A model generated the notes under the pieces. The model was not told the DNA's origin and searched no databases. It was given only the letters and a program-made list of their open reading frames with translations. From a bacterium (GTDB lineage Bacteria; Planctomycetota; Planctomycetia; Planctomycetales; Planctomycetaceae), in NCBI GenBank assembly GCA_016125225.1, contig WGME01000013.1:434001-498000 (forward strand): DNA of 64,000 nt, in the 5' to 3' direction. Positions 1 through 64,000 of this stretch are shown in pieces (within the stretch, counting starts at the first letter, position 1; the number at the start of each line of letters is the position of its first letter). Position numbers and translations under genes: made by a program.

Positions 1-2
1 AT

Positions 3-305
3 GATGCCTTAGGGCTCTATCGGACGACAATCAAGAATACGCCGGTGGATGCGCAGGCTGAGTTGTTCAATAAGCAGGAATTGGCGGGGATGGATGGCCT
101 GAAACGCTATCTGCTCGCAGACCGTCAGGACCAATTTGTTCGAGCCATGGTTCAGAAAATGACGTCATATGCTCTTGGCCGATCGTTGTCGTTCAGCGAT
201 CATGCGGACATTGACAGTCTGGCAGTCCAATGCCGGCAAGAGGGAGATCGCCTGGGCGCTCTTGTGCGATTGATCGTCACCAGTGACATCTTCAGATCAA
301 AATGA
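3..305 (+). CDS. C-terminal end of a planctomycete DUF1588/DUF1585 protein (partial)
   Basis: The frame is open from the window edge, so the gene starts upstream. What is visible is the last ~100 residues. The first residues (DALGLYRTT, then a P-x-DA motif) fit the end of the DUF1588 region. The rest fits DUF1585: the 'FVRAMVQKMTSYALGR' core, then a 'LVRLIVTSDIFR' tail. In planctomycetes these domains close large secreted proteins that usually begin with a cytochrome-c-like domain; their function is not established. The stop overlaps the next start as ATGA, so it is probably translationally coupled to the DUF1552 gene, its usual partner. GTG at 45 is only an internal codon. Confidence 0.85.
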   Translation, partial: DALGLYRTTIKNTPVDAQAELFNKQELAGMDGLKRYLLADRQDQFVRAMVQKMTSYALGRSLSFSDHADIDSLAVQCRQEGDRLGALVRLIVTSDIFRSK

Positions 306-1720
306 AAGCCGGGAATCGCCTGATGAATACGAAGACACTTTCCATCAGTCGTCGAAACTTTCTGCGCGGAACCGGCGTGGCGTTGGCATTGCCCTGGTTC
401 GAATCGTTTGCCGTGGCTCATCCCGGTAACGAGACCACTCCCCGACGATTTCTCAGCGTCTATCATCCGGATGGGGTGGGCTTGCCTCTCAAATCTGATC
501 CTGCGTGCGAAGATTGGAGCTGGTTTCCTCGTGGCGGCGAGAAGGATTTCCAGTTGACCAAAGTGCTCGACGTGCTCGAGCCTTTGCGGAGCGACATTAC
601 CATCTACTCAGGATTGTCGCACCCGGCGGCCAGAACTGTTCACGGCCACTCCAATGCTGATCAATATCTGACAGGTGCGGCGACCGGCGGCCATGGACCC
701 TACAAAAATTCGATTTCCGTCGATCAGGTTTACGCAGCCTATGCCGGGGAATTCACTCGCCATGCTTCACTAGTCATGTCCACCAACGGCGGAATTGGTG
801 GCCCTCGTGGCGCACAAACGCAATCGTTCAACAGTGCGGGGCGGCCAATTCCCGCGATGAACAAACCCAAGCAGATCTTTGACATGCTGTTTGTTACCAG
901 CGGCAAAGAGTCTGCCGCAAAACTGGCCAGAAGCAAAAGTGCCCTCGATCTGCTCATCGCCAACACGCGATCGCTGGAGCAGAAGCTGTCACAGCGGGAT
1001 CAGCAGACTCTTCAGCAGTATCTCGATGCCGTTCGCGATACGGAAATCAAATTGGCCCGAGCTCAGCGATGGATGGACACACCAGTGCCACAGGTCGATC
1101 CCGGAAATTTGCATCTGGATGCGGAACCCGCAGAAGCTCGGCTCTATTTTCAGACCATGTACGAATTGATTTATCTGTCTTTCCTCAGTGACTCGACCCG
1201 CGTGGCCACATTCCAGTTGGGCCGAGAAAATGGCGAAGGGCCGCACGATCTGTTATCGCGGGCCGTTGGACTCGGCGGTGCGCATGGCCTGACACACGCC
1301 GTGAAAGAACCAAATGGCTGGCAGAACCTCGGCACCTACAATCGCTACCAGGCCGAAGAGTTCGGGCGCTTCGTGCAGAAACTCAAGGACACAGCAGAAC
1401 CAACCGGTAATGGGAACATGCTGGACAACACCTTCGCCATGCATGGATCAGCATCCAGCAGCTTCCACCTCTCGCGTAACTACCCGATTATTTCCGCCGG
1501 GGGTAAGAATCTCGGCTTCGAGAATGGCCGGTATCTCAAATTTGGCAAAGGCAATGAAGACAATCAGGCGGGGGCCGGTATCGTGACCGATGCGGGCTGG
1601 CGAAGCAAAACCGAAGTCGAAGAACTGCCTCTGTCACACCTGTTCGTAACGATCCTGCAAAAGCTCGGCGTCGAAACCGAATCATTCGGCGGAGCCACCG
1701 GGACGTTAACCCGCGTGTGA
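302..1720 (+). CDS. DUF1552 family protein, Tat-exported
   Basis: A 472-residue protein. The N-terminus carries a twin-arginine leader (SRRNFLRG, then a hydrophobic stretch), so it is probably exported folded by the Tat system. The body (residues ~45-470) matches DUF1552, a planctomycete/verrucomicrobial family almost always found next to DUF1585/DUF1588 proteins. Visible family features are the FLSVYHPDGVG start of the mature domain, HGHSNADQYLTG, and the late FAMHGS and SHLFVTILQKLG segments. The ATG at 302 overlaps the upstream stop (ATGA). A second ATG at 323 would leave the leader intact and is also possible. Biochemical function unknown. Confidence 0.88.
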   Translation: MKAGNRLMNTKTLSISRRNFLRGTGVALALPWFESFAVAHPGNETTPRRFLSVYHPDGVGLPLKSDPACEDWSWFPRGGEKDFQLTKVLDVLEPLRSDITIYSGLSHPAARTVHGHSNADQYLTGAATGGHGPYKNSISVDQVYAAYAGEFTRHASLVMSTNGGIGGPRGAQTQSFNSAGRPIPAMNKPKQIFDMLFVTSGKESAAKLARSKSALDLLIANTRSLEQKLSQRDQQTLQQYLDAVRDTEIKLARAQRWMDTPVPQVDPGNLHLDAEPAEARLYFQTMYELIYLSFLSDSTRVATFQLGRENGEGPHDLLSRAVGLGGAHGLTHAVKEPNGWQNLGTYNRYQAEEFGRFVQKLKDTAEPTGNGNMLDNTFAMHGSASSSFHLSRNYPIISAGGKNLGFENGRYLKFGKGNEDNQAGAGIVTDAGWRSKTEVEELPLSHLFVTILQKLGVETESFGGATGTLTRV

Positions 1721-1857
1721 TTAGTCGCTGCGACATTCTTCCTATCGTAGGAAAATGACACATCCGGAAATTCAGTTGAGATAACTCTGACTGAGTTTAC
1801 TTCTGTTACGGACTTGCTTGTATTGGCAACCGTCAAATGGCTGGTACGGCCCAGAAT

Positions 1858-3303
1858 TCAAAATAATTCACTGATTGGTCGACCGTGGTAGATGTGATGG
1901 GGGCGGTTGACATCGTCGCGCCAGGCCGCGGTCGATGGTATCCCAAGAGCTGAGTAGATCGTGGCTGCCATGTCTTCGGGCTTTTGCGGCGCTTCCACGG
2001 GATATGCACCAATTTTGTCAGTCGCACCGACCACCGTACCACCGCGCACACCCCCGCCGGCGAAGAACAGCGTCTGCGCTGCTCCCCAATGGTCGCGGCC
2101 GGGCTCTTTATAGTGTTCGGGAAGGCCTGAGATCTTCGGCGTGCGGCCAAACTCGCCCCCCATCACGATCAGCGTACTGTCGAGCAATCCGCTATTCTGC
2201 AAGTCGTCTAAGAGCGCTGACAGGGCTCGATCGGTTGGCGGCAACAACTTCTCCCTCAGCCGCCAGAAGGCTTCGCCATGCGTGTCCCACGCTTCGTTGT
2301 TTCCCAGGTTCACCTGCACCAGATTCACACCCGACTGGACCAACCGGTAAGCCATCAGCAGCGACCAGCCAAAGCTATTCTTTCCATAGCGCTCCTGGGT
2401 CTGCGGGTCAGCGTCTGTGACGTCGAGTGCCTGGCGAATCTCCTGGCTTGCCAGCAGTGAAATCGCTGATTGGCGTTGTCGATCGTACTGTGCCTGTTGA
2501 GCCGAGCGTTCGAGCAGCGACCGTTGATGGTCGATGCTCTCCAGGAGACTCAACCGGCTGCCGAAACGCTGCACGCCGATGTCTGAGTTCACTTTCAGGC
2601 TCGGTGCCTGGAACACTGTCGGTGGCTCGCTCGTCGGCTTTTGCCGGGGCAGCTGATGAAATGTGTATTCGGGATAAGCCCCTCGCCAGAACGGGTCGCC
2701 GTAGGACGTGGCTTCGACGAAAAACGGGTCCCGACGCGTCCCCATCATGCCGCCGTAGGCCCCCGGAATGACCCCTCCCGACCAGTGCACCAACCGCTCC
2801 GGCAAGACAATCGCTGGTGGCAGATTGTTGTTTCGGCGGGGCACGACATCTCCAATGATCGAGGAGATGGAGGGCCAATCGATGGAACTTGGCTGCCGTT
2901 CTCCGGCGAATCCGACCGGCGCGACGGACCGTCCCGTTAACATGAAGAGATGGCCCAGCGTGTGTCCGTTGGTGGGATGCGTCAGCGATCGCACCAAAGA
3001 CCAGTTGTTACTCCGTTGGGCCAGCAGCGGCAGGTGCTCACAAATCTCAAGTCCCGGCGTCTTTGTCGCGATCGGCTGAAACTCGCCTCGCACGCTGTCC
3101 GTCGCCAGGGGCTTCATATCGAAGCTGTCATGCTGGGCCAGCCCGCCGGAAAGAAAGATGTAGATGCAAGCCTTCGCCCGCGGCGTTGCACTCGACTCTG
3201 CCCGCAACTCTGCCAGATGATTCGAGCCTAAGCCCAGCAAACCCACGGCACCAGCCTGCAAGGCTGTACGACGTGAGACGGTCGGATGATTCCAATTCTT
3301 CAT
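1858..3303 (-). CDS. DUF1501 family protein, Tat-exported
   Basis: DUF1501 proteins belong to the alkaline-phosphatase/sulfatase-like fold group and are massively expanded in planctomycetes; their substrates are unknown. The frame is open up to 3486, but I place the start at 3303. ATG there is preceded by GGAGGAG about 9 nt upstream, and the resulting N-terminus is a clean twin-arginine leader (SRRTALQAGAVGLLGLG). Family motifs follow: IYIFLSGGLAQHDSFDMKP, the GGEFGRTP metal-site-like motif near the C-terminus, and a GRDHWG motif. Length is ~481 residues, normal for the family. It converges with the DUF1552 gene across 137 nt. Confidence 0.9.
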   Translation of the reverse strand: MKNWNHPTVSRRTALQAGAVGLLGLGSNHLAELRAESSATPRAKACIYIFLSGGLAQHDSFDMKPLATDSVRGEFQPIATKTPGLEICEHLPLLAQRSNNWSLVRSLTHPTNGHTLGHLFMLTGRSVAPVGFAGERQPSSIDWPSISSIIGDVVPRRNNNLPPAIVLPERLVHWSGGVIPGAYGGMMGTRRDPFFVEATSYGDPFWRGAYPEYTFHQLPRQKPTSEPPTVFQAPSLKVNSDIGVQRFGSRLSLLESIDHQRSLLERSAQQAQYDRQRQSAISLLASQEIRQALDVTDADPQTQERYGKNSFGWSLLMAYRLVQSGVNLVQVNLGNNEAWDTHGEAFWRLREKLLPPTDRALSALLDDLQNSGLLDSTLIVMGGEFGRTPKISGLPEHYKEPGRDHWGAAQTLFFAGGGVRGGTVVGATDKIGAYPVEAPQKPEDMAATIYSALGIPSTAAWRDDVNRPHHIYHGRPISELF

Positions 3304-3915
3304 TGTCCGACTCCTCCAGTCGTCGCCGTTCGATGAATCTTTGCGGACGTATTCACTGATGCAGAATCTTAATATATCAACAGTGGCTGATAAGTTCGAG
3401 GCCAATTCTGCCGGTATGTGTTCATCGCATTGAGACGCGACCTCAGCAGCTGGACGATCTCGCTTCGTCAGCAAGACCTTTTTCAAGAACTCGACCTTCT
3501 GGATCGGGCCACTCCAGATCGAGCAGTCTCGTGATGATAGAAGCGATATCCAGAGTCGCGATTCAGGGCAGTACGGCTCCTTGGGCGAGTCGCCGACAGG
3601 AGGCGATAAAGTTCCCGTCGAGTTGATGATTCATCGGCAGGGTGGCCGTCCCGATGCCACTTGAGATGAATATCGAAGTGCCAAGCCGTGAACCACCTCA
3701 ATCATAGAGCATGGGGAGTTTTGCGGCGTTTCCACCCGTTGCGCTAGACTCGCCATCAGGTTCCTGGTCCACATCAAAATGTCTTTGAATTTCCTCACAT
3801 ACAGCAAATTCATCATTCATGTCAAACGAAACTCAAAAGCTACATTTCGATTGTTAGCCTAGCATGCACTCTGCCATACTGCTATTGGTTAGAGCGACTC
3901 AAAAATGGATGCCAA
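3304..3915. other. Intergenic region between divergent DUF1501 and TPR genes
   Basis: About 610 bases with no gene I can support. Short minus-strand open frames (3304-3486 is the in-frame extension of the DUF1501 gene; two others up to 3816) have neither recognisable domains nor ribosome-binding sites. It must hold the promoters of both flanking genes, but I could not single out convincing -35/-10 boxes. Confidence 0.5.
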
Positions 3916-5163
3916 GTGAGGACGAGTCCGATGGCTGTTCAATCCCGGCGTAAACTCTTTGCCAAAATTCCTACTAACAAATATCGTTGCTGGCAGTGGC
4001 GAGTTCGTATAAGTATCGCCCTCGTTGCCATTGCCATCGCAGACGGGATCACATCTCCCGGTTCTTCGAACGTGCTGCATGCTGCAGAACCGGCTTCCGA
4101 GACACGTGCTCGTTATAAGGTTGCCCCCGTTCCGGAAAAGACGGTTGTCCTCCGCCTCAAAGGTCCGCCCGTTCAACTTCTGGCTCGAGACATTGTTCGA
4201 CAGGCCTTTTTGATGACCGCGCAGGAACAGTTTCATCTCGCTACGCCTGATGCCTTTTCTCCTGCATCGTTTCCGGACCCCGCGATGAGTGAGAACTGGC
4301 CATTTGAATTGATGGTTAACAATCTCCCGAACGGGAGGGTGGAATATCGCATCCATCGTACGACGCCAGAGAAGATCGAAGAACTTTTCAAATTCCAACT
4401 TGATCCCCCCACAGCCGAGACATTCGAGATTTTGCCCCAGCGTGCTGTCCAACTGATGCGGGAAGAGTTCCGCGAGATTCTCTCTCGCGCGAACTATCCA
4501 TCCTCAGCGAGCGAGGTTCAGAATGTGACCCCCGTCTCTGAGATGGTGATTGACTGGCAGATGCAACTCGATCCCATCTCCCAATTCGCTGCCTTGCGAC
4601 AACTCCACCACCAGGCAGATTCCGAAGAGCGCTCGGCTGGCGTCTATTCTCGATTGGCACGCGGGTATGCCATGCTGGGCAGTCAGTCGGAATGGAACTG
4701 GAATGCCACGCATAAAACCTTCAAAGCACGGGCCTTAATCTGGTCGGAAAGGGCCGTGTCGGAGTGGCCAGATCAGCCCGAGGTCTGGTACGCGCGGGCA
4801 TATGTTCGTGCGCTCTGTGGCTTGCCGAGCTTGGCCATAAAAGATCTGCAACAGGTCGAGAAACTTGTCGCGGGCCCCTTGTCGATTGAAGGCGAGACGC
4901 TGAAAGCCTATTGCTCCTGGGATCTGGATGAGCTGGAAAGTTTGGCTGACGATGGCCATCCATTGGCCGATTACCTGAGGGTTCTGGCACTCGAACAGGT
5001 TGGCTCGGAGCGCCAACAGCTGATCATCAGCCAGCAGTTGTCTCAGCGCTATCCAGAGTGCTGGCGTGTGAGTGCCAGTCTGGCTGTCAGCGACACGCTC
5101 GGCACCGACATGTCAGTGCAAGAACCGGTTTGGCCAAAATTGAACAGACTCTGCCAGACCTGA
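3916..5163 (+). CDS. TPR-repeat protein, N-terminal part (frameshifted)
   Basis: First part of a very large planctomycete TPR protein. The N-terminus has basic residues followed by a hydrophobic segment (IALVAIAIADGI) and AEP, so it is probably a secreted or membrane-anchored protein. Helical-repeat sequence starts around residue 230 (WSERAVSEWPDQPEVWYARA is a TPR-like helix pair). The frame ends at 5163, but coherent TPR sequence continues in the -1 frame from about 5137. Re-reading one base in the AAAA run at 5137-5140 gives WPK-IEQTLPDLILQ, a smooth join into the next frame. The whole protein would be about 1400 residues. I cannot tell sequencing error from true mutation. Confidence 0.75.
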   Translation: MRTSPMAVQSRRKLFAKIPTNKYRCWQWRVRISIALVAIAIADGITSPGSSNVLHAAEPASETRARYKVAPVPEKTVVLRLKGPPVQLLARDIVRQAFLMTAQEQFHLATPDAFSPASFPDPAMSENWPFELMVNNLPNGRVEYRIHRTTPEKIEELFKFQLDPPTAETFEILPQRAVQLMREEFREILSRANYPSSASEVQNVTPVSEMVIDWQMQLDPISQFAALRQLHHQADSEERSAGVYSRLARGYAMLGSQSEWNWNATHKTFKARALIWSERAVSEWPDQPEVWYARAYVRALCGLPSLAIKDLQQVEKLVAGPLSIEGETLKAYCSWDLDELESLADDGHPLADYLRVLALEQVGSERQQLIISQQLSQRYPECWRVSASLAVSDTLGTDMSVQEPVWPKLNRLCQT

Positions 5164-8123
5164 TCCTGCAAATCGACGACCTGCCAGAAGACGCACGGAA
5201 GATCATTACGGACAGGCACAAGCGGGTACGCAATCCGCAGCCGAAGAAGCCCGAGTCTCCGAATGCCGACTGGCGGGCGGAACTGGTGGAAGTGCTGAAG
5301 AACATCGACCAGTCTCACACAGGAGATGACCCGCTCTCGTGGCAGACACTGGGAGAATTGATTGACGATTTTCAATTTCAGCAGGTGATTTCGTTGCTCG
5401 ATTTTTATCGTACAAAGCTGGCTGTTGATACGACCGACAGCCTACGTGTCTTGAGGCCGCTGGTGCAACATCATCCGCTAGCGGACATGATCGATTGTTA
5501 TGACATGAATGTGGAGCATGCGCAAGCGGCTGCCGCAAAGTTGCTGCCCATCATTCAGAGCTACGATTTCTCGCTTGGTGGTTTTGTCATAAAAGATATT
5601 GTCCCGGTGGCCCGACAGTTAGAGGTGGCCGGCACTCGGATGGGAATGCAGATCGATGCCGTCGTTCCTGATCTTCTCACGCAGATGAGTTTTCATCCGG
5701 ACAATCTGCCATTCGTTTACCCGATTTTACAACCACTTGCGCCGGACTGCCCCCGAGTTCTGGCTGCCACGCTCTCATTGAACTGGGCGGAGATTGAACC
5801 CGTCGCTGTCGAATGGGAGCAGAAAAATGCCCACCATTTCATGGTTCTGAAAGAGCTCACTCAAAAGTATGCAGATTCCAATCGACTCGAAGATGCCCGT
5901 CGCACCGCAACGCGCTGGACCGAGATGAATCCGGAATCGGAAAGTTTCCAGTACCTGTCCGAGGTCTGCCGCCGTCTCGATGACTGGGAAGGGCAACAGC
6001 AGGCGCTGAAAGAAATTGTGAAATTACCTGCCTTGGGCTTGGAACGTGCTGGGGCCGCAGCAGCTCTGGCCGATGGCTACATGCGACGCCAGGAATGGGA
6101 AGAAGCCAAGCCATATGCTGAGATTGCGGCCTCTTCCTATTCAGGATGGGGGCTGGTCTGTGCCGTGAATGTTTATGAGGGACTACGGCTGTGGGAAGAA
6201 GCCGAGCTGGTAGCCCGGGCTTGTTCAGAACGCTACGAAGATAGTGCGGACTTCTGGTATCTGTGGTGCCGGCGAACGGGGCATGGAGACGCGGCCAGTG
6301 CCCTGAAACTTGCTGAAGCCAAGCTCAAACGTCCCACAAACGAACGCCCAGACTGGATTCAAACGCAACAGGCTTTCCTGCACTATCTGGAAGGAGATCT
6401 CGCTGCGGCTTACAAGTTGATTGCCAAAACGGCGAATCAGACCAAGGGCGATTACGACACGATGCTGGCTGCGATCTTCGCACATCAACTGGGCAAGACC
6501 AAAGAGTGCGAAAGCTGGTTTCAGAAGGTCGCAGATAGTACGGTTTCTTCACCCTATGCTCTCTTGGCACGATACTATTTCCGTAAACAGCGTGAGGAAG
6601 CGTGGTCACCCGATGATGCCGAACTGGAATGGCTGGTCACAATCGACTTGAGTCCCGGGAAGCCCTCCAATTCCATGTATTTCCTGTCTCACATCCTACG
6701 GATGCAGGGGGATCCGCGTTCCACCACCTGGCTGGAGCGATGCGCTGCGACGCCCATCAATGATTTGTTTCTGCGCACCCTCGCCGGTTGGGAGTTGACA
6801 CAGGCCGGTCATGAATCACCGCTGCGTCGGGGCACCGAACTAAACGCAGACGATGTTCGGGCCGCAGAACTTCTCCTGCAAGCGCAGCAGTTGAGGCAGC
6901 AAGGGCAAGGCGACCTCGCTTTAATGAAGTGTCGCGAGGCAATGGCCACCCGTCCGCAGTTTCTGCAGGCACAAACCTTCTTCGCTACGTCGATGACTCA
7001 AATGGGAATGCTTCGTGAAGCCGAACGCGCCTGGACCGAGTTGATGCCGGTCCTGCCTTCATTCAGTCATCTCTACTTTGAATGCGGCCGCATTCATGAA
7101 TTGATGCTGCAGCCCCAATTGGCCATCCGCGACTATGAAGCGGGACTGAAGGTTTGGCCGCGGGACAAAGCTCTGCATCATCAACTGGCCTGGATGTTCC
7201 TGGCCGATCCCGATTCGTCGTACAGGGACATTCCCCGGGGATTAAAACATGGCGAGCAGGCACTGGGGCGTGGTCCGGGATTTCGTTATGAAGACCGCTG
7301 TCTGCAAGCCGCGATGGCTGCAGTCCAGGGGAAATTTGATGATGCTGCAAAAGATATGGATGCTGCGATCGCTTTGGTTCCACCACAAAACCGGTACCTG
7401 CTCACAGTCCGTCGCGATGGCTACCAGCAGAAGCAACTCTATACTCGCCCGCCGGCAGGATTGCCGCTGATCGAAACACTGCCAGATGATGGGACGTGGG
7501 TCCAATATGATTTGGACTTCACCATTACGCCAAACTCAACGAACGATGGCAACGCAAAAGCCGCCCGTCAGAAGCCGGAAAATCATCATGTGGAAGTGAC
7601 TTTGCGATCGGTCGGCCGCCTGACCCGTGAATCAGGCACACTACGCTACCTGGAAATCGAAGTCACGGGCGATTCCGAGATCATCCCCGCGACCATTTAC
7701 CGTCTGGTGGTCCCCGAGAGCGCGTTTGGGCGTTTCCACCATCCACTGCTGCAGGCGGTTAAAATGTGGGTTGGGCCACGCAACGGAACCATGCTCGCCA
7801 GGGATGCGATTGATGACGACCCGATGTTCCTGTTCTTAATGACTGGGGCAACGGACAGCATCTTCGAGTTCCCGGAACCACAGGAGTTCGAAACCCCACT
7901 GGGAACATTCCCCGGCGAGAGTTATCTCGGAAAGTCTACCAGCGCGAATCCGAATTTGGGGGAAGTAGGGTGGTCGGTGGCTCGCAATCAGAAGATCCCG
8001 TTCGGCATGGTGTTCGCGTCGTTTAACGTTCTGAACGAATACCAGACCATCGAAGCCGAGTTGAAACTCAAACAGCATGGCCAGGACGCCAAACCCGCGT
8101 ATCCCGATTTGCTGCCGGAGTGA
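5058..8123 (+). CDS. TPR-repeat protein, C-terminal part (frameshifted)
   Basis: Second part of the broken TPR gene. The nominal start (GTG, 5058) lies inside the other frame and its first ~25 residues (Cys/His-rich, no repeat pattern) look like out-of-frame noise. Believable protein begins near 5137 (IEQTLPDLILQIDDLPEDA). Degenerate TPR units run through most of it, for example EEAKPYAEIAASSYSGWGL and DLALMKCREAMATRPQFLQA. The last ~220 residues form a non-TPR beta-rich domain that I do not recognise. No ATG with a ribosome-binding site precedes it, so independent translation is unlikely. Best read together with 3916-5163 as one gene carrying a single-base deletion. Confidence 0.75.
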   Translation: MLACECQSGCQRHARHRHVSARTGLAKIEQTLPDLILQIDDLPEDARKIITDRHKRVRNPQPKKPESPNADWRAELVEVLKNIDQSHTGDDPLSWQTLGELIDDFQFQQVISLLDFYRTKLAVDTTDSLRVLRPLVQHHPLADMIDCYDMNVEHAQAAAAKLLPIIQSYDFSLGGFVIKDIVPVARQLEVAGTRMGMQIDAVVPDLLTQMSFHPDNLPFVYPILQPLAPDCPRVLAATLSLNWAEIEPVAVEWEQKNAHHFMVLKELTQKYADSNRLEDARRTATRWTEMNPESESFQYLSEVCRRLDDWEGQQQALKEIVKLPALGLERAGAAAALADGYMRRQEWEEAKPYAEIAASSYSGWGLVCAVNVYEGLRLWEEAELVARACSERYEDSADFWYLWCRRTGHGDAASALKLAEAKLKRPTNERPDWIQTQQAFLHYLEGDLAAAYKLIAKTANQTKGDYDTMLAAIFAHQLGKTKECESWFQKVADSTVSSPYALLARYYFRKQREEAWSPDDAELEWLVTIDLSPGKPSNSMYFLSHILRMQGDPRSTTWLERCAATPINDLFLRTLAGWELTQAGHESPLRRGTELNADDVRAAELLLQAQQLRQQGQGDLALMKCREAMATRPQFLQAQTFFATSMTQMGMLREAERAWTELMPVLPSFSHLYFECGRIHELMLQPQLAIRDYEAGLKVWPRDKALHHQLAWMFLADPDSSYRDIPRGLKHGEQALGRGPGFRYEDRCLQAAMAAVQGKFDDAAKDMDAAIALVPPQNRYLLTVRRDGYQQKQLYTRPPAGLPLIETLPDDGTWVQYDLDFTITPNSTNDGNAKAARQKPENHHVEVTLRSVGRLTRESGTLRYLEIEVTGDSEIIPATIYRLVVPESAFGRFHHPLLQAVKMWVGPRNGTMLARDAIDDDPMFLFLMTGATDSIFEFPEPQEFETPLGTFPGESYLGKSTSANPNLGEVGWSVARNQKIPFGMVFASFNVLNEYQTIEAELKLKQHGQDAKPAYPDLLPE

Positions 8124-8352
8124 ATGCGCAGGTGTTCTTCAGAACGACCAAGGCGGATATATTTGGCATCCGCATATCTTGGTAGGTCTCGCAGGAAAAC
8201 CACAGTTCAAACGAAACTCTCGCTGCAATACCGGTTGCAACGGGAGCTTTGCATTAAGCCACTGAGGGCGGAGTCGAGTACCGTGCTGATCGCGATGTGA
8301 CGCTTGGTGTCCAGAGGCGATCAACCCGATTGGTCACCGAACTTCCGGTTGT

Positions 8353-10053
8353 TCACTCGTCGCCGTCCGCTTTATCTTTTTCTGCTCCCTGGTCCACGTC
8401 CTTTTCCACTTCCTTATCCGTGGCCTTTGCCGCGTCCTTTTCCATGTCTTTATCGGCTTCCTTTTCCATTTCTTCTCCCTCACCAGGAGCGGGTGGAAGC
8501 AGGGGACCAGGCTCGTTACCCATATGAGTCGCCGGTGGCTCTCCGTAGTACTGGAGCTCAAACTCGATCGGATTCTGCAGCAGTACGCCACCGCCGAGGG
8601 CCTGATACGCATTCACAATCGCGGAGAGTTGTTGCTGCTTGGTTTCGATCAGGACTGTTCTGGCATCCAGCAGATCCCGTTGGGCAAACAACACGTCCAT
8701 GTACTCGACTTCTTTGCGGGCTCCCTGGAACAGGTCGCTTGCCACGCTCACGGACTCTTCGAGGGCTTGCACCTGCTCGACTTTAATGGACACGCTGTCG
8801 CGATAGTTCTGGACTTTGTTTAAGCGATTGACGACTTCCGTGAAGGCATTCAACACGGTGCGCTGGTAGTCGTAAACCGCCTGCAGTTGACGGGCATTCG
8901 CATTCAGGTATTCCGCTTGGATGGCTTTTCGGTTGATAACTGGTGCTACCAACTCTCCCGCAGCACTGGCGATGAAGGCACCCGGATCGAACAGATATCG
9001 CGGATTGAACGCTTCATAACCCACGCTGGCGGTGAGTGCTAGCCGGGGATAGAAGTTGGCTTTCGCGACGGCAATGTCGAGTCCGGCGGCAGCTATTTCC
9101 CGTTCCGCCGCACGAATGTCGCGACGGTTCTGCAGCAGATGAACCGGAAGGCCGACACACAGCACCTGCGAATCGAGCTTGATGAAATCCCATCCTTGAC
9201 GTTCGACAGGCTGGGGATAACGACCAGCGAGGAAGTTGATTCGGTTTTCCACTTCGATAATTCGCTGCTGAACAATCAGCTTCTGGCTCTCATTCTTACG
9301 AACCTCAGCCAGGAAACGCTGCACACCCAACTCCGTTCCACGGGCGGCTTCCTTCTGAGCCTTGGCGACTTCGAGGCTGCGTTGTTGCAGTTCGATGGTC
9401 TGATCCAGATAGAACAGGCGTTTGTCGAGAGACGCCAGTTCGTAATAGTTGTCGGCGATCTCCGCGACAATTTGCGTTACCAGGTAATCTCGCGATTCAA
9501 TTGATTCGGCATAACGCTGCATTGCCGAATCGCGGGCATTCCGCAAGCGACGCCAGATATCGATTTCCCAATACAGATCAGCCGAGACGCGGCTATAGCC
9601 CAGTGGATCGGGAAACATCTTACCGCCGGGATAAGTCAGTTGGTCTTCAGCAGCCCCCAGTGGGGTGTATCGGCTGCTACGAAAGACACCGCCCCCGCTT
9701 CCCAGGTGGACGAACGGCATATAGGCCCCGCGCCGTGCCAGAATCTCATTGGCCGCGATCTGAATTTCCTGGTTCCGGATCTTCAGTTCCTGGTTCTGCC
9801 ATAGGGCCTCAGCGACCAGTTGCGACAAAGCGGGCTCACCGAAGAATTCGTCGATGCCACACGCCGCGGAGTTTTCCAGCGTTGCGACACCGGCGAAGTC
9901 TCCCGGAGTGACTGGCCCCGCTTCGGGACAGCACAAGGCGGGAATGCGGCAACCAGCCACGGCCAGCAGCAGCATGCTTGCCGAGAGGCGGGACCAGAGC
10001 TTCCGTGGGGGACGAGAAGCCAGGGGATTTGCCGATGGGTCTGACTGTCTCAT
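8353..10053 (-). CDS. Outer-membrane efflux lipoprotein, TolC/NodT family
   Basis: Outer-membrane factor of a tripartite efflux system. Signal sequence with lipobox LLAVAGC; the Cys is the expected lipid anchor. The body has two OEP (TolC-type) repeats: long helical stretches such as LETARTV-like coiled segments and the NFYPRLALTASVGYE motif typical of the NodT/OprM group. AAGGTGAT sits 7 nt before the ATG. The C-terminus is unusual: after about residue 520 there is a ~45-residue tail almost only of E, K, D, A and M, presumably periplasmic. It lies 850 nt downstream of the RND pump gene on the same strand, probably with its own promoter. Confidence 0.9.
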   Translation of the reverse strand: MRQSDPSANPLASRPPRKLWSRLSASMLLLAVAGCRIPALCCPEAGPVTPGDFAGVATLENSAACGIDEFFGEPALSQLVAEALWQNQELKIRNQEIQIAANEILARRGAYMPFVHLGSGGGVFRSSRYTPLGAAEDQLTYPGGKMFPDPLGYSRVSADLYWEIDIWRRLRNARDSAMQRYAESIESRDYLVTQIVAEIADNYYELASLDKRLFYLDQTIELQQRSLEVAKAQKEAARGTELGVQRFLAEVRKNESQKLIVQQRIIEVENRINFLAGRYPQPVERQGWDFIKLDSQVLCVGLPVHLLQNRRDIRAAEREIAAAGLDIAVAKANFYPRLALTASVGYEAFNPRYLFDPGAFIASAAGELVAPVINRKAIQAEYLNANARQLQAVYDYQRTVLNAFTEVVNRLNKVQNYRDSVSIKVEQVQALEESVSVASDLFQGARKEVEYMDVLFAQRDLLDARTVLIETKQQQLSAIVNAYQALGGGVLLQNPIEFELQYYGEPPATHMGNEPGPLLPPAPGEGEEMEKEADKDMEKDAAKATDKEVEKDVDQGAEKDKADGDE

Positions 10054-10906
10054 GGATCACCTTCGATTACTGCCAACAGGTGTTGGCATGCAGCCCTGTG
10101 TTCCCCGCGTGCAAGCAAGCGGAGCCAACCTTCGTCGGACACTTGTGCCGGAATAATCCAGACGTTGCGGCCAGCCGATCGAACTCGACCAAGCGTTGTA
10201 CGTGCGTTGAAAGTCATATCCGGCTTGCTGCTCATCGGTAGGACAATCGATCCTGTCGTAAAAAAAACTACCTTACAAACCAGGTCGTAAGGATTTGGAA
10301 TGGGTACTGCCCGCAAAGTTGAATCGCAGAGCCCGTACAGAACGAAAATTCGGAATATCCCCACCTGCAGGCACGACTCTCGGTCGATCGCAGACTCCCA
10401 CATCTTGGACGTCAAATCCAACCTCAAGGGAGGTCATCCAACGAACATGCGATGCGAGTTTAGAATGATCCGGAACGACAGAATTTCCGGATGGCAACCA
10501 GGGAAGTGGCTGCAGCGAATCTGCAGCTCAATGCAGGCCTGCCGATGTCAGGCTGTTACCGAGAAGTCCCTCATGGAGCAAGGGAGGCTTAAACCACACC
10601 ATCACGGAGAGATCGTGTGTGTCAGATGAACTTCGATGAAAATCCGTCGCACCGATCAGGAGGGATTTCTCAGCAGTCATTGAACCGCTACAGCCACGTC
10701 ACAAAAGCATCGTCAAGACAGGGCAAAGGGCGAGAAAATCCCTCCATGCAACAACCGCCTCAATACGACTTTTCCCACGCAATAGCGAACGGATCAACGC
10801 GTCTTCGCTGAGGATTCCTCCTCCTGAAACGAGAACCCATTGCGTGAGTTCTTGGCGAATTTTCGCTAGACAAATGTCCGATCTTGATCGCTACAAACCC
10901 ATCCAA
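10054..10906. other. Intergenic region between RND pump and outer-membrane factor genes
   Basis: About 850 bases without a supportable gene. Short open frames on both strands lack domains and ribosome-binding sites. The one structure I see is a hairpin with a T-run on the minus strand at 10260-10292 (listed separately). The outer-membrane factor's promoter should lie between that hairpin and 10053. Confidence 0.5.
10260..10292 (-). terminator. Possible rho-independent terminator downstream of RND pump
   Basis: On the minus strand the stem CCTTAC/GTAAGG encloses a 10-nt loop and is followed by TAG and eight T residues. The stem is only 6 bp and AT-rich, so it is weak. It lies ~610 nt past the pump stop and ~200 nt before the outer-membrane factor start, so it could instead be a leader attenuator for the latter. 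Confidence 0.4.
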
Positions 10907-13900
10907 TTAGTGATGCTGTTCCTCTTGGTGGTGCTGTTCCTCAACCGGATGGCGTTCGAAGATCTCGCTGACCGGTTCATCGTGCTCATCCTGAATGAGC
11001 TTACGGCCATCAGAGATTTTCGCGAACAGGTAATAAAGACCGGGAATCACCAGTACACCGATCAAGGTCCCCACGAGCATTCCACCGACCGCCGTGGTGC
11101 CGATCGTACGGTTTCCAATGGCACCTGGTCCCGTTGCTCGGACCAGCGGAATCAGACCGGCGATGAACGCGAACGAGGTCATCACAATCGGTCGGAACCG
11201 CAGTTTGCCACCGTCAATCGCAGCGTCTTTGATACTCAAGCCTTCATGACGCCGCTGGACAGCGAATTCCACGATCAGAATGGCGTTTTTCCCCAACAGA
11301 CCAACCAGCATGACCAGACCAATCTGGCAGTAAACGTCGTTGGACAGCCCCATGGCCTTCAGCATCAAAAATGATCCGAACAGACCGACCGGCAGCGAGA
11401 GCACCACCGCCAGAGGAAGCATGAAGCTTTCGTACTGCCCGGTCAGCACCAGATAGACGAACACGATCACGATCAAAAAGATGTAGATCGCCGTGTTCCC
11501 TTTGTTCGCTTCGTCATAAGCCAGGCCCTGCCAGCCGATGTCGAACCCATGCGGTAACATCTCTTCGGCCACTTCCTGAATCGCCGCAATGGCCTGGCCG
11601 CTGCTGTAACCTTCCGCCGGTGCCCCTTGAATGATCGCAGTCGTATACAAGTTGTAGCGATTGATTTCGTTCAAACCTTGGCGCTTCTCAAGCTTCATGA
11701 ATGCTGAGTAGGGGACGAATTCGCCTTCGTCGTTTTTGACGAACATGTTGTCCAGGTCTTCGGGATAGCGCCGGAACTCCGGCGCAGACTGGACGTAGAC
11801 TTTGTAGAACTGGCCGAAGCGGACAAACCCCTGTTCCCAGGTACTACCCACCACGATCGAGAGATTCTCCATGGCGTCGGAGATCGTTACGCCTTTCTGC
11901 ATGGCGACATCGTTGTCGATGATGATTTCATACTGCGGGTAGTTGGCAGCGAAGAACGTGAAGATCCCCTTGAGTTCCTTACGCTTTTCTAGTGCCGCCA
12001 GAAATTCTTCGGTGACCTTTCCGAACTCTTCGTAGTTGCCACTGTTGGTCTTATCGAGCAGACACAACGAGAATCCCCCGGCCGCACCGAAACCGGGCAC
12101 CGCGGGGGGCTCGAAGAACTCCAGCTTCACATTGGCAATCTGCCGGCCTTTTTCTTCAAGCTCCTGAATGATCTCTTTCGATGTCAGTTCCCGTTCAGCC
12201 CAGGGCTTCAGGTTGATCAGACAGGTCCCGGCATTGGAACCGCGGCCTTCCGTCAGAATTTCATAACCGGCCAAAGCCGTGACCGATGTAATCTCGTCAA
12301 TGTCTTTGCAGATCGTCTGCAGTTCATGGGCTTTGGCATTGGTGTATTCGAGTGTCGAACCGGGTGGCGTCTGAATAATCCCATAGATCGTGCCCTGATC
12401 TTCGAGCGGAATAAATCCAGAAGGGAGCACTTGGTTCACCAGGACAATCCCATAGCCGAACGCACCGATTACCAGCAACGTCAACAACCGCCGGGCGACG
12501 ATCAGGCGGACGATACCGACGAAACCGTCCGTCACCCGTTCAATGAACCAGTTGAAAGCGACCAGGAAAATTCCGATGGGGCCGTTCTTTTTGGTTTCGC
12601 CCGGTTCACTGCCCGACAGCATCGAGCGGTACGTAAAGATGAAGAGCACCGCCATGACACACCCGATAATGATCATCCGCTCGTGTGTCAGTTCCAACTG
12701 CTCGGAAATCACCTCATGCACAATCTCGATATGCAGGACCTCGTAAACGGCGTATCCCGACGCGATCCCCAGAAGGATGGCCACTAGACCTCTCAGTATG
12801 AAGGCATAGCGACCCGAAACGGCCTTTATTCCGCGGTTCAATGTGCCGACCAGACCACGTTGATTACCCGGCTCTTCATGGGGTTTCAAAATCATGGCGC
12901 AGAGCACCGGGGTCAGCGTGAGTGCGACCACGCCGGACAGTACGATCGACATCGCCATCGTGAGAGCGAACTGACGATAAAACACCCCCACAGGACCGGG
13001 GACGAAGGTGACGGGAATAAACACCGAGGTCATCACGAGGGTAATGGCGATAATCGCCCCACTGATTTCACCGACCACTTCTTTCGTGGCGAGATAAGGC
13101 GAAAGATGCTTCTCGTGCATTTTGGCGTGCACCGCCTCGACCACCACGATGGCGTCGTCCACCACCACGCCGATTGCCAGCACCAGGGCAAAAAGCGTGA
13201 TCAGGTTAATGGACATCCCGAACATGCTCATGAAGAAGAACGTGCCGATCAACGAGACGGGCACGGCGAGTGTCGGAATTAGTGTGCTACGGAAGTCGCC
13301 GAGGAACAGATACACCACCAGCGATACCAGAATGAACGCCTCGAACAGCGTGTGCAGCACCTTTTCAATCGAGGCATCCAGGAAGTTCGACACGTCGTAA
13401 CTGATGGCGTAATCCATCCCCGGCGGGAACGATTCCGTTTTGAACTCCTTCAGCTTCTCTTTGACTTCCTCAATCACCTCAGCCGCGTTCGATCCGGGAA
13501 TTTGTTTGAGGACGATAGAGGCCGAGGGATAGCCATCGATGTCAGAATAAAGGCTATAAAACGACGATCCCAGCCTGACTTGGGCGACATCCTTGAGCCG
13601 CAGAATTTCCCCATTAGGATTGGCTCTTAAGATGATGTTTTCGTACTGCTCCGGCTTGTCGAAACGTCCCACCCAAGTCAACACATATTCGATGGTTTGT
13701 GACGTCGTCCCTGTGGCCTGCCCGAGTCGTCCGGGCGAACCGATAATACTCTGCTCCTCGATCTTCTTCATAATATCGGCGGCGGAGATGGCATACGCAC
13801 GCATGCGATCGAGGTCCAGTTCCACGCGCATAGCGAAGGCCCGGTTGCCGAGAATCTGCGCTCGACCAACGCCGCGGGTTCGCTGAATTTCCGGGAGCAG

Positions 13901-14383
13901 GCTGGAACTGACGTAGTTATACAGAAAGTTCTGATCGATATTCGGATCTTTACTGTAGACATTCACATACATCAGCATGCTCGTCATGTTCTGCATGACG
14001 ATGATCCCCTCACGTTCCACGATGGGGGGCAACTGGTTCTTCACCATCTGGATGCGGTTATTCACGTTCAAGACCGCCACGTTGGGGTCGGTCCCCGGCT
14101 CGAACGTGATCATGATCGTGGCTTCGCCAGCACTTGTCCCCGCGGAGGTCATGTACCGCATGTCGGGAACGCCGTTGATCGCGCGTTCCAGAATCACCAA
14201 CACCGAGTCGACGAGGATTTTTGCGCTGGCACCGGGGAAGGAGAGCGAGACCACCACACTAGGCGGCGCGACGTCCGGGAACTGAGAAATCGGCAGCGAG
14301 ATAATCGCCAATCCGCCCATGAGCAGGATCAGCAGAGAAATCACAATGGCGAGTGCCGGACGATGCAAGAACTTGGAAAACAT
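10907..14383 (-). CDS. RND multidrug efflux pump, HAE1 (AcrB/MexB) family
   Basis: Inner-membrane proton-driven pump of a tripartite system. The N-terminus (FLHRPALAIVISLLILLMGG, then LPISQFPDVAPP) is the classic HAE1 opening. Proton-relay residues are present: the Asp-Asp pair in the TM4 motif GVVVDDAIVVVE and the Lys in TM10 motif GLLGKNAILIVEFA. These mark it as HAE1 (drug/lipophile) rather than the heavy-metal HME type. At 1158 residues it is ~110 longer than AcrB; an insertion of extra hydrophobic and linker sequence lies around residues 510-600, between the two halves. The C-terminus ends in a His/Glu/Gln-rich tail (EEQHHQEEQHH). It follows the adaptor gene after 318 nt. Confidence 0.95.
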   Translation of the reverse strand: MFSKFLHRPALAIVISLLILLMGGLAIISLPISQFPDVAPPSVVVSLSFPGASAKILVDSVLVILERAINGVPDMRYMTSAGTSAGEATIMITFEPGTDPNVAVLNVNNRIQMVKNQLPPIVEREGIIVMQNMTSMLMYVNVYSKDPNIDQNFLYNYVSSSLLPEIQRTRGVGRAQILGNRAFAMRVELDLDRMRAYAISAADIMKKIEEQSIIGSPGRLGQATGTTSQTIEYVLTWVGRFDKPEQYENIILRANPNGEILRLKDVAQVRLGSSFYSLYSDIDGYPSASIVLKQIPGSNAAEVIEEVKEKLKEFKTESFPPGMDYAISYDVSNFLDASIEKVLHTLFEAFILVSLVVYLFLGDFRSTLIPTLAVPVSLIGTFFFMSMFGMSINLITLFALVLAIGVVVDDAIVVVEAVHAKMHEKHLSPYLATKEVVGEISGAIIAITLVMTSVFIPVTFVPGPVGVFYRQFALTMAMSIVLSGVVALTLTPVLCAMILKPHEEPGNQRGLVGTLNRGIKAVSGRYAFILRGLVAILLGIASGYAVYEVLHIEIVHEVISEQLELTHERMIIIGCVMAVLFIFTYRSMLSGSEPGETKKNGPIGIFLVAFNWFIERVTDGFVGIVRLIVARRLLTLLVIGAFGYGIVLVNQVLPSGFIPLEDQGTIYGIIQTPPGSTLEYTNAKAHELQTICKDIDEITSVTALAGYEILTEGRGSNAGTCLINLKPWAERELTSKEIIQELEEKGRQIANVKLEFFEPPAVPGFGAAGGFSLCLLDKTNSGNYEEFGKVTEEFLAALEKRKELKGIFTFFAANYPQYEIIIDNDVAMQKGVTISDAMENLSIVVGSTWEQGFVRFGQFYKVYVQSAPEFRRYPEDLDNMFVKNDEGEFVPYSAFMKLEKRQGLNEINRYNLYTTAIIQGAPAEGYSSGQAIAAIQEVAEEMLPHGFDIGWQGLAYDEANKGNTAIYIFLIVIVFVYLVLTGQYESFMLPLAVVLSLPVGLFGSFLMLKAMGLSNDVYCQIGLVMLVGLLGKNAILIVEFAVQRRHEGLSIKDAAIDGGKLRFRPIVMTSFAFIAGLIPLVRATGPGAIGNRTIGTTAVGGMLVGTLIGVLVIPGLYYLFAKISDGRKLIQDEHDEPVSEIFERHPVEEQHHQEEQHH

Positions 14384-14701
14384 AAGTCAGGCTACCTGTT
14401 ACGCAGGAAGACAACCCGCGGGAGACAGGGCAGGGCGGGTCATGTTGATCAGCTTGGACCAGGGGCGGGGTGTCGGGGAGGGATGCGTATCAGAACCTGT
14501 TTTCAATTGATTGAGCTCGGTGCTGAGTGCCTTGTGCCAGGTGTCGGATTCCTTACGCAATCCTATCGTTGTCACACCTGGCATTCGGCCATCAGATTCG
14601 GAGTTGAAAACAGGTTCGAAAATTCTCATTCAGGCGAATCTTGAGGGCGGCACACCTGCTGGAATGCCGGACTTCAGTTTTCATCGCAGCTCATACAGCC
14701 G
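14384..14701. other. Spacer between adaptor and pump genes
   Basis: A 318-nt gap inside what otherwise looks like an operon. It contains no supportable ORF and is largely occupied by the nested inverted repeats described at 14493-14617. Confidence 0.6.
14493..14617. repeat. Long imperfect inverted repeat (hairpin) in the efflux operon
   Basis: The outer arms are a perfect 14-nt inverted pair: GAACCTGTTTTCAA at 14493-14506 and its complement at 14604-14617. A second perfect 9-nt pair, GCCAGGTGT (14536-14544) and ACACCTGGC (14574-14582), is nested with nearly the same centre. Sequence between them also pairs imperfectly (CTC..G.CTGA-like stretches). The whole could fold as one ~125-nt hairpin. 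There is no T-run, so it is not a standard terminator. It may be a MITE-like repeat or an mRNA processing/stability element. Confidence 0.6.
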
Positions 14702-15928
14702 TTATTCAGCGTGATACTTCAGGTTGCTCAGCACTTCAGACGGAGCGGCATACTCAAAATCAATCTTGTCGCCATCGCGAACCTGCCGGATGCCTTCAAG
14801 GATGATCTTATCGCCTTCTTCCAGACCGCTCTCAATCACAAAAATGTCGTCGAGCACGGCAGCAATCGTGATATCCCGCTGGTGGACCACTCCGTCCTTA
14901 TCGACGACATAGGCGTACTGCTTGTCGAGAATCTCGTAGGTTGATCGCTGCGGAATCACGACGACATCTTTCATCGTCCGGTGGATCAGAATCGTGCCTG
15001 TCTGCCCATTTCGCAGCAAACCGTTGGGATTCGGGAAGTCGGCACGGAAGGGGATGTTACCCGTCAGATTGTTGAAGTCGGCTTCAATGGCTCCAATCTT
15101 GCCGTGCTGCGTGAAAATGCTGCCATTGGCCAACTTGAGTTCAATCTGCAGGTGCTCTGTCTGTTCATCGCCTTTGTCGAGATCGGCCTTATATTCCAGA
15201 TAGCGCTTTTCGGGGACATTGAAGTAGACCCACATCTGGCTGTTGTCAGAAAAGGTCGTGAGCACATCGCCCTCCGAAATCAGGCTGCCGAGTTGGTTCC
15301 GCTGGCGATCGACGATCCCGTCGAACGGCGCCGTCACACTGGCGAAGTTCAATTCGGCCTTCGCCAGCATCACCTTGGCTTGAGCCTTCGCCAACTCTGC
15401 CTTCTTGATGGCGATCTCCTGAGTCGAAACGATTTTCTTTTCATTCAAAGCCTGGGCATTGTTCAGTTCGATTTCAATCCGCTGGGCCTCGGCAACCTCG
15501 GAATCCAGCCTGGCCTGATACAGGGTCGGCAGGATCTGGAACATCAGATCCCCCTTCTTGACGGCTTGTCCTTCGTTGACGCGAATCTCCTCAAGGTAGC
15601 CACCTTCGAGGGCTCGCACTTCAATATGCTTGCACGAGTGGATCTGGCAGACATACGTCTGAGTGCTGACCACGTCTTTCTTGAGCGGGCTAGTGACGAC
15701 GATCTTGTGAGCGTGACCATGCCCCGTTTCGCCATGCCCGGCATCCCCGTGCTCGGACTCGCTGGCGGCTTCTGCGTGTGGGTGGGAATCTTCGTGTGAT
15801 TCTCCGTTCGCACCCGAGACCGTCGATTCACAACCGGACAGGCACAGGGACAGCAATGCCGAGGTCATTGTCAGTCCCACGCACAGCGTCACTTTTTTCG
15901 CCGTCATCATGTCTTTCAATTCTTTCAT
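14702..15928 (-). CDS. RND periplasmic adaptor (membrane fusion protein), His-rich lipoprotein
   Basis: Adaptor linking the RND pump to the outer-membrane factor. Lipoprotein signal with lipobox LCLSGC near residue 33. Directly after the anchor there is a ~40-residue stretch rich in His, Glu, Ser and Gly (HGDAGHGETGHGHAH), unusual for a drug-efflux adaptor and suggestive of metal binding. Then the HlyD/AcrA-type layout follows: lipoyl half-motif (LEGGYLEEIRVNEGQAVKKG), a helical hairpin (~120-190), second lipoyl half (APFDGIVDRQRNQLGSL), beta-barrel and membrane-proximal domain ending GLEEGDKIILEGIRQVRDGD. First gene of the adaptor-pump pair. A second ATG at 15910 is possible. Confidence 0.92.
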   Translation of the reverse strand: MKELKDMMTAKKVTLCVGLTMTSALLSLCLSGCESTVSGANGESHEDSHPHAEAASESEHGDAGHGETGHGHAHKIVVTSPLKKDVVSTQTYVCQIHSCKHIEVRALEGGYLEEIRVNEGQAVKKGDLMFQILPTLYQARLDSEVAEAQRIEIELNNAQALNEKKIVSTQEIAIKKAELAKAQAKVMLAKAELNFASVTAPFDGIVDRQRNQLGSLISEGDVLTTFSDNSQMWVYFNVPEKRYLEYKADLDKGDEQTEHLQIELKLANGSIFTQHGKIGAIEADFNNLTGNIPFRADFPNPNGLLRNGQTGTILIHRTMKDVVVIPQRSTYEILDKQYAYVVDKDGVVHQRDITIAAVLDDIFVIESGLEEGDKIILEGIRQVRDGDKIDFEYAAPSEVLSNLKYHAE

Positions 15929-16458
15929 GTTCGCAGGACAAGAAAATCCTTAATGCGAAGCGCGTGTCGTGTAACCATAGTCGTGTATCGACAGGTCGTC
16001 AATTTGTTTGTCGTCGTCATCTGCCTTAGATAACGATGAATTCAGTTCTCTGTCACGAGGCCCACAATTCCAGTGGGTTCACACATTCATTTTGTGCAAC
16101 AGGAAAGAGAGAATGCTGACGTTTTCGTAAACGTCCGCCATGTTTTCGGCCTGCTCTGCCGATTGGATTTCTGATCCTTAGCCGCAAGCAGTTCAGCTTG
16201 TTGCGTCCCGTGTTTTGAGAGTTTCATTGCTCGGCATGGATCTCGCGAAGTCTGGCCTAAGTCGGACACCCCCTCTCGAATGTCATGTCATCCCTGCGTG
16301 AAATAACTCAACAGCAGGAGATTACTTACACTTCCTTAAGTGTAGATATCTGACGAATCGCGTCATTGAATTCGCCATATTCACGTCGGTTGTCGACTGA
16401 TAAACTTTAGTCTGCTATTCACCGGTTCTTCGGATTCTGCTGCCAATGAGGTTCTTCC
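15929..16458. other. Intergenic region between divergent adaptor and winged-helix genes
   Basis: About 530 bases with no ORF I can support. It should contain the efflux operon promoter (leftward) and that of the winged-helix gene (rightward). A 7-bp inverted repeat at 16327-16344 is the clearest candidate regulatory site. Confidence 0.5.
16327..16344. promoter_or_regulatory. Inverted repeat, candidate operator
   Basis: TACACTT-CCTT-AAGTGTA, a perfect 7-bp inverted repeat with a 4-nt spacer, 115 nt before the winged-helix regulator's start and in the intergenic region shared with the efflux operon. Its shape suits a dimeric winged-helix protein. Role inferred only from position and symmetry. 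Confidence 0.4.
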
Positions 16459-16872
16459 ATGAAATCCAACTCGGGCAAGGCGCGCGTCGCGGCAGGGAAA
16501 TCGGTGCCTCGCGCAGCAGCCACCAAAACATCTCGGCCGAGGCGAATCCCTCGGACTGAATATCCACCTGTGGCATTAACACCGAAGGAACCGACTGGCC
16601 TACAGTGGACGTTTCTGACCAACCACGCACATGTGCTCGTGCTGCTCGCCAGAAATCCGTCGATGGTGCTCCGCGAGGTCGCCGTGAAAGTGGGAATCAC
16701 TGAACGGGCTGTCCAACGCATCATTGCCGATCTCGAAGCCGGCCAAATCATTGCACGCGAAAAGGTGGGCCGTCAAAACCGCTACCAGATTCAGGCCAAA
16801 CGGTCATTACGGCACCCGATCGAATCACATCGGACCATCGGCGAACTTCTCGCGTTGCTCAATAGCATCTAA
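16459..16872 (+). CDS. Winged helix-turn-helix transcriptional regulator
   Basis: A 137-residue protein. The first ~45 residues are basic and probably disordered. Residues ~50-125 are a winged-HTH of the MarR/ArsR-like type: [20 protein letters not shown] (helices 1-2), then [20 protein letters not shown] (recognition helix) and a wing around [11 protein letters not shown]. No ligand-binding domain or Cys/His metal cluster is visible. GAGG lies 7 nt before the ATG. It is divergent from the RND efflux operon across 530 nt and may regulate it, but the cyd operon on its other side is also a possible target. Confidence 0.85.
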
Positions 16873-16878
16873 GCTGAG

Positions 16879-16907
16879 GCCGCACTTCACGGAGTTTATG
16901 GTGCGGC
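16879..16907. terminator. Hairpin between convergent winged-helix and cydB genes
   Basis: GCCGCAC and GTGCGGC form a perfect 7-bp stem around a 15-nt loop just after the regulator's stop. There is no T-run on either side, so a terminator role is only suggested by its place between convergent genes. Confidence 0.3.
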
Positions 16908-16989
16908 GGCCGTCGAGACATGAGGGCAGAAGGCTGGGCCTTGGGGAAACATTCTGGCCATGGTCGACGGGGTCATGACCAGTTTTCTT

Positions 16990-18033
16990 TCAATGGCCGT
17001 GGAGGTTGTCGCTGTCGACTTTGTCACGCATGGAATAAAAGAGATAGACGAAGTAGCCACAGGTCAGCAACATCCCGAAAGCCCACCAGGCCAACGCCAC
17101 TTGCACCCCATATTGAGCTGAAATGGAATTGCTGGCGGTGAGGCTGAATTCTGGGTTGATCGTCGACCGTAACCAGTGGGGAAAGTGGCCGATCAGTGTC
17201 GTGGCCGATAGTCCTAGCAAATACAGGGACGATGAGAGAAAGGCCGCTAGTGGACGGTTCTGATTGTGGAAGTAAAACACTGCTGCAAAACTTCCGCAGG
17301 TCAACAGGATGAACAGCATCGACCACCAGCGGGAGAGCAGGTGGGTAAAGATTTCCGGCTGAACGGCAACAGTAGCCACGGTCACCAGTACCCATAAAGG
17401 AACCATGCCTAGCCAGATTCGACGGGCGGCCTGATGACTGCGTTCCTGCACCGGCCCGGTTGTTCGCCAGTCGAGGTAAATCGCTCCATGCCCTGCGAGC
17501 GCGATGCAGGCGAACAGACCGACTAAAAGTGTGTACCAGTCGAAGAGGCCCGGATATTGCCCCGGCCAGAAGTTGGTGAACAGGGCCATCCCAGGTAGGC
17601 CGGTTTCATCCAGAGGAACGCCGCGAACCAGATTGCCCAAGGCGGCCCCGAACACAATCGCCAGCAGTCCGGACGCCACCGAAAACACTGTGTCCCAGAA
17701 TTCGCGCCAGAGGGGATTGTCAAAATGCCCACGGAATTCAATCGCCACTCCTCGCAGGATCAACAGCCAGAGGACGATCATCAATGCGAGATAGAACCCG
17801 CTGAATGCGGTCGCATAGACCTTGGGAAAGGCCATGAACAACACACCCCCGGCGGCAATCAGCCAGACTTCATTGCCGTCCCACACGGGACCGATGGCGG
17901 CGAGCACCACCCGACGCTCCTGATTCGTCCTGGCAACAAAGCGGTGCAGAATTCCCACACCGAAGTCGAATCCATCCAGCACGATATAGATCGCCAGCAT
18001 TGCTGCCACAATCGCAAACCAGACGGTTTCCAT
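16990..18033 (-). CDS. cydB: Cytochrome bd ubiquinol oxidase subunit II
   Basis: Subunit II of the high-affinity quinol oxidase, an integral membrane protein that pairs with CydA. The N-terminus METVWFAIVAAMLAIYIVLD followed by GFDFGVGILH is the family signature, with GPVWDGNEVWLIAAGG and LRGVAIEFRGHF after it. 347 residues and roughly 8-9 hydrophobic segments, a normal size. It follows cydA after 66 nt and is surely in the same transcript. Sequence supports the CydB family at large; substrate (O2 reduction with quinol) is inferred from the family. Confidence 0.96.
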   Translation of the reverse strand: METVWFAIVAAMLAIYIVLDGFDFGVGILHRFVARTNQERRVVLAAIGPVWDGNEVWLIAAGGVLFMAFPKVYATAFSGFYLALMIVLWLLILRGVAIEFRGHFDNPLWREFWDTVFSVASGLLAIVFGAALGNLVRGVPLDETGLPGMALFTNFWPGQYPGLFDWYTLLVGLFACIALAGHGAIYLDWRTTGPVQERSHQAARRIWLGMVPLWVLVTVATVAVQPEIFTHLLSRWWSMLFILLTCGSFAAVFYFHNQNRPLAAFLSSSLYLLGLSATTLIGHFPHWLRSTINPEFSLTASNSISAQYGVQVALAWWAFGMLLTCGYFVYLFYSMRDKVDSDNLHGH

Positions 18034-18099
18034 GAGGATGTTTTTCCAAGGCTGAGTGAATCCGAGTCATTACTAGCAGCGAGAGGAGTTCCGCGATCG

Positions 18100-19425
18100 C
18101 TATTCGTGAGCAACCGGACCATTGTTGACAAGCTTGACGAACTGCAGCACAAAGACCATGCCCAGCAGCAGGTATAAGCCGACAAATCCGAGCAACGTAA
18201 AGACGACATCACCGGGGTTGACTTGCAGGCTGCCTGCGTCGGCGGTCCGCATCAGACCATGAATGATCCAGGGCTGTCGCCCCAGTTCCGCAGTCCACCA
18301 ACCTGCCGTCGTGGCAATGTATGGAAACGGAAACGAGAGCATCAGCACCCAGAGCATTGGCCGCGTTTGCAGCAGTGTGCCGCGCCACAGCAGCAGGCTT
18401 GCCACCCCCATGACCAGGGTCAGGACCGTCCCGAGGCCGACCATAATGTGATAGCTGTAGTACAACAACTCGATATTGTCGGGCCATTGATCTTCCGGAA
18501 AGTCGTTCAGACCTTTGACGGTGCTGCCGAAGGTGCCATAGATCAGAAAACTGAGCACGCCGGGAACAGTAATCGGATTCTGCAGCTTCCGTTGGGCAAC
18601 ATCCGGCTGCCCGATGATGGCGAGTTCCGCATACGGGCCCCCTTCAAACAGCCCCTCCATCGCCGCGAGCGTTACCGGTTGATGTTCTGCCACCATTTTT
18701 CCCTGCTGGTCTCCGGTCGGGAAGGCGACGAGCAGAATCGCGATCATGCCGGCAATGACTCCCGCGCGCAGGCAAATCGCGGCCTGTTCCCGGTGATATC
18801 CCATGAGAGCCCAGTACGCTCCAACCGAGGACACCACGAACGCGGCCGTCACCACGGAAGCCGACATATTGTGGGCGAACTGCCAGAGTCCCCAGGGATT
18901 CAGCAGATAATCGCGAAAGCTGGCAATGTGCAGGATTCCGTCTTCCCCCACAGCATGCCCCATCGGATGCTGCATGAAGGCGTTCGTGACAATGATGAAG
19001 TATCCCGAAAGCCAGGACCCCACAGCGAGCGAAGCCGCCACCGCCAGATGTCCTCGGGGGCCCAACCGTTTTTCGCCGAAGAGAAACAGGCCCAGAAACG
19101 TTGATTCCAGGAAGAAGGCAAAGACCCCCTCCATCGCCAGGGTCTGGCCGACCACCTCACCAGCATAGGCCGAGAACCGCGACCAGTTGGTACCAAACTG
19201 AAACTCCAGGGGAATGCCTGTGACCACGCCCATCGCAAAGTTCAGAGCAAAAATGCGTGCCCAGAAGCGTGCCGTTTCGTTGTAACGCTCATTCCCGAGA
19301 GACAACGCCAAACTTTTGAAAATCACGATCAGCAGCGCCAACCCCATGGTTAACTGCGGGAACAGATAGTGAAACGTGACCGAAAATGCGAACTGTAGGC
19401 GATGCCAGATCAGCGCTTCCGCCAT
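18100..19425 (-). CDS. cydA: Cytochrome bd ubiquinol oxidase subunit I
   Basis: Haem-bearing subunit of cytochrome bd oxidase. His19 (in FHYLFPQLT), which corresponds to the haem b595 ligand of the family, is present, as is a His in FAHNMSASVV consistent with the haem b558 site and the GRQPW motif in GWWTAELGRQPWIIHG. At 441 residues it is shorter than E. coli CydA (522), fitting the short Q-loop (CIO-like) group. AGAGGAAG precedes the ATG. Downstream of the DUF7009 gene (114-nt gap) and upstream of cydB: likely a three-gene operon for respiration at low oxygen or under stress. Confidence 0.96.
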   Translation of the reverse strand: MAEALIWHRLQFAFSVTFHYLFPQLTMGLALLIVIFKSLALSLGNERYNETARFWARIFALNFAMGVVTGIPLEFQFGTNWSRFSAYAGEVVGQTLAMEGVFAFFLESTFLGLFLFGEKRLGPRGHLAVAASLAVGSWLSGYFIIVTNAFMQHPMGHAVGEDGILHIASFRDYLLNPWGLWQFAHNMSASVVTAAFVVSSVGAYWALMGYHREQAAICLRAGVIAGMIAILLVAFPTGDQQGKMVAEHQPVTLAAMEGLFEGGPYAELAIIGQPDVAQRKLQNPITVPGVLSFLIYGTFGSTVKGLNDFPEDQWPDNIELLYYSYHIMVGLGTVLTLVMGVASLLLWRGTLLQTRPMLWVLMLSFPFPYIATTAGWWTAELGRQPWIIHGLMRTADAGSLQVNPGDVVFTLLGFVGLYLLLGMVFVLQFVKLVNNGPVAHE

Positions 19426-19539
19426 GATCTTCCTCTCAATCGCTGCGGACTTGGTCGAAATCGTCGTGAGAACCGGTCTTCAAAATCAGCACGATCGTTG
19501 AATGCTTCCAGCAGATCGCTCGAATTTGAAAAGCAGTAC

Positions 19540-19926
19540 TTAGCAGACATTCGAGGGATTGGGAAAGGCCCATTCATCGCCGGCTTCGCTGCCGGCCGGG
19601 CGATCGAGGCAGGCAAAGTCCTTTTCCAGCAGAAGGCGAATGTCGCCAGCCTCCCCTGATTGCACCAGATCGAAACCAACCCGTTCGCTCTGTTGCCACT
19701 CCACAGCATCAGCCGGGTCCATGAGGAGCAGGATCTGACCGGGCCGATATTGCACCTGAGGCTGACCACGCGGCACAGAACCCGCCATTACAGCATACGT
19801 CAACTGGTTCTGCTCACCGACCCCGAACCGGATCACATCTTCCACCCGACCGTTGGTCACCAACTGATCCAGATCACGACGATCCAAGCGCACCCGCAGA
19901 GAATTGCCTTTGATTCGCAGTTTCAT
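19540..19926 (-). CDS. DUF7009-like conserved protein
   Basis: A 128-residue soluble protein with the opening MKLRIKGNSLRVRLDRRDL, which I associate with the small DUF7009 family of unknown function. It is predicted beta-rich in the first ~100 residues; the C-terminus contains two Cys. AGGA lies about 10 nt before the ATG. It precedes cydA by 114 nt on the same strand, so it may be co-transcribed with the oxidase genes. A 15-bp palindrome lies 31 nt upstream. Function unknown. Confidence 0.75.
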   Translation of the reverse strand: MKLRIKGNSLRVRLDRRDLDQLVTNGRVEDVIRFGVGEQNQLTYAVMAGSVPRGQPQVQYRPGQILLLMDPADAVEWQQSERVGFDLVQSGEAGDIRLLLEKDFACLDRPAGSEAGDEWAFPNPSNVC

Positions 19927-19956
19927 GGCATGCGATTCCTGTATGAAGCCGTGGCC

Positions 19957-19971
19957 AGCCAGTGACTGGCT
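19957..19971. promoter_or_regulatory. 15-bp palindrome upstream of DUF7009-cydAB
   Basis: AGCCAGT-G-ACTGGCT is perfectly symmetrical around one base and lies 31 nt upstream of the DUF7009 start, where a repressor or activator of the operon would bind. It does not resemble an FNR (TTGAT-N4-ATCAA) site. The rest of the 365-nt gap (19927-20291) shows nothing else I can support. Confidence 0.45.
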
Positions 19972-20291
19972 CGAATACAGCAGATATTTGGTATCGATCG
20001 CGAGTCCGCAAGCGGATGATCACGCTTCTCGGATTCTAGCATGATCGACGATGTAGCGCCGATTGGCATGGCGTTTGGAATGCGACAGGTTCCATCCCAA
20101 CCGAAGAAGAGGGATGCTTCGCTTCAGCCTGTGGAATGCCGCAGCAACAACGTTGATAGAGTTGCCATGTCCGCAGCAGTTGGGGGGAAACGCAAAGGCT
20201 TCTATCGAAGAACAACAGGCCGCCCGATGCGCAGCCTGCTAGTACCACCGTGTGCCGTGGAGAATTGCAATCCCAATGCTCGCTCAGTCAA

Positions 20292-21701
20292 TTACGACAG
20301 AATCGAATCGATGGGTTGGCCGTCACAGATAGCGAAGGGGCGGCCCTGCAGGTCGTGGACTTCGCTGTGCGGATCGAGTCCGCAGGCCTGGCAAAGCGTG
20401 GCGAGATAGTCACCGGGTGAGACCGGGTTCTCTTTGACATAGGCGGCGATTTTATCGCTCGTTCCATAGGTGCTGCCGCCGACGATGCCGCCGCCGGCGA
20501 GAACCCCCGAATAGCAGAACGGCCAGTGGTCGCGACCATTGGCACCGTTGATCTGTGGTGTCCGGCCAAACTCTCCGATGCAGGCCACGACGGTGTCCTC
20601 CAGCAACCCGCTCTGCGATAGATCTGTCATCAGGGCAGAGAAGGCTTGGTCGAATGCCGGGAGGCAGTAATTGGCCTTCAGCATGCCATATCCGGTGGCC
20701 CCGTGCTCCAGATCTGTCAGGCCGCCATGGGCATCCCAGACGTTATAGACCTTGGCGGCGGGCGTGATGAACATCCAGTTGACGGTAATCAACCGCACGC
20801 CGGCTTCGACCAGTCGTCGGGCCGTCAGAAAACTCTCGCCGTATTCATTGCGCCCATAGAGATCACGCAAGGCAGGCGATTCCAGTTCGAGATTGAGTGC
20901 CTCTCTGACCGACGTTGATTGCAGCAGGCGGTAGGCATCTTCTCGAACACCACCGTAGGCATTGGTACGCGGGCTCTTCTGCATTGCCCGGTCTTGCGAT
21001 TCCAGAATGTCCAACAGGCTGCGGCGGGCCTGGAAGCGAGTGGCTGAAACCGCATCGGGGCGGTTCAGGGGAATGGTGGCCAGATCGGCATCGGCACGCG
21101 GCCCGACTTCGACATGGTTGTAGACTTTCCCCAATTCCACGGGGTCGTGTTTCGACCCCAGAAATCCTGCATGCGTTCCGGAGTACATCACACCGTCGTG
21201 CGCAACCGGACGAGGAATACTGAAGCTGGTGGGCAATGGCGATTCGCCCCCCAGGTAGGAGAACATCGAGCCAATCGACGGAAAATCGGTACGACGACGG
21301 TCATTCCCGGGGAAGGTCCGCGGGGGCAGCATCGCCCGACCGGTCAGAGCATGGTAGACCGAAACCCCGTGATCTGTCGCGGTGTGATTGAGGGTGCGAA
21401 TGATCGACAGCTTATCGGCATGGCGGGCGATGCCGGGCATCTGATCGCCAAGAAATAATCCCGGCACCGTTGTGCTGATGGGTTGAAAAGGGCTGCGAAC
21501 TCCTTCGGGGGCATCCGGTTTCAGGTCCCACATATCCTGCTGCGGCTGGCCCCCCCACATGAACAGGAAAATGCACGATTTGGCTGAAGATTTGTTCGCG
21601 GCAGCCGCCGTCCGCGTGCCTTGCAGCAGGGCCGGTAGAGTGAGGGCACTCCCCGCCACAGATCCCAACTGCAGCATCGCATCCCGTCGGTGTAGCAGCA
21701 T
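20292..21701 (-). CDS. DUF1501 family protein, Tat-exported (second copy)
   Basis: A 469-residue member of the same family as 1858-3303 but clearly diverged. Twin-arginine leader (LLHRRDAMLQLGSVAGSALT). Family segments: CIFLFMWGGQPQQDMWDLKP, HSVYHALTGR-like region (DHGVSVYHALTGRAM), the GEFGRTPQINGANGRDHWP motif near residue 390, and a C-terminal FAICDGQPI segment. DUF1501 proteins have a sulfatase/phosphatase-like fold; no activity is established. The ATG is preceded by purine-rich GAGAGGTAGGGG. It is followed by no close partner, unlike most DUF1501 genes that sit next to a DUF1553 gene. Confidence 0.9.
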   Translation of the reverse strand: MLLHRRDAMLQLGSVAGSALTLPALLQGTRTAAAANKSSAKSCIFLFMWGGQPQQDMWDLKPDAPEGVRSPFQPISTTVPGLFLGDQMPGIARHADKLSIIRTLNHTATDHGVSVYHALTGRAMLPPRTFPGNDRRRTDFPSIGSMFSYLGGESPLPTSFSIPRPVAHDGVMYSGTHAGFLGSKHDPVELGKVYNHVEVGPRADADLATIPLNRPDAVSATRFQARRSLLDILESQDRAMQKSPRTNAYGGVREDAYRLLQSTSVREALNLELESPALRDLYGRNEYGESFLTARRLVEAGVRLITVNWMFITPAAKVYNVWDAHGGLTDLEHGATGYGMLKANYCLPAFDQAFSALMTDLSQSGLLEDTVVACIGEFGRTPQINGANGRDHWPFCYSGVLAGGGIVGGSTYGTSDKIAAYVKENPVSPGDYLATLCQACGLDPHSEVHDLQGRPFAICDGQPIDSILS

Positions 21702-21975
21702 GCTCCCCTACCTCTCATGGGCTATGAATCAGACGAAATTTTCACCAGGTCAGCATCAAGGCCGCGAACTTTCCCAGTGATTCGTTTGACGAATTGGTCG
21801 TCCTAATCTCGTGGGCGAAAACTTCCGACCAGCGACCCGGGGAGCACCGACCCGTTCTCTGGCCATTTCACCACATCAAACAGTCTATCCGATTCCCCAC
21901 GCCAGCAGAAAACGGCAATTGGGAGAGTTGGCTTCGACCAAAGCGAATGGTCACACCCGTCCAAACCCGGCACTG

Positions 21976-22428
21976 TTATTTCGCGGTCAGATCGAACTGG
22001 AAGACGTTCTCACCTGGCTCCACGACTTTGGAGAGAGTGCTGTTGTCGTTAAAGCGGGGAGGCAGGTATTGCTGGACTATCTCCACCGACGTCAATGTCG
22101 GATCGAATCGCTTCATGGCGGGCGTGGGTTCAGGGGTTCGCTTGCCCGTCTTGCGCGAAGCCCGGATCTCGATGCGATGCGTTCCTACCGGTGGCCCCTC
22201 TTCTTCAGTCAGTTCAAAGCGTCCCTGAGCGATTTTTGCGGGGACCGGGGAAGTTGCCGAATCCGGCGTGTTCGCTTCGGGTACAAACAGCACAACACCT
22301 GTCTCCACCGGTTCCCCGTTCCAGGTGACTTCTCCCCGGACGGCAGCCCGCGGAACGGACTGCGTGCCGCCGCACCCCAGGCAAATCAGAGACGTCAGCA
22401 GCAGAAGCCGAAATGGCACAACATTCAT
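21976..22428 (-). CDS. Small planctomycete lipoprotein, carboxypeptidase-regulatory-like
   Basis: Open frame reaches 22527, but the ATG at 22428 has AAGGA 7 nt upstream and gives a clean lipoprotein signal (FRLLLLTSLICLGCGG; lipid-anchored Cys at residue ~18). The ~125-residue mature part opens with VRGEVTWNGEPVETGVVLFV, the pattern of the beta-sandwich 'carboxypeptidase regulatory-like' planctomycete proteins, and ends with GENVFQFDLTAK. Such genes almost always follow a DUF1559 gene, as here (111 nt apart, same strand). Function unknown; envelope location inferred. Confidence 0.85.
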   Translation of the reverse strand: MNVVPFRLLLLTSLICLGCGGTQSVPRAAVRGEVTWNGEPVETGVVLFVPEANTPDSATSPVPAKIAQGRFELTEEEGPPVGTHRIEIRASRKTGKRTPEPTPAMKRFDPTLTSVEIVQQYLPPRFNDNSTLSKVVEPGENVFQFDLTAK

Positions 22429-22539
22429 ACGGCGGTCCTTGATACGACTGGCTACCGGACGGCATCGCCCCATGGCCATCACGCGATCTTCGATGAAAAT
22501 GAAACGAAACGATGGATCACCCCACATTCCGTTGCCCGA

Positions 22540-23601
22540 TCAAAACTCGCTCAGAACCTGGCCGTCCGACTTCCCACCCAGATAGTTGTAAGTGCGGAAA
22601 TCGAGACTGTCGCTGAGGAAACGCACGGCTCCGTCGGCCATCAGAAAATTCGCGCCGCCGGTGTGGTAACTGCTCGCACCGCAATTCTTCAGATACGAAG
22701 TCTGAGCGTCTCGGGGCACGATGTACTTGCTGTTGATCTTCAGACCTGTCGGTACGGCAGTAAAGTAACCGGACGAAAAGATGCCCATGGAACGTTCCAA
22801 TTCCCCTTTGCGTTCTGCCAGCAGCAGGGTGTTACTGGTTCCGTCTGTGACATCTGCAATGCGACTGGCGACCGAGCCGTTCATTCCAAAGATTCCCGGC
22901 ACCTTCGCTCGATTGCCGCCGGGGTATTGTGAAGAGGTCGAGGCGGCACAGTATCCATAGACTCCGGGGCCAAGTTGGTCGGAACAGTCCTTCGGCGTGG
23001 GATCACCGGGAGAGAACGCCTCAATCTGCGTGGGGCCTGCACACGGGGCATAGCTCATGGGGCTGGTCTCCCAGATCTCGTCCACGGAACTGGTCACGCC
23101 CGAAGTCACATTCACGAACTTGCGGCCATCACTGCAGACACGTCCCGAACTATAGGGATTGCTCGGGCAGGACTGAAACGGATAGCTCATGTTGTTCAGC
23201 AAGGAGAAATTGGTGCCGCTGCCATTGTTGATGGAGAAGTTGATCTGGTTGTAGATGGTTGCCAGATCGATCTGCGGCATGATCAGTTCGTTCCAGGTGT
23301 GCTCGGTCCCGATAGGAGTCAAGAAGACCTCGCCGCTGTACGGTCCACAGCCTGAATACGGGAAACGCTGATGAACGTCATGATAGTTATGCAACGCCAG
23401 CCCTAATTGTTTGAGCTTGTTGCGGCACTCGGTTCGACGTGCTGCTTCCCGCGCCTGTTGAACCGCGGGCAACAGCAAGGCGATGAGAATGGCAATGATG
23501 GCAATCACCACGAGCAACTCAATCAGGGTGAAACCATGTCGCCGAAGATCGACGCAATCAGATGATTCCGATTCCAGGAGTGATGGAGTTTGGCACCGCA
23601 T
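22540..23601 (-). CDS. DUF1559 prepilin-like protein
   Basis: Type IV pilin-like N-terminus: HGFTLIELLVVIAIIAI, with cleavage expected between Gly and Phe by a prepilin peptidase, followed by the hydrophobic helix and QQAREAARRTEC. The rest is DUF1559, a family with hundreds of copies in planctomycetes, ending with the typical FLMADGAVRFLSDSLD. The frame extends to 23727 but the ATG at 23601 has AAGGA nearby and leaves a normal 20-residue leader. Forms a pair with the downstream small lipoprotein. Its role (pseudopilus-like structures or surface attachment) is not established. Confidence 0.92.
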   Translation of the reverse strand: MRCQTPSLLESESSDCVDLRRHGFTLIELLVVIAIIAILIALLLPAVQQAREAARRTECRNKLKQLGLALHNYHDVHQRFPYSGCGPYSGEVFLTPIGTEHTWNELIMPQIDLATIYNQINFSINNGSGTNFSLLNNMSYPFQSCPSNPYSSGRVCSDGRKFVNVTSGVTSSVDEIWETSPMSYAPCAGPTQIEAFSPGDPTPKDCSDQLGPGVYGYCAASTSSQYPGGNRAKVPGIFGMNGSVASRIADVTDGTSNTLLLAERKGELERSMGIFSSGYFTAVPTGLKINSKYIVPRDAQTSYLKNCGASSYHTGGANFLMADGAVRFLSDSLDFRTYNYLGGKSDGQVLSEF

Positions 23602-23865
23602 TTCCCGTTCCTTCAATGAATTCGCGAAGAGGCGAAGGCCACCGATACAACAGCGATGACCACCGTGCATTCGAGCAAAGTGTGATCGATCCGCAAGACA
23701 AACGAATTCCGCTCCGGGGGATGGCATTAAACATCCCTCAGCAAATCACCAGTGAGCGGCGTGAAACTGGAGCCAGCGGGGTGGGTCAAACCCGACGTTC
23801 CCAAAGCAGAGTCCCTACACTAACGAGAGACGGGGGCTACGAAAATCCGGCAATTGATAGACCAG

Positions 23866-23884
23866 TCTTCGACAAGACCGAAGA
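23866..23884. repeat. Inverted repeat between lysR and DUF1559 genes
   Basis: TCTTCG-N7-CGAAGA, a perfect 6-bp inverted repeat 65 nt past the lysR stop. No T-run follows. The half-sites resemble those at 24983-24999 (CTTCGAC/GTCGAAG), so it may be a second binding site for the LysR protein rather than a terminator. Confidence 0.35.
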
Positions 23885-23948
23885 TTCAATACCGAGGAGA
23901 ACTGGCCCCTGACGGCTCGCCTGCAAACTGCCGAAGCCCTGTTCGTCA

Positions 23949-24878
23949 CTACTTCGTACCACTCAGCGACCGCCGCACGATCTCCTGGAACTGGAGGATC
24001 TCCTCGGGATGCTTTCCATGCTTGCGCGTCACCATGGCGATCATCAGGGGTGCCTGCGATTCGGCAATGGGCCGGAGCTGAATGTTCGCCAAGGTTTTCC
24101 GAGGAACTTGAATGTGCATCAGGCCGACACCGACGCCCATTTCCACATACTGTTGCGTGGTGTCGAACATCGGTGCTTCCATCACGACCTGCAGTCGCCC
24201 CGCCAGATCATGTTTCACCAGCAGTCGATCGATCAGTCGGCGTGAAATGGCACCCTCGGCTGGAAGAATGACCGGATGCTTGAGCAAGTCCTGCAGAGTC
24301 ACGACTTTCTTCCGGGCCAGGGGATGGTTTCGAGAAATGAGCATCTGCAGCGGCAGTTCCAGAAGGGGTTCGTAAGTCAAGACTTCGCTGCGTGGTTCTT
24401 CGGGTTCGAAAGCACAGATCGCAATATCGGCTGCTCGATCTTCGACAATCGAAGCCTGATGTTGTGCCGACGGGAGCTGGATCTTCAATTGCACTTTCGG
24501 ATAGGTCGACGTGAATTCCTGAATCGGCTCCGGAAGGTGGAACCGCAGCAAGTATTGGGACGACGCGATCACCAGATGCGGGGCCAGTTGGGCTCGGCCG
24601 GCGTCAAAGAGCCGCTTCAAAGAATCCAGGGCTTCGATGTGTGGTTGCACCAGATCGAGCAGCAGTTGCCCTTCTACCGTCAGCTCGATGGCTCTCCCCT
24701 GACGATACAGAAGCGAACATCCCAGTGTGCGTTCCAGCGCCCGCAACTGCTCCCAAACCGTCGAGGCCGACAGCCCCAGCTGACGGGCTGCCGCAGTGAA
24801 ATTGCGTTCGCGGGCTGCCAGACAGAAACCCCGCAGCTGGGCCAACTGCATGTCTTTGTATCGATAGATGCGAGCCAT
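23949..24878 (-). CDS. LysR-type transcriptional regulator
   Basis: A 309-residue LysR protein. Residues ~10-70 are the winged HTH (MQLAQLRGFCLAARERNFTA, then ARQLGLSASTVWEQLRALER); residues ~95-300 are the periplasmic-binding-protein-like effector domain (LVIASSQYLLRFHLPEPIQE and onward). The effector domain layout is CysB-like. It is divergent from the phosphotriesterase/PLP-enzyme/amidohydrolase operon across ~240 nt, the classic arrangement for a LysR activator and its target. A T-N11-A palindrome lies between them. No ribosome-binding site is obvious for the ATG at 24878; an internal ATG at 24851 is possible. Confidence 0.92.
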   Translation of the reverse strand: MARIYRYKDMQLAQLRGFCLAARERNFTAAARQLGLSASTVWEQLRALERTLGCSLLYRQGRAIELTVEGQLLLDLVQPHIEALDSLKRLFDAGRAQLAPHLVIASSQYLLRFHLPEPIQEFTSTYPKVQLKIQLPSAQHQASIVEDRAADIAICAFEPEEPRSEVLTYEPLLELPLQMLISRNHPLARKKVVTLQDLLKHPVILPAEGAISRRLIDRLLVKHDLAGRLQVVMEAPMFDTTQQYVEMGVGVGLMHIQVPRKTLANIQLRPIAESQAPLMIAMVTRKHGKHPEEILQFQEIVRRSLSGTK

Positions 24879-24982
24879 ACCGTGTCGTCATTTTCGTAGA
24901 AGAAGCGGAGCAGCGAGGGCAGGTCGGCAGCAATTCTAGCAGCGGAAGGCACGGTTTCCGTTCGGGAAATCGAAAGACCAAT

Positions 24983-24999
24983 CTTCGACCGGGTCGAAG
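24983..24999. promoter_or_regulatory. LysR-type operator candidate
   Basis: CTTCGAC-CGG-GTCGAAG, a perfect 7-bp inverted repeat containing the T-N11-A core typical of LysR boxes. It is 105 nt from the lysR start and ~119 nt upstream of the phosphotriesterase-like gene, the expected place for autoregulation and divergent activation. Confidence 0.55.
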
Positions 25000-25117
25000 G
25001 CTTATCTCTCGATTGTCGACCATCAATGTCGCCGTTCCGCAAGTATAATCCCCTTCCTGGCCGGTCGCTGCCGCCCGAAATGCGCTCCATTTCGACTTCT
25101 GACAGGAAACGCCATCC

Positions 25118-26071
25118 TTGAACCGGGACCCTGATTCGACTCGTGAAGTGATTACCGTGCTGGGGACAATCCGCCCGGAAGAGATGGGCGTGACCCAGAC
25201 TCATGAACACCTTTTTCTGGACGCAATGGGGCACTACCCCCACTATGAGTACGTTATCGACGATGAAGATCTGATCGCTCAGGAAGTTCAGGAGTTTCTC
25301 AGCCGGGGTGGCAAAACGATCTGTGATGTCACACTCGACGAGATCGGCCGCAATCCGCAGGCGCTGGTGCGTCTGGCGAAACGCACGGGCCTGAACATCA
25401 TCATGGGATGCGGGTGGTACCGCGAATTCAACTATCCGAAGATTGTCGAAGAACTGACCAGCAAGGATCTCGCGGCCATTCTGGTGAAAGAGATTGAAGT
25501 CGGCGTTGGTGATACTGGCGTCCGCGCGGGGTTCATCGGCGAAATTGGTACCGGTCGCCATTTTATCAAACCGGCGGAAGAACGCGTCTTTCGTGCTTCA
25601 GCGCTCGCACAACGCGAAACGGGAGTCGCTATCACCACGCATACCACGCGTTGGGGAACCCTCGCGCTGGAACAGATCGCGATGCTGGAAGAGTTTGGTG
25701 CCGATCTTTCCCGCGTAATCATCGGACATCTCGGCGACCGCATCGGCGTCCATCACCTGCTACCCATCGCTGAGAAAGGCGTCTATCTGGAAGTCGATAA
25801 CATCGGCTACCTCGACTATCAACCCGAATGGGTTCGGGCCGATAATGTCGCGGCGCTCGTGAAGAATGGGTTTGGTGATCGGGTGCTCCTTTCGGAAGAC
25901 ATCTGCACTTTGAAACATCTGAAATATGCGGGGGGGAAAGGGTACGGCTATCTGCTGGAAGTCTTCGTGCCCCTCTTGCGAGAACGGGGCATCACCGACG
26001 AACAGATTCAACAGATGCTGGTGACCAACCCTGCCCGGGTTTTCTCACGAAAGTGTCGACATGCCGAATGA
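25118..26071 (+). CDS. Phosphotriesterase-family metal hydrolase
   Basis: Amidohydrolase-superfamily enzyme (cog1735). Binuclear metal ligands are all visible: H29 and H31 in TQTHEHLF, E142 in FIGEIGTG, H175 in TTHTTR, H204 in IGHLGDR and D261 in LSEDICT. The bridging residue is Glu, as in E. coli PHP (YhfV), not the carboxylated Lys of true phosphotriesterases, so organophosphate hydrolysis is unlikely; lactone or phosphoester substrates are more plausible. Starts at TTG with AGGA ~9 nt upstream, and 317 residues is normal. First gene of a three-gene operon; it overlaps the next gene by 11 nt. Confidence 0.88.
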   Translation: MNRDPDSTREVITVLGTIRPEEMGVTQTHEHLFLDAMGHYPHYEYVIDDEDLIAQEVQEFLSRGGKTICDVTLDEIGRNPQALVRLAKRTGLNIIMGCGWYREFNYPKIVEELTSKDLAAILVKEIEVGVGDTGVRAGFIGEIGTGRHFIKPAEERVFRASALAQRETGVAITTHTTRWGTLALEQIAMLEEFGADLSRVIIGHLGDRIGVHHLLPIAEKGVYLEVDNIGYLDYQPEWVRADNVAALVKNGFGDRVLLSEDICTLKHLKYAGGKGYGYLLEVFVPLLRERGITDEQIQQMLVTNPARVFSRKCRHAE

Positions 26072-27272
26072 GATCTACCAGCACTTTCATGTCGAGCCGG
26101 TGGTGAATGCCGTCGGTTATGCCACTCGTGTCAGTGGGAGTTGTCCGCATCCCGATGTGATTGCCGCCATGGCAGCGGCCAGTTCTCAATACGTTGAGAT
26201 TGATGACTTGCTGCAAGCCGCCAGCCAACTCATCAGTCGTGTGACCACGGCCGAGGCAGGGCTGATCACCTGTGGAGCCAGCGCGGCTCTCACCTTGGCC
26301 GCCGCCGCCTGCATGACGGGCAACGATCCCGACCTGATGGATCAACTTCCGGATGTCAGCCAATGCCCTCGGCAGGAAATCATCTTTCCTCAACCGGGTC
26401 CATTCGATTATGACCACGCGCTCCGGCTCTCCGGCGCGAAACTCGTCGTGCTCGATTATCGTTCCCCGTCCGCGTTGGTTGAGATCGAACGATCGATCAC
26501 ATCACGAACGGCAGCGATCGGATATGTCTGGTACGGCGTCGAAGAGCACCCTATACTCGCCGATCTGGTCGCACTGGCACATCGCCACAATTTGCCAGTC
26601 ATTGTCGACGGTGCGTTCTCCATGCCCCCCGTCGGCAACCTCACGGCGTTTTCCAAACTTGGCGTCGATCTCATTGCCTACAGTGGCGGTAAACATCTGG
26701 GTGGCCCGCAAGCTTCGGGCATTCTCTGTGGTCGGGCTGATTTGATTCGCAGTGCCTGGGTGCAGATGGTGGATATGGATGTCCGACAGGGAACCTGGTC
26801 GCTGCAATCCTGGGTGGAGGCCGGCTGGATCTCGCGACCGCCAAGGCATGGCATCGGGCGTTCGATGAAGGTCAGCAAGGAAGCCATAATCGGCTTGATG
26901 ACCGCACTGGAACGTTACCCGCTGCGCGATCATGCGGCAGAGCAACGGGCCTGGCAACAGTCCATCTCAAAGATCTATGACGGCCTGAGCAGTATTCGCT
27001 CTCTGCGGATCACAGCTCTCACACAGGCCGCCAATGGACAGCCTTATCCGCTCCTGCAAATCGAATCCGGCGCTGGCCCCGGTGGACTCTCGGTACGCGA
27101 CTTGACACTCGCGTTGCGTACCTTGCCACGCAAGATCCTGCTGGCTGAGGATGAACGCACACCCGACCGGACATATCTCTACGCCCAATGCCTGCAACCG
27201 GGTGATGTGGAATATATCATCGACTCAATCCAACACATCGCTTCTTCTCATAGCCATCGGCCCACACCATGA
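26061..27272 (+). CDS. PLP-dependent enzyme, SelA/DgaE-like
   Basis: Fold-type I PLP enzyme of 403 residues. The Schiff-base lysine is probably K211 in IAYSGGKHLGGPQASG, with D183 (IVDGAF) as the pyridine-nitrogen partner. The sequence looks like the SelA-like group that includes D-glucosaminate-6-phosphate ammonia-lyase (DgaE), not a true selenocysteine synthase: no selenium genes are nearby. Expected chemistry is elimination/deamination of an amino acid or amino sugar acid. It overlaps the upstream gene by 11 nt and the downstream gene by 4 nt (ATGA), so the three enzymes are translationally coupled and probably act in one pathway. Confidence 0.85.
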   Translation: MPNEIYQHFHVEPVVNAVGYATRVSGSCPHPDVIAAMAAASSQYVEIDDLLQAASQLISRVTTAEAGLITCGASAALTLAAAACMTGNDPDLMDQLPDVSQCPRQEIIFPQPGPFDYDHALRLSGAKLVVLDYRSPSALVEIERSITSRTAAIGYVWYGVEEHPILADLVALAHRHNLPVIVDGAFSMPPVGNLTAFSKLGVDLIAYSGGKHLGGPQASGILCGRADLIRSAWVQMVDMDVRQGTWSLQSWVEAGWISRPPRHGIGRSMKVSKEAIIGLMTALERYPLRDHAAEQRAWQQSISKIYDGLSSIRSLRITALTQAANGQPYPLLQIESGAGPGGLSVRDLTLALRTLPRKILLAEDERTPDRTYLYAQCLQPGDVEYIIDSIQHIASSHSHRPTP

Positions 27273-28468
27273 CACCGCCATCAGGTAGCCTCATTCGCAA
27301 TGGCCTGGTCTATGATGGACTGGGGGGACCACCACAGCGATTCGATGTTCGCGTGGCCGATGGGACCATCACCGAGATCGGCCCCAATTTGCTATCTCAT
27401 GGTGAAGAGCTGATCGAGGCCGATGGCTTGATCGTCGCACCGGGTCTCATCGATTTGCACACTCACGTCTTCAGTGGCATTGGGCTCTATTCCGTGGACC
27501 CTGTCGATGCGGGCCTGAAGACCGGTGTGACCTCAATGCTTGATACTGGCACCGCGGGTTCATTGACGTATCGAAACTTTGAGCGGTTCATCATTTCGCA
27601 AGCCGCTGAAGACATCTATGCGTTGCTGAATATTTCGATGATCGGTGCCATCCAGGGGCATCCCGATTTTCCCCCGTTCATGGGCGATCTCAATGATGGA
27701 CGGCATGCCGATGTGCCCTCGGCTGTCGCCTGTATCAAGTCGCATCCGCAGCATTTGGTCGGCGTGAAAGTACGTCTGACGTCGGGTCTGGCGAATTTCG
27801 ACGAGAAGAACGAATGGGCCGGGTTCGATGGCGTGTTTGCCGCCGCTGAACAGACCGGTCTGCCGTGCATGATCCATCATGCCGCTTCACGGATTCCTAC
27901 TCGCAGAGTCCTCGCGACGTTGCGAGCCGCTGATACATACACGCATCTCTATCATCCCCATGACGATCATGGCTTTGATGAATATGGAGCCCCACTGGAT
28001 GCCATGTGGGAAGCCCGCGAACGGGGCGTGTTGTTCGATGTCGGTCATGGTTCCGGCGCGTTTGCCTGGCGTGTTGCAGAGCCGGCCTGCCAGGAACATG
28101 GATTCTGGCCAGATGCCATCAGCACCGACATTCACCAGTTCAATAAGGCCGGGCCTGTGATTGATCTCCCCACAACGATGTCCAAGTTTTTGTATCTCGG
28201 CATGCCGTTGGAGAAGATCATCCAGGCGACGACGTCAGTCCCGGCGGCGGCCATGCGGAAGCAGCACACCTTGGGAAGCCTGCAAGTGGGCCGCCCGGCC
28301 GACATCGTCTTGATGAAGCGGCAACGAGGAGAGTTCCCGCTGGTCGATGCCGAGAAGCAAACCCGAATCGCCCCGGAACGCCTCATCTCCATTGCCGTCT
28401 GCAAACGCGGCCGCTGGACCAACTGCCATCCCGCGAAATGTGATGCTGCAATGAGCGTGCCCACCTGA
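27269..28468 (+). CDS. Amidohydrolase/deacetylase of the cog3964 type (often misnamed dihydroorotase)
   Basis: Metal-dependent hydrolase of 399 residues. Ligands: H64 and H66 (LIDLHTHVF), the likely carboxylated lysine K167 (LVGVKVR), a His around 203 (CMIHHAA), and a C-terminal Asp in ISTDIHQFN. The set fits cog3964, whose characterised members (Atu3266, EF0837) are not dihydroorotases; one hydrolyses acetyl-(R)-mandelate in vitro. In other bacteria this enzyme is a neighbour of a SelA-like PLP enzyme, as here, which supports a shared pathway for an N- or O-acylated amino/sugar acid. Terminal gene of the operon. Confidence 0.87.
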   Translation: MTPPSGSLIRNGLVYDGLGGPPQRFDVRVADGTITEIGPNLLSHGEELIEADGLIVAPGLIDLHTHVFSGIGLYSVDPVDAGLKTGVTSMLDTGTAGSLTYRNFERFIISQAAEDIYALLNISMIGAIQGHPDFPPFMGDLNDGRHADVPSAVACIKSHPQHLVGVKVRLTSGLANFDEKNEWAGFDGVFAAAEQTGLPCMIHHAASRIPTRRVLATLRAADTYTHLYHPHDDHGFDEYGAPLDAMWEARERGVLFDVGHGSGAFAWRVAEPACQEHGFWPDAISTDIHQFNKAGPVIDLPTTMSKFLYLGMPLEKIIQATTSVPAAAMRKQHTLGSLQVGRPADIVLMKRQRGEFPLVDAEKQTRIAPERLISIAVCKRGRWTNCHPAKCDAAMSVPT

Positions 28469-28545
28469 GTCCAAGTGGTTCGGTATAGTGTCCGCTCTAC
28501 ATGCGTTTTCACATGGGCTGATTTGTCTTTCTGTTTCTCAGCCCG

Positions 28546-30171
28546 TTACAGACCATCCTTCGATTCTTGCTGAATCCCCAAGGCTTTGATACGCGATGCC
28601 AGTGTTGTGGGCTTAATCCCCAGCCATTGAGCGGCTCCATTTGGCCCCGAGACTCTGCCGTTGGATGCCTTCAATGCCGCCCGCAGATTATCGGCTTCGA
28701 TTTGTCGAATCTGCGCGTCGGTGCGAATTCCAACTTCTGCAATCGGATCGGCGGGAGCGCGCGATGGTTTGTTGGAAATGGGAAGCTCGATGCTTAATCG
28801 ACCTCCTGTTGACGTGATGACTGATCGCTCAATGACGTGCTGAAGTTCTCTGACGTTTCCGGGCCAGTCATACTGCTGCAACCTTTGCACATTCGCCAGA
28901 GTCAGCGGCAGTTTCCGACGGCCGACCTTCCTCGATGAAGATTCCAGAAAATGATCGGCAAGCAGGGGGATATCTTCTTTACGTTTGCGGAGTGGCGGAA
29001 CTTCGATGGGGAACACGCTCAACCGATAATAGAGGTCTTGCCGGAATCGGCCACCTTCTGCCTCTGTCCGCAGGTCGCGGTTTGTCGCGGCGACCAATCG
29101 CACATTGACGCGGCGTGTACGTTCTTCCCCAATCCGTTCCAGTTCGCCTTCCTGCAGCACGCGTAGCAGTTTAGCCTGCAATTCCAGTGGGATTTCACCC
29201 ACTTCGTCAAGGAATAGCGTGCCCCCTTCCGCCAGTTCAAACCGGCCCACTCGATCCCGTAGGGCCCCGGTGAAGGCTCCTTTGGCGTGACCAAAGAACT
29301 CGCTCTCATAAAGTTCGCGCGGCACGGCTGCACAATTCACCTTGATGAGAGGGCGGCCGGTTCGTTTGCTGCGAGCATGAATCTCGCGCGCGACAAGTTC
29401 TTTACCAGTACCGCTTTCACCCAGAATCAGGACTGAGGCATCAGTCGTTGCGACCAGATCAATCTGCCGTGCGACAGCTTTGATGGCGGGGCTTTGGCCG
29501 ATCAGTTCGCCAAATGCTCCCGCCCCGGTCACTTCTTCGCGGAGATATTCGTTCTCCAGTTCCAGTCGCTTGCGCAGCGAATCGATCTCGGCAAAGGCCC
29601 GCGCTGTCGTGATCGCAGAGGCGGCATGATCGGCTATCATCCGCAGCCAGCCCATGCATTCGTCACCAATTCTTTGTCGGGCGAATACCGCGAGTACCCC
29701 CAGAACCTGGCCACGATGGATAAGCGGCTGTCCGGCGAAGCCCCGAATGCCTTCCGACCGCATCCATTCTGGTTGAGCCACCCAATCGGGAAGTGGGTTC
29801 GTCAGCTCTGCGACCTCGATGGCCTCCCCGGTTGCGGCGATTCGTCCAACTTTCCGTGCACCAATCGGCATCCGGCGAAATGCCCCGTCAGTACCGTTCC
29901 ATTCAACAGCTGGATCGATAACGGATCGCCCACCGCTGGCGACAAGCTGAAGGCAGCGACTTTCTGTTTGGCACAAATCAGGCGTCAGACAGCCTGTGCA
30001 TTCGACTGTGGGTTGCACCAGCCAGATTCGGGTCAAGGCCACACGCGATGAGTCACTTAAGCGGTTGGTGATGAGCCGCATCAACTCGACGACAGAATGC
30101 TCCTGAGCCAAGTCGAGCAGGAGTCGCTTAGGATCGGATAGCAGCGGTTGCTGTGATTTCTCAGTTGGCAT
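28546..30171 (-). CDS. Sigma-54-dependent activator with Cys-rich GAF domain
   Basis: A 541-residue enhancer-binding protein. Residues ~20-190 are a GAF sensor domain with four Cys (C58-x2-C61-x5-C67-x5-C73), which suggests redox, metal or Fe-S sensing. Residues ~220-455 are the AAA+ domain with Walker A GESGTGKE, the sigma-54 contact loop GAFTGA and [13 protein letters not shown] (Walker B). The last ~60 residues form a Fis-type HTH ([20 protein letters not shown]). Domain order is that of NorR, but the sensor chemistry may differ. It is divergent from the AhpD-like/DUF417 pair, its probable target. Confidence 0.93.
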
Positions 30172-30217
30172 CGCACTGACTCACGACAATTCGTAGATTG
30201 AATTACGATTTATCGCT

Positions 30218-30229
30218 ATTTCGCGAAAT
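30218..30229. promoter_or_regulatory. Palindrome, candidate upstream activator site
   Basis: ATTTCGCGAAAT, a perfect 12-bp palindrome in the divergent intergenic region. It lies about 85 nt upstream of the possible -24/-12 promoter at 30305, a usual distance for an enhancer-binding protein's activator site. Confidence 0.4.
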
Positions 30230-30268
30230 GTCGTAACGATACTCTGGGTGGAGATAGGAACGCAATAG

Positions 30269-30281
30269 ATTACATTGTAAT
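30269..30281. promoter_or_regulatory. Second palindrome in the same intergenic region
   Basis: ATTACA-T-TGTAAT, perfect 13-bp symmetry, ~35 nt upstream of the possible sigma-54 promoter. It could be a second activator site or an IHF-type/other regulator site. Confidence 0.35.
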
Positions 30282-30304
30282 AAGTTATGAAATCATATGT
30301 GCTA

Positions 30305-30320
30305 TGGCACGCCAAATGAT
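30305..30320 (+). promoter_or_regulatory. Possible sigma-54 (-24/-12) promoter for the AhpD-like gene
   Basis: TGGCACG matches the -24 element exactly. At the -12 position the sequence reads ATGA where TTGC is expected, so the match is only partial. The presence of a divergent sigma-54 activator is the main reason to list it. Confidence 0.3.
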
Positions 30321-30387
30321 TGGTACTCCGTCTCAGTCGCCGTCACGAATCGGTGAATTAACGAAACTCTGAGACAGGAGAACTCAA

Positions 30388-30924
30388 ATGCCACGCCTTA
30401 ATGCTCTCAACCCGGAAACGACCACAGGCAAAATCAAAGAACTGCTGGATGCAGTCAGCCGCAAACTTGGCATGGTCCCCAACATGATGCGAACCATGGC
30501 CAATGCTCCGGCCGTACTCGAAGGATACCTCCAACTGAGCAACGCTCTGAGTCATGGAACGCTCTCGGCTAAGGTCCGCGAGCAGATTGCGCTTGCAGTG
30601 GCCGAAGCCAACGGCTGCGACTACTGCCTCGCCGCCCACTCGGCAGTCGGCAAGATGGTGGGACTGACCGAAGACCAGATCCGCGACAGTCGCCATGGCA
30701 CCGCGGTCGACCCTAAGACCGATGCACTGATTCAGTTCGCGCGTAAGGTCGTAGAGACACGTGGTCGTGTCAGTGACCAGGATCTCAAGGACGTACGCGA
30801 TACTGGCTACGGCGACAATGTCATCGCTGAAGTCGTAGCTGGGGTGGCACTCGATATCTTCACCAACTACTTCAATATTGTTGCCGCCACTCACGTCGAT
30901 TTTCCCGCCGCGGCTCCCCTGTAA
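30388..30924 (+). CDS. AhpD-like carboxymuconolactone decarboxylase-family protein
   Basis: A 178-residue all-helical protein of the CMD/AhpD superfamily (peroxidase-related group). The catalytic-type motif is E-x-N-G-CDYCLAAH: a CxxC pair followed by a His, as in AhpD-type thiol peroxidase partners. AGGAGAA lies 6 nt before the ATG. Divergent from the Cys-rich GAF sigma-54 regulator and 63 nt upstream of a DUF417 gene, which suggests a regulated response to oxidants or reactive electrophiles. True decarboxylase activity is unlikely for this subgroup. Confidence 0.9.
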   Translation: MPRLNALNPETTTGKIKELLDAVSRKLGMVPNMMRTMANAPAVLEGYLQLSNALSHGTLSAKVREQIALAVAEANGCDYCLAAHSAVGKMVGLTEDQIRDSRHGTAVDPKTDALIQFARKVVETRGRVSDQDLKDVRDTGYGDNVIAEVVAGVALDIFTNYFNIVAATHVDFPAAAPL

Positions 30925-30987
30925 TTGAATCAGGAACAGCTTCGGTGACAAATCACGCATCCCATGGAATGAGCCCAGGAGGCGATC

Positions 30988-31590
30988 ATGTGCCATAGAT
31001 CTTCTCTGTACCAGTTGGCAGCGCGGTTCGAACAGACCGGCATCGTAATGACCCGCGTGGGTCTGATTGTGGTCTTGGTCTGGATTGGCAGTCTCAAGGT
31101 CTATCGTTATGAAGACGACGGTATTGTTCCCTTCGTGGCCAACAGCCCGTTCATGAGTTTTTTCTACCGGCAACCCGCCGGAGAATATCGGAAACATATG
31201 AATCGGGAAGGGGAGCTCGTTCCTGCCAATCGGGAATGGCATGAACGGAATGGAACGTACCCGTTTGCCTATGGGCTCGGCACGGTAATTGTCGCCTTTG
31301 GGTTACTCATCGCATTGCACCCGTGGCTGCCACAGGTTTCGACCGTCGGCAGCTTCCTGGTCTTTTTGATGTCGGTTGTGACCTTGTCATTCCTGGTCAC
31401 GACGCCTGAGTGCTGGGTGCCGGCGTTGGGTTCTCCCGAACACGGTTTCCCATTATTGTCCGGCGCCGGCCGGTTGGTTCTGAAGGACGCCATCATGATG
31501 GGGGCGGCCCTCGTCACGATGGCGGACTCAGCCAAGTTGTACCTCAGAAGACTGGAAGCGGTGCGGCCACCACTGTCTGCGGTCCTATGA
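30988..31590 (+). CDS. DUF417 (RclC/YkgB-like) membrane protein
   Basis: A 200-residue inner-membrane protein with four hydrophobic segments (around residues 20-45, 95-115, 120-140, 165-185). Family segments: GLIVVLVWIGSLKVYRYE, DGIVPFVANSPFMSFFY, TLSFLVTTPECWVPALG. DUF417 includes E. coli RclC, part of the reactive-chlorine resistance operon; the biochemical role is unknown. AGGAGG precedes the ATG. Its pairing with the AhpD-like gene and a Cys-sensor regulator fits an oxidant-response unit. Confidence 0.88.
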   Translation: MCHRSSLYQLAARFEQTGIVMTRVGLIVVLVWIGSLKVYRYEDDGIVPFVANSPFMSFFYRQPAGEYRKHMNREGELVPANREWHERNGTYPFAYGLGTVIVAFGLLIALHPWLPQVSTVGSFLVFLMSVVTLSFLVTTPECWVPALGSPEHGFPLLSGAGRLVLKDAIMMGAALVTMADSAKLYLRRLEAVRPPLSAVL

Positions 31591-31738
31591 TTCTTTCGCT
31601 GACATTTTTCTATGGGGCAGGGCAGGGCCCGTTATTTAATTCCTGTTCGGTGAAAAGTCACGTCACCCTGATTTTATGGTGAATCCCGGTTTCATTCACA
31701 GTGTCTGTATCGCCACCATCTGAACCCTCGAGGTCGCC

Positions 31739-31807
31739 ATGACTACTTTTGCTCCCACACAGCCAACATCTTCAACTGACTCGTCAACTGCTGACGGGCC
31801 GGGGTGA
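31739..31807 (+). CDS. Possible 22-residue Thr/Ser-rich small ORF
   Basis: ATG preceded by CGAGG about 5 nt upstream, followed by 22 codons (MTTFAPTQPTSSTDSSTADG...) with a Thr/Ser/Pro composition, then TGA. A rho-independent terminator follows 40 nt later, so ORF plus hairpin has the layout of a leader peptide or a small independent transcript. No homologue known to me. Very tentative. Confidence 0.25.
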   Translation: MTTFAPTQPTSSTDSSTADGPG

Positions 31808-31846
31808 GTGATTGTGTTGAGCGAACCAAGCCAGCCAATCACGCCA

Positions 31847-31880
31847 GCCCGCCCGGTTGCATGACCCGGCGGGCTTTTTT
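31847..31880 (+). terminator. Rho-independent terminator
   Basis: GCCCGCC (31847-31853) pairs with GGCGGGC (31868-31874), with further GG/CC pairing inside, and is followed by six T residues. It is the best terminator on the plus strand in the window. It would end the AhpD-like/DUF417 transcript or that of the small ORF just before it. Confidence 0.75.
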
Positions 31881-32623
31881 GTTGGGATACACTTGGCCTT
31901 CGTTTCTACTGCCCTTCTACTGCCCTGGAGCTGTATGGGCACAAAAAGGTAGGCGAGGCTGACCGTTTTGCCGTCCACGAAGGCAACAAAACGGCCGGCT
32001 CCGGCGTCGTTACCAAAGTTGCCGGATGACTTCAAGAAGCACCCTTGGTCCGAGCAATCGGATCAGGGGTGTCTTTGTGTATGGCTCGACCACGTCAAAG
32101 GTAGATCACCGGCACAACTGTTCTGTTGAGATGTCAGTCGATTCCGTGATCACGCTTCTCATCTCCACTGAGGAGTGGAACCCGCAACCAATCTGGCGAA
32201 AACTGCTGCTAAAAACACGAAGGGCCACAGGAGATTGCTCATCCTGCGCTCTCCACCACAAAGTGCATTAGCGGAGAGGCAGGGACACTCCGTCGAGTAT
32301 GGCAGTAACGTTCGGGTTCAATGGACTTTGGGCCTATACGAGCTGCCTTTCGGCATCCGCAATTCCAGGTACGACCAGCCTGCCGAAAAAACACATAACG
32401 CACACTTTAACACGCTTTTTATTATTGCATACCTATTGCATATGAATTCTGATGGCGTTATTGTGAGAGACGAGGTGGCAGCTGTATGTCCTCGCCTCGC
32501 AGCGTTTGCTGGGAGAGAGAGCACAGAAGGTATGAGTGACTTCGGATCGCCAATCCATGAAATCCGGCTGATCATCTCCCCTGAAAAAAGCCACCACTGG
32601 ATTCGTAAGAACTTTGTGTCCTG

Positions 32624-33907
32624 ATGATGTCTCGCATTCGCTCAACTCTGTATGCCTTGCTGACCTACGACTTCTGTCCGTGGGCGAATCGGTGGGTGTA
32701 TTGGATGAAGCGACCGATCGCCAGCTTGAGTCTGGCGGCCGTCGTTGCCTTGGCCTGTGCCATTTTTGTGAAGCCCCTGGCGTTCGTGGCTTGTGCTGCC
32801 GTCCTGTTCGTGCTGGCCCTTGGGTACTGCTGGCCATGGATAAACGTGCGGGGTTTGTCGGCGACGCTGCAGTTTCGGCAGTTGCGCGTCACCGAATGGA
32901 CACCGGTGGAAGCGGTGATTCAAATCACCAACCGCTGGCCCTGGCCGGTGTGGGGCATCTCGTTGGAGGGCCGATTCGATCAGGATCATGGCGTGGGATT
33001 GGCTCGAGTGGCTGGCCGTTCCACTACGGAATTTGCCTGGGAAATCACGCCGAGTTGTCGCGGCGAGTACCCCCAATCGTCCCTCTGGCTGACAACGGGC
33101 TTTCCATTCGGAGTGCACATGGCCCGGCGGCCAGTGAATGTCGAACAGACAGTGCTCGTGTGGCCGCGCATCATTCCCCTCGAAACGTTGTTAGATGCCG
33201 CCAAAACGCGACCATCGGATGACTTCTGTTCCGATCATCGTGTCGGTGACAGCGGCGATATGACCGGGACGCGTCCGTTCCGAAATGGCGACTCACTCCG
33301 CCGTGTACATTGGGCTCAGACGGCACGGCAAGGTCGCATGATCGTGTGTGAACGACAGGCGCCGTCGCAAGCGGCCATCCGCGTGGTGTTCGACTCCGAT
33401 CCGAAACTGCATGGCGGCACTGGTAGCGACAGCACGCTCGAATGGGCCATTCGCATTGCGGCCAGTGTCTGCGAAGCCTATCACCGCGAAAATGCCCATG
33501 TGGAATGCTGCTTCGGTCATGAATCAATTCCTCTGTCACATGGGAAACAGGGGTGGAAACGATTTCTGGATGCGCTCTCCCTCTGGCAGCCCTGTCAGGA
33601 CGCTCACGCTGAGGATTGTGGGCATGAACACGATGCTGCCCACTGCCGGAGAATTCATCATCACAACTGCGGTGTGTTTCAACTGACGATCACGACCGAT
33701 CTGGGGTTGGCGCACCGGACCGAGCATCGGCATGTGCACGGAGATCAACGCCTGGTGGTCTTGAGCACAACCGCATTTGCCGAGCCGTGTGCGTTGTGTC
33801 ACCAGCCCCATCCCATGCCGACACGACGGGCCATTTTTCTGGATCGACCACAAGCCATCGCAGAAGATTTCCGCCGCAAGTGGAGGCTGGCTTGCCATGT
33901 CGGTTAA
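32624..33907 (+). CDS. DUF58 domain protein
   Basis: A 427-residue protein with two hydrophobic segments near the N-terminus (residues ~30-75). The DUF58 core is at ~205-240: TGTRPFRNGDSLRRVHWAQT followed by ARQGRMIVCERQ, a signature of these vWA-like-fold proteins. DUF58 genes regularly stand beside MoxR ATPase and transglutaminase-like genes, as here, where all three overlap (11 nt with the next gene). They are thought to act with MoxR in assembly or stress-related processes at the membrane; exact role unknown. The C-terminal ~100 residues are His/Cys-rich (DCGHEHDAAHCRRIHHHNCG), which is unusual. Confidence 0.9.
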   Translation: MMSRIRSTLYALLTYDFCPWANRWVYWMKRPIASLSLAAVVALACAIFVKPLAFVACAAVLFVLALGYCWPWINVRGLSATLQFRQLRVTEWTPVEAVIQITNRWPWPVWGISLEGRFDQDHGVGLARVAGRSTTEFAWEITPSCRGEYPQSSLWLTTGFPFGVHMARRPVNVEQTVLVWPRIIPLETLLDAAKTRPSDDFCSDHRVGDSGDMTGTRPFRNGDSLRRVHWAQTARQGRMIVCERQAPSQAAIRVVFDSDPKLHGGTGSDSTLEWAIRIAASVCEAYHRENAHVECCFGHESIPLSHGKQGWKRFLDALSLWQPCQDAHAEDCGHEHDAAHCRRIHHHNCGVFQLTITTDLGLAHRTEHRHVHGDQRLVVLSTTAFAEPCALCHQPHPMPTRRAIFLDRPQAIAEDFRRKWRLACHVG

Positions 33908-36320
33908 GGCGGCGACCACGAAGGGAAACAATCACGGCCAAGCCAATATGGCCTCCATGCGACTGGCATGGTTGCTCGCTTTCCTGGCGACACTGATCCT
34001 CGAAATTGCCATGGGCGACGGAGAACGTTCGACGTTGGAACTGGCGGCGATTGTCAGTTTCGAATTCGGAATGGTTGTCGCGGGAACGGTCTTCGTGCGC
34101 TGGTGGGAACGAAGGGCCCAGCCATCCAGCAACCAGCGTGTCATGGCGATCTTCGTGCTGGCCACCGTTCCGTTTTTGCTGGAACTGGTCATCCGTGGGT
34201 TGACCTTCACGATGCTGCCGCTGGAGTTATTGCTGCTCTCCCATTTCCGTAATGTGGTCCTGGCATCAGCGGTGTGGTCTCATCGTCCAGACGGACAGCG
34301 TATCACCTGTGCTCTGAGCATGTTTCTGGCCATCTTCGCCTCAGCCTTATCGACACAGCTTTGGTTGCAAGGTCTGGTGGTGGTCTTTGCAGTCGTCGGA
34401 GTCTGGTGGTTGATCGGCAGCTATTGGGAGCGTCTGCAGGGGCAACTGACCGCGACGTCTCAGACACCGATGTCCCGCAGCTGGCTGATCACACTTCCCG
34501 TCTGCCTGGTTTTATTGTTGCTCGCGTTGCCGGTTGCAGGCACGCAAACCCGGGTCCTCTCCGGCTTCCTGCCCAGTTCCGGGGGCAGCGAATGGTACAG
34601 CGAAGCCGCCCGCAGTGGTGTCGGCGATGGCGATCAACTGGTGGCGGGAACGGAGAACATTCAAAGTTTCGCGCCGATCGAAGATGCCCCGTTTCTCTCG
34701 TCCCACGAACCGAGTCTCTACGATCTGTTTGATGAATCGTATAACGAGGCGATCCAGCCCCGGAAGAGTGATCGTGCGATCGCCTTGCCTCCGCAACAGC
34801 GACCACAGACTCCCGAACGGGAACTTGCGGCATCGCGTCAGGCGGACAAACAGTTTTCGACACTCCGCAAATTGGGGAACCCCCGGCAGAGCGAGGTGGG
34901 AGATCGGGATTCCGAGGCGATCTTGTATGTCAAAGGGCGTACCCCTTTGCATCTCAAGCTGGAAGTCTTTGATCGTTATGATGGCCTCGACTGGTTTCCC
35001 GAAGATGTCCCCGATCATCCGCCGGCACTGACCATGCAATCCCTGCACGGGCGACCGTGGGTACGCTGGTCGATAGCACAATCCACTGACATCTATAGCC
35101 AACCCGAATCGCATGCTCTGAAGATCATTCGCCTCGACTCCAATCGCGTTCCGGCCCCCACGCAGTTGCTGGGTGTGCATATCGATCAAATCGATCAAGC
35201 CGATTTCTACCGGTGGGCTCAACCGGGTGTGTTGCGTTTGGACCGCGACAAATTCCCCTCGCTATTGACCATGCACGTACAGTCACGTGTGGTGGATGAG
35301 CGTCGCGTGACTCAAGCCTCGACCATCTTTTCCGGCGGTCGCCCGAACTATCGCTTCTATGGCGACGATGCCGAGTCGGCCCGTGTGCAAACCCTCGCCG
35401 AGGAATGGACGGCCGGTGTGCCCGCTGGCTGGCCGCAGATTCAGGCGATCATTGCCCGGTTACGGCAAGAGTGTCAGCTCGACCCCTTGGCCAGGCCACC
35501 CGAGGATTGTCAGCACACCGTCGCCGAGTTTCTGCTGGAAAGCCGCCGTGGCCCCGACTATCAGTTTGCTTCCGCTGCGGTGCAGTTACTGCGATCGCTG
35601 GGTTATTCGGCTCGATTCGTCAGCGGGTTCTATGTGCGGCCCACGCGTTATGATCCCCGTTCACAGCACACCCCCGTTCTGAAGGATGACGTGCACGTCT
35701 GGCTGGAAGTCTATGCCGGTGCAGGGGACTGGATTCCTTTGGAACCAACACCCGGCTATGAACTGTTGACGCCCCCGCCGACTTTCACAGAACAGTTGCA
35801 AGCCGTTTGGTGGTCGTGCCTCGCCTTCATTTGGGATCAGTTGGTGCTCTTGTCACTGACGGTCTTTGCCTTGGCTACAGCGATTTGGCAACGGCACGTT
35901 CTCATCGATGCGATGGCAACACTGGCCTGGCGCTGGGGGACGGTACGGGAAGAACGGGACCGGGTGCGCCGCACACTCAAGTTGCTTCTGAGCCGCTGTC
36001 GTCGAGCTGGCGTTCCCTGCCCGCCAGGGATGCCGCCCACACGCTGGCTTAGCGACACCTGTCAGACGACCGATACCGTCGAACAAGCGGCCCTCCTCGA
36101 CTTCCTGCGACTGGCCGACTGGGCCAGCTATGCCCCGCCGTCAACACCCCCTGTGAAACACGCGCCGGTGGTATGTGCTGACCTCATCCGTGTCTGGTCG
36201 CTGAGACGATTGCGGGGATTGCAACGCACCGTGCATGCCCGGACCACTTCCCGGTCGAGCCTCTCACATGGTTTTCATGGGATTTCCCTCCCTCTATTCC
36301 CGAAAAAGTCCCCAGCATGA
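33897..36320 (+). CDS. Transglutaminase-like membrane protein (DUF3488-type) with altered catalytic triad
   Basis: The frame opens at 33777, but ATG 33897 has GGAGG upstream and overlaps the DUF58 stop by 11 nt, so I use it (807 residues). Residues ~20-230 hold 6-7 membrane segments (DUF3488-like), then a long periplasmic part, a transglutaminase core around residues 540-640, one more membrane segment near 655, and a cytosolic tail. In the core the expected G-x-C-x-x-FA is RRGPDYQFASA, with Asp (35556-35558) where the nucleophilic Cys belongs. His (DVHVWLEVY) is kept; the third residue is Glu (WIPLEPTP) instead of Asp. Probably catalytically dead. Confidence 0.88.
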   Translation: MSVKAATTKGNNHGQANMASMRLAWLLAFLATLILEIAMGDGERSTLELAAIVSFEFGMVVAGTVFVRWWERRAQPSSNQRVMAIFVLATVPFLLELVIRGLTFTMLPLELLLLSHFRNVVLASAVWSHRPDGQRITCALSMFLAIFASALSTQLWLQGLVVVFAVVGVWWLIGSYWERLQGQLTATSQTPMSRSWLITLPVCLVLLLLALPVAGTQTRVLSGFLPSSGGSEWYSEAARSGVGDGDQLVAGTENIQSFAPIEDAPFLSSHEPSLYDLFDESYNEAIQPRKSDRAIALPPQQRPQTPERELAASRQADKQFSTLRKLGNPRQSEVGDRDSEAILYVKGRTPLHLKLEVFDRYDGLDWFPEDVPDHPPALTMQSLHGRPWVRWSIAQSTDIYSQPESHALKIIRLDSNRVPAPTQLLGVHIDQIDQADFYRWAQPGVLRLDRDKFPSLLTMHVQSRVVDERRVTQASTIFSGGRPNYRFYGDDAESARVQTLAEEWTAGVPAGWPQIQAIIARLRQECQLDPLARPPEDCQHTVAEFLLESRRGPDYQFASAAVQLLRSLGYSARFVSGFYVRPTRYDPRSQHTPVLKDDVHVWLEVYAGAGDWIPLEPTPGYELLTPPPTFTEQLQAVWWSCLAFIWDQLVLLSLTVFALATAIWQRHVLIDAMATLAWRWGTVREERDRVRRTLKLLLSRCRRAGVPCPPGMPPTRWLSDTCQTTDTVEQAALLDFLRLADWASYAPPSTPPVKHAPVVCADLIRVWSLRRLRGLQRTVHARTTSRSSLSHGFHGISLPLFPKKSPA

Positions 36321-37279
36321 GCCCGGTTCTGGAAACGCCTGTGATCCATAGCACATCCCATAGCGCGCTGATAGAACGCCTGCGCGAACGCTTGAATGCA
36401 GCCTTGCGCGGCAAAGCCGATGTCGTGCAGTTCGTGCTCACGTGTCTTTTTGCCCGCGGACATCTGTTACTGGAAGACCGGCCCGGCCTGGGTAAAACGA
36501 CCTTGGCCAAAGCCCTGGCGGAGTCGCTTGGCGGCCGGTTCGCCCGTGTGCAATGCACCCCCGATTTGCTTCCCAGCGACATCACGGGTTTCAACATCTT
36601 CAATCAGAAAACACATGAATTCGAGTTTCGGACCGGCCCGGTCTTCTCCGAGATTCTCCTCGCGGATGAAATCAACCGCGCCACGCCGCGGACACAAAGT
36701 GCCCTGCTGGAAGCGATGGCCGAGCGGCAGGTGACCGTAGATGCCACACGCTATCCCTTGGCAGAAGAGTTTTTCGTCATCGCGACGCAGAATCCGCATG
36801 AGCAGCATGGCACCTACCCGTTGCCCGAGGCACAACTCGACCGCTTCGCCATGAAGCTCAGTATCGGCTATCCCGATCGGGACGATGAGCGGGCCATGCT
36901 GACCGATGCCGTGCAAACGGCTCGTCAGTCTTCTCATCAATTACAGCCCCTGTTGCAACCCGGTCAACTGGCCGCGCTGCAACAGCATGTTGCGAGTCTG
37001 GCGGTGGTGCCGAGCGTGCAGGACTATCTCGTGCGTCTTGCTGAGTCGTCACGCCAACATCCCGAAATCGCTTTGGGACTCAGTCCGCGGGGATTGCTCA
37101 CCTGGCAACGGCTGGCACAGGCCTGGGCCTTTCTGGATGGTCGAGATTTCGTCACTCCCAGCGATGTGCAGGATGTCGCTTATCCGGTCCTCTCGGTCCG
37201 GCTGGCTATCGATCGGGATGTTCCACGCTCCGTGATCGCCGATCTGCTTGCCCGCGTTGAAGTCCCAGTGCTCGCATGA
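36317..37279 (+). CDS. MoxR-family AAA+ ATPase
   Basis: A 320-residue AAA+ ATPase. Walker A is DRPGLGKTTLAKALA, Walker B LLADEINRATPRTQSALLEA, and sensor residues follow in IATQNPHEQHGTYPLPEAQLDRF, the MoxR signature. The C-terminal lid includes GLSPRGLLTWQRLAQAWA. MoxR proteins act as chaperone-like ATPases, often with DUF58/vWA partners. Its start overlaps the transglutaminase stop by 4 nt (ATGA) and its stop overlaps the next start, so it sits in the middle of a tightly coupled operon. Confidence 0.95.
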   Translation: MSPVLETPVIHSTSHSALIERLRERLNAALRGKADVVQFVLTCLFARGHLLLEDRPGLGKTTLAKALAESLGGRFARVQCTPDLLPSDITGFNIFNQKTHEFEFRTGPVFSEILLADEINRATPRTQSALLEAMAERQVTVDATRYPLAEEFFVIATQNPHEQHGTYPLPEAQLDRFAMKLSIGYPDRDDERAMLTDAVQTARQSSHQLQPLLQPGQLAALQQHVASLAVVPSVQDYLVRLAESSRQHPEIALGLSPRGLLTWQRLAQAWAFLDGRDFVTPSDVQDVAYPVLSVRLAIDRDVPRSVIADLLARVEVPVLA

Positions 37280-37845
37280 TTGTAAGAAAGTCTGACGAAA
37301 TGATGATTTTGCGATCAAAGCAGGCAGGCTTTCTTTTCTTAGCATTCGGCCTGTGTGCCTTGGAGTTGGCGGGCTGCGCTCCAGCGACTGTCAACAAATC
37401 CCCAACCACAACAGCTCACGAGGACCATGATCACGAGCACGAACATGGGATTCCCTCTCACAAACCGAAAACCTTAACCGATGCGGTCGGGCAACTGGTT
37501 CCACGCTGGAAGTCCGTCACGGCTGAAGTTCAAGCCGGCCATGTTGAACACGTTGAAGGGGAGTTTACCGAACTTCTGGACATCATCCGCTGGTTGCCGG
37601 AACTCGCTGCCGACACCGACCTGAAGAAAGCTGAGTGGGAGCAGGTGCAGCACTCGTCGCAAGAGTTGGAAACGATCGTCCTGGCGCTACGTTCATCCCG
37701 TGGGATATCTAACTCCGAAGACTTTGACACCCTTGCCGCTCAGTTGCTGCGGTTGGCCGAGAGCACAGTGTCACCCGCTTCGGAATCACCACACGCCGCC
37801 ACTGAAGAATCCGTCGAGTCTGAACCGCACCATTCCGCAAAGTGA
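37276..37845 (+). CDS. Small lipoprotein with His-rich N-terminus
   Basis: A 189-residue protein whose ATG overlaps the MoxR stop (ATGA); ATGs at 37300/37303 are alternatives. Lipobox LELAGC places it in the envelope. Soon after the anchor comes AHEDHDHEHEHGIPSH, a likely metal-binding stretch. The rest (residues ~60-170) is predicted helical, with no family that I recognise, and ends in an acidic, His-containing tail. The next gene, 6 nt away, is a YraQ-type permease, so a role in metal handling is possible but unproven. Confidence 0.8.
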   Translation: MIVRKSDEMMILRSKQAGFLFLAFGLCALELAGCAPATVNKSPTTTAHEDHDHEHEHGIPSHKPKTLTDAVGQLVPRWKSVTAEVQAGHVEHVEGEFTELLDIIRWLPELAADTDLKKAEWEQVQHSSQELETIVLALRSSRGISNSEDFDTLAAQLLRLAESTVSPASESPHAATEESVESEPHHSAK

Positions 37846-37851
37846 TCCATC

Positions 37852-39408
37852 ATGGAAGCCGTTGGTTGGGGTATCGTCCTGCGCGTGCTGCAAGCCGGTT
37901 TGCAGGCCGCTCCGTTCATTTTCACCGGGCTCTGTATCACGGGCATGCTTCATCGCCTGATGGGACACCGGCACACACGCTGGTTGTTCGGGTCCAACAC
38001 TCTGGCCTCGCTCTTCCAGTCGTGGGTGATCGGAATGCTCCTGCCGGGATGTTCGCTCGGGGTCATTCCGATCGTGAAACAACTCCGCAAGAGTGGCATC
38101 GCCGTCGGTACGATCTTCGCCTTTGCCCTCTCTTCACCATTATTTGATCCCTTGTCGATGCTCTATGGCCTGACCTTGTCGAAGCCACTGACAATTCTCG
38201 CCTTCGCCTTCTGTTCGCTGGTAGTCGTCACGATTTCGGGCGGACTGTTTGACTGGTGGTTTCCGAATACGGAAGTCACAGTCGACGAACCACCGGAGAC
38301 ACCCCCCGGCATCAAGCGACTGCTCGCCGTGCTGGTGGTGATGGCCCGCGAAACCGCGAGTGGGACCGCTGTACTCATCGGCTGCGGGTTGCTGGGTGTG
38401 GGCTTACTCACGGCGATGCTGCCGTTTGCCAGCCTGCAGAACACCATGGGGCACGACAACCCTTACTCTCCACTATTAATGACATCGATCGCCATTCCCG
38501 CTTATGCCACGCCGATGATGGCCATGAGCCAACTCGGCTCCATGTTCCAACATGGCAATTCGATTGGTGCGGCCTTCATTCTGCTGGCGTTCGGAGCCGG
38601 CATGAATCTCGGCCTGCTGACCTGGATGGTGATGTATTACGGCTGGAAGAAAACGGCCTTGTGGATGGGCTTGATGCTCATTGTCGTGATCGCCTTCTCG
38701 TATGGCATCGAGCGGCCCCTCTATCCCACCGACATCGAACCGGCCAATCACACGCACGCGTTTGATACCTATTGCCAGCCCTTTGCTCATGGCTCACCGC
38801 TGCCACATGGCTATCCGGCCGAGATCTGGCGACGGATTCGACTCGAAACACAGCCCCATGAATTAGCCGGTGCTGCGATGCTGGCTTGTCTGGCACTGCT
38901 GGGGATGGGCCTCCGTTGGCTCGACCAGCGCTGGGTCATCGAGACCTGGCTCAATCAGCGGTCGGAGCAGGCCGCCGATGCCACTCCGCCGGTGTGGGAT
39001 ATCGTCGTGCCGGGACCGGTGCTCGCGGGGATCGGCTTCCTGGTCATCGTCGGTTGCAGTATCGCCGGGTGCTATGCCTACTATCCCTCACCAGAGGAAT
39101 CTCTCGAAGAACTGAACCTCGCGAAGACCGAGGCCCTGGGCTCTGCCTTGAGTGGCGAGTACCCCCATGCACTCCATTGGATTCCGATCTGCGAAAGCTG
39201 GAACCGTCGCCTGCAAGTGGGCGCCTACTTGCGGCACGGACATCTCAGCGACTATCACCGCATGAAAGCTCGCGTTTTCCGCGATAAGCTCGAACTGCTG
39301 GAGCATATGGTCGAAGACCACGACCCACCAGAAGCAATCCGCCACCAGGTCGCCACCACCACCCGCGTCTTCAGCCGCCTCGCCGCCGCGTACCGGCAGG
39401 AATTATGA
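37852..39408 (+). CDS. YraQ/ArsP-type (DUF318) permease
   Basis: A 518-residue membrane protein with about ten hydrophobic segments. The conserved signature of the family is LLPGCSLGVIPIVKQLRKSG followed by GTIFAFALSSPLFDPLSM; ArsP members export organoarsenicals, but many homologues are uncharacterised. There is a long soluble insertion (residues ~285-335) between the first and second membrane blocks and an extra C-terminal cytosolic or periplasmic domain of ~100 residues. It follows the His-rich lipoprotein gene by 6 nt. Substrate unknown; transition-metal or metalloid export is the leading guess. Confidence 0.8.
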   Translation: MEAVGWGIVLRVLQAGLQAAPFIFTGLCITGMLHRLMGHRHTRWLFGSNTLASLFQSWVIGMLLPGCSLGVIPIVKQLRKSGIAVGTIFAFALSSPLFDPLSMLYGLTLSKPLTILAFAFCSLVVVTISGGLFDWWFPNTEVTVDEPPETPPGIKRLLAVLVVMARETASGTAVLIGCGLLGVGLLTAMLPFASLQNTMGHDNPYSPLLMTSIAIPAYATPMMAMSQLGSMFQHGNSIGAAFILLAFGAGMNLGLLTWMVMYYGWKKTALWMGLMLIVVIAFSYGIERPLYPTDIEPANHTHAFDTYCQPFAHGSPLPHGYPAEIWRRIRLETQPHELAGAAMLACLALLGMGLRWLDQRWVIETWLNQRSEQAADATPPVWDIVVPGPVLAGIGFLVIVGCSIAGCYAYYPSPEESLEELNLAKTEALGSALSGEYPHALHWIPICESWNRRLQVGAYLRHGHLSDYHRMKARVFRDKLELLEHMVEDHDPPEAIRHQVATTTRVFSRLAAAYRQEL

Positions 39409-39609
39409 CCTTCCACCAGTGACGGTATTGCACGCAGCTGACAACGAACGCTATACACGTTTTGACTGAGATTGAATTCGGAGACTGCTGACACCCAATC
39501 TCGGTCGCTTTGTTGACCGTAGCAAAACCGATCACGGTTTCGGCGAGGGTGGGGGGGCTGAGCTTACTCCCTGCGGTGATCGCATTAGAACGAGAGTCCT
39601 CAGCGCACG

Positions 39610-39640
39610 AAAAAAACTCTCGTTCCGTGGGGAACGAGAG
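39610..39640 (-). terminator. Rho-independent terminator of rpsN
   Basis: On the minus strand, a perfect 10-bp stem (CTCTCGTTCC/GGAACGAGAG) with a 4-nt loop is followed by seven T residues, 70 nt past the S14 stop. The rest of the 300-nt gap 39409-39709 between the convergent permease and S14 genes shows nothing else. Confidence 0.88.
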
Positions 39641-39709
39641 CTTTGAGATTGATCATGGCGAAGTCAAACCGTCCTGTGGTCATCACCGACGGAGACTGGT
39701 GCCGATGGC

Positions 39710-39979
39710 TTACCAGCTTGATTTCTTCAGACCGGGGATCAGGCCATCGAGGGCCATATCCCGCAGCTGATGACGAGCCAGCTTGAACTTGCGGTAGACG
39801 CCACGCGGACGACCGGTCAAAGCACACAGCCGACGCAGACGCACCTTGCTGGAGTTCCGAGGCAGCTTGTCCAATGCGGCGTAATCGCCCTTGGCCTTCA
39901 ATTCTGCCCGCTTGGCCTCATGCTTCTTCACGAGAGCTTCGACCTTTTGCATCCGCACAATGGTTGACTTCGTCGCCAT
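39710..39979 (-). CDS. rpsN: 30S ribosomal protein S14 (zinc-independent type)
   Basis: An 89-residue S14 of the long type without the CxxC zinc ribbon (only one Cys). The family core [20 protein letters not shown] and the C-terminus [14 protein letters not shown] are unmistakable. TTG two codons upstream keeps the frame open, but ATG 39979 has AGGAAG at a proper distance. It stands alone, away from the spc ribosomal operon where S14 usually lies, and has its own terminator. In other bacteria a solitary zinc-free S14 often replaces a zinc-binding paralogue under zinc limitation; whether a paralogue exists here cannot be seen. Confidence 0.95.
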
Positions 39980-40165
39980 GCCCAAAGACTTCCTGAGAAC
40001 GTGCTGTCAAAAACGATCTTCCGACGTAAGTCGCGAAGAATAACCTACCTGTGTCGATTTGTCGAGTCAACGGACCAATCCGAGATTTGCCCCGACTGCC
40101 AGTGACTCACAGCCGACTTCATTTTGTCTGCTAACTCTTTAGTAGAAAATAACTTGCATTGCTGG

Positions 40166-41128
40166 TTACTGCTTGACGATCCAGATGTTCCGGAAGCGAA
40201 CCGGATCGCCGTGATCCTGCAGGAACAGTTTTCCGGGTTTCTGGTTGGCTTGTCCGCCACCGGGAGTCGTAGCCAACTCCAGGTCTTTTTGAATCACCAC
40301 GCCGTTGTGTTTGATCGTGCATTTCCCCGGTGCGGTGACCCTACCCTCGGCGTCGAACTTGGCACCGGTGAATTCCACGTCATAAGTTTGCCAGCTCAAA
40401 GGCGGGTAACACATGTTGACCAGCGGTTTTGCGTTCTTGTAGATGCCGCCGCACTCGTTATCGAGCCCTTCCAGACCGAAGGAATCGAGAATCTGGCACT
40501 CGTACTGATCTTGCAGATACATGCCGCTGTTACCGCGAGCCTGGCCGGTGGCATAGGGCATGAACGGCGTGCGAAATTCCAGATGCAGCGTGAAGCTGTC
40601 GAACACCTCTTTGGTGCGGGTGCCAACCCCCATTAGCATGTGGTCTTCCATTTTGCCCGGTGCCCAAGCGTCCACATTGGAACCATCGAACAGCACGATC
40701 GCCCCCGCCGGAGCTTGCATCTCTGCCGTCGGAGACTTGCGGAGCACCTTCTTCAGTTGGCCTTTAAGTAGCCCCAGGTTCAGGCCGAGATAACCATCGA
40801 CAATCGCAGCTTCGGCATTCAGGCCCACCAGTCGGGTAATGCTGTCGACGGTGCTTCCTTCGAGCATGTTTTTGCTCTTTCCGTCCCAGCCTTCGCCGGG
40901 CAGCCCGCCGGCCAACAGGACGCCTTCAAACTTGCCGTCGCCGCGGGCAATGATCTGCGCTCCATACTTCTGGCCGTTCAACTCGCCGACGTATTCCCCT
41001 TGAACTTCGAAGTCAGCACCAGCCGCTTCGGGCGAAAGATAAGCCGTTTTCACTTTGCTTTGCTGAGCCTCAACGGGGGACAAGAACAGGCCGCCAGAAA
41101 CCAGCACGGCCAGACACAAACGCATCAT
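40166..41128 (-). CDS. DUF1080 (3-keto-disaccharide hydrolase-like) secreted protein
   Basis: Start placed at ATG 41128 (AAGGA upstream); the frame reaches 41263 without support. Signal peptide RLCLAVLVSGGLFLSPVEA. Residues ~25-130 are an N-terminal region I do not recognise; residues ~140-320 are DUF1080: AIVLFDGSNVDAWAPG, FDSFTLHLEFRTPFMP, RGNSGMYLQDQYECQILDSF, then WQTYDVEFTGAKFDAEGR and a C-terminal FRNIWI. The domain has a concanavalin-like fold and in characterised members hydrolyses 3-keto-glucosides; most planctomycete members are uncharacterised. A single gene flanked by gaps. Confidence 0.88.
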   Translation of the reverse strand: MMRLCLAVLVSGGLFLSPVEAQQSKVKTAYLSPEAAGADFEVQGEYVGELNGQKYGAQIIARGDGKFEGVLLAGGLPGEGWDGKSKNMLEGSTVDSITRLVGLNAEAAIVDGYLGLNLGLLKGQLKKVLRKSPTAEMQAPAGAIVLFDGSNVDAWAPGKMEDHMLMGVGTRTKEVFDSFTLHLEFRTPFMPYATGQARGNSGMYLQDQYECQILDSFGLEGLDNECGGIYKNAKPLVNMCYPPLSWQTYDVEFTGAKFDAEGRVTAPGKCTIKHNGVVIQKDLELATTPGGGQANQKPGKLFLQDHGDPVRFRNIWIVKQ

Positions 41129-41646
41129 GATGGGATTCCTTGATGAACTTCTCAAAGTCGACAGCACCTTGGACCCCACTACACTACCAGCGCCGCAGAG
41201 ACGATTGAAGACACCGGCTATCAGCCAGAATTTCCGGCCGACTTCACTGAGAGGAGATCTCACTCAGGCGATTATCTACGAAGCCTGCGTCACGCTCGAC
41301 TCGGCACTCGTTGCATTCAGGAAATCCGTGCCAACTTAGTTTTGGCCACACGCTCTAAGCTTATCTGCTGCTGCTAGTTGTCACGCCGGATAGTGAGCCG
41401 TAACGAGTCATGAGAAATTCAGTACTCCGGCAAATAGAAAGGACGAAACGAAGGCGATCGCATCCCTGCGTGCAATGCCTCATCCGTGAAGCACCGGCGA
41501 TAACGCCGATCCGCAACGAGTTTCCTCGCGTACGATCGCACTTCGCTCGTCCTGATTTCATCAGTATCGAGTTCTGCAGAATCGTGAACTGCGAAAGCAT
41601 CCTCTGGATTGTTCAAATCTTCCCCTCAAACACGTCTTCAATGCTG
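41129..41646. other. Intergenic region upstream of DUF1080 gene
   Basis: About 520 bases between the DUF1080 start and the stop of the CsrA-receiver gene. Short open frames (the in-frame extension of DUF1080 to 41263; others up to 41754) lack support. A single GCGATCGC octamer is present at ~41455. No hairpin with T-run was found. Confidence 0.45.
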
Positions 41647-42399
41647 TTACACACAGATATTGTGCCCCAAGCGGAACGCGACCTGGCTGGCATCGAGAGG
41701 CTTGCAGAACCAACCTTCGATTTGCTGTTGATCGATATCGATGTCGCAGTTTGATTGAGACATGCCACTGACGACGAAGACTTTCAGCTTTTCGAACGTT
41801 GGCTGAGCACGGATGTGCCTCAGAAGTTCACTGCCGTCACAGCGCGGCATCCGCAGGTCGAGCAGAAGGAATTCCGGGACGGGTTCATTTTCCAAATGGC
41901 TCATCGCATCGAACCCATCCACTGCCGTGGAGACCATCCAGCCTTCCGCTCGTAGACACTCGGCGAGCAGTTCCCGCTCATCTCGATCGTCTTCCACGAC
42001 CAGGACGCGACGGCTGTTTTTCGGCTCGATGCTGAACCTGGATTTGTCAGCAAGTTCGTTATCTTGCTCTTCCATCTGAAAGGAGCGAAGTCGTTCTTGC
42101 AGTCGCACTAATGTGGCTTCGCAGGCTTCTTTGCGGCCTGCCAGGAGATGCTTCTGCGCCAACTGTACGGCGAGTTGCATGGCACTGAGCCGGTTCCGCA
42201 GTGCATGTGATACGTCAGATCGCGAATGGAAATCTTTGATGTCGACAGGGATTTCAATTTCCTGCCGCAGCACTTTGAGATGGGGTGGAGCCACGATGCC
42301 CAGTCGCACACGCTTTCCCTGCACTTCCACCACTTCCACGGAAACATTGATCTCGGGCAGGACAATCGACTCCTTGGGTCGTCGGCTCAAGATGAGCAT
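41647..42399 (-). CDS. CsrA-receiver fusion protein (RNA-binding response regulator)
   Basis: An unusual fusion. I start at ATG 42399 (AAAGGAAA upstream); the frame extends to 42471. Residues 1-48 are a complete CsrA domain: MLILSRRPKESIVL, VRLGIVAPPHLKVLRQEI; Arg6 and Arg45 match the RNA-contacting Arg residues of E. coli CsrA. Residues ~55-115 form helices with SHALRNRLSAMQLA, similar to a histidine-kinase dimerisation helix (His65). Residues ~130-250 are a receiver domain with acidic pocket E136-D137-D138, phospho-acceptor D181 (FLLLDLRMP) and K233. Last gene of the signalling island. It probably couples phosphorylation to mRNA binding. Confidence 0.9.
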   Translation of the reverse strand: MLILSRRPKESIVLPEINVSVEVVEVQGKRVRLGIVAPPHLKVLRQEIEIPVDIKDFHSRSDVSHALRNRLSAMQLAVQLAQKHLLAGRKEACEATLVRLQERLRSFQMEEQDNELADKSRFSIEPKNSRRVLVVEDDRDERELLAECLRAEGWMVSTAVDGFDAMSHLENEPVPEFLLLDLRMPRCDGSELLRHIRAQPTFEKLKVFVVSGMSQSNCDIDIDQQQIEGWFCKPLDASQVAFRLGHNICV

Positions 42400-42583
42400 G
42401 GGTTTCCTTTCCCTAGGTTTCCAGATCGCTCCGGAGAGACCACCGTGGTCACCAAGCGATTTGGTGCACACTCTCTGAGTATGTGGTCACCCTTATAATC
42501 CTTAAAATCCAGAAATCAATAATCGCCTATGCTAATTTATCACCCCTGCAATGTAGGTTTTACCTCGCATTGCTGAGCGAGCC

Positions 42584-43249
42584 TTACAGGAATCCATTTT
42601 GAGGCTGGCTTGGCGATGAGAAGAGAAACCGGCCAGCTTTTGCCAATTGAATGACGTTGTCGACGTCCAGCTTTTCCAGAATTCTCACAGAGTGCTTAGC
42701 GGCCGTTTGAATGCTGATGCCCAGAGTCGATGCTATTTGCTTGTTTTTCAACCCATTCAACATCAGTTGCAACACCTCGCGCTCCCGCGTCGTGAGGGTG
42801 TTGATTTTCATCTCCATAGCCCGTTCCTGAACGGCCTCGATATTCGTTCTGGCATTCAGTTCAAGAGCATTGCGGATGCGTTGCAGCAGCAGGCCACGGT
42901 TCAGCGGTTTCTCTAAAAAATCGAAAGCCCCGGCCTTCAACGCGTGAACTGCCGTGGGAACATCGGCACAACCGGTCAGAATCAGCGTTGGCAATCCCGG
43001 CTGAAGGTTATTGATGGAAAGTTGCAGGTCCAACCCGCTCATCCCCGGCAAACGCACATCCAGGATAAGACAACGTGGACCTACGGATTCCACCGATGAC
43101 AGATTCCCCAGGAAATCTTCGGCAGTAGAGAATGCCCGGACACGAATGCCAACAGCTTGCAGCATCATAGCCAAGGCAGACCTGACCTCGTCGTCGTCTT
43201 CCACGACGATCACGAGCGGTTCAGAGCAGTTCATTTCAGACTCGCACAT
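42584..43249 (-). CDS. FixJ-type response regulator (receiver + LuxR HTH)
   Basis: A 221-residue DNA-binding response regulator. Receiver: IVVEDDDEV, phospho-acceptor Asp in CLILDVRLPGMSG, and Lys in FLEKPLNR. The C-terminal LuxR-type HTH reads LTTREREVLQLMLNGLKNKQ, then TLGISIQTAAKHSVRILEKL. FixJ-like composition (the TxxT-type switch segment LTGCADVPTAVHALKAGAFD). Alternative ATG at 43234. Positioned between the CsrA-receiver gene and a stand-alone receiver; probable transcriptional output of the histidine kinase at 43705-45306. Confidence 0.92.
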   Translation of the reverse strand: MCESEMNCSEPLVIVVEDDDEVRSALAMMLQAVGIRVRAFSTAEDFLGNLSSVESVGPRCLILDVRLPGMSGLDLQLSINNLQPGLPTLILTGCADVPTAVHALKAGAFDFLEKPLNRGLLLQRIRNALELNARTNIEAVQERAMEMKINTLTTREREVLQLMLNGLKNKQIASTLGISIQTAAKHSVRILEKLDVDNVIQLAKAGRFLFSSPSQPQNGFL

Positions 43250-43264
43250 TGTTGCAAAACGACA

Positions 43265-43693
43265 TCAGTTGTCGATCTGCATGGCCCGATGGATGGAATC
43301 TAGAAACTCACACGTATGAAATGGCTTGTAGACGGTATCGACGAAAGCCTCATTGGAAGCTGCGATGGAATCAGAAATCCCCGTATGCCCGGTAATCAAA
43401 ACGAGCTTAAGATCCGGAAATTGGCTCTTCAATACAAGCCCAATATCGGCTCCGTTCTGATCAGAGCGCAGCATCCAGTCAATGACGACGACATCGGGAC
43501 GAAACTCTTCGACCAGACTCACCAGCTCGACACAGCCGGGGACAGCCACCACCTCAAATTGTGAGAGCCTCAAGGCGACGGAAATCACCTCTCGGAATAG
43601 ATCGTTATCTTCGACGATCAGTATTCGAGGCAAGCGTGACTTCGCAGGCATTCTAACACCAAGCCCTTTTGTATTCCGTATGTAGCGATCCAT
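43265..43693 (-). CDS. Stand-alone receiver-domain protein
   Basis: A 142-residue single-domain response regulator without output domain. ILIVEDNDLF (acidic pocket), VVVIDWMLRSDQNGAD (phospho-acceptor Asp) and YKPFHTCEF (Lys) are intact. AAGGTC lies 8 nt before the ATG; an internal ATG at 43651 is possible. It starts 11 nt after the kinase gene ends, so it is co-transcribed with it and may be a phosphorelay intermediate or phosphate sink. Confidence 0.9.
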   Translation of the reverse strand: MDRYIRNTKGLGVRMPAKSRLPRILIVEDNDLFREVISVALRLSQFEVVAVPGCVELVSLVEEFRPDVVVIDWMLRSDQNGADIGLVLKSQFPDLKLVLITGHTGISDSIAASNEAFVDTVYKPFHTCEFLDSIHRAMQIDN

Positions 43694-43704
43694 ATCGGGT
43701 GACC

Positions 43705-45306
43705 TTAGTCGGGTCTGCCGTGATTGTTTAAATCAGAGATATCAGTCTCGCTCTTCCAAAGTGGAAGCACGATTTGTGTCTTTGTTCCTTTTCCCAGCTC
43801 TGATTCGATTTCGATGGTGCCGTCATTGTCTTCAACAATCCCATAGGCAATGCTCAGTCCGAGCCCTGTTCCGCCTTCCTGCCGACGGGTTGTAAAGAAG
43901 GGGTCGAACAGATGCTGACGCTGCTCATCTGTCAAACCAGGGCCGTTATCAGCAATCGTGATTTCAACGTCCTGCCCCATGCAGCGTGTTGAAACCTTGA
44001 CGGTGATATTGTCCCCTGCCTGAACAGAGTTCTGGATGATATTGAGGATGGTGAGCTGGATCTCCAATTCGTTTGCAAACATCGGTGGAAGCTGCTCTTC
44101 CAGATGCAGATCGATGGTGGCTCCGCGTCGCTCACTGGTTGCATTCACCAGGTCGCGGCATTGCCGGACGATGCGATTGACATCACACAAGGCTCGGTCG
44201 CAGTCGGACTGCTGTGAAAACCTGAGTGTATTGCGAATGATCTGCCCGCACCGTTCCATACCCAACACAATGTTGTCGAGCGCCTGGCGGACAATCGGAG
44301 AGATGCCTTTTTCAGGCAGCAGGGTAATCGCCGTTTCAGCCGCAAGCAGGGCTGCTCCGACGGGATTGTTGATTTCATGGGCCACACCAGCGGCCAATGT
44401 ACCGATCGCCACCATGCGTTCGTGACGGCGTGAAGCTTCCTGGGCTTTGCGGAGAGATGTGATGTTTTCAAACATGACGATGCCGATCGTCTCGCCTGAT
44501 TCGCGCGAATGGGCGCGACTCATGGTGATCCGTGAGATGACCACATGACCGTCTTTCGTCAGCAACCTCGCTTCGAAAGCGTGCTGTAAGATGTTCCCGG
44601 CAAAGAGTGCCTCGAACAGTTCCTGATTGGCGTTCGCATCATCAATGTGCATGATGTCGGTCAAACGGCAGCGAACGAGTTCCGATGTGGAATACCTCAA
44701 CATTTCCTGCAGGCCGTAGTTGACGTTCAAAAGCCGCATATCGGCATCGACGATTGCCTTGCCCAACGGACCATGTTCGAAGGCCAGCCGAAAGCGTTCT
44801 TCGCTGTCAATCAGTTCGGCTTCAGTCCGTTTGCGCCCGGTCGTTTCACGCTTCAGGTCAACCAGCGTCGCCCGCAGTTCCTCTGTTCTCTGGGAAACAC
44901 GGTCTTGAAGGAGTTGTTTGGCCTTTCTCAGCTCCTCTTTGGTATGAATGTGCTCGGTGATATCACGGATGGATAAAAGCTGGCACTTCTTGCGATTCCA
45001 GTTGACCGTCGAGGCCCTTAGTTCCGCCACCCTGCGCGTTCCCTGGGAACCAAGAATCTCAACCTCCGCGCCTCGGGAACTCACCGATGCAATCCCGAAG
45101 AAGCTGCCTAACAGCCCACCAGCCCTGACCCCATAGAGTTGTTCCGCCGCGGGATTGTGGAAGCGGACGATACCATCGCTATCGACGATGACGATCCCGT
45201 CGGCGAGGTCGCGAACCACAGCCTCGAATTGCGCACGAGTGGCCTCCATGTCTTCGGAAGACATCTGGAACATCGATGAGCGGCTGGAAGCAGCGTCGGA
45301 AATCAT
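43705..45306 (-). CDS. Soluble PAS-PAS sensor histidine kinase
   Basis: A 533-residue cytoplasmic kinase without membrane segments. PAS1 at residues ~25-115 (DGIVIVDSDGIVRFHNPAAE), a coiled coil ~120-165, PAS2 at ~168-290 (LNVNYGLQEMLRY), then HisKA with H310 in GVAHEINNP and HATPase with NIIQNSVQAG, ADNGPGL and GGTGLGLSIAYGIV. The HEINNP box places it in the NtrB-like/HPK4 class. 50 nt downstream of kaiC and directly upstream of the two response regulators; a candidate reader of the Kai module, although it has no KaiB-like sensor domain as in SasA. Confidence 0.93.
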   Translation of the reverse strand: MISDAASSRSSMFQMSSEDMEATRAQFEAVVRDLADGIVIVDSDGIVRFHNPAAEQLYGVRAGGLLGSFFGIASVSSRGAEVEILGSQGTRRVAELRASTVNWNRKKCQLLSIRDITEHIHTKEELRKAKQLLQDRVSQRTEELRATLVDLKRETTGRKRTEAELIDSEERFRLAFEHGPLGKAIVDADMRLLNVNYGLQEMLRYSTSELVRCRLTDIMHIDDANANQELFEALFAGNILQHAFEARLLTKDGHVVISRITMSRAHSRESGETIGIVMFENITSLRKAQEASRRHERMVAIGTLAAGVAHEINNPVGAALLAAETAITLLPEKGISPIVRQALDNIVLGMERCGQIIRNTLRFSQQSDCDRALCDVNRIVRQCRDLVNATSERRGATIDLHLEEQLPPMFANELEIQLTILNIIQNSVQAGDNITVKVSTRCMGQDVEITIADNGPGLTDEQRQHLFDPFFTTRRQEGGTGLGLSIAYGIVEDNDGTIEIESELGKGTKTQIVLPLWKSETDISDLNNHGRPD

Positions 45307-45356
45307 GATTCGATCTCGTTCATCAAAAGTAGGACTGCAGTCACAAGCACCCGAAG

Positions 45357-46877
45357 TTACTCTTTGGTATCGAACATCGTTCCAATCCGTTTAATATCGT
45401 CGGGGACGAGTTGCACGGGTGTTCCCGCGAGGATTCCGCCGACATTGCGGAACGGCTTGCCAATATGCATGCCGGTATGGTCGATGGTGAATTCACGAAT
45501 GTCTTTATCGTGCATCGACCCCCGCATCTTCAGGACCGTCAGTCCACGTCGCATCTCGCCGAACATTTCGACATACCGCAGCAGGATGATGGAATCGGTA
45601 ATCGTCGAGATGTGGGCCTCGGTAATCGATGTTCCCCCCATGAGTGAAGAGGTTGTCGATGTGAAGAGGCCCGCTACTTCCAGATGCTTGATGCAGGACG
45701 TCAGCCCAATGACAAATTCCCGGAATCCCTTGAGCGATGACACGCGTTCCAAGGCCGACAGGCTGTCGACAGCGATGCGGTTCGGGCGGAACTCATCGAT
45801 GATCCGCTGCATGCGCACCAGATGATCTTCGACGCTGGCCACTTCTGGGTACTGGCAGACCACACGCAGCTTGCCTTCGCGCTCCATCTGGTCGAAGTCA
45901 ATGCCCCAACCCAAGGCATTCCGCATCAATTGTTCGCGACTTTCTTCAAAAGCGAACAACAGAGACCGTTCTCCACGAGCGGCACCGCCGGCGATGAAGT
46001 GGGTGACCGTCAGTGTCTTGCCGGTCCCCGTGGCTCCGGAGACAAGCAAAATGGAATCACGGAAGAAACCCCCACCGCACATCTTGTCGAGTTCCGCAAT
46101 GCCGGAACTCGTGCGTACATTCGAGGAATGCTGCTTCAGTTCGATGCCCGACAATGGCAGCCCGAAAATTCCCGACCCTGGCAGAATCGTGAAGGGATAT
46201 TCGCCCTTCTGATGAGACGTGCCGCGGAATTTCAGGATTTCCATCGTGCGACGACGCTTTTCTTCGTCGAGCACATTTCGCAGGGTGATCACGTTGTCGG
46301 CGACGAATTCCTCGATACCGTGACGCGAGATTTCGCCGTACTCTGATGAACGTTCCGCCGTTAAGATCGAGGTGACCCCCATTTCACGCAGGCAGCAGGC
46401 AATTCGAAACAGCTCGCGGCGGACGGTTGCGGAGTCGTGCAACTGATTGAAGACGGCACCCAGTGAGTCGAGCGAGACACGCTTGGCGTTAACTTTGCGG
46501 ACGGCGTGTTCGATGCGGACGAGCAAGGCCCCTAAGTCGTAGGAACCGGAGTTGGTGGTATCACGACCAGGTTCCGGCGTGCCATCCACAAACTGCCATT
46601 GGCCATTCTGCTCCCATTCCGCAATATCCCAATGGAATCCGAGCATGTTCTTCCGCATGTCGGCTGGAGCTTCTTCAAACGTCACGAAGACCCCGGCCTG
46701 ATTGTGCTTGAGAATGCCCTCGGCCAGAAACTGGCAGGCAAACACGGTTTTCGCACTGCCAGCGGTTCCCGCGACCAGCGTTGTGCGGTTTTCCGGTAGG
46801 CCGCCTTCGGAGATCAGATCAAATCCGGGGATTCCGGTTTCAAGTTTGACAATTTGTGGTTTGGTTGCGTAAGTCAT
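45357..46877 (-). CDS. kaiC: KaiC-family circadian-clock ATPase
   Basis: A 506-residue double RecA-like ATPase. CI: Walker A GTAGSAKT (37-44) and catalytic Glu pair in FVTFEEAP (68-69). CII: Walker A GATGTGKT (281-288), Glu pair in LFAFEESRE (311-312). The autophosphorylation dyad is conserved: S424-T425 in AHISTITDS, with T419 matching Thr426 of S. elongatus. The C-terminal tail after the KaiA-binding loop region is ~13 residues shorter than in S. elongatus (519). AAGGTC precedes the ATG, which overlaps the kaiB stop (ATGA). Predicted autokinase/autophosphatase; oscillation cannot be read from sequence. Confidence 0.95.
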   Translation of the reverse strand: MTYATKPQIVKLETGIPGFDLISEGGLPENRTTLVAGTAGSAKTVFACQFLAEGILKHNQAGVFVTFEEAPADMRKNMLGFHWDIAEWEQNGQWQFVDGTPEPGRDTTNSGSYDLGALLVRIEHAVRKVNAKRVSLDSLGAVFNQLHDSATVRRELFRIACCLREMGVTSILTAERSSEYGEISRHGIEEFVADNVITLRNVLDEEKRRRTMEILKFRGTSHQKGEYPFTILPGSGIFGLPLSGIELKQHSSNVRTSSGIAELDKMCGGGFFRDSILLVSGATGTGKTLTVTHFIAGGAARGERSLLFAFEESREQLMRNALGWGIDFDQMEREGKLRVVCQYPEVASVEDHLVRMQRIIDEFRPNRIAVDSLSALERVSSLKGFREFVIGLTSCIKHLEVAGLFTSTTSSLMGGTSITEAHISTITDSIILLRYVEMFGEMRRGLTVLKMRGSMHDKDIREFTIDHTGMHIGKPFRNVGGILAGTPVQLVPDDIKRIGTMFDTKE

Positions 46878-47179
46878 GATTGACCTTCCGTTCCTGCGGC
46901 AAACGAACTTCCGTACAAATCCAATCCTGCCAGCAGTTGTTCACGATTTGACAAGTCGCCAATGATCCGGCGAGTCGGGGCGGGATAGATCTTGATCAAT
47001 GTCGGAGTCTGCAGAATCTTTTCGATTTCCGCGATTTCCGGGTCTTCCAGCAAATCGATGATCTCCAATTCATAACGGCCTGCGAGATAGGTCTCGCAGA
47101 CTTCACTGAGGTTCTGAATCGCGGCTTGAGACCGTGCTGTTTTGCCCGTGATAAAGAGTCTGAGCATGTGGGTTTCCAT
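46874..47179 (-). CDS. kaiB: KaiB-family protein
   Basis: A 101-residue thioredoxin-like fold-switching protein: LRLFITGKTARSQAAIQNL, then YELEIIDLLEDPEIAE, ILQTPTLIKIYPAPTRRIIG and DLSNREQLLAGLDL. These match the canonical KaiB core closely, including the PTLI-x-PxPxRRIIGDLS segment. Size is normal. AAGGAG lies 9 nt before the ATG. Its start overlaps the upstream KaiA-like stop by one base (TAATG) and its stop overlaps kaiC by four, so all three should be made in fixed proportion. Role: binding KaiC during the dephosphorylation phase, by family knowledge. Confidence 0.95.
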   Translation of the reverse strand: METHMLRLFITGKTARSQAAIQNLSEVCETYLAGRYELEIIDLLEDPEIAEIEKILQTPTLIKIYPAPTRRIIGDLSNREQLLAGLDLYGSSFAAGTEGQS

Positions 47180-48027
47180 TATTCATGCTCCTTGTGGTTC
47201 GTGGCAGACCGTCTCAGCGCGTAGGTGCGATAATAGGACGCGAGAAAGCCCATCAGTTCGAGGACCATCAAGCGGCCTTCGTCTGCCATCACTTGTGCGC
47301 GCTGCGGCAGTACATGGCTGACAAGCCTTCTCAGGGCTTCGGTATGAATCGACACCACATCGCGAGGTGTTGCGAACAGAAATCCCAGTCGTTCCGCCAG
47401 CTTCTGCAACTCGTGCGAGAGATCTGACTCGATGCGGTAAGCAACCTGTTCCAGTGCGGCTTCCAGCAAGCGGGTGTACTGCCCGACAAGCTGGTCGAAA
47501 GCCTCGGGACGTTCCTTGCTCAACGGCCCCTGACCGAAAGCGACCGCCGAAACCGGTGTCGTTCCCGGGGAAGCCATGTCGCGCAGCCGGCGAAGATCAT
47601 GCTCGTATCGAGCACTCCGCTCCGCTTCGTGACGCAGCAACTGGTAGCGTTCGAGTGCATACTTCACAGCACGTCGCAATGTGTCTCTCGTGAATCCCCC
47701 TTTGATCAAGTAGTCATGAGCCCCATGCTTGAGACTATCCATGCCTGTCTGCTCATCGTTTACCAGGACAATGACTGGTAAGCCTTCACGGCTCGAAACA
47801 TGAATCCGCTCCAGGAGATCGATCGCAGTGCGTTGTTCGAAGCTGGATGTCAGATTGAGTAAGACCAGAGCAATTCCCCCTCGCCCCAGACGACGGAGCG
47901 CCTCACCAATCTCAGACACGCTTTCGACTTCGTAGTTTGCATCCCGATTTCCTGAAAGAAACTCACGGATTTGTTGCACGTCTCGGTCAGATCCATCAAC
48001 AGCGAGAACGAACGACGTCTCCCCCAT
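47179..48027 (-). CDS. Pseudo-receiver protein with KaiA/RsbU-like C-terminal domain (KaiA-like candidate)
   Basis: Open from TTG 48099; I prefer ATG 48027 (GGGAG upstream), giving 282 residues, close to S. elongatus KaiA (284). Residues ~1-130 form a receiver fold (FVLAVDGSDRD, LPVIVLVND, DYLIKGG) in which the phospho-acceptor Asp is Asn58 (LVLLNLTSS): a pseudo-receiver, as KaiA has. The last ~95 residues are helical and resemble the KaiA C-terminal/RsbU N-terminal domain: LGFLFATPRDVVSIHTEALR and RLMVLELMGFLASYYR compare with VVEIHMELMDEF and RLTLIDVIAHLCEMYRR of KaiA. A role as KaiC activator is inference; an RsbU-like partner-switch role is the alternative. Confidence 0.72.
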   Translation of the reverse strand: MGETSFVLAVDGSDRDVQQIREFLSGNRDANYEVESVSEIGEALRRLGRGGIALVLLNLTSSFEQRTAIDLLERIHVSSREGLPVIVLVNDEQTGMDSLKHGAHDYLIKGGFTRDTLRRAVKYALERYQLLRHEAERSARYEHDLRRLRDMASPGTTPVSAVAFGQGPLSKERPEAFDQLVGQYTRLLEAALEQVAYRIESDLSHELQKLAERLGFLFATPRDVVSIHTEALRRLVSHVLPQRAQVMADEGRLMVLELMGFLASYYRTYALRRSATNHKEHE

Positions 48028-48136
48028 TCCTGCCACTCCCACCCAATAATGTCTTGAATTTTGTGCGGCTGGCCATTCTTTCCTTTGATTGAATGTCAAG
48101 CTGTCAGCCGCTGAGTAAACTCCTGATCCAGCTTCC

Positions 48137-51100
48137 TTAAGCAGGACTTAACGAAACATCTAAAGCTGCCATCAAGATCTCCGAATCGACGGGTTTCACC
48201 AGATGTGTGTTGAAGCCTGCCTCTTCAGCCTTGAAGCGATCCACGTCGCGGCCATAACCGGTCAATGCAATCAGTCGCACGCCGGAGCATGCTGGTTCCG
48301 ATCGCAACCGTTTTGCCAATTCGTAGCCGTTCAGCTTGGGTAAGCCGATATCGATCACGGCCACATCAGGTAACGACTCTTGAATGAGTTGCAGGCCCTC
48401 CATTCCATCTTTAGCCACCAGGACTTCATGACCATCAATCCCCAGCAATTCCCGCAGCATTTCGCGGTTGTCGAAGTTATCTTCAACTAGGACAATTCGC
48501 TTCCGAGACGAGACTCCTGCTGATGCTGCTGGAGCATGTTCCGGTTCTTCCTGGGGTTCCAACTCTTCCACGATGATGGCCGGAGCCATCGGCAACATGA
48601 CGTCAAACTCGCAGCCGCACCCAGGACCATCGCTGTGGGCAGAAATTCGTCCGCCGTGTAATTCCACGATCGCCTTGACCAGTGTCAGGCCCACACCCAA
48701 CCCCCCCTCAGAACGGTCGAGGCTGTGATCCGATTGCACGAAGAGATCGAAGACCGATTCCAGCATGCAGGGGGGCAACCCCACGCCGTTGTCTCGAACT
48801 TTGATCGCGATCTCGTCATCAACTTGATGAACGGAGAGCCAAACCTCACCGCCATCGGGGGTGTACTTCGCGGCATTGGAGAGCAGATTCACTTGAATCT
48901 GCTGAATTCGTGCCGCGTCGCCGGTGATTTTCAAAGGCACGGGTGACATGTCGATATGCAGCGTTGTTCCTTTGGCTTCGAAGAGATGGGACACGGCTGA
49001 GATTGCTTCCTGAGTGGCCTCCACCACATCGACGATCTCTTCCTGCATGAGGATTTTGCGTTGAGTCACTCGGGAGACATCCAGTAAATCATCCAGCAGC
49101 CGCGCCATGTGAGATGACTGACGATGCACCACTTTCAAGGCGTTTTCCGCCGTTTTATTGAGCGGTTGCCGCTGCATGAGAAACGCCGCATTGCGGATAC
49201 CAGCCAGTGGATTTCGCAGTTCGTGCGAGAGCATGGTCAGGAATCGATCGCGATGAATGACGGCTTCACGCGCTTCCAGTTCTTTCCGACGCAGCTCTTC
49301 TTCCACGCGTTTCAACGAGGAAATATCGACCAGCGTCAGAACCACACCGTCCACATGGGTTTCATGGCGATAGGGCAGAATTCGCAGCAGAAACCAGTTT
49401 CCCAACCGGTCACGCACGTCGGCTTCATGTATCGACCCCGTCTCTACCACACGTTCGATGTCATCCAGCAGGCTGGGATGATCGATCGTATTCGTAAAGT
49501 TATCGATGCGGCGTCCAAGATCCTGCGGCAGCAGGCTGAACATCTCTGCGATGGCCGGTGTAAATTTTCGAATCCGCAATCCCAGATCGAGAAAGATCGT
49601 GCCGATTTCTGTGCTGCGAATCAGGTTGTCCAGGTCGTCCGTCAGTTCCGTCAGTTCAGCGATTTTGCGTTGATGCTCGGCATTGACCGTGAACAATTCC
49701 TCGTTGACAGAATGTAACTCTTCGTTGGTACTTTGCAGTTCCTCGTTGGAAGCCACGAGTTCTTCGTTAGTGGCCTGCTGCTCTTCATTGCCCGATTCCA
49801 ACTCTTCGATGGTGGCTTGAAGCGCTTCCTTGGCGTAATTCAGCTCACTCTCCAAGGCCAACAAACGATCCCGTGAGACCTCCTGGCTGTCGAAGAGGCG
49901 CACCGGTGAAACGACTTCGCCACGGACTTCGACCGGTTCAAACACAATCAGAGAATGCGGGGTCTCCAACCCGGGATGAATCACCGGCCGTACCGTCACT
50001 CGAATGGTTTTCTTTCCATGGGCCGTGGTGACTTCGGTCGGGTTATACACAACAGGTGTGGGGTCTTCCGAGAGCCGGCTGAAAGCATTCGAAACAATGC
50101 TCCGCAGTTCATCTGGCATTTGATGCACAATGTCGTTCGACACCCGCCCGTTGCGAGTTACGAGGAATTCCCCCGCGTTGCCAAAGCAATGCACCAGGCA
50201 CAGGCGGTTGTCTACCAGCAGCGCCGGTGGCATGTAGTTGTCAAGCAACCAGTCATAGCTGGCCAGCAGCCGGCGATCGAACGATACTCCCGAAGGCAAG
50301 GCGAGATTGCGGCGACGCCCACTCTTCGACTCCGGATCAACCAGAAACGATGTCGGTAGACCGTTCGGCCGGGCTGTTCGAGATTTCCGGAAGATCCGAT
50401 GGCGTTCGTCGACAATGCTGAATTCATCGCCTGAGGATTCACTGTTGCCGAGCAACAGGTAACCGTCGGTTTTGAGACCGAAATTGAATAGGGACAGTGC
50501 CTTTTGTTGCGCCGATGGACGCAGATAAATCAGCACATTGCGGCAGGACACCAGGTCCAATCGCGTAAAGGGTGCATCGCGAATGACATTATGATGCGCG
50601 AAAATGATCATCTGCCGCAGATCTTGCGAAATGCGGTAACCATCTCGCCGGCGCGTAAAGTAACGCCGAATACGCTCTGGTGAAACATTGACCAGCCGCG
50701 ATTCGTCGTAGATGCCCGCGCTGGCAATATCAAGCGAGGCCCGATGCACGTCGGAAGCAAAGATCTTAACCGGTTGCGGACGCCCCAATCGCTCGATTTG
50801 TTCACTCAGTAGCATCGCGAGAGAGTAGGGCTCTTCGCCCGTGGCACACCCCGCGACCCACAGCCGACATTCATCGTTCGGCGACAACCGTTCCAGGATC
50901 TTCGGCAGGATGTCGTTCTCCAGCCGTGCGAAGACTTCCTGGTCACGGAAAAACTGCGTCACACCAATCAGAAGATCCTTGTAGATGGAATCCAGCTCTT
51001 CGGGGTTCTCGCTGATTCGTTCCACATAGCGATCGAGACTGGAGAGCCGACACAATTGCTGACGGCGCTCGATCCGCCGCAAAACGGTCTGGGGTTTGTA

Positions 51101-51871
51101 GTCGGAAAAGTCGATGCCATAGGAAGCCTTCAAGAGCCGCACAATGGTTTCGATGGCTGTGCGGCCGGTTTGCGGTTCGATCACCGAAGGATCTTCTTTT
51201 TGCAGCAAGCTGTTCGCACGCCGCTGCAGCGCCGCGGGGATGTCTTCCGGTGAAGCCACCAGGTCGACGATGCCCGTTTCATTCGCACGGGTGGGCATGC
51301 CGTCAAATTGAGCTGTATTGGGTTGCTGGACGATGACCATTCCGCCCGCCCGATGGATATCGACAATACCCCGCGAGCCATCACTCCCGGTCCCGGAAAG
51401 AATCACGGCAACGGCGCGTGATCCGGCATCCTGGGCGAGAGAGCGGAAGAAACGATCGATCGGCAACGAGAGTTCACTTCCCCGGTCTTTATCCGTCAGC
51501 AGCAGGCATTGCTGAGAAATGATCATTTCGGTGCCCGCGGGCATCAGGTAGACATGGTCTGCCTCAACCTTTGTGCCGTTCTCCGCGAGGCACACGGGAA
51601 TTCGAGTCCGACGACCGAGCAACTCGTCCATCAGGCTCTTGTAGTCTGGAGACAAGTGCTGAATGACGACAAACGCGATTCCCGAATTCACGGGCATCCG
51701 GTCGAAAAGCCGTTCGAGTGCGACCAGTCCCCCGGCAGAAGCACCGATACCAACAATGCATAATTCACTATCGGAAGCAGGTTCGCTCAAGCACTCCAGA
51801 GAATCGTCGGCCGAGAGATGATCGAGTCCTGTCGATTCCTGTTCGCTGTCGGACTCCGGTGTGTCAAACAC
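48137..51871 (-). CDS. CheB-CheR-PAS-histidine kinase-receiver hybrid
   Basis: A ~1240-residue multidomain signalling protein. The frame opens at TTG 51943 without a ribosome-binding site; GTG 51871 has AAGGA 7 nt upstream, so I prefer it. Domains in order: CheB methylesterase (GIGASAGG Ser, VIQHLSP His, [11 protein letters not shown] Asp); CheR methyltransferase ([25 protein letters not shown]); a long coiled coil of E-E-L-x-x-x-N-E-E repeats; PAS; HisKA ([12 protein letters not shown]); HATPase; receiver with Asp in [13 protein letters not shown]. No chemoreceptors, CheA or CheW occur in the window. It precedes the KaiA-like gene by 109 nt. Confidence 0.93.
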
Positions 51872-52213
51872 GGTGACGTCCTTGTATCTGCAAATCGCAG
51901 GTGATTTGGTCTTTTCTGATCTCGTTGTGAGAACCAAATCCAACCAATGTCAATGATGTCGACAGGCAGCCATTTCTCCTAGTTGTGTAATGCACATTCG
52001 AGACCAATCGCGGGGCATCCAGCATGCGGGATTCCCCGCGCATAACTACTGGAGTGATACAAGCGACAGATCAAGCCACCACGGAAGCCGCGAGGGAATT
52101 ACCGCATGACGCTTCAGACCGTTGCGAGTGTGCTGGTCAGGCAATCTCGATAGAAGCACGCTCAATGAGTGAATTGAGGTGCGCGAGAGGAGATGTCAGT
52201 CGAACGCAAGCGA
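51872..52213. other. Intergenic region between hybrid kinase and REC-PAS-LuxR genes
   Basis: About 340 bases including the unsupported 5' extension of the hybrid-kinase frame. No ORF, hairpin or clear promoter element seen; short plus-strand frames have no support. Confidence 0.4.
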
Positions 52214-53188
52214 CTAAAGTTCTGCCAACAAGGCGACGCGGACCAATTCCGCTACGGAAGTCACGGCCAGCTTTTTCATGCCGTTCGAGCGATGCCGTTC
52301 GATAGTCTTCTCGCTGAGACCGATCTTAAATGCGATGGATTTGTTCGCCTCACCCTTCACGACGAGCTTAATCACTTCCCGCTCGCGCGGCGAAAGAATA
52401 GAGACCCGCGTTTGTGCGACGGCACGTTCACGCAGCATCACTTCATCGGCAATGCGATCGGTGATGTCGCGAATCACTCCATAAAATACGGAGAAATCAG
52501 CGGAGCGGCTCAAACTCCATTCGAGCCAGCGACGTTCGCCGGTCTTCGTCTGGCAAGGAGCCGAGAACCGCAGGAAGCTCCGCCGCGTGGGCCAGCGTGC
52601 GATCTGGTCTTCGACTTCCTGCCGATGACCGTGTGGCATGATATCCAGTAACGAACGACCAACCAGTTCTTCGATGTCATAGCCCAGAACATCGGTTGCA
52701 GCTGGATTTAACTGAGTGAAGCAGTGCGTTTTGTTGATCACGCACAGAATGTCGCGGGAGAGCTTAAAAAACTCGTGCAATTCCGCGCGAGCCTGTTCTT
52801 CCTTTTGCCGTAGCTGACGCTGTTCCAGCACGGAATAGATCGTCATGGGGAGTCGGCGGATATGAGTCGGGCTCTTGATCACATAGTCCGCCGCCCCACG
52901 TTTCATGGCCTCGACCGCGATCTGCTCCGAACCGGTCCCCGTTACGATAATGATTGGCACATCGATACGTGCTCTCTGGACCTCTTCAATGACCTGCAGG
53001 CCGCTGTATCCCAGAATGTTGAAGTCGCTGAGAACCACGGAATACGACTGCCGCGTCAGCTGATCTTCAAACTCCTGCTGGGTCGCCACCTCGACCAAAT
53101 CGAAATGGGGCTCTGTCGACAGGGCTTCGCGAACCAGTTCACGGTCAAACTGGCTGTCGTCAACGTACAATACGCGAACAAGTGTCAT
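52214..53188 (-). CDS. Response regulator REC-PAS-LuxR HTH
   Basis: A 324-residue protein. Receiver at ~1-125 (VLYVDDSQFD, Asp in SVVLSDFNILGYSG, Lys in DYVIKSPTH); a PAS domain at ~140-255 (FFKLSRDILCVINKTHCFTQ, NPAATDVLGYDIEELVG); and a LuxR-type HTH at ~260-320 (LSPREREVIKLVVKGEANKS, IGLSEKTIERHRSNGMKKL). Having both a receiver and a PAS sensor in one regulator is uncommon: it could combine phosphorylation with ligand or redox input. 88 nt downstream of the PAS kinase at 53277, its likely partner. Confidence 0.92.
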   Translation of the reverse strand: MTLVRVLYVDDSQFDRELVREALSTEPHFDLVEVATQQEFEDQLTRQSYSVVLSDFNILGYSGLQVIEEVQRARIDVPIIIVTGTGSEQIAVEAMKRGAADYVIKSPTHIRRLPMTIYSVLEQRQLRQKEEQARAELHEFFKLSRDILCVINKTHCFTQLNPAATDVLGYDIEELVGRSLLDIMPHGHRQEVEDQIARWPTRRSFLRFSAPCQTKTGERRWLEWSLSRSADFSVFYGVIRDITDRIADEVMLRERAVAQTRVSILSPREREVIKLVVKGEANKSIAFKIGLSEKTIERHRSNGMKKLAVTSVAELVRVALLAEL

Positions 53189-53276
53189 GCTACGGTTACG
53201 GCTTTATGCGGTGACGTCTGGAACTGGCGATGTGGCCTCCCATTACCCCATTCGCGACATGAGTGTTGAAGAGGGT

Positions 53277-54440
53277 TTAGCCGCTGGAATTCGTGGTGGA
53301 CTCTTCGAGTGCGACAAAAAAGGTGCTGCCGACGCTGACCGTGCTATCGAGCCAGATGCGGCCGCCCAGCAACTCAATCGCCTTGCGAGCGATGGCCAGG
53401 CCCGCTCCGGAGTGATTGGCCCCATCGTCCGGCACTAACCGCTGAAACAGTTGAAAGACCGACTCATAGCAGACCGGATCGATTCCAATGCCATTGTCTT
53501 TGATGGAAATTACCACATTCCCGTCTTGACTGGTGGCCTCGACCAGAATCCGCGGGGCCACATGGGGACGGCGGTAAGCCGCCGCGTTCGTCAGGATCTG
53601 CTTAAAAGCCTGAATCAGCAGCCCCCAATCGCCTCGAACGGTCGGCAAATTGGCGGCAATTCTGAGATGAGCATCGGACGCAGACCAGACAGGTTGGAGA
53701 TCCAGCTTCAATTTCTGAAAAAGCTCGTTCAAATTCACGTCACGTAGCTGCGTGAGTTGCCGACCACAACGGACATAGGTGACCAGATCGTTCAACAGGA
53801 GATCGAGTTGCGATCCTGCTTCGAGCACGTTCTGCAGGTAGTGGCTTGCCTGCTCACTGAGGCCGGCCTGATGGCTGCGGCTGAGTATTTCGGAAAAGCC
53901 CCGGACGGCACGCAACGGTGCCCGCATGTCATGCGACAGGGCATAGCCGATGCGATCCATTTCCTGGCGAGTCCAGCCACTCATATCGACATCAGATTGC
54001 GACGCGTCTGGAGTATCGAGGGCGGATTCGGAAACGTTCGAGGGATGGCGCAGCTCAGCAAGTTCTGTTTCCGACTCTGATTGAATTGCCAGCCAGTAAA
54101 CGGGGGGCACCTCACTGAACTGGGTTAATGTGACAGACACATTCTGGTCGGTTGTAGACTTGGTTGTGCCCACTAATTCAAGCGGCTGGCTTCTCGGAGC
54201 GCTTTCGATCGTGGCTAATCCTGGAAGTACTTTCGAGACCGATTCACCATTCAACTCACTGGCCCGGTAGCCAAATAGGCGCTCCGCTTCCAGGCTCAAC
54301 CCCAGGATGACGCCCGAAGATGAGACGAGAATTGCAGCCGAATCGGTATGGCTGATCAAATCCATCAGTAGACAGGAGATTTCAGATTGAAAGGACGTGC
54401 AGTTATCTGTTTCTGATCGGAATACTGCCATAGCATGCAC
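53277..54440 (-). CDS. PAS sensor histidine kinase (phytochrome-type kinase core)
   Basis: A 387-residue soluble kinase. PAS domain ~25-120 (AAILVSSSGVILGLSLEAER), a linker with acidic/Ser-rich sequence, HisKA ~165-235 with SHDMRAPLRAVRGFSEIL, and HATPase with ILTNAAAYRRP (N box), IKDNGIGIDP and SGAGLAIARKAIELLGG. The kinase core belongs to the SHDLRAPL group common in phytochrome-like and planctomycete kinases. A second ATG three codons in is possible. Followed by the REC-PAS-LuxR regulator. Confidence 0.9.
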   Translation of the reverse strand: MHAMAVFRSETDNCTSFQSEISCLLMDLISHTDSAAILVSSSGVILGLSLEAERLFGYRASELNGESVSKVLPGLATIESAPRSQPLELVGTTKSTTDQNVSVTLTQFSEVPPVYWLAIQSESETELAELRHPSNVSESALDTPDASQSDVDMSGWTRQEMDRIGYALSHDMRAPLRAVRGFSEILSRSHQAGLSEQASHYLQNVLEAGSQLDLLLNDLVTYVRCGRQLTQLRDVNLNELFQKLKLDLQPVWSASDAHLRIAANLPTVRGDWGLLIQAFKQILTNAAAYRRPHVAPRILVEATSQDGNVVISIKDNGIGIDPVCYESVFQLFQRLVPDDGANHSGAGLAIARKAIELLGGRIWLDSTVSVGSTFFVALEESTTNSSG

Positions 54441-54661
54441 CGTTCAGAATAGTTCGACGATGCGCTATGCACTGACGAACAGATAATATCGATCATCAAG
54501 GCAAAAATGCCTCGTAGATATGAACGTATTTTGCTCCATTATGATACCCTCTCGCCAAATGGATAGGTAGGGAAATCCCTCGCACTCTGAATTATAAGGT
54601 TTTTACCTCTTGCCGAGTTTAACGCCTCCTGACTCAGGTTTTCCCCTTGCCGATTGAAAAA

Positions 54662-55135
54662 TCAACTTGGTGGATCGTCCAGAGCAGGGCTTGAAGGCAG
54701 AGACGGCTGATTGACTAACAGCCAGTAATACCCCAGTTGGCGGGTGACCTCCGCGAAGTTTTCGAACTCCACAGGTTTCACAATGTAGCTGTTGGCCCCC
54801 AACCTGTAGGCCTCCGAAATATCGCGGTCTTCTCTCGATGCCGTCATGATCACCACGGGAATTGCCTGTGTCCGCGGATCGGTCTTGATCTGCCGGAGCA
54901 CTTCCAGGCCATCAACGTAGGGCAGCTTCAAATCGAGCAGGATCACCTTTGGTGGGTGATCGATGGCACGATCGGCATAGCGATCGCTGCAGAAGATGTA
55001 TTCCAACGCTTCTCGGCCGTCACGAACGATATGAACTTCGTTGACAATCTTGCTGGATTCAAAGGCATACAATGCCAGCTTAACGTCGTTGGGATTATCT
55101 TCCACCAGCAGAATCTGAATCCCCGCATGCGGCAT
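54662..55135 (-). CDS. Rcp1-type single-domain response regulator
   Basis: A 157-residue receiver of the Rcp1 (cyanobacterial phytochrome partner) type: ILLVEDNPNDVKLALYAFE, a long loop before strand 3 (YIFCSDRYADRAIDHPPKVI), phospho-acceptor Asp in LLDLKLPYVDGLEVL, and YIVKPVEFENF. The start is one base from the stop of the membrane kinase at 55137 (TGAaATG), with GGAAAG upstream, so the two are a matched pair. Confidence 0.93.
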   Translation of the reverse strand: MPHAGIQILLVEDNPNDVKLALYAFESSKIVNEVHIVRDGREALEYIFCSDRYADRAIDHPPKVILLDLKLPYVDGLEVLRQIKTDPRTQAIPVVIMTASREDRDISEAYRLGANSYIVKPVEFENFAEVTRQLGYYWLLVNQPSLPSSPALDDPPS

Positions 55136-55136
55136 T

Positions 55137-57491
55137 TCAATGGCTTTCCGGCAAAGTAAAATAGAATGTCGACCCCTGATTCACTTCGGAGTTTGCCCAG
55201 ACCACCCCATCATGGCGTTGGATGATCCGTTGGACAATCGCCAGTCCCACACCGGTGCCTTCAAAATCTTCGGCTCGATGCATCCGCTGGAACACTCCGA
55301 AGAGTTTGCCTGCATATTGCATGTCAAACCCTACGCCGTTATCGCGGATAAAATATGTGATCTGATCGGCTTGGTCACCCCGACGGCTGCCAATCCATAT
55401 TTCGGCCTGCTCGGTCTTCGACGTGTACTTAATCGCGTTCGACAACAGGTTGATCCACACCTGCTTCACCAATGCCGGATCGGCCCGACAGGTGGACAAC
55501 TCGTCGATGTGGACACTGATTTTTCGATGGGGTAGGGCAGCCAGCTGGTCCTTTAGTACTGTGTCGACGATTTCTCGTGGGTGGACGGACTGACGCTGCA
55601 AGGCCTGCCTGCCCAGGCGCGAGAACCTCAGCAAATCATCGACCAGTTGCCCCATGATCTGGGCATTCTGGCGAATGTCGTGCAACAGTTCCTGAGCCGA
55701 TGCAGGCAGGCTGGATTTATGCTGTGCGACGAGCATCCGCGAGAACCCGTCAATCGCTCGCAGCGGTGCCCGCAGATCGTGAGAGACGGTATAGGAGAAT
55801 GCTTCCAGTTCCTTGTTCGACGCCGTCAGTTCCTGGGTTCGCTCAGCCACCGTCTGCTCCAGACGCAACGTCAATTGTCGAGATTGCTCTTCGGCGGCTT
55901 TTCGAGCCGAAATGTCCACAATCGAGGCGACCACGAACATCTGATGGCTGATACGAATCGGGCTGAGGCCAATCTCGACGGGGAATTCCGACCCATCGCT
56001 GCGATGAGCCCACAGATCGCGGCCGGCCCCCATGGGGCGAGCCACCGGCTTTTCGAAGAAGGCCGTCCGGTCCTGTTGATGCCGTGCAAGAAAACGTGCG
56101 GGAATGAGCTTCTCGACCGGTTGTCCGATCAGTTCTGCACGTGGATACCGAAACATCTGCTCGGCTTGAGCGTTGACGAACGTGATATCTCCCGATTCCG
56201 CGACCATGACAATACCCGTAGGCGACAGTTCGACGGCATCACGAAAGCGGTTCTCCAATTCTTTGCGATTGGAAATATCAACGAGAAAGGCATACAGATT
56301 CAACGGCCTACCCTGCTCATCCCGATGGACGTCCACCGTCACTGAGATCGGGACCAGAGAACCGTCTTTCCGCGTCAGATCCCGCTCGTAAGAAACGGGT
56401 TTCGATGAACGGATCGATTGATCGATGTGCCCCAGTTCTGCATCGAGCGATGCTTCGGGAGTCATGATGTCTCCGGACATGCCCTGCAGTTCATGGAGTG
56501 CATAGCCGGTCAGTTGTTCAAACGCGGGATTGCACCAGATGATCTGCCGCTTCAGGCTGCCCACGACGAAGGGCTGTGAACTCTGCTCCAGCAACTCGCT
56601 TAGGAGTCGGAGTCGGTCGAGTGTCGCCACATGTTCCAGGCGTTCCGACCGTCGCCGCTTGTCGACACGATCCAAGACCCAGGCACAATACCCCGTTGCA
56701 GCGGCCATGATCAGAATCACGCTCGTCGAATGGAGCACAATGCCGAATGCTGGTCCGTAAAACCCGGCGCGTTCGCCGATGAGCCGTAGCCACCCGATGA
56801 CAAAAGGGACGATAATTGTTACGGGTAACATCGTTCGCGCGATGGTTCCCCCTGCGCTGGGAGAGAGAAACAAGGCCACAATCGGTTGCTCTGGCATCGC
56901 CAGATGGAGTCCGACATTCAGCAACAGAAATGAGAGCGCGGTGTGCAGCGCCATCGAGGAAAAAGGGGGAAACCGGTAGAGGGCATGAATGTCGTAGACA
57001 TAGCCCGTCAAAGCCAGCAGGCTTCCGAGAATCCCCATGGTGGCGAAAAAACTCGCGGCCGTGCGAGTCAAAGGCTTCGTGGTCAGACAGAGCGCGACCC
57101 CCAGCACACCGAACATGGCTCCGGTTCCAGGCGACATTCTCCCTGGAGCACCCGATCCACCAGAGAATGTATCGCGGAAGAAGAACTCGTCAATTCCCAG
57201 GGGGAACTGGCAGATGTCTTCGAAGAGGGAAGCAAGTCCCAAAGCTGCCACGGCCAGCCCGGCGAGCCGCACAAGCCTGACGCGAGATTCTGCCGCCTGC
57301 CACCAGAGCCCCATGCTCGCCAGACAAAACGCGATCGCCGTATTGACCTTCATCGAGGCCATGCCGGGAGCGATTTTTGTCAGCGGTTCCAGTTTCGCAG
57401 CCCAGCCCAGCAAGACTGCCAGGCTAACAGTGATGACAAACCCTGCAATCCAGCGCGCGAGTCGCCGGCAAAAAGCCTGCTGGTCTGACAT
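55137..57491 (-). CDS. Membrane PAS-PAS sensor histidine kinase
   Basis: A 784-residue kinase. Residues ~1-270 contain about eight hydrophobic segments, a membrane sensor block of the MASE/7TM sort that I do not recognise precisely. PAS1 ~295-410 (QPFVVGSLKRQIIWCNPAFE), PAS2 ~415-535 (VELSPTGIVMVAESGDITFV, NAQAEQMFRYPRAEL), a coiled coil, HisKA (SYTVSHDLRAPLRAIDGFSR), and HATPase (WINLLSNAIKYTSK, RDNGVGFDM, FEGTGVGLAIVQRIIQRHDG). The kinase core is phytochrome-like, agreeing with the Rcp1-type regulator directly downstream. Confidence 0.93.
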   Translation of the reverse strand: MSDQQAFCRRLARWIAGFVITVSLAVLLGWAAKLEPLTKIAPGMASMKVNTAIAFCLASMGLWWQAAESRVRLVRLAGLAVAALGLASLFEDICQFPLGIDEFFFRDTFSGGSGAPGRMSPGTGAMFGVLGVALCLTTKPLTRTAASFFATMGILGSLLALTGYVYDIHALYRFPPFSSMALHTALSFLLLNVGLHLAMPEQPIVALFLSPSAGGTIARTMLPVTIIVPFVIGWLRLIGERAGFYGPAFGIVLHSTSVILIMAAATGYCAWVLDRVDKRRRSERLEHVATLDRLRLLSELLEQSSQPFVVGSLKRQIIWCNPAFEQLTGYALHELQGMSGDIMTPEASLDAELGHIDQSIRSSKPVSYERDLTRKDGSLVPISVTVDVHRDEQGRPLNLYAFLVDISNRKELENRFRDAVELSPTGIVMVAESGDITFVNAQAEQMFRYPRAELIGQPVEKLIPARFLARHQQDRTAFFEKPVARPMGAGRDLWAHRSDGSEFPVEIGLSPIRISHQMFVVASIVDISARKAAEEQSRQLTLRLEQTVAERTQELTASNKELEAFSYTVSHDLRAPLRAIDGFSRMLVAQHKSSLPASAQELLHDIRQNAQIMGQLVDDLLRFSRLGRQALQRQSVHPREIVDTVLKDQLAALPHRKISVHIDELSTCRADPALVKQVWINLLSNAIKYTSKTEQAEIWIGSRRGDQADQITYFIRDNGVGFDMQYAGKLFGVFQRMHRAEDFEGTGVGLAIVQRIIQRHDGVVWANSEVNQGSTFYFTLPESH

Positions 57492-57750
57492 TGTTACCGC
57501 TGAGGATTGGAAGTAAAGAATGCCGAACAGTCAAAGAAATACCATTTCCATGCTGATCGCATGTCATTGTTGCCATCCATCCCAGCGCACCGCAATCCCG
57601 AAGACTGATCCTTAGTGGGTCTCGGATCATCGCCAGTCGACTTTTTTCTGAGTGTCCTCCTCAGTCCGTTGATTCCATGGCATTTTGAATACACCGTGCG
57701 AACCGACCCCAATCTCCGATTTCGAGCGGTGCATTCCCAGGCATCACACG

Positions 57751-58464
57751 TCATCCGCAATTAGACAACGCGGCCGATTCCTGATTCTCCGTCATGACAA
57801 AACCGTGTCGGCTGGCGAAGTGTGCTAAATGGACGCGGTCGTGAATATCCAGTCTTCGCATGATGCGATACTTCTGGCTGTCGACCGCTTTCGCCGTGAT
57901 CCCCAGAATCTTGGAAATCTCTTTGACGCTGCATCCCTGAGCGAGAAGCCGCACAATCTTCTGCTGGAACTCATTAAATTCCAGCAGGGGCGATGACTGC
58001 ACCGAGACCCATTGTCCGTCATGATCTCGGCGAATCAGATCGTGCAGGGACCGTGAGACAACCTGGACACCCGCCGCAATCTCAAACAACTCGCGCAGCA
58101 GGGTCGTAATCGATTCCGATTTCAGCAGGTAGCCCGAGACACGCGCCAGCAATGCCTGTTGGAGCAAGACATCGGAATCGTTTTCGGCCAGAAGAACCGC
58201 ACGCGTGGTCATCGGAAACCGCTGGATGGCATAGATGAACTCGGAGATGTCCGTCGAAATCAACGAGACTTCAATCAGCAACAGGTCTGGAGCCCGTTCT
58301 GAAGTCAGTCGGCGTGCTGCTTCCGCAGTCGAACAGCAACCAATCACCGTAATTCTGTCATCACTTGCCAAGGCAGACGCCATGGCTTCAGCAAACAGCA
58401 GCTGAGGAGAAGCGATCAGGACTGACAGACTCGCAGGGATGGTTGTGCACACAGATTCGGACAT
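57751..58464 (-). CDS. NarL/LuxR-type regulator with degenerate receiver
   Basis: A 237-residue protein with a LuxR-type HTH at ~170-225 (FNEFQQKIVRLLAQGCSVKE, LGITAKAVDSQKYRIMRRL). The N-terminal ~130 residues have receiver fold, but the acidic pocket is lost (LIASPQLLF where DD is expected) and the phospho-acceptor Asp is Glu (LLLIEVSLIS), although the Lys (GYLLKSES) remains. It is therefore probably regulated without phosphorylation, or locked in an active-like state. AAGGA 7 nt upstream of the ATG. First gene of the minus-strand island, 260 nt before the membrane kinase. Confidence 0.88.
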   Translation of the reverse strand: MSESVCTTIPASLSVLIASPQLLFAEAMASALASDDRITVIGCCSTAEAARRLTSERAPDLLLIEVSLISTDISEFIYAIQRFPMTTRAVLLAENDSDVLLQQALLARVSGYLLKSESITTLLRELFEIAAGVQVVSRSLHDLIRRDHDGQWVSVQSSPLLEFNEFQQKIVRLLAQGCSVKEISKILGITAKAVDSQKYRIMRRLDIHDRVHLAHFASRHGFVMTENQESAALSNCG

Positions 58465-59055
58465 TCGAATTCCTTCCTAAGGTAGCCACGATAAGGCAGT
58501 GGGTTGGGATTTGCGGCACCGATTCGACTCTCACCTTGAGGCCACATCATCGGCGCCATGAACAGCAAGGCTCGTCTGGAATGATGCGTGCAAGCATCAT
58601 CCGGGATCTGTTACCAGGAGGGTGCTCGTAGTCTCACGTCATAAGAGCAGTGAGTGATTTTTAGGGAATTCGGGAATGGGTGTGAAACATCCCACTTCCC
58701 GGAGAGTACTGACGCCAGAGAAATCCCGTTTGGAGATTGGGATTTGTACTGACACGACATATCGCGGAGCGACGATACACGTCAGTCGTGGCGAAGGGAT
58801 GAGCTGCAGTGACTCGGGAAGAAGACGGGTTGGCTCTGTAATCACAGCTCGTTTCCAACTCACTCAGCCCGCATCAAATCCTGGCACCACTTTCCTTAGC
58901 GGCTCAGACGAACGGGAGGTTACTTGACAACATGTCCTTGGGAATCCCTTCCCGTCGGGTCCACGAAGTATACTTCGGCCAAACCCCGCTGCCGCGATAG
59001 GTGATAAAATCGCGTCTGTTGTTGCGTAGGTGCCTTGGGACTGATGATCGACTAC
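58465..59055. other. Intergenic region upstream of the signalling island
   Basis: About 590 bases. No ORF with support: the open frames at 58639-58927 overlap on both strands and have no domains. It separates the signalling island from the remnant mobile elements and should hold the island's promoter near 58470-58560. Confidence 0.45.
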
Positions 59056-59729
59056 CTCACAAAGCAGCTCTCGCGGCCTCCATGTGCCAATCGCCCACGT
59101 TCATGCTGTCTTGCGGACGCCTGTATCCCGGTCTCTCGCCACAGCCGCTCGACCCGCATTTGGTAGACGTCACAGACATGCTTCTGCAATTCGTCATGAA
59201 TCCGGGACTTCCGAGGGGGGAACTTCGTCGAACGATCCGCCGCGTCTCTTCCTAAAGTTTCAGCTCGTCATCTCTACACCCTGGACATAGCGATGGATTC
59301 CCTGCAACTGCCCCAAGGCCTGACAGGCACATCGTTCGGCAACCTGCTCTGGCTATAAGTGGCGACGCACTTCAGACGCGGCGCCGCTCAAGGCTTACCA
59401 GTTAGGGCAGACTGATTCCCTCTGGATCTCAGGCCCAATGGCTGTTCTGCCATCTGCTTCTCCAAGCGGATATTCACTTTTCCAAGGCCCGCAGCTGCCG
59501 CGTCATCTCCGGCACGATCCCGCCGTACGTCTGACGCCACCGGTTATACGTCTGCTCCGTGATTCTCAACATCTTACAGAGCTCCGGAATCTTCAGCCCG
59601 TTACCTACCACCACGTCTACCTGACGCAGTTTCTCGATGATCTGCTCCGTTGTATCCCTCGTCCTTTTCATCCCAGCAACTCCTTTCTGGGATACACCCA
59701 TATGTGATCCACTCATTTAAAATGGTTCA
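59056..59729 (-). mobile_element. Degenerate IS3-family insertion sequence
   Basis: Remnant of an IS3-type element on the minus strand. The 59729 end reads TGAACC inward, like an IS3-family terminal repeat. An intact-looking start of orfA follows, then a frameshift, then broken orfB pieces: RRHL-stop-PEQVAERCACQALGQLQG resembles the orfB N-terminus (SeRrACrvlGQ), and RVERLWRETGIQASARQHER resembles the 'kRV.RLWR.EGL..p.kq.kR' segment. Several stops interrupt it, and no DDE catalytic domain follows, so it cannot transpose. The right end was not identified. Confidence 0.75.
59474..59671 (-). pseudogene. IS3 transposase orfA, truncated by frameshift
   Basis: ATG 59671 has AAGGAG 8 nt upstream. 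Residues KRTRDTTEQIIEKLRQVDVV and LCKMLRITEQTYNRWRQTYG are the HTH of IS3 orfA. The frame stops after RALEK, but the next frame continues with VNIRLEKQMAEQ, the expected leucine-zipper region, so one base has been lost or gained near 59474. Only ~65 residues remain. Confidence 0.8.
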
Positions 59730-60356
59730 TAGCTAGGGTAAGGTCATGCCCAAATCTATATGGTTGAAATTTTGACATACTGTTTCCCTGTGGACTTTAT
59801 CAACGCCAGAACTTGCAACATGAACAAGAGGAATCCAGTTAAAGCTGGTTGTCACTGACTGTAATTTCTGTGCACTCATAATGAGTGTATCCGAGTGGTT
59901 GTTCCTTACCTGTTACAGTAAGGTTCTAACACGCACGGTGAAATTCGTTGGACGGGCCGATGTGCACGTCCTTTTCTTTGCGCTCTACATTGATGGAACG
60001 ACTTTGAGAGAATGGTGATGCGGACCGCCGGAGTCTGACGACATCCAGCATCTGCCATCTCATAAAGACCTACGTTTGGCTCGTTTTCGCGTTACCCACA
60101 ACATCCTGCGTCAGGTGGTGGATATGCAGGAATTCTCGCTTTGGACCTTACTGAAACTTGCGTGAAGGTTTGTGGTAATATGGTCTTTGACCTGGGCGGA
60201 GGATAAGGCAACGCGGGGACCCGACCCGAGCACCGACCCAGGGGCCAAGACCGAAGCCGGCGGTGGTCGATGAGTGTGCTGACCCCAGACGTTAATACCC
60301 CTCAGCCTGCAATGCCCGGCTCCGATCCCTGACTGGCTAACGCCCATGCGCCAGAC
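59730..60356. other. Non-coding stretch between IS remnant and integrase remnant
   Basis: About 630 bases with no ORF, RNA gene or repeat that I can support. Probably decayed mobile-element DNA. Confidence 0.4.
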
Positions 60357-60916
60357 TTGGGCACCACGATCTTCATCCCGGATATTGCTCCCTTGCCGAG
60401 TCGCGATGCCCTCCGCAGCCTGATGGAGGAAGCCGTTCGTCAGACCACAGCTCAGGCGTCACATCTGCGCGACTGGTTTGAGCCGCCCAGCATCTGGAAG
60501 AACTCGGCAAAAGCGACAACACGCAGTATCTCGAATTGACGACGCTCAAACAGATCAACAAACGGTTGATTGCTGAAGGACATTTGCCCGACGCCTGTCG
60601 CCTGCAATTACGCTTGCAGCGTGATAAAGAATCGACCACGTATTGCTGGACTGTTGCTGAATTTCAGGTCATCGTCCAGCACTGCCAGCAGACACCGAGG
60701 CTACAGTGGCTGGGGGATGTCTCTCACCTGCTGGGACTCACAGGACTCCGAATTTCGGAACTCGCTCAACTCCGCTGGTCCGACCTGGATTTTGACAAAC
60801 AGCTACTGATGCTGGCCGACGAAAGCCGACAGGGTTCTCGGTCGGTTGACACCCCCGCACGCACGCTCAAGAGTAAGCGGAGCCGCACATTGCCGCTGCA
60901 TGTAGCCAAGGAGTGA
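60357..60916 (+). pseudogene. Tyrosine recombinase (phage-type integrase), broken
   Basis: Two overlapping frames give one protein. The first (from 60357) runs to about 60490; after a frameshift the next reads QHLEELGKSDNTQYLELTTL and continues to 60916. The catalytic domain begins with YCWTVAEFQVIVQHC and contains the first catalytic Arg in LGLTGLRISELAQLRWSDLD. It stops after KRSRTLPLHVAKE, before the H-x-x-R and Tyr boxes, so it is inactive. It looks like the planctomycete integrases that accompany transposable islands. Confidence 0.75.
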
Positions 60917-60921
60917 CAATA

Positions 60922-61056
60922 GATGACAGCAGCAGGCACAATTGGATATTGAGCGATCATCGCTTGCAACGTGTAATTGACGCGTGGGATTTGCTTCCAG
61001 AGAACCTCAGAACCGCCATCGTGGCAATTATCGAGCGGCCGATTTCCGTTTCGTAG
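60922..61056 (+). pseudogene. Integrase-associated short conserved tail, remnant
   Basis: The frame DHRLQRVIDAWDLLPENLRT followed by AIVAII resembles a short helical motif that I associate with ORFs next to planctomycete integrases ('L..VI.AWp.LPe.iR..I.a.i'). It lacks a start codon in frame and ends at TAG 61054-61056. Probably a fragment of the same lost island. Confidence 0.4.
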
Positions 61057-61291
61057 CTTTCGAGTGCTGAGCCGATATGAGCCAGCCAGTGTTTTCTTGC
61101 GACCATCGCCATGAGCCTCATTCGGCCCTGATGGAGCCCCAGCCACTGTACATTATTATCAAAGGCATGTCGGTTATTCACTTTGATAGCGTTCCGCAAT
61201 TGGGTCACTTGCTTTTAGGTCAGGGCCTCTCCATTCTCGTGCATCTGGCTTGGCACTCCGGTCTGAAATTATCGCCTGCTATGGATTTAAG

Positions 61292-64000
61292 ATGCTGCGA
61301 AAGTCTTGGTTACCTCGTTGCCTTCAATTCGCTTTCTTTGCCGGTCGGTCGCGACGTCTGCGCTGCAAGACCTCTGGACTGATTCAAACCTGCGAATCAC
61401 GACTGCTGCTGTCGGCGTCACCGGCGGGGTCCGAGTTTCAGGTCAACACGTACACCACTGGCGTTCAACAGCTGTCCGGGTTTACCACGCAGGCCGTGGT
61501 ATCTGATGCGGACGGAGACTTTGTCGTCACCTGGTCGAGCAACGCCCAGGACGGCAGCCTCTACGGCATCTTCGCGCAGCGGTACAACGCGGCGGGGGTG
61601 GCTCAAGGGAGTGAGTTCCAGGTCAACACCTACACCACCGACAACCAGCGGTTCGCTGCGGTGGCAATGGACGCGGACGGAGACTTTGTCGTCACTTGGA
61701 CGAGCTACGGCCAGGACGGGAGCAACGGCGGTATTTTTGCGCAGCGGTACAACGCGGCGGGGGTGGCTCAGGGGAGTGAGTTCCAGGTCAACACCTACAC
61801 TACCGGCAACCAGCAGTACTCCACGGTAGCGATGGACGCGGATGGGGACTTCGTCGTCACTTGGACGAGCAGCGGCCAAGACGGTAGCAGCGGCGGTATC
61901 TTTGCGCAGCGGTACAACGCGGCGGGAGTAGCGCAGGGGAGCGAGTTCCAGGTCAACACTTACACCACCAGCAGCCAGGGTAGTTCCACAGTGGCGATGG
62001 ATGCCGACGGTGACTTTGTCATCACTTGGACGAGCCTTGGCCAAGACGGCAGCGGATATGGCGTTTTCGCCCAGCGGTACAACACGGCGGGAGTGGCCCA
62101 AGGGAGCGAATTCCAGGTCAACACCAGCACCCTCAACCAACAACGGTATTCCTCGGTGGCGATGGACGCGGACGGGGATTTTGTCGTCACCTGGTCGAGC
62201 CTTAACCAAGACGGCAGCAACTACGGTATCTTCGCGCAGCGGTACAACGCGGCGGGAGTAGCGCAAGGGAGCGAATTCCAGGTTAACACCTACACCACCA
62301 ACTCGCAGACTCTCTCCAGGGTGGCGATGGACGCGGATGGGGACTTCGTCATCACTTGGATGAGCAGCGGCCAGGACGGTAGCAACTACGGCATCTTCGC
62401 CCAGCAGTACAGCGCCGCTGGCGTTGCTCAGGGGAGCGAGTTCCGAGTCAACACTTACACCACCAGCAACCAACTGGCCTCTGCCGTGACCATGGATGCC
62501 GACGGGGACTTTGTCGTCATCTGGATGAGCTTCGGCCAGGACGGCGACACCAACGGTATCTTCGCCCAGCGGTATGACGAATCAACCGACACCGCCGGGC
62601 CGACGGTGACAGACTTGCTGGTAGATGGCAACCACGTCGCGGAGAACGCCCAGTTGCTGGAAGGCCCGACGACGATGACTGTCGTCTTCTCGGAGAATCT
62701 CGCTACGACAGGCTCGGGCAGCGTGATCGACACCTCGAATTGGTCCGTCTTGCGCAACGGCGTCGAACAGCCCGGCCGGATTAACAACATTTCGTTCAAT
62801 TTCAACATGGCGACCAACAAGTACGAAGCCATCGTCACGTTCGCCACCGAACCTCTCGCCGTGGGGACTTACCAACTGGTGGCCAAAGAGACCATCACCG
62901 ATGTCGCCGGGAACATGCTCGACGGCGACCGCGATGGCACCCCCGGCAGCGACTTCACCCGGCAGTTCCGTGTGTCAGACATCGTGACCGCCGGGGGCGA
63001 GTTCCAGGTCAACACCTACACGACCCTTGGTCAACGGACGCAACTCGATTCACCGCGATCGGTGGCGATGGACGCGAACGGGAACTTTGTTGCCACCTGG
63101 ACGAGCTTTGGCCAGGACGGCGGCGTAGATGGCGTCTTCGCGCAGCGATATAACTCGGCGGGAGTAGCGCAGGGGAGCGAGTTCCAGGTCAACACTTACA
63201 CCACCAGCTCTCAGGGTAATTCCACAGTGGCGATGGATGCCGACGGAGACTTTGTCATCACTTGGACGAGCTTTGTCCAAGACGGCAACGGCTTCGGCGT
63301 CTTTGCGCAGCGCTACAACGCGGTGGGAGTCGCCCAAGGAAGTGAATTCCTGGTCAACACCTACACGACCGGCGACCAACGGAACTCGACGGTGGCGATG
63401 GATTCCGACGGAGATTTTGTCATTACCTGGACGAGCGAAGGCCAGGACGGCAGCGGCTACGGCATCTTCGCACAGCGTTACAATGCGGCGGGAGTCGCGC
63501 AGGGCAGTGAATTTCAGGTCAACACATATACAACAAGCGATCAACAGTTTGCTGCGGTGGCGATGGATTCCGATGGAGACTTTGTCATTACTTGGACGAG
63601 CTTTGGCCAGGATGGCAGCAGCAATGGAGTTTTCGCCCAGCGGTACACAATGGCAGGAGTGGCCCAAGGCAGCGAGTTCCAGGTCAACACCTACACCACC
63701 GAAACCCAATCGATCTCTACAGTGGCGATGAGCGAAAACGGGGACTTCGTTGTCACTTGGGAGAGCTATGACCAGGACGGCGACGGCTTTGGTATCTTTG
63801 CGCAGCGTTACAATGCGGCGGGAGTCGCGCAAGGCAGTGAATTTCAGGTCAACACAGATACAACAAGCGATCAACGGTTTGCTACGGTGGCGCTGGACGC
63901 GGACGGCGACTTCGTCGTTAGTTGGTCAAGCGATAGCCAAGACGGTAGCGGCTATGGCATCTTCGCGCGAAGGTATAATTCGGCGGGAGTGGTCCTGGGA
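61292..64000 (+). CDS. Giant secreted repeat protein, LEPR-SA type N-terminus (partial)
   Basis: Open with no stop from ATG 61292 to the window end (903 codons, gene continues). The first ~45 residues (MLRKSWLPRCLQFAFF, basic stretch, LIQTCESRLLLSAS) match the planctomycete leader with the 'LE.R.LLSA' box. Then come seven repeats of the type GSEFQVNTYTT...DADGDFVVTW...GQDGS..GIFAQRYN, an Ig-like domain (~430-565, DTAGPTVTDLLVDGNHV, VVFSENL), and six more repeats. Repeats may form beta-propeller blades. No catalytic residues are seen. Large antisense open frames over this stretch are shadows created by the repeats. Confidence 0.88.
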   Translation, partial: MLRKSWLPRCLQFAFFAGRSRRLRCKTSGLIQTCESRLLLSASPAGSEFQVNTYTTGVQQLSGFTTQAVVSDADGDFVVTWSSNAQDGSLYGIFAQRYNAAGVAQGSEFQVNTYTTDNQRFAAVAMDADGDFVVTWTSYGQDGSNGGIFAQRYNAAGVAQGSEFQVNTYTTGNQQYSTVAMDADGDFVVTWTSSGQDGSSGGIFAQRYNAAGVAQGSEFQVNTYTTSSQGSSTVAMDADGDFVITWTSLGQDGSGYGVFAQRYNTAGVAQGSEFQVNTSTLNQQRYSSVAMDADGDFVVTWSSLNQDGSNYGIFAQRYNAAGVAQGSEFQVNTYTTNSQTLSRVAMDADGDFVITWMSSGQDGSNYGIFAQQYSAAGVAQGSEFRVNTYTTSNQLASAVTMDADGDFVVIWMSFGQDGDTNGIFAQRYDESTDTAGPTVTDLLVDGNHVAENAQLLEGPTTMTVVFSENLATTGSGSVIDTSNWSVLRNGVEQPGRINNISFNFNMATNKYEAIVTFATEPLAVGTYQLVAKETITDVAGNMLDGDRDGTPGSDFTRQFRVSDIVTAGGEFQVNTYTTLGQRTQLDSPRSVAMDANGNFVATWTSFGQDGGVDGVFAQRYNSAGVAQGSEFQVNTYTTSSQGNSTVAMDADGDFVITWTSFVQDGNGFGVFAQRYNAVGVAQGSEFLVNTYTTGDQRNSTVAMDSDGDFVITWTSEGQDGSGYGIFAQRYNAAGVAQGSEFQVNTYTTSDQQFAAVAMDSDGDFVITWTSFGQDGSSNGVFAQRYTMAGVAQGSEFQVNTYTTETQSISTVAMSENGDFVVTWESYDQDGDGFGIFAQRYNAAGVAQGSEFQVNTDTTSDQRFATVALDADGDFVVSWSSDSQDGSGYGIFARRYNSAGVVLG
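61427..62578 (+). repeat. First tandem repeat block (7 units)
   Basis: Units begin (GSEF codons) at 61427, 61607, 61772, 61937, 62102, 62267 and 62432. The first is 180 nt, the rest exactly 165 nt (55 residues). DNA identity between units is high (for example the stretch GCGCAGCGGTACAACGCGGC recurs), so they are prone to recombination and slippage. Confidence 0.9.
62993..64000 (+). repeat. Second tandem repeat block (6 units in window)
   Basis: Units start at 62993, 63173, 63338, 63503, 63668 and 63833. As in the first block, the opening unit is 180 nt and the others 165 nt, so a whole block appears to have been duplicated around the Ig-like domain. The block continues beyond the window. Confidence 0.88.

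Follow-up and report, generated by a model that had tools for sequence, protein, structure and literature searches.

A KaiA-like gene with a degenerate receiver precedes kaiB and kaiC in a planctomycete: a probable three-protein Kai system

The window (the whole 64,000-nucleotide stretch of DNA analysed here) carries three coupled open reading frames on its minus strand (45357-48027), kaiA-like, kaiB and kaiC, flanked on both sides by kinases and receivers identified with Pfam. The features of the locus are:

43705..45306, minus strand: PAS-PAS histidine kinase (Pfam), candidate output kinase, directly downstream with a 50 bp gap
45357..46877, minus strand: kaiC, 506 aa, two ATPase domains, HISTITD phosphorylation site (TIGR02655; PDB KaiC matches; alignment)
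45360..45452, minus strand: KaiC C-terminal tail with the GILAGTP...MF motif, where the KaiA-like protein presumably docks (motif comparison)
46874..46877, minus strand: ATGA start/stop overlap of kaiB and kaiC (sequence)
46874..47179, minus strand: kaiB, 101 aa (PF07689; PDB KaiB 5jwq_B)
47177..47181, minus strand: TAATG stop/start overlap of the kaiA-like gene and kaiB (sequence)
47179..48027, minus strand: KaiA-like gene, 282 aa from its ATG, preceding kaiB-kaiC
47209..47502, minus strand: C-terminal helical domain assigned to the KaiA/RsbU superfamily, about residues 176-273 (hhalign to KaiA)
47665..48009, minus strand: pseudo-receiver domain, residues 7-121 (PF00072; Asn58 for Asp, Lys109 present)
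48137..51943, minus strand: CheB-CheR-PAS-histidine kinase-receiver hybrid (Pfam), candidate input, directly upstream with a 109 bp gap

Both junctions at which the first-pass annotation had the three genes overlap, TAATG and ATGA, are real, and the reading frames lie where it had placed them. Hybrid histidine kinases also follow kaiC at two other loci (L018 and L087). The ATG of the KaiA-like gene has a GGGAG 8 nt upstream; an alternative TTG start at 48099, giving 306 aa, has its nearest such site (AGGAG) 20 nt away. The closeness in length to cyanobacterial KaiA (284 aa), to which the annotation had pointed, holds for the 282 aa counted from the ATG; since the open frames of the relatives linked to kaiB-kaiC span 294 to 661 aa from stop to stop, the likeness is probably a coincidence, and equal length was discarded as an argument.

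The N-terminal receiver of the KaiA-like protein matched PF00072 with an E-value of 5.4e-7 and 30.2 bits, exactly the cut-off of 30.2. The phospho-acceptor Asp is indeed missing from it, as had been noticed at first sight: in the alignment with five relatives (three of them kai-linked), Asn58 of the window protein stands where all five carry Asp, and Lys109 is retained. No recognised DNA-binding or enzymatic domain was found in the protein with Pfam. Five of the nine linked proteins have an N-terminal receiver with the Asp, and in one linked planctomycete relative a Cache-HAMP-PAS front takes the place of the receiver; judged by sequence, the kai-linked family is one whose N-terminal input domain is swapped (receiver, Cache-HAMP-PAS).

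KaiB reached 91.1 bits with PF07689 (cut-off 27) and an E-value of 3.4e-25 with the PDB KaiB 5jwq_B, and it scored below the cut-offs of the circadian equivalog TIGR02654 (90.6 vs 145.3 bits) and of NF006798 (95.5 vs 110). KaiC exceeded the cut-off of the circ_KaiC equivalog TIGR02655 (618.4 vs 546.25 bits), matched PDB KaiC structures, and has both phosphorylation-site residues (HISTITD) in the alignment.

The C-terminal domain of the window protein had no usable match in Pfam and NCBIfam; neither the KaiA model PF07688 nor the RsbU_N model matched it at E<=10. Two single-sequence structure predictions (mean pLDDT 45.0 and 62.7) were too poor for fold comparison. In profile-profile comparison (hhalign), a profile of the nine linked members aligned with KaiA over 93 columns (score 34.3, P 2.5e-5, 17% identity) and with RsbU over 61 columns (score 26.8, P 4.2e-4), the best of 364 decoy segments scoring 21.0 and none of 150 shuffles reaching the KaiA or RsbU scores. 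With these shuffle and decoy controls, the comparison supports the proposal of the annotation that the domain belongs to the KaiA/RsbU superfamily. KaiA was short of significance in four PDB profile searches (best E 0.059), with unrelated helical proteins ranking higher; because KaiA (in all four) and RsbU (in two) were outranked by helical false positives, SHERP among them, these searches were not used as proof.

The same comparisons bear on a different reading, in which the C-terminal domain works as a partner switch of the RsbU type within a stress cascade and binds one of its kinases or phosphatases, the proximity to kaiBC being incidental or linking KaiC to stress signalling. The RsbU N-terminal domain aligns beyond the controls, and with the profile of the first six members, all from planctomycetes, RsbU scored above KaiA (27.4 vs 20.5; E 0.14 vs 0.82 in the PDB profile search). 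A broader, related planctomycete family with a receiver plus a KaiA/RsbU-type domain matched RsbU as well (P 7.7e-5; KaiA P 6.3e-6), and two of its members matched the RsbU_N Pfam model. However, once linked members from other phyla were added, KaiA outscored RsbU and the match spanned the whole domain; RsbU_N failed to match any kai-linked gene tested; the 10 signalling neighbours scanned included no phosphatase 2C, STAS or RsbT-like protein; and the kaiB-kaiC synteny is repeated in other genomes (see below). An exclusive RsbU-type match, named in the annotation as an outcome that would count against a KaiA relationship, was therefore not what the profiles gave, although the six planctomycete members alone favour RsbU. 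We rank the partner-switch reading below KaiA and hold it to be decidedly unlikely; the domain is probably a distant KaiA relative, by a remote homology in which RsbU also aligns.

Gene order provides evidence of another kind. At E<=1e-25 the domain gene lies directly before kaiB-kaiC in 9 of the 10 genomes that have the domain, the window included, and four of the nine linked genomes (G429, G511, G838, G1061) were absent from the profile that found them. Since the same order recurs in eight other genomes, it is more than chance. Among 391 genomes of the phylum (query excluded), five have the domain (E<=1e-5), five a circ-type KaiC (four over the cut-off plus that of G214, cut by a contig end) and four both (hypergeometric P 2.6e-8); looser choices gave P 1.8e-7 (seven KaiCs) and P 1.3e-6 (seven domains and seven KaiCs). 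The domain is not strictly tied to KaiC, because it was found in genomes without a circ-type KaiC (G148, G675, and G479, whose KaiC reaches only 361.5 bits, below the cut-off). Conversely, G025 has circ-type kaiBC without the domain. The domain was also absent from two genomes of the same genus, G001 and the 64%-complete G002. A match in G303 (E 9.4e-4) was set aside as an apparent chance frame. A scan of the genome contigs matched four loci, all within residues 28-135, the receiver part of the KaiA-like protein. Viral contigs yielded 28 pattern stretches and no relative, and plasmids gave no match to the window domain and one weak match (E 0.7) to that of L018. Profile comparison, this gene order and a matching KaiC tail together support membership of the domain in the KaiA/RsbU superfamily, in the service of the kai operon.

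The C-terminal tail is the KaiA contact of cyanobacterial KaiC. A tail motif, GILxGxP...MF, in a pattern drawn up after all tails had been seen, is present in each of the 8 complete KaiCs encoded next to a KaiA-like gene and in 0 of 5 compared KaiCs without an adjoining one; the tail of the G025 KaiC retains part of it (GILSG). The count excludes G214 (contig end), the Rhizobium locus L051 (early frame end), and L060-L074, L093 and L094, in whose KaiCs no matching phosphorylation site was found. A KaiC tree of 16 rows, built before G838 and G1061 were found, needs three label changes to accommodate the KaiCs linked to a KaiA-like gene; a single origin of these KaiCs is unsupported because of these three changes, a value as low in 22 of 500 shuffles, and because only 1% of the bootstrap trees need only one.

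The reading we favour, with a probability of about 0.7, is that the three genes form a Kai system like KaiA3-KaiB3-KaiC3, with a KaiA3-type activator of KaiC. Two other readings were considered. Instead of activating KaiC, the protein could bind KaiC or KaiB and serve as an inhibitor or an output adaptor, as a response regulator that the Kai proteins read out; the receiver with Asp in five of the nine linked proteins, the kinases and receivers flanking the operon, and the first cataloguing of KaiA3 as a response regulator, according to PMC11372060, all point that way. The window protein, however, has neither the phospho-acceptor nor a recognised DNA-binding or enzymatic domain, and the KaiC tail accompanies the KaiA-like gene; we regard this reading as unlikely. 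Alternatively, the activator could be a degenerate relic that lost its function along with its receiver, KaiBC acting alone as in KaiA-less systems. The receiver score, only at the cut-off, the same-genus genomes without the domain and the domain-free kaiBC of G025 would fit such a loss, but the open frame and the gene coupling are intact and the partner KaiC retains its tail, so that we consider it very improbable.

In the favoured KaiA3-type system, the C-terminal domain would dimerise and grip the KaiC tail as KaiA does, drawing it out and stimulating KaiC autophosphorylation; KaiB would then capture the activator on phosphorylated KaiC, phosphorylation would drop, and a timer or oscillator would result. 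KaiC stimulation and rhythmicity are thus what we infer for the window system. The N-terminal domain would serve as an exchangeable input module, and signals would enter and leave through the histidine kinases encoded next door. In cyanobacterial KaiA, input proceeds by ligand or partner binding rather than by phosphotransfer, and the same may hold for the window protein because its N-terminus is a pseudo-receiver. A bolder version, which is doubtful as it stands, is that a full phosphorylation oscillator dependent on KaiA operates in a non-phototrophic, apparently planctomycete bacterium; that its activator lost the receiver Asp independently, arriving at the layout of cyanobacterial KaiA, a pseudo-receiver plus a KaiA domain; and that the family fits a transferable KaiA domain to receivers, pseudo-receivers and Cache-HAMP-PAS sensors, so that one Kai core can be set by differing environments.

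A few further genomes outside the cyanobacteria share this gene order, so that it can be tested directly whether KaiA-driven timers, and with them three-protein Kai clocks, work beyond that group: the linked sets are KaiA-like/KaiB/KaiC trios from scattered lineages that could be put into phosphorylation assays in vitro. The exchange of N-termini hints at how one Kai core can be wired to different inputs. Should the match between KaiA domain and KaiC tail be upheld in a larger set, it would give a sequence rule predicting activator-dependent KaiCs.

Four known systems can be set beside the window. The RsbU N-terminal domain (PF08673; PDB 1w53, 2j6y) belongs to the same superfamily by profile comparison, but the window protein has neither a PP2C phosphatase domain nor an RsbU_N Pfam match, sits in a kai operon, and aligns with RsbU more weakly and over a shorter stretch than with KaiA in the nine-member profile. 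The plasmid-borne kaiBC of Aquisphaera giovannonii (L050) is likewise a coupled kaiB-kaiC pair in a planctomycete; the kaiA position, however, is taken by a protein annotated as ATP-binding, which reads like a hybrid histidine kinase, and the tail motif is missing from the KaiC. KaiA of Synechococcus elongatus (PF07688; PDB 1r8j, 4g86, 5c5e) shares the pseudo-receiver and C-terminal helical domain, the first position in kaiABC, a near-equal length and a KaiC partner with a C-terminal tail; it differs in that the window domain is 17% identical in the profile alignment and has no PF07688 match, the receiver of the window protein is still recognised by Pfam, and kinases and receivers flank the window operon.

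The closest counterpart is KaiA3 (Sll0485) of Synechocystis PCC 6803, as described by Koebler et al. 2024 (PMC11372060): a receiver (residues 1-140) and a KaiA-like C-terminal domain (141-299), encoded upstream of kaiB with kaiC usually next, and present in five non-cyanobacterial genera (Roseiflexus, Chloroflexus, Chloroherpeton, Rhodospirillum, Bradyrhizobium). As a precedent for the favoured reading, the phosphorylation of KaiC3 oscillates circadianly in vitro with KaiA3 and KaiB3 (PMC11372060). Together with the planctomycete KaiA mentioned by Dvornyk & Mei 2021 (PMC8113500), these genera make the usual statement, repeated in the first-pass annotation, that KaiA is limited to cyanobacteria out of date. 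The window protein resembles the published description of KaiA3 in its receiver-type and KaiA-like domains and in the position of its gene upstream of kaiB-kaiC. It differs in its receiver, without the phospho-acceptor Asp that the paper gives as conserved in KaiA3 except in Pleurocapsa and Microcystis; in its phylum, Planctomycetota not being among the taxa listed there (PMC11372060); and through the linked planctomycete relative with the Cache-HAMP-PAS front. A KaiA-like activator outside cyanobacteria was thus already known (KaiA3, 2024), and what is new is a variant from an apparent planctomycete whose receiver is degenerate, in a family that swaps its inputs.

The coupled three-gene kai operon proposed in the first-pass annotation is present on the minus strand; its genes are tightly coupled, and the TAATG and ATGA junctions were confirmed in the sequence:

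47179-48027 (-), KaiA-like gene, 282 aa from ATG
46874-47179 (-), kaiB, 101 aa
45357-46877 (-), kaiC, 506 aa

The second gene encodes a KaiB (PF07689, 91 bits) that falls under the stricter NCBIfam circadian-KaiB cut-offs; the third encodes a double-domain KaiC (TIGR02655, 618 bits vs. a cut-off of 546; top PDB match of 706 bits over residues 9-497) carrying the phosphorylation site HISTITD. The KaiA-like protein begins with a receiver domain exactly at the Pfam cut-off (30.2 bits), previously described as lacking its phospho-acceptor Asp: this position is indeed Asn58, compared to Asp in all five aligned relatives, and Lys109 is retained in the same alignment. Kinases and receivers are encoded on both sides of the operon. 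The genome looks planctomycetal from the DUF1559, DUF1501 and DUF1552 proteins present in the window, which we take to be typical of planctomycetes. Other features of the window were: 41647-42471 (-), a protein in which an N-terminal CsrA domain (PF02599) is joined to a C-terminal receiver (PF00072), so that an RNA-binding regulator and two-component signalling are combined in what looks like an unusual fusion; and 61418-63874, where long open frames on the minus strand show a repeating pattern of the VHRHR type and probably reflect repeat-rich sequence in the wrong reading frame.

The resemblance of the C-terminal helical domain to the KaiA/RsbU superfamily was borne out by profile-profile comparison. 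The profile of nine kai-linked domains scored 34.3 against KaiA of S. elongatus and T. elongatus (93 columns, P 2.5e-5), 26.8 against RsbU (61 columns, P 4.2e-4) and 79.0 against another planctomycete family (P 4.4e-13); all three scores exceed those of every one of 150 column shuffles, and the best decoy among 364 overlapping 108-aa segments from 36 window genes scored 21.0. KaiA was also ahead with seven linked members (29.4 vs. 25.0) and with the ten-member alignment A3 (28.1 vs. 23.9), but the six planctomycete members of alignment A1 favoured RsbU (27.4 vs. 20.5); the nine-member alignment also differed from the smaller sets in its MAFFT settings. Given these profile comparisons, controls and differences between member sets, membership of the superfamily is well supported, and the preference for KaiA over RsbU is moderate, depending on the members in the profile. 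For the window domain no Pfam model gave a usable match. In searches of eight genomes at E<=10, KaiA (PF07688) and RsbU_N (PF08673) matched neither the window gene nor its relatives in G152, G230, G214, G055 and G148 (G numbers denote other genomes searched); RsbU_N matched only G383 and G010, two members of the other planctomycete family. In PDB profile searches KaiA and RsbU were non-significant alone, with unrelated helical chains ranking above them; RsbU (E 0.14) was ahead of KaiA (E 0.82) in the first search, and KaiA (E 0.059) ahead of RsbU (E 1.1) in the last. The other planctomycete family (loci L022, L024, L034, L036-L047) has open frames of about 300-380 aa with a degenerate receiver followed by a domain that is related to the kai-linked one (P 2.4e-12), to KaiA and to RsbU; there were no kai genes in the two fetched stretches, L022 and L024.

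A single-sequence search with residues 135-282 matched 8 of 392 genomes of the phylum at E<=1e-3, including the window genome. In the four best other genomes (G152, G230, G214, G055; E 1.9e-27 to 8.1e-14) the domain gene lies directly 5' of kaiB and kaiC; no kai genes were found within the 12.5-14 kb stretches fetched from G148 (1.2e-6), G383 (2.9e-5) and G303 (9.4e-4). Profile A1, searched against the 296 genomes of a Paludibacter-centred phylum sample, found G429 (5.8e-33) and G511 (4.3e-27), both with the gene directly before kaiB-kaiC, as well as G479 (1.9e-15) and G675 (2.3e-13), without adjoining kai genes in the 13 kb inspected. Profile A4, of seven linked domains, gave a single match followed by kaiB-kaiC in each of two samples: G838 (2.4e-26; 217 Myxococcales-centred genomes) and G1061 (1.4e-41; 219 Opitutales-centred genomes), where about 0.4 kb lacking any 40-aa open frame on the same strand separates the gene from kaiB-kaiC. 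Across all samples, window included, nine of the ten genomes at E<=1e-25 are kai-linked, the exception being G148; none of the weaker matches with inspected surroundings (G479, G675, G383, G303, G010, G167) is. Close to the window's genus the gene is uncommon: among 40 relatives the sole matches were the window itself and, weakly, G010 (7e-4), and two genomes of the same genus, G001 and G002 (the latter 64% complete), lack the domain.

A KaiC above the circ_KaiC cut-off occurs in 5 of the 392 genomes (G055, G230, G000, G025, G152). Excluding the query genome, and counting as circ-type the G214 KaiC, which is cut by its contig end, the domain (E<=1e-5) occurs in 5 of 391 genomes, circ-type KaiC in 5 and both in 4 (hypergeometric P 2.6e-8; 1.8e-7 adding the two next KaiCs, of G009 and G389, and 1.3e-6 adding the weakest domain matches too). 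The exception, G025, has circ-type kaiBC after a pilin-like open frame, without the domain. There was no circ-family KaiC at E<=1e-40 in G148, G167, G675, G383 or G010; that of G479 (361.5 bits) is under the cut-off.

Cyanobacterial KaiA works through binding to the C-terminal tail of KaiC (structures such as 1suy and 5c5e). All eight complete KaiCs adjoining the domain end in GILxGxP and, 12-18 residues further on, MF or LF, compared to none of five KaiCs with the same phosphorylation-site type and no domain gene (G025, G009, G389, a Sphingobium and an Aquisphaera plasmid), although G025 retains the GILSG part. The motif was spotted on linked KaiCs before G838 and G1061 were obtained, and its exact pattern was defined later. 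The first-domain Walker A is GxxGSAKT, with Ala for the usual Gly before Lys, in six KaiCs (window 45357-46877, L018, L020, L075, L086, L087); L017 and L019 retain Gly. L017 has NIFTVTD as its phosphorylation site and L020 has NISIITD, so that only one of the two residues is retained in either. Because the window KaiC is closest to that of G429 (70% identity, 15 KaiCs in the tree) and the distribution is patchy, lateral transfer is suggested.

N-termini vary among the nine linked proteins: five have a receiver with Asp (L017, L019, L020, L097, L098); the window protein has one without; that of L018 is Cache-HAMP-PAS, its Cache match being under the cut-off; and those of L086 and L087, without Pfam matches at E<=0.001, are PAS-like to the eye. 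The L018 protein is a 661-aa open frame (L018:6323-9201) ending in the KaiA-like domain and flanked by a KaiB gene on each side. Under the most likely mechanism, the C-terminal domain would attach to the tail of KaiC and stimulate KaiC autophosphorylation; KaiB would later sequester the KaiA-like protein, and the N-terminal domain would supply input. The window protein, its receiver lacking Asp, may consequently sense through binding and not phosphotransfer.

On pOJF2_1 (L050), a plasmid of the planctomycete Aquisphaera giovannonii, a hybrid-histidine-kinase-like gene occupies the kaiA position, coupled to kaiB and kaiC. Among the titles and abstract openings listed by literature searches, none described the planctomycete form found in the window. 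According to passages of the work on Synechocystis KaiA3 (PMC11372060), that protein has the same layout and gene place as the window KaiA-like gene, and KaiC3 phosphorylation oscillates circadianly in vitro with KaiA3 and KaiB3. Dvornyk and Mei 2021 (PMC8113500) mention that Planctomycetaceae bacterium TMED241 has KaiA, as part of a complete kaiABC operon. Since both the KaiA3 system and a planctomycete KaiA have been published, this kind of system is already known, and the window form adds a variant to it.
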